Source: Acidimicrobiaceae bacterium (lineage in GTDB: Bacteria > Actinomycetota > Acidimicrobiia > Acidimicrobiales > Microtrichaceae). Taken from it: 9,510 nt of DNA. The notes beneath the pieces were generated by a model. That model was given only the letters and a program-made list of their open reading frames with translations, had not been told where the DNA came from and did not search any database. Location: positions 1-9,510 of the forward strand of contig DORQ01000225.1 of NCBI GenBank assembly GCA_003514205.1. The letters run 5' to 3'. The position numbers were made by a program, and so were the translations under genes. Of this stretch, positions 1-9,510 are shown piece by piece (the stretch's first letter is position 1; each line of letters starts with the position of its first letter).

Positions 1-2
1 GA

Positions 3-293
3 ACGATGTTCGGTAAGAAGGCGATCGAGGAGATGGAAGTAACCGAGTGCATCGAGGGAGTGAGCTACAGCACTGCGGCTGAGTCTCACGGGTCGAACTA
101 CTTCTCCCAGCTCCGGGTCCAGCCATTGGCGTCTGGTTGTCGACTCACGATGGAGTTCCGGGGAGAACCGCAAACGGCGTTCACCAAGATCATGGATCGG
201 ACCCTCGGCAGATTCTTCATCGGCGCGACCAAGAAGGCCCTAGCGAAGGATCTCGACGATATTGCTGGTGCGGCTGAAGCCGCTGAGTCGTAG
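3..293 (+). CDS. SRPBCC / polyketide cyclase-like protein, C-terminal part (5' truncated by window edge)
   Basis: The reading frame is open to the left edge. The ATG at 6 is probably an internal Met, because the preceding codon is Thr and family members commonly carry a Thr-Met-Phe-Gly-type stretch here. The visible part (about 96 residues) reads as the second half of a START/Bet v1-like SRPBCC fold. It has a strand beginning around KKAIEEMEVTE, a Ser/His-containing strand with SHGSNYF, a paired strand ending CRLTMEFRGEP, and a long amphipathic C-terminal helix rich in Ala, Lys and Asp that closes the hydrophobic cavity. Such proteins bind hydrophobic small molecules in the cytoplasm, and the ligand cannot be told from sequence. 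Full members are about 140-160 residues, so roughly 50 residues lie outside the window. It ends 44 bp before the convergent ccdA-like gene. Confidence 0.7.
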   Translation, partial: TMFGKKAIEEMEVTECIEGVSYSTAAESHGSNYFSQLRVQPLASGCRLTMEFRGEPQTAFTKIMDRTLGRFFIGATKKALAKDLDDIAGAAEAAES

Positions 294-337
294 GCGCCGC
301 AGCGCTTGGCCAGTCGAGAGAACACTGAGCAGTGCTC

Positions 338-1237
338 CTAGGGAGTTGGCTTGTTTCTCGCGACTGTGAGTGCTGCCAGTGACAGCAAAACCAGGATGAG
401 CACGAGGCCGACTCGAACTTCTCCAACGCCGCTCACCCATCTGGAAACCTCGTTTTGCCATCGCGTCACGGTGGCGCCAAGTCCGCGGTTGTTGGAGGGA
501 TTCGAGCGAAGGCGGATCTCCCACCACCCGTAATAGGTGACGAATGCGCCCGAGCAAATCATGAGGACCCCGCTCGCTCGCCCAACGTACTTGAGCCACG
601 ACCGCATTCGATGAATGAGCCCATGTCGAGCGAAGGCGACCGCCATGGTAAGTACTCCAACTACGGCACCCATGCCGAGGGCGTAGGCCACGAACGCTGC
701 GAGGCCCGAGAAGAAGCTCTCTTTGCGAAACATTCCACTCACCAGAGCAACGAAAACGGGCAGCGTACAACTCAATGAGGCAGTCGCATACGAGACCCCG
801 AAGAGAAACATCGACGCGAGCTCGTCCGCGTTTCCTGACTTCGATTCGTATCGGGGCAGATGAACAACCGGTTGAGCACCAAAGAGCATCGCGATCCCGG
901 CGATAATCACTGCTAGTCCAAGGACCGCTGTAACCCAGGGGAGGTGTTCTCCCACGGCGCCGCCAATTGCGCTCCAGGCCACACCAATGAGCCCGAACAC
1001 CATCACAAACCCAACGGTCATGGCGCTCGAAACCTTCAACGCCCGCATGATGTCGGCCCGGTCCTGGGTTTGGTCCATCTGTGTGTTCGTTTGTTTGCTT
1101 CCTGTCTGTTCGCCGCTCCTATTTTCGGTTCCTGCGAAGCCGAGGTAGTAGGAGAGATAGGCGGGTAGCAGAGCGAAGCCACACGGGTTGATGGCAGCAA
1201 CTAACCCAGCGGCGAACGCTAGCGAGATGGTGTTCAT
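338..1237 (-). CDS. ccdA: CcdA/DsbD-family cytochrome c biogenesis transmembrane protein
   Basis: This 299-residue polytopic membrane protein moves reducing electrons from cytoplasmic thioredoxin to extracytoplasmic thiol proteins. It opens with the family signature INPCGFALLPAYLSYY (redox Cys19), and its partner Cys157 sits in SLSCTLPVF. These two cysteines are the conserved redox pair of CcdA. Hydrophobic segments lie at about 3-33, 70-92, 100-120, 145-168, 178-203 and 215-238, matching the usual six-helix core. An extra hydrophobic segment at about 275-293 and a polar Ser/Thr/Gln/Asp-rich loop at 36-64 make it longer than the common length of about 240 residues. The ATG overlaps the stop of the upstream thioredoxin-like gene by four bases (ATGA), so the two are translationally coupled and form a thiol-reduction pair. 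I assign the family firmly. The gene name is used in the broad sense, because no cytochrome c maturation genes are visible here. Confidence 0.9.
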   Translation of the reverse strand: MNTISLAFAAGLVAAINPCGFALLPAYLSYYLGFAGTENRSGEQTGSKQTNTQMDQTQDRADIMRALKVSSAMTVGFVMVFGLIGVAWSAIGGAVGEHLPWVTAVLGLAVIIAGIAMLFGAQPVVHLPRYESKSGNADELASMFLFGVSYATASLSCTLPVFVALVSGMFRKESFFSGLAAFVAYALGMGAVVGVLTMAVAFARHGLIHRMRSWLKYVGRASGVLMICSGAFVTYYGWWEIRLRSNPSNNRGLGATVTRWQNEVSRWVSGVGEVRVGLVLILVLLSLAALTVARNKPTP

Positions 1238-1860
1238 GTCGCGATGAGGTCGATCAGTTCTTGCTCGTTCTTGAGCGCTCCAGGAAGGAGGGCCGTGACG
1301 ACTCCAGTCGCTGATACGACGACGGTCATTGGGAGTTTGGTGCCGCCGAAGAGTGCAAGTACGTCGCCAAGCGGATCTTGTGCCTGCTCGTAGGTGACAC
1401 CCGTCTTCTTGATCATTGCTGTGGCTGCATCAGCACCCTCAAGGGTGTTGATGCCAACGAACTGGACAGTGTCGCCGAGTTGTTGGTGCACCCGTTCGAG
1501 AAGGGGCATCTCGGCAACGCAAGGAGTGCAGTTGGAAGCCCAGAAATTGATAACCGTCGGTATGCCAGAGAGGTCTGCCAGCGAAAGTGCTGAACCGCCG
1601 ATTCGCGGCAGCACCACATCTGGCAGCTCGTCTCCGATCTTGATGGTGGCAGTACCAGCGGGGATGACGGGTTCGGCCTCGGAGGAAAGAAAGTCCTCAA
1701 CTCGGATCGGTTCTTCCGATTCTCCGTTCCTGGTCTGGCGGTAGGTGATCCACCCAGCGACAAGGGCGAGGAGGATCGCTAGCGCAGTCCCACGTTTGAG
1801 AAGTGTTGAACTTGATAGTGGGGACCGGGCTGATGCCTGGTCCCGCTCCGGTGACGCCAT
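1234..1860 (-). CDS. Membrane-anchored TlpA/ResA-like thioredoxin-fold protein
   Basis: This 208-residue extracytoplasmic thiol-disulfide oxidoreductase has a short basic N-terminus, one membrane-anchor helix at about 23-40, a linker, and then a thioredoxin fold from about residue 73. The redox motif is Cys111-Thr-Pro-Cys114 in NFWASNCTPCVAEMP. It has Ser-Asn ahead of the first Cys instead of the usual Trp, but CxPC is typical of TlpA/ResA. A cis-Pro candidate, Pro177, lies in GTKLPMTVVV. There is no lipobox Cys, so it is anchored by the uncleaved helix. It is the first gene of the operon with ccdA, which would keep its cysteines reduced. Likely substrates are apocytochrome c haem-binding cysteines or misoxidised exported proteins; the sequence does not decide. 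There is no Shine-Dalgarno sequence before the ATG, and a TAGCGT hexamer ends six nt upstream, pointing to a leaderless message. Confidence 0.88.
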   Translation of the reverse strand: MASPERDQASARSPLSSSTLLKRGTALAILLALVAGWITYRQTRNGESEEPIRVEDFLSSEAEPVIPAGTATIKIGDELPDVVLPRIGGSALSLADLSGIPTVINFWASNCTPCVAEMPLLERVHQQLGDTVQFVGINTLEGADAATAMIKKTGVTYEQAQDPLGDVLALFGGTKLPMTVVVSATGVVTALLPGALKNEQELIDLIAT

Positions 1861-1866
1861 TTCGTA

Positions 1867-1872
1867 ACGCTA
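1867..1872 (-). promoter_or_regulatory. -10 element of a leaderless promoter for the tlpA-ccdA operon
   Basis: On the minus strand TAGCGT (TANNNT type) is followed by TACGAA and then the ATG, so transcription would start at or next to the A of the start codon. No purine-rich ribosome binding site is present. A TCCTGT hexamer 17 nt further upstream is a weak -35 candidate. This is seen in sequence only. Confidence 0.45.
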
Positions 1873-1907
1873 CTGGTCACGGCAGCCTCACAGGAAGGCG
1901 GGGTAAC

Positions 1908-1962
1908 ACAAGCTGGCACCAGTTCTGCCCCGGGGGGTTGGGCAGATCCGGTGCCAGCTTGT
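1908..1962 (-). terminator. Large two-step hairpin after whiB, possible terminator
   Basis: The 13-base arms ACAAGCTGGCACC (1908-1920) and GGTGCCAGCTTGT (1950-1962) are perfect reverse complements. Inside them, after a symmetric 3x3 internal loop, TCTGCCC (1924-1930) pairs with GGGCAGA (1940-1946) around a nine-base loop. It lies 81 nt after the whiB stop and 47 nt before the tlpA start, so on the minus strand it would end the whiB transcript. No U-tract follows on either strand, so it could instead be an mRNA stabiliser, a factor-assisted terminator or a small repeat element. The structure is certain and its role is inferred. Confidence 0.45.
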
Positions 1963-2043
1963 TCGCTCGACTCACGATGGTGGGGGCTCAATTCTCTGTT
2001 GCCCCGAGAGGTGAATCGAAGTGGCACCGCAGTCACCGCTGGT

Positions 2044-2391
2044 TCATGCGCTTACCAAATAGCGAAACTCGTCCGGCAACGGAACCTGAAGGAGTTGGTC
2101 TTCAGGTCGCGCAACCTTCGGAGGACGCCCTCGCCGTCGCTTGTTGAGGACAATCTTGCCTGCCATGAAGAGCTGACCGCCCCACACCCCCCACTGCTCG
2201 TCACGTTCGAGAGCAGTTCGAAGGCAATTTCCCATGACCGGACATGTTTCGCAGATGCGCTTCGCAGCGGAGATCTCGGTGAGATCGTCGCTGAAGAAAT
2301 GCGCGACCACGGCCTGGGGGCTGTTGGCACAGGCTGCCAACCGTTCCCAGTCGGGTTGTACTGCTGATTGTGGGATGGTCTGGGCGACCAT
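2044..2391 (-). CDS. whiB7: WhiB7-type iron-sulfur transcriptional regulator with C-terminal AT-hook
   Basis: This 115-residue WhiB-family regulator binds a [4Fe-4S] cluster and the housekeeping sigma factor. The four ligand cysteines are Cys21, Cys47, Cys50 and Cys56 (the last three in CETCPVMGNC). They are followed by the family turn GVWGG at 68-72. A basic AT-hook-like stretch, RRRGRPPK (85-92), follows directly. RGRP after GVWGG is the hallmark of the WhiB7/WblC subgroup, which activates intrinsic antibiotic-resistance and redox genes and its own promoter. About 20 residues extend beyond the AT-hook, longer than the 92-residue mycobacterial protein. I chose the ATG at 2391 because AGAAGGA sits 10 nt upstream and the first Cys then falls at its usual distance. 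The frame stays open to 2625, but that extension would translate through the leader hairpin. Subgroup assignment rests on the AT-hook and the leader, not on an alignment. Confidence 0.85.
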   Translation of the reverse strand: MVAQTIPQSAVQPDWERLAACANSPQAVVAHFFSDDLTEISAAKRICETCPVMGNCLRTALERDEQWGVWGGQLFMAGKIVLNKRRRGRPPKVARPEDQLLQVPLPDEFRYLVSA

Positions 2392-2401
2392 GGGAATCAC
2401 G

Positions 2402-2408
2402 TCCTTCT
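2402..2408 (-). promoter_or_regulatory. Ribosome binding site of the whiB7-like gene
   Basis: AGAAGGA on the minus strand lies 10 nt before the ATG at 2391. It decides this start over in-frame upstream candidates, including a GTG four codons... three codons earlier, which would have no spacing to this site. It lies about 90 nt downstream of the leader hairpin. Confidence 0.65.
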
Positions 2409-2496
2409 GAAGTTGATCGATGTTCTCTGTGTTGGTCGTAGGTGGCCAGCTCAGCGGATGCTCGAGCCTCGATGGGGAAACATGTCCCCGTTTACG

Positions 2497-2532
2497 CTGA
2501 AAGGCCGCCGGGTTGCCCCGGCGGCCTTTCAG
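2497..2532 (-). terminator. Perfect 16-bp leader hairpin, candidate attenuator terminator of whiB7
   Basis: The arms CTGAAAGGCCGCCGGG (2497-2512) and CCCGGCGGCCTTTCAG (2517-2532) are exact reverse complements around a four-base loop, making a very stable GC-rich stem with A-rich and T-rich shoulders (AAAGG...CCTTT). This shape is typical of actinobacterial intrinsic terminators, though the U-run after the stem is short. It lies 29 nt after the stop of the upstream ORF and about 105 nt before the whiB start. Transcripts from the leader promoter must therefore read through it to express whiB. A distal stretch of the upstream ORF (CTTCGGCG on the minus strand) could pair with the 5' arm (CGCCGGGG, using two G-U pairs) as a weak antiterminator. 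The pairing is my inference. Confidence 0.75.
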
Positions 2533-2561
2533 AGATCTTCTTCGGTTGAGCGGGTTGCTCG

Positions 2562-2729
2562 CTACGAAGTTCCTCCAGGGCCGTGGGCTGGGTGGCATGC
2601 GGAAAGCGCATTGGTCACTGTCCACTTGGTGTGAATGGTGGTCGCTGGCTTCACGTAGTTACGTGCACGCGACGCGCCGAAGAAAGCAGATGCTGCTTCG
2701 GTTCGGGATGCTGTCGAGGTGCTGAACAC
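2562..2729 (-). CDS. Upstream ORF (55-codon leader peptide) of the whiB7-like gene
   Basis: This small ORF starts with GTG at 2729 and ends with TAG at 2562. AAAGG lies eight nt before the GTG, a good Shine-Dalgarno position, and a candidate transcription start lies about 30 nt further upstream. The peptide is Ser/Thr/Ala-rich at the start, then has a patterned block, SAFFGASRARNYVKP (about 14-28), and a Thr/His/Pro-rich tail. It shows no membrane segment or known domain. Its position between promoter and terminator hairpin matches whiB7/wblC leaders of mycobacteria and streptomycetes, where stalled translation of an upstream ORF prevents termination and so induces the regulator under ribosome-targeting antibiotics. 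The codons for the patterned block also form two short RNA hairpins (2684-2698 and 2652-2665), so conservation there could be at RNA or peptide level. Whether it is translated is inferred. Confidence 0.6.
   Translation of the reverse strand: MFSTSTASRTEAASAFFGASRARNYVKPATTIHTKWTVTNALSACHPAHGPGGTS
2652..2665. repeat. Inverted repeat CACGTA-GT-TACGTG within the whiB7 leader
   Basis: Perfect six-base arms are separated by two bases. As RNA it would form a five-pair stem with a four-base loop (less strained than six pairs and two bases). As DNA it is a near-palindrome that could bind a dimeric regulator. It lies inside the upstream ORF, over the Asn-Tyr-Val codons of its patterned block. Confidence 0.5.
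2684..2698. repeat. Short hairpin in the whiB7 leader
   Basis: AAGCAG and CTGCTT pair around a three-base loop, and the flanks (CTTC and GAAG-type) could extend the stem with a bulge. On the minus-strand transcript this stem lies early in the upstream ORF, just before the Phe-Phe-Gly codons, and could compete with the later segments that may contact the terminator arm. Confidence 0.4.
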
Positions 2730-2768
2730 GTGAAGTGCCTTTGTTCGGGAGAAACGAATTCGTTGCTC

Positions 2769-2834
2769 AGTGTAGGGGCGTGCACCGACATTTCGGTGCG
2801 CACTCAAGAAACCACGCTTCGAGGTCACCGTCAA
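2769..2834 (-). promoter_or_regulatory. Candidate promoter region of the whiB7-like leader, with an inverted repeat
   Basis: Two readings are possible on the minus strand. One uses TACACT (2774-2769, TANNNT type) as the -10, placing the start about 33 nt before the upstream-ORF GTG. The other uses TTGACG (2834-2829) as the -35, with a poor -10 (TTTCTT) 17 nt downstream. AT-rich sequence containing TTAATTCG precedes TTGACG, which resembles the AT-rich element next to the -35 in WhiB7-activated promoters. Between the two lies a perfect inverted repeat, GCACCGA (2782-2788) and TCGGTGC (2793-2799) with a four-base spacer, in the -35 region of the first reading. The region is 46 bp or more downstream of the orn stop. 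Confidence 0.35.
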
Positions 2835-2879
2835 ACGAATTAACGGAATCTTTTGGAAATCTCAGATGTGGAGGGGCGA

Positions 2880-3422
2880 CTAGGGAAGCTGCGATCGGAA
2901 AAGTGTCTCGCGCCAGTAGCGAAGTTCGTTGACGCTTTCGACGATGTCGTCCATAGCCCGATGGGAGGTGGCCTTCTTCGGGGCACCCGAGAGCGAGTCT
3001 GGTTGCCAGCGACGAGCGAGTTCCTTCAGCGTCGAAACGTCGATGGATCGGTAGTGCAGGTATTCCTCGATCTCAGGGAGGTAGGCGGCCAGGAATCGTC
3101 GATCCATCCCAATAGAGTTGCCGCACAGCGGCACCGTTCTTGCCTCGGGAACATGCTCCTTGATGAACGCAAGGGTCTGTGCTCCCGCTTCCGTCAGGGT
3201 GAGCGAGGAGGCCTTGATCTCATTCAGCAGGCCTGACTTGGTGTGCATGGCCACGACGACCTCGTCCATTTTTGCGAGCTCCTCAGGACCTTGATGGACG
3301 ACGAGGTCTGGGCCTTGTGCAACCACGTTGAGGTCATCGTCAGTGACGAGCGTTGCGATCTCCACAATTACGTGTCGCGTCTGATCGAGGCCAGTCATTT
3401 CCAGATCCATCCAAACAAGCAT
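2880..3422 (-). CDS. orn: Oligoribonuclease (DEDDh 3'-5' exoribonuclease)
   Basis: This 180-residue protein, the normal full length, degrades 2-5 nt RNAs, including the pGpG/pApA linear products of cyclic dinucleotide breakdown, in the cytoplasm. All DEDDh residues are visible: Asp6 and Glu8 in WMDLEMTGLD, Asp107 in GNSIGMDRRFL, and His154 with Asp159 in SHRAMDDI. The segment YRSIDVSTLKELARRW (124-139) is the characteristic Orn core and separates it from generic exonucleases and DnaQ-like proteins. There is no Shine-Dalgarno sequence before the ATG at 3422. A TACCAT hexamer ends seven nt upstream, so the message is probably leaderless. It is divergent from dut across 84 bp, and the whiB7-like gene follows downstream on the same strand with its own promoter region between. 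Confidence 0.95.
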   Translation of the reverse strand: MLVWMDLEMTGLDQTRHVIVEIATLVTDDDLNVVAQGPDLVVHQGPEELAKMDEVVVAMHTKSGLLNEIKASSLTLTEAGAQTLAFIKEHVPEARTVPLCGNSIGMDRRFLAAYLPEIEEYLHYRSIDVSTLKELARRWQPDSLSGAPKKATSHRAMDDIVESVNELRYWRETLFRSQLP

Positions 3423-3429
3423 GACTGCG

Positions 3430-3435
3430 ATGGTA
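3430..3435 (-). promoter_or_regulatory. -10 element of a leaderless promoter for orn
   Basis: TACCAT on the minus strand is followed by seven nt and then the ATG at 3422, placing the transcription start at or beside the start codon. No ribosome binding site is visible. No convincing -35 was found. Confidence 0.4.
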
Positions 3436-3494
3436 TCGGGCGAACTGCCCTTGACCTCGTTGGAGCCCGTTGGGAGACGGATCCATTGGTTTCG

Positions 3495-3500
3495 TAGACT
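3495..3500 (+). promoter_or_regulatory. -10 element of a leaderless promoter for dut
   Basis: TAGACT is followed by six nt (CCCTCA) and then ATG at 3507, with no Shine-Dalgarno sequence between. TTGGGA at 3470-3475 is a possible -35 with a 19-nt spacer. The orn and dut promoters lie back to back in the 84-bp divergent gap. Confidence 0.5.
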
Positions 3501-3506
3501 CCCTCA

Positions 3507-3941
3507 ATGATCCAAATTCCTGCTGTGCGATCCGAGGCGGATCTCAGCCTGCCAACTCATGCCACACCTGGAGACGCTGGTGTGGATCTCCGATCGAGCG
3601 TGACGATCTCCATTGCACCCGGCGAGCGAGCGCTCGTGCCCACTGGGATCTCGATCGCAATTCCCGAGGGGTATGCAGGTTTTGTGCAACCACGTAGCGG
3701 CCTGGCCCTCAAGCATGGGATTACCTGCCTGAACACTCCAGGCCTGATCGACTCTGGGTATCGAGGCGAATTGAAAGTGCTGTTGATCAACACGGATCGA
3801 ACTGAGAGTTTTGAAATTGTTCGAGGCGAGCGAATTGCTCAACTCGTAATCCAAGCAGTGGAAACGGTTGAGTTCATCGAGGTCGACACCTTGCCCGACT
3901 CAGTTCGCGGCGAGGGAGGGTTCGGCCACACCGGCCGCTAG
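3507..3941 (+). CDS. dut: dUTP diphosphatase (dUTPase)
   Basis: This 144-residue homotrimeric enzyme hydrolyses dUTP to dUMP and pyrophosphate, keeping uracil out of DNA and supplying dUMP for dTMP synthesis. All five family motifs are in order: I PGDAGVDLRS (21-30), II QPRSGLALKHG (61-71), III around TPGLIDSGYRGELKV (77-91) with catalytic Asp82 and nucleotide-stacking Tyr85, IV RGERIAQLVI (106-115), and V RGEGGFGHTGR (134-144), the glycine-rich C-terminal arm closing over the active site with Phe139. Length is normal. The ATG at 3507 gives motif I at the expected distance and lies six nt after a -10 hexamer, so a leaderless message is likely. It is convergent with the metallophosphoesterase gene, and both stop codons share CTAG. 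Confidence 0.96.
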   Translation: MIQIPAVRSEADLSLPTHATPGDAGVDLRSSVTISIAPGERALVPTGISIAIPEGYAGFVQPRSGLALKHGITCLNTPGLIDSGYRGELKVLLINTDRTESFEIVRGERIAQLVIQAVETVEFIEVDTLPDSVRGEGGFGHTGR

Positions 3942-5281
3942 TTCCCTACTGGCTGCTCGATCCCGGGCTCGGGCCGATCGGGTTCTGGAGCGGATTCGGT
4001 GAACAGTTCGATTCGTTGGGCCACTCCCAGCGAATCAAGTGTCCAGGCCACGACGCGCGCAGTGGGGTTCTCCACGGTGCCATCCCATTCGATCGCGGTG
4101 ACAACATCTTGAACGAGCCCGCTCCCTGAGTTCGCGTAACGCTTCCACTTGATCCCCCGCGACATCACCGGGGCCTCCACCGGAGAATGGGTGTGGCCAA
4201 GGAGATACCAAATGTGGTCGAGCCCGGCCGCGGCGATTGAGTTGGCGAGCAGTTCCTCATCCAAGGAATCGTAGGAGGAGTTTGCTCCAAAGATCGGGTT
4301 GATCGTGATGAGCTTGTTCGGCAATCGACCCTCAAGAATGACCGTGGTGGCTGCTTGTGGCGGCAGCCCCTCTGGAGAGTCGAGTCGGGGGACGTCAATC
4401 AACGTGCTTGCCATCCACGAGGAGAGCTTGCCGAGGTTGTCCCGAAAGGGAGCGTTCCAGCCGTCGGTGTGGTGGCCGTGGGCAACGAGCGCGACGAGTT
4501 GGTCGCCCGAGCGGAGCGCAACGAAGTCAGCGATTGGGTGGACACCGAGGTGGGCGCGTAGTTGGTCGGCGACCATCGGCCGGCGGATCACGTTGTCGTG
4601 GTTGCCAATCGTCCGCACATACCGACCCTTGGCAACAAACTCGTCGCGGATAACCCGGTAGATCTCGAAATGATTCGCGATGATCGCGTTGAGTTGGTAA
4701 CGGGCAGTCTCGATTGAGAGCGCAGGTTGACCAATGCGATCGAGGAGGGCTCCGAGGATCCGCAACATGTCATAGATTGCTCCGCTCGTGGAGCCCCCGA
4801 CGCTCCAGAAGTCCTCAATGTCACCGTTCTCGCACAGGTGCCACTCGCCATCGGCGTAGTGCTGGAGAAGTGCCTGAACGATTGGCTCTGTTCGTTGGCG
4901 ACGCTGCCAATCGAGTCGACCCGCGATCCCTCGGTGTTGGTCGGAGATGATGGCGAGACGAATCTCGGCTGGAAGCTCGGCAACAGTATTGCCGAGCAGC
5001 GTTGGAGTCTCGCCGTTCGCGATTCTGCGAACCTGGGCTGGGAAATCGATAGTGAGTTGTTGGGCTCGTCGATTGTTGACGTTCGCGCGAAACATGATTG
5101 CCGGAGCCCATAGGGGCGATATGAGGCCAGCAAGGCCGAGTTTGAGCGTTGCCCAGATCTGTGCCAAAAGTCCTGGATGGATGGGCTCGCCAGGCAGCTG
5201 AGGTGCGGGTTCGCGGTGGCTCGCCCACCGGTTCGCCTGCTGCACATAGTGTCGTGCTCGGTGGTGGGCTCTGGCTGACAC
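3938..5281 (-). CDS. Calcineurin-like metallophosphoesterase, possibly membrane-associated
   Basis: In a 447-residue reading the dimetal phosphoesterase motifs appear in order: SDQHRG (Asp114, His116), GDIEDFW (Asp154, Asp157), TIGNHDN (Asn227, His228, Asp229), AHGHHTD (His268, His270) and LGHTHSP (His363, His365). The fold and bimetal chemistry are therefore clear, but the substrate (nucleotide, lipid phosphate or other phosphoester) is not. A hydrophobic stretch at about 38-61 (GLLAQIWATLKLGLAGL) precedes the catalytic domain and may associate with the membrane. A helical insert of about 60 residues lies between motifs II and III. The frame opens to a GTG at 5347. I prefer the GTG at 5281, because the longer version would leave only 15 bp to the divergent gene and no room for promoters. 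The last 20 residues are Pro/Glu-rich and probably disordered. Confidence 0.85.
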   Translation of the reverse strand: MSARAHHRARHYVQQANRWASHREPAPQLPGEPIHPGLLAQIWATLKLGLAGLISPLWAPAIMFRANVNNRRAQQLTIDFPAQVRRIANGETPTLLGNTVAELPAEIRLAIISDQHRGIAGRLDWQRRQRTEPIVQALLQHYADGEWHLCENGDIEDFWSVGGSTSGAIYDMLRILGALLDRIGQPALSIETARYQLNAIIANHFEIYRVIRDEFVAKGRYVRTIGNHDNVIRRPMVADQLRAHLGVHPIADFVALRSGDQLVALVAHGHHTDGWNAPFRDNLGKLSSWMASTLIDVPRLDSPEGLPPQAATTVILEGRLPNKLITINPIFGANSSYDSLDEELLANSIAAAGLDHIWYLLGHTHSPVEAPVMSRGIKWKRYANSGSGLVQDVVTAIEWDGTVENPTARVVAWTLDSLGVAQRIELFTESAPEPDRPEPGIEQPVGN

Positions 5282-5308
5282 CTCCGCATTGTTACACGCC
5301 TCGATTCT

Positions 5309-5318
5309 TTCGATCGAA
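5309..5318. promoter_or_regulatory. Palindrome TTCGATCGAA in a divergent intergenic region
   Basis: A perfect 10-bp palindrome sits near the middle of the 81-bp gap between the metallophosphoesterase and acyl-CoA-dehydrogenase-like genes, where a shared operator could lie. CGATC-type words are frequent in this window, so chance is a real explanation. Confidence 0.2.
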
Positions 5319-5350
5319 CGACATCGCCACTTTCCATCGACCGACACGAC

Positions 5351-5355
5351 AGGAG
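5351..5355 (+). promoter_or_regulatory. Ribosome binding site fixing the TTG start at 5363
   Basis: AGGAG lies seven nt before TTG at 5363 and is the strongest Shine-Dalgarno sequence in this gap. No ATG or GTG in frame is similarly placed, so the gene most likely starts with TTG. Confidence 0.65.
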
Positions 5356-5362
5356 CTGAACG

Positions 5363-6577
5363 TTGAACGAATCAACCCCAGCCACATCCGTTCACCGCAG
5401 TGAAGAACAGGACGGGCAACTGGCGCTCCAGACTGGCCTCCAACTCACCGCTGGCGTTCGACGAACCGAGCAGTTGGGGCTCGGTGATCGGATCGCAAAG
5501 CTCTGCGTAGATCGTGTTGACGAGATGCAATTAGCCCGGCGAATGCCAGCTGATCTCGCGGCAGAGATTGCACAGCTCGACGCGTTCCGGCTTCTGGTGC
5601 CTCGGGAGTTCAACGGCCTGGAGATGACCCCCAGCCAGGCAGCGAGCGTGCTCAGCGACGTGGCGCGGGTGAATGCATCCGCCTCCTGGTGCGTCATGAT
5701 TGGCGCCACCACCGGCTCGCTCTGCGGTCGAATGGTTTCAGCAGGGGCACGGGAAGTGTTTGCGGGTTCTGGACCCTGGGGCGGGACCTACGCCCCGATG
5801 GGGCGAGCGACAGCGGTCCCGGGCGGATGGGAACTCACCGGGTCGTGGCAATGGGGCAGCGGCTCCCAGAACTGCGAATGGCTCGCCGGGGGCGCAGTCT
5901 GTGAGGACGGGGTGATTCGGCTCTGCTTTCTCCCAGCGTCCGAGTGCGAGATCTCCGAGAACTGGGATGTCTTGGGGTTGGAAGGCACCGGCAGTCACGA
6001 TTGGTCCTGCGAAGCTGTGGTGGTGCCCGAGGAGCGCTGCATCGACATCTTCGGCGGCGAACCGACTCAGGGAGGTCCGCTGTACCAGTTCCCACTGTTC
6101 GGATTGCTCGCCTCGGGCGTCGCCGCAGTGGCGCTTGGGATTGGTCAGGCCTCGCTGGCGGCATTCGCCGAATCCGCTGCCCGCAAGTCCGTCGGAGCAC
6201 GTGGAGCCTCACTCGCAGACCGGGGAACCACTCAGGCTGAGTTCGCTCGCTGCTCTGCCGCCATCGGCTCCGCAGCGAGCTACCTCCACGCCGTGTTGGA
6301 GTCGACCTGGGACTCAGTGGCAGAGGGCGTGGCTCCGACTGTGGGCCAGCGGGCCGAGATTCGACTGGCGGCCTCCCACGCGGTGGCCGAGACCCGGGCA
6401 GTAGTTGAGTCGCTGTACACACTGTCGGGAGGCTCCGCAGTGAGACGGGATTCACCAATGCGGCGACATCTCGCTGACATCTCGGTGCTCACGCAACATC
6501 TCATGGTGGGCCCATCCACCTTCGAACTCGTCGGCAGAGTAGGCCTCGGGGTGCGTGTGAACCTGGCGGAGCTCTAG
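5363..6577 (+). CDS. Acyl-CoA dehydrogenase-fold flavoprotein, HsaA/DszC-type monooxygenase-like
   Basis: This 404-residue flavoprotein has the acyl-CoA dehydrogenase fold. The N-terminal helical domain contains FRLLVPREFNGLEM (75-88) and SASWCVMIG (106-114). The central beta domain has GGWELTGSWQWGSGSQ (154-169), the region that contacts flavin. The C-terminal helical domain ends with SGGSAVRRDSPMRRHLADI (355-373) and a TQHLMVGP stretch. The C-terminal pattern matches the type 2 domain of two-component flavin-dependent hydroxylases such as HsaA and DszC. These use reduced flavin from a partner reductase, instead of the catalytic Glu of true acyl-CoA dehydrogenases. No reductase is in the window and the substrate is unknown. 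The first 40 residues are low-complexity and not needed for the fold. TTG start with AGGAG; convergent with the large membrane protein, 38 bp apart. Confidence 0.85.
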   Translation: MNESTPATSVHRSEEQDGQLALQTGLQLTAGVRRTEQLGLGDRIAKLCVDRVDEMQLARRMPADLAAEIAQLDAFRLLVPREFNGLEMTPSQAASVLSDVARVNASASWCVMIGATTGSLCGRMVSAGAREVFAGSGPWGGTYAPMGRATAVPGGWELTGSWQWGSGSQNCEWLAGGAVCEDGVIRLCFLPASECEISENWDVLGLEGTGSHDWSCEAVVVPEERCIDIFGGEPTQGGPLYQFPLFGLLASGVAAVALGIGQASLAAFAESAARKSVGARGASLADRGTTQAEFARCSAAIGSAASYLHAVLESTWDSVAEGVAPTVGQRAEIRLAASHAVAETRAVVESLYTLSGGSAVRRDSPMRRHLADISVLTQHLMVGPSTFELVGRVGLGVRVNLAEL

Positions 6578-6615
6578 GAACTCGCCAAGCACCCCCTATG
6601 CCCAGGCGAATGCCC

Positions 6616-9495
6616 TTAGATCTCCGGGAGAGTGGTTACAGGGATCTGTGGCGAGGCTGAACCGTCTTCGCCCGATGGAGGCACCGACTCGGCACCTCCC
6701 AGCACAGTGGTGGACGGAGCGAGACCCTCCTCGATGCCGCGGCTGGACCGCTCCTCGCCGAATGGATCGTTGTCCTCGTAGCCCTCAATCGCTGCAGTCG
6801 CGAGCGCAGGGTCCACGGCCGCCCAGGTCATCGTGATGTCGGCGGTGCCCGATCGGTCGCCGGGTTCGTCTTCTTCGTCTCCGTACCAATACAGCTCGAT
6901 CGAGCACACCTCGTCCTCCTCAGCGAGCACGTACACGGTCCCGGCTTCGCCGGGAATCAAGTCGACGTCCTCGGAGGAATCACTGCTATCGCAGTACACC
7001 GCTACTGAGACGCTCGCTGGTGAAGTGATGGTTACTGCGACCGCTGATCCTCCAAGAACTTGGAATGGCTCCGTCGAGTAGCTGTAGTCAGAGAGGTCGT
7101 ACCGAACGACTGCCGAGTTGGGGTCGACACGAGAAAAGCCAGGCCGCTCGGTGGGGACATAGATGCCGTATTGGCCGTCCTCAAGAATTCCACTTCCGCT
7201 GGACTCATAGCTGGGGTCAAGCTCCTCGGGTCCGCTGTCACCTTCCTGGTTGTCCTCATCCTCAACGGCTCGGTTGAATGTGAGAATGAGTTGCTGATTC
7301 ATCGAATCAGGATCTGACTGGTCAATCTCGTAGGTATCGAAGATGTCGCCCTGTTCGTTGTACACCTCGATCCAGGTCGAGCCGTCAAACTGCAGGTGGG
7401 CCCGCAGGTACTGCGCTGCAGTCAGTTCGTAGGCAATGACATCACCGGCCGAGATATCGCCAATGATCTCGACTTCCTCTTGGATGCTCTGAGCTTTGAG
7501 GGCTTCGAGGTTCACGATCGCTGTTCGATCCTCGATTCGGCCAACGATTCGAAGGACTGCTCCGTCAATGGCCATTGCCTCGGAGCCTCCGTAGGTGTCG
7601 TATGACCCGTAGCCGGAATCCTCCTCATCGCTGCTGGTATGCAGGACTGAGAGAGTCACGTCCTCGGTGTTGGTCGTTGCTGTTGCGAGGACTGCACCTT
7701 TGGTGTCGACATCGACAAACGCAACGCCTGCTTCGTTGAGTTCCACGGTGTTTGACCCAATGGTGATGGTCTGAGTCGTTTCCGGTGCTTCGTCACTGGA
7801 GGCTCCGAAGGGAAACAGCCCTAACTCTGAGCTGTAGCGCTCAAGGATGGGCCGGGTCAGGTTGGCGACAATCCTACTGAGGTAGTCGGCAAGTGACTCG
7901 ATCGGCGAAACTGCCCAACCATCTCGTTCGGCAACTGCAACGACGGAAACTTGGTTGATGTCGAGCGCCTGAAGGATTCCTCCCTCAACGTCGTTGAGGC
8001 AGCCCTCCTCGACCACCTCGGCATCCTCGGTTGCGGAAAAGCAACCATCTTCGAGCGAATAGGTCACATCGTGGGTCACCGTCGGGAGGTCTTCGTAGTC
8101 CTCGCAGCGATACTCGCAGTCCAAGTATTCGATATAGGCGTCGCTCTCCGTGTCGACCTCCTCAATCTGTCCCTCGATCTTGAAGGAGGTCGCGATGACG
8201 CGTACCCGCGTCTCGTCGATCTTCTCTTCAGCCAGGGTGATGTCAGCCAGCTTCAACTGACTAGCGGCACCCACAATCGAGTCTGTGGCATTTCCCTCAT
8301 CCTCGGCAGTGGTACTCGACTCATTGCCCGAATCGGTGTTATCGGCGAGTTGGCCGTACACGCGCCAAACACTCACTTCCGAAGCCAATGCGTCGGCAAA
8401 GGCATGTGAGTCCCCGTTTTCGATTCCTTTGATCATCGCCATCACGGCGGCCGTGGGGTCAGCTGCCGCGGGGCCAGGATCACGACCATCGAAGTCGATT
8501 TCCTCGCCATCGAACTCCGTCATTCGTAGGTACTCGGCAAGCGTGAAGAATGGAGACAGGTACCAACCTCCATCGCGCCGAACAGCCATCACGAATAGGC
8601 CTGGCCCACCGTGAGAGCGAGCCTTCTGCCGGAGCTCCCCGAGATCCAGTTCGCCATTGCCGAACGAGGATTCGTCTCCGGCGCTGTCTGATTCGAGTTC
8701 GGCTTCGCAGGCTTGGTAGGCCTCATCCCATTCGTCCTCGTCGGCATCAACATCAATGCGCTGATCGACGCATTCGAACAGGGCGTCCTCGTATTCACCG
8801 TCGAGGCCACCGCCGAACATCCATCCAAGGCTCTTCAATGACTCGGCCAGATCGCTTCCTTCCTTCACCTCCGACGCGATCTTGCCATCAAGAATCTGGA
8901 CCTTGGCAATGTCCTCACTCAGTTGGGTTGCATTCACCTTGAGACCTGAGACGCTGAGGTTGAGGCCATCAAGCCGCGGCTCGTCAGTGGTGGGGGCCTC
9001 GACATCGGCGACGCCCAATTCCTGACTCTTCTTGAGTGAAAGCCGGTAAACGTCGGGGAGTGAGCGCACCTCGTCAGGTGCAAGCGTTGCCATGGCGCCA
9101 AGTAGGTCTTCTCCGTCGATTGCTGCGGCGAACTGCTCGACGGCCTCCTCAGGACTCGCTGCTCCGGCACCGTTGCTCATGAGGGTCGCAGTGCCGAGCC
9201 CAATGAGGGCGACCGAGACGAGGCTGCCGATTCCGATGACCAATTTGTTCGACCGTTTCGGCTTCTGCGTGGGAGCGATCGTGGCTTGTGGCCAGATGAA
9301 GTCGCCGCTCAGTCCTGGGGGTGTTCCATAGGATGATCCGGGGGCATGAGGCGGAGAGGCGGGCATCTGCGGCCAGGCGGCAGGTGTCGAGTACGGGGAC
9401 GGCGGGGGCGCCTGTTGCCAGCCTGGCGGTGGGAGCGGCGGCTGAGCTGGGCCAGATCCGGCTGGCTCCGGCGGAAATGGTGGATTGTCAGACAT
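6616..9495 (-). CDS. Large acidic single-pass surface protein with tandem duplicated domain and PPC-like beta domains
   Basis: This 959-residue protein of unknown function has an excellent start: ATG at 9495 with GGAGG six nt upstream. Residues 1-80 are Pro-rich with Gln, Ser and Gly and end in KPKRSNK. A membrane helix follows at about 84-106, so the Pro-rich tail is cytoplasmic and the rest outside. Residues about 112-325 and about 344-542 are two copies of one domain. Each starts with a SPEEAVEQFAAAIDGED-like helix (second copy DPTAAVMAMIKGIENGD) and ends with an AVRRDGGWYLSPFFTLAEYL-like segment (second copy AERDGWAVSPIESLADYL). This resembles NTF2-like/DUF4878-like extracytoplasmic domains. 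Residues about 575-670 and 676-890 are beta-rich, the latter resembling pre-peptidase C-terminal (PPC) domains (ISAGDVIAYELTA, DGQYGIYV). All eight cysteines are outside. The exterior is strongly acidic, with Asp/Glu/Ser runs, and no catalytic motif is seen. Confidence 0.8.
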   Translation of the reverse strand: MSDNPPFPPEPAGSGPAQPPLPPPGWQQAPPPSPYSTPAAWPQMPASPPHAPGSSYGTPPGLSGDFIWPQATIAPTQKPKRSNKLVIGIGSLVSVALIGLGTATLMSNGAGAASPEEAVEQFAAAIDGEDLLGAMATLAPDEVRSLPDVYRLSLKKSQELGVADVEAPTTDEPRLDGLNLSVSGLKVNATQLSEDIAKVQILDGKIASEVKEGSDLAESLKSLGWMFGGGLDGEYEDALFECVDQRIDVDADEDEWDEAYQACEAELESDSAGDESSFGNGELDLGELRQKARSHGGPGLFVMAVRRDGGWYLSPFFTLAEYLRMTEFDGEEIDFDGRDPGPAAADPTAAVMAMIKGIENGDSHAFADALASEVSVWRVYGQLADNTDSGNESSTTAEDEGNATDSIVGAASQLKLADITLAEEKIDETRVRVIATSFKIEGQIEEVDTESDAYIEYLDCEYRCEDYEDLPTVTHDVTYSLEDGCFSATEDAEVVEEGCLNDVEGGILQALDINQVSVVAVAERDGWAVSPIESLADYLSRIVANLTRPILERYSSELGLFPFGASSDEAPETTQTITIGSNTVELNEAGVAFVDVDTKGAVLATATTNTEDVTLSVLHTSSDEEDSGYGSYDTYGGSEAMAIDGAVLRIVGRIEDRTAIVNLEALKAQSIQEEVEIIGDISAGDVIAYELTAAQYLRAHLQFDGSTWIEVYNEQGDIFDTYEIDQSDPDSMNQQLILTFNRAVEDEDNQEGDSGPEELDPSYESSGSGILEDGQYGIYVPTERPGFSRVDPNSAVVRYDLSDYSYSTEPFQVLGGSAVAVTITSPASVSVAVYCDSSDSSEDVDLIPGEAGTVYVLAEEDEVCSIELYWYGDEEDEPGDRSGTADITMTWAAVDPALATAAIEGYEDNDPFGEERSSRGIEEGLAPSTTVLGGAESVPPSGEDGSASPQIPVTTLPEI

Positions 9496-9510
9496 CTCGT
9501 CCCTCCGATT

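Follow-up and report, generated by a model that had tools for sequence, protein, structure and literature searches.

The leader of the whiB7 gene on the minus strand of the window, by which we mean the whole 9,510-nucleotide stretch of Acidimicrobiaceae DNA that was analysed, is probably (at about 0.88) a ribosome-controlled transcription attenuator, in which two mutually exclusive hairpins would let starvation or drugs be read by way of an upstream open reading frame (uORF). The WhiB7-type box, the uORF, the terminator hairpin and the rival fold are all supported by sequence and by comparison. In growing cells, the ribosome would advance as far as the uORF stop codon, opening the hairpin that holds the stop and lying over the uORF arm; with this arm covered, the terminator would form and RNA polymerase would stop near 2497. 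A drug or the lack of a charged tRNA that stalls the ribosome at least about 12 codons before the stop would leave the uORF arm free to pair with the 5' arm of the terminator before the 3' arm has been made, and polymerase would read into whiB7. WhiB7 would then act, as an amplifier, at the AT-rich box beside its own -35 element. An earlier note on this DNA had proposed an antibiotic-responsive attenuator, a proposal for which the conservation of the uORF, the terminator and the antiterminator speaks; the rival hairpin was missing from its account of the leader.

Table 1. Features of the whiB7 leader and gene in the window, in the order of transcription
Feature	Positions	Strand	Basis or detail
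AT-rich WhiB7-type box TTAATTC	2837-2843	-	TTAATT ends 3 bp before the -35
-35 element TTGACG	2829-2834	-	sequence, lined up with relatives
-10-like TTTCTT, predicted, weak	2806-2811	-	17-bp spacer to the -35
7-bp hairpin GCACCGA-AATG-TCGGTGC	2782-2799	-	at the predicted transcript start
uORF ribosome-binding site AAAGG	2738-2742	-	sequence
uORF, GTG start 2729, 55 codons, stop TAG 2564-2562	2562-2729	-	sequence
Antiterminator, uORF end GCCC-A-CGGCC pairs with terminator 5' arm	2515-2588	-	predicted fold
Nested hairpin with uORF stop codon, inside antiterminator	2540-2569	-	predicted fold
Terminator hairpin, perfect 16-bp stem, 4-nt loop, AAAGG/CCTTT	2497-2532	-	shape; poor T tail
whiB7 ribosome-binding site AGAAGGA	2402-2408	-	sequence
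whiB7/wblC orthologue, ATG 2391	2044-2391	-	115 aa, AT-hook KRRRGRPPK

The whiB7 gene, its promoter and its neighbourhood

The window makes up an entire contig (C62) of a 3.42-Mb draft assembly that comprises 367 contigs and is 85% complete. By its sequence, the regulator is a WhiB7/WblC orthologue with the RGRP AT-hook that the earlier note had pointed out. Its product has a Whib domain (Pfam, 1.3e-15), and a sequence search of the PDB returned WhiB7 (7kif, 2.2e-16) ahead of weaker matches to WhiB (3e-8), WhiB1 (5e-7), WhiB3 (3e-5) and WhiB4 (1e-4), an order that a 16-row profile reproduced with WhiB7 again first. The assembly holds six WhiB genes, this one among them, and the closest of the others matches it at E 1.3e-8. 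Orthologues at E <1e-18 occur in 29 of the 33 family genomes; two of the other four have a WhiB7 box near a contig end, one of these with a uORF. Past the whiB7 stop lies a long inverted repeat (1910-1960, minus strand; AAGCTGGCACC...GGTGCCAGCTT) that is perhaps whiB7's own terminator. Downstream of whiB7 on the same strand, 338-1860 carries thioredoxin-like (ResA/TlpA-type) and DsbD-like membrane genes, possibly redox-linked, and 6616-9495, also on the minus strand, encodes a 959-amino-acid acidic, Ser-rich protein with an apparent membrane anchor (judged by eye) and no Pfam domain.

The earlier note had placed a candidate promoter at 2834-2769, of which the -35 element stood and the far end at 2769 did not, the fitting -10 being the predicted TTTCTT, with a predicted start near 2799; the leader covers about 2799-2391 on the minus strand. 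A sigma-70 scan of the whole window flagged no promoter, TTTCTT included. The AT-rich box about 3 bp upstream of the -35 (TTAATT-CGT-TTGACG) fits predicted autoregulation by WhiB7; in the available part of PMC10727445, an AT-rich sequence 3 bp upstream of the -35 is described for all 56 WhiB7 ChIP-seq regions of M. abscessus. Under a rule that takes the best-scoring site, such a box is present in 64 of 82 leaders. The strict pattern of box plus -35 occurs a single time in the 3.42-Mb assembly, at the window's leader (2843-2829, minus strand). The strict box was matched 21 times in the 33 family genomes, where the reversed pattern gave 7, and the counts in 24 other genomes of the class were 20 and 3. 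Eleven of the 21 family matches are known whiB7 leaders; when the surroundings of the remaining ten were translated, one (L182) proved to be a whiB7-type uORF ahead of a contig end and another (L186) ran off a contig end. A WhiB7-box regulon in the 33 family genomes was considered and is not claimed, as the other eight sites gave no recurrent target.

At the predicted transcript start, the window can form a hairpin with a 7-bp stem (4.0 in shuffles, p 0.010). Among 47 leaders the best stem at this place averages 5.1 bp against 4.1 when shuffled; nine leaders reach p<0.05, and in 25 of the 47 the best stem starts 34-39 nt past the beginning of the -35 (an eye count that includes one stem of only 2 bp). 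This structure is possibly a 5' stabiliser of the leader RNA.

Terminator and rival fold in the leader

The ribosome-binding sites and start codons that the earlier note had assigned to the 55-codon uORF (AAAGG, GTG) and to whiB7 (AGAAGGA, ATG) were confirmed, and the perfect 16-bp hairpin with AAAGG/CCTTT shoulders is present as it was described. This hairpin folds at -35.5 kcal/mol (z -9.24; 0/200 shuffles as good), and no comparable hairpin was found at the five other WhiB loci of the genome. By its shape it would be a Rho-independent terminator between the uORF and whiB7, with a weak T tail: no T run follows it on the minus strand, a pattern scan recognized it as a terminator solely on the plus strand, and 4 of the 16 bases that follow its GGCGGC are T, the lowest count among 111 leaders, whose median is 7, so that termination there may be weak.

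For comparison, 140 loci with a whiB7 orthologue were reduced to 114 distinct leaders, one of which (L034) has no upstream DNA; the set is biased to close relatives, the named scan representing the best 80 of 318. The earlier note had made its reading depend on homologous leaders not lacking both the hairpin and the uORF, and the comparison bore it out: all 113 distinct class leaders that have upstream DNA carry the terminator hairpin, and a uORF could be assigned in 109 of the 111 that are anchored on the hairpin (82 of 84 in a non-redundant set of leaders <85% alike), the exceptions being L019, which is cut by a contig end, and L089. The two leaders beyond the 111 are L026, with its hairpin beside a contig end, and L061, found by an RNA model and then read. 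The automatic terminator rule missed 10 of the 113, the window's leader included because of its lack of T, and chose a wrong hairpin for L061; these cases were settled by eye or by the RNA model. In a later set of 105 loci, the rule found the hairpin in 86 (at least one, L296, doubtful) and a further 10 were recognized by eye, among them L275 and L289 without a T run. Nine loci had no such hairpin (L227, L235, L243, L272, L280, L295, L150, L157 and L158); at L150 and L158 another gene abuts whiB7, and L157 is the second of two neighbouring copies. The leader is thus common, not universal. At 30 loci from other classes the rule found a terminator in 21, of which 17 also have a uORF, and it found none at the other nine; the antiterminator fold is predicted in 15 of these 17, the fold itself having been part of the hairpin choice. 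Three genomes (G034, G059 and G187) each have two WhiB7-like genes about 1 kb apart, and L157 is the second copy of G034, without a leader of its own, which perhaps places two regulators under one attenuator.

A hairpin with a terminator's shape could also be a plain terminator of orn, the oligoribonuclease gene upstream (2880-3422, minus strand), with no switch involved and the whiB7 promoter lying below the hairpin. The gene does precede whiB7 in the same orientation, in the window as in 70 of 114 loci, but it ends within 0.8 kb of whiB7 in only 26 of these 70 and lies 1.3-2.8 kb away in 44, and the leader is still present in 35 further cases without orn in at least 1.5 kb upstream, at least six of which have it farther out in a longer copy of the locus. 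Moreover, the WhiB7 box stands above the uORF and not below the hairpin, and the pairing of the uORF end with the terminator arm is conserved. We regard this explanation as highly improbable. Apart from this question, orn appears to be a lasting neighbour of the leader, found at three classes of distance among the 70 loci.

The attenuator reading includes a predicted antiterminator, formed by the end of the uORF and the 5' arm of the terminator. The window's RNA 2591-2514 has a folding energy of -31.5 kcal/mol (z -2.28; 4/200 shuffles as good), with additional pairs beyond those of GCCC-A-CGGCC. In the minimum-energy folds of 83 of the 84 non-redundant leaders (the exception is L009), the uORF end pairs with 5 or more nt of the terminator's 5' arm, and the nested hairpin overlaps the stop codon in all 82 with an assigned uORF. 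In 82 of 84 leaders the frame ends with its stop 28-45 nt ahead of the terminator core, a count to be read with the knowledge that open frames are frequent in DNA this rich in GC. The antiterminator region has a mean z of -3.83, with 76 of 83 leaders below -2, against -0.95 (15 of 83) for the 78 nt upstream and +0.26 (3 of 83) downstream of the terminator. Leaders' own arms form duplexes of -17.6 kcal/mol compared with -13.6 when shuffled, and the own arm beats most foreign arms in 60 of 84 leaders; the window's arm duplex taken alone is no better than its shuffles (z 0.1).

The earlier note had also named covariation of homologous leaders as a check. No usable consensus came out of RNAalifold when it was applied to all leaders, as leader groups use different registers, and it was replaced by single-sequence folds with controls and by a subset of 24 leaders picked for their similar layout, one of which supplied the structure. 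In this subset, 67.0% of cells are paired against 63.2% when shuffled, and the covariation score is 0.146 against 0.116 (0/500 shuffles in each case); both values exceed those of all six slid versions. Three further measures are weaker, with 8, 39 and 40 of 500 shuffles as high, and cells with double changes number 31, compared with 32 when slid by one. A motif test of arm positions, which is blind to variable positions and leaves out the 30 of 84 leaders without the motif, found co-variation at one position (30 of 54 Watson-Crick against 20.3 permuted; 6/5000) and none at a second (26 against 22.2; 486/5000).

How the ribosome might choose between the folds was explored in a simple simulation, in which the arms pair with P >0.3 in 74 of 81 leaders when the ribosome stands 12 codons before the stop and in 80 at 15 codons; the zeros obtained closer to the stop are a product of the model's geometry. 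For the window, placing a ribosome on the stop lowers pairing of the unfinished terminator from 0.54 to 0.01. At equilibrium the window's finished terminator always wins, and so the choice must, on this model, be kinetic and made during transcription.

A covariance model, R1, was built from these 24 leaders of similar layout, none of them the window's or an analysed leader of the 33 family genomes; three are known to come from other families, and for 21 no family is given. Its best match in the window is 2593-2516 on the minus strand (22.8 bits, E 1.3e-4), followed at E 0.028 by a plus-strand reading of the terminator; within the assembly the same site is the best of five matches (E 0.047, the next 1.6), and the five other WhiB loci gave none at E<=1. 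Across 296 class genomes, R1 has nine matches at E<=0.001, all just upstream of a whiB7 orthologue, although at least two of them, G067 and G227, served in training and some of the rest may nearly duplicate training leaders. It misses most leaders, the window's genome not being among these nine of 296, and only five of 28 family leaders (the window's, L010, L012, L019 and L023) are matched in the correct orientation at E<=1. The matches speak for specificity of the modelled fold; sensitivity is low.

The RNA fold is conserved more strongly than the uORF peptide, as might be expected of a riboswitch-like attenuator in which a ligand or protein picks the fold and the reading frame is incidental. 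Yet the Rfam scan of the window returned only a chance miRNA match away from the leader, and an incidental frame would be hard to square with the narrow range of stop-to-terminator distances, the invariable presence of the assigned stop in the nested hairpin or the non-random composition of the uORFs described below. A switch driven by a ligand or protein is a long shot.

Amino-acid content of the upstream frames

A codon-position test of the peptide indicated weak constraint only (synonymous share 0.364 against 0.265 neutral), and selection on individual uORF residues appears weak. The 76 discovery uORFs of at least 35 codons contain, after the start, a mean of 18.63 kinds of amino acid, compared with 17.22 under pooled reshuffling (sd 0.125, maximum 17.68 of 2000), 16.79 under a codon-position nucleotide shuffle, 15.64 in long-frame fragments from the same loci, and 13.66 and 14.95 in the other frames. 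The later set yielded 80 uORFs, from which 4 that were too short and 23 similar to others were dropped; the remaining 53 average 17.87 kinds against 16.96 (maximum 17.53 of 3000 shuffles). Kinship among leaders lowers the number of independent cases, an effect that an identity filter reduces and does not remove; with it, 74 uORFs of <45% identity still have 18.45 kinds against 17.37. The values are 17.68 and 16.61 once the final 11 codons, situated past the switch point, are removed.

All 20 amino acids occur in 24 of the 74 dissimilar uORFs, compared with 117 of 20000 draws of 62-residue fragments from 98 long reading frames of the same loci. Most of the effect comes from rare residues: Trp is present in 69 of the 74 (49.8 expected), Tyr in 61 (50.1), Cys in 58 (46.7) and Ile in 69 (60.9), whereas Glu (57, 56.0 expected) and Asp (61, 58.2) hardly differ from expectation. 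A Trp-specific sensor was considered and dropped, as other rare residues are under-dispersed too. Seven uORFs from other classes average 17.57 kinds against 16.26, a value equalled by the most extreme shuffle; they lean the same way, and richness may therefore not be special to this class. In one family of another class (f70), L160 and L302 have short whiB7 uORFs of 37 and 40 codons with 18 and 19 kinds. The window's own uORF, with 17 kinds after the start, is slightly below the mean and no showcase for richness: Asp, Gln and internal Met are absent, and its one Trp lies 20 codons ahead of the stop.

This rich content suggests a sampler of every aminoacyl-tRNA, and from the composition one would expect starvation for almost any amino acid to be read. 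We lean slightly towards the stronger proposition that the uORF is a complete sampler, selected to hold at least one codon per amino acid upstream of the switch point.

Drug-sensing arrest peptides are encoded in erm leaders. Were the whiB7 uORF of this type, stalling would be caused by the nascent chain and not by codon supply, and C-terminal motifs such as RRGAPPH and QRPSGAPPG do recur in leader groups. These motifs, however, fall on the pairing arm and vary from group to group, the window's uORF ending in AHGPGGTS, and the weak residue-level selection also argues against an arrest peptide, which we judge very unlikely. A ribosome-controlled attenuator that responds to codon supply or to halted elongation remains the preferred reading.

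Relation to known attenuators

A uORF attenuator of whiB7/wblC in Mycobacterium and Streptomyces was reportedly described by Burian and Thompson in 2018 and by Lee, Lee and Roe in 2022. In the available parts of several reports, stalling in the uORF opens an antiterminator in these mycobacterial and Streptomyces leaders (PMC10727445, PMC9618640, PMC11550727, PMC13393426), and whiB7 is induced by amino-acid starvation, with drug stalling inside its uORF stated as untested (PMC12121999). The window shares with them a WhiB7 orthologue, a long leader with a uORF, a Rho-independent terminator by shape, a predicted antiterminator from overlapping uORF and terminator sequence, and an AT-rich box adjoining the -35; the layout also recurs in several leaders from other classes. 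It differs in belonging to the Acidimicrobiia and in matching no Rfam model. A possible further difference is the predicted nested hairpin that holds the stop codon in leaders of its class, and the uORFs of these leaders, with nearly all amino acids, contrast with the Ala-rich 45-codon frame of the mycobacterium-like L170, which has 15 kinds.

As in trp/his/ilv-type attenuators (e.g. ilvB1 of M. tuberculosis, in the available part of PMC13236596), the position of a ribosome in a leader frame would pick the fold. Unlike those systems, the window has no cluster of codons for a single amino acid, nearly every one being present and the rare ones about once, and the gene controlled is a regulator; the trp-type combination of such a cluster with a biosynthetic gene downstream was not found in the window. 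In the ARE-ABCF attenuators are5sc and tiaA (PMC12421871) and in E. coli toiL (PMC12121999), as far as the available portions of these sources go, a drug-stalled uORF ribosome likewise changes the fold downstream, with other uORFs and other target genes. On the predicted folds, the window's leader is taken as a member of the whiB7/wblC attenuator kind, in another class. The earlier note had expected both an extension to a more distant organism and a divergent version of the mechanism: the extension, to the Acidimicrobiia, stands, whereas the mechanism looks like the known version.

The available part of PMC10205998 mentions a whiB7 clade among marine Acidimicrobiales. Literature searches on WhiB, whiB7 and wblC in Acidimicrobiia, and on uORFs, leaders, riboregulation and antiterminators of whiB7 or wblC, returned no title or abstract on an Acidimicrobiia whiB7 leader, and a search for the idea of a uORF as amino-acid sampler returned none that states it. 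From the sequences compared, the class range of the attenuator and the statistically supported richness of its uORFs appear to be new, neither having been found described in the literature searched.

A probable whiB7 attenuator is now seen in a deeply separate actinobacterial class known largely from environmental assemblies, and the switch therefore looks older than the antibiotic-producing streptomycetes and the mycobacteria. If the sampler proposition is true, a single attenuator would signal both a lack of any aminoacyl-tRNA and the presence of any elongation-halting drug, which would be a simple answer to how one uORF responds to many drugs and to starvation. On this proposition, a uORF that loses its sole codon for one amino acid should leave the switch blind to starvation for that amino acid alone.
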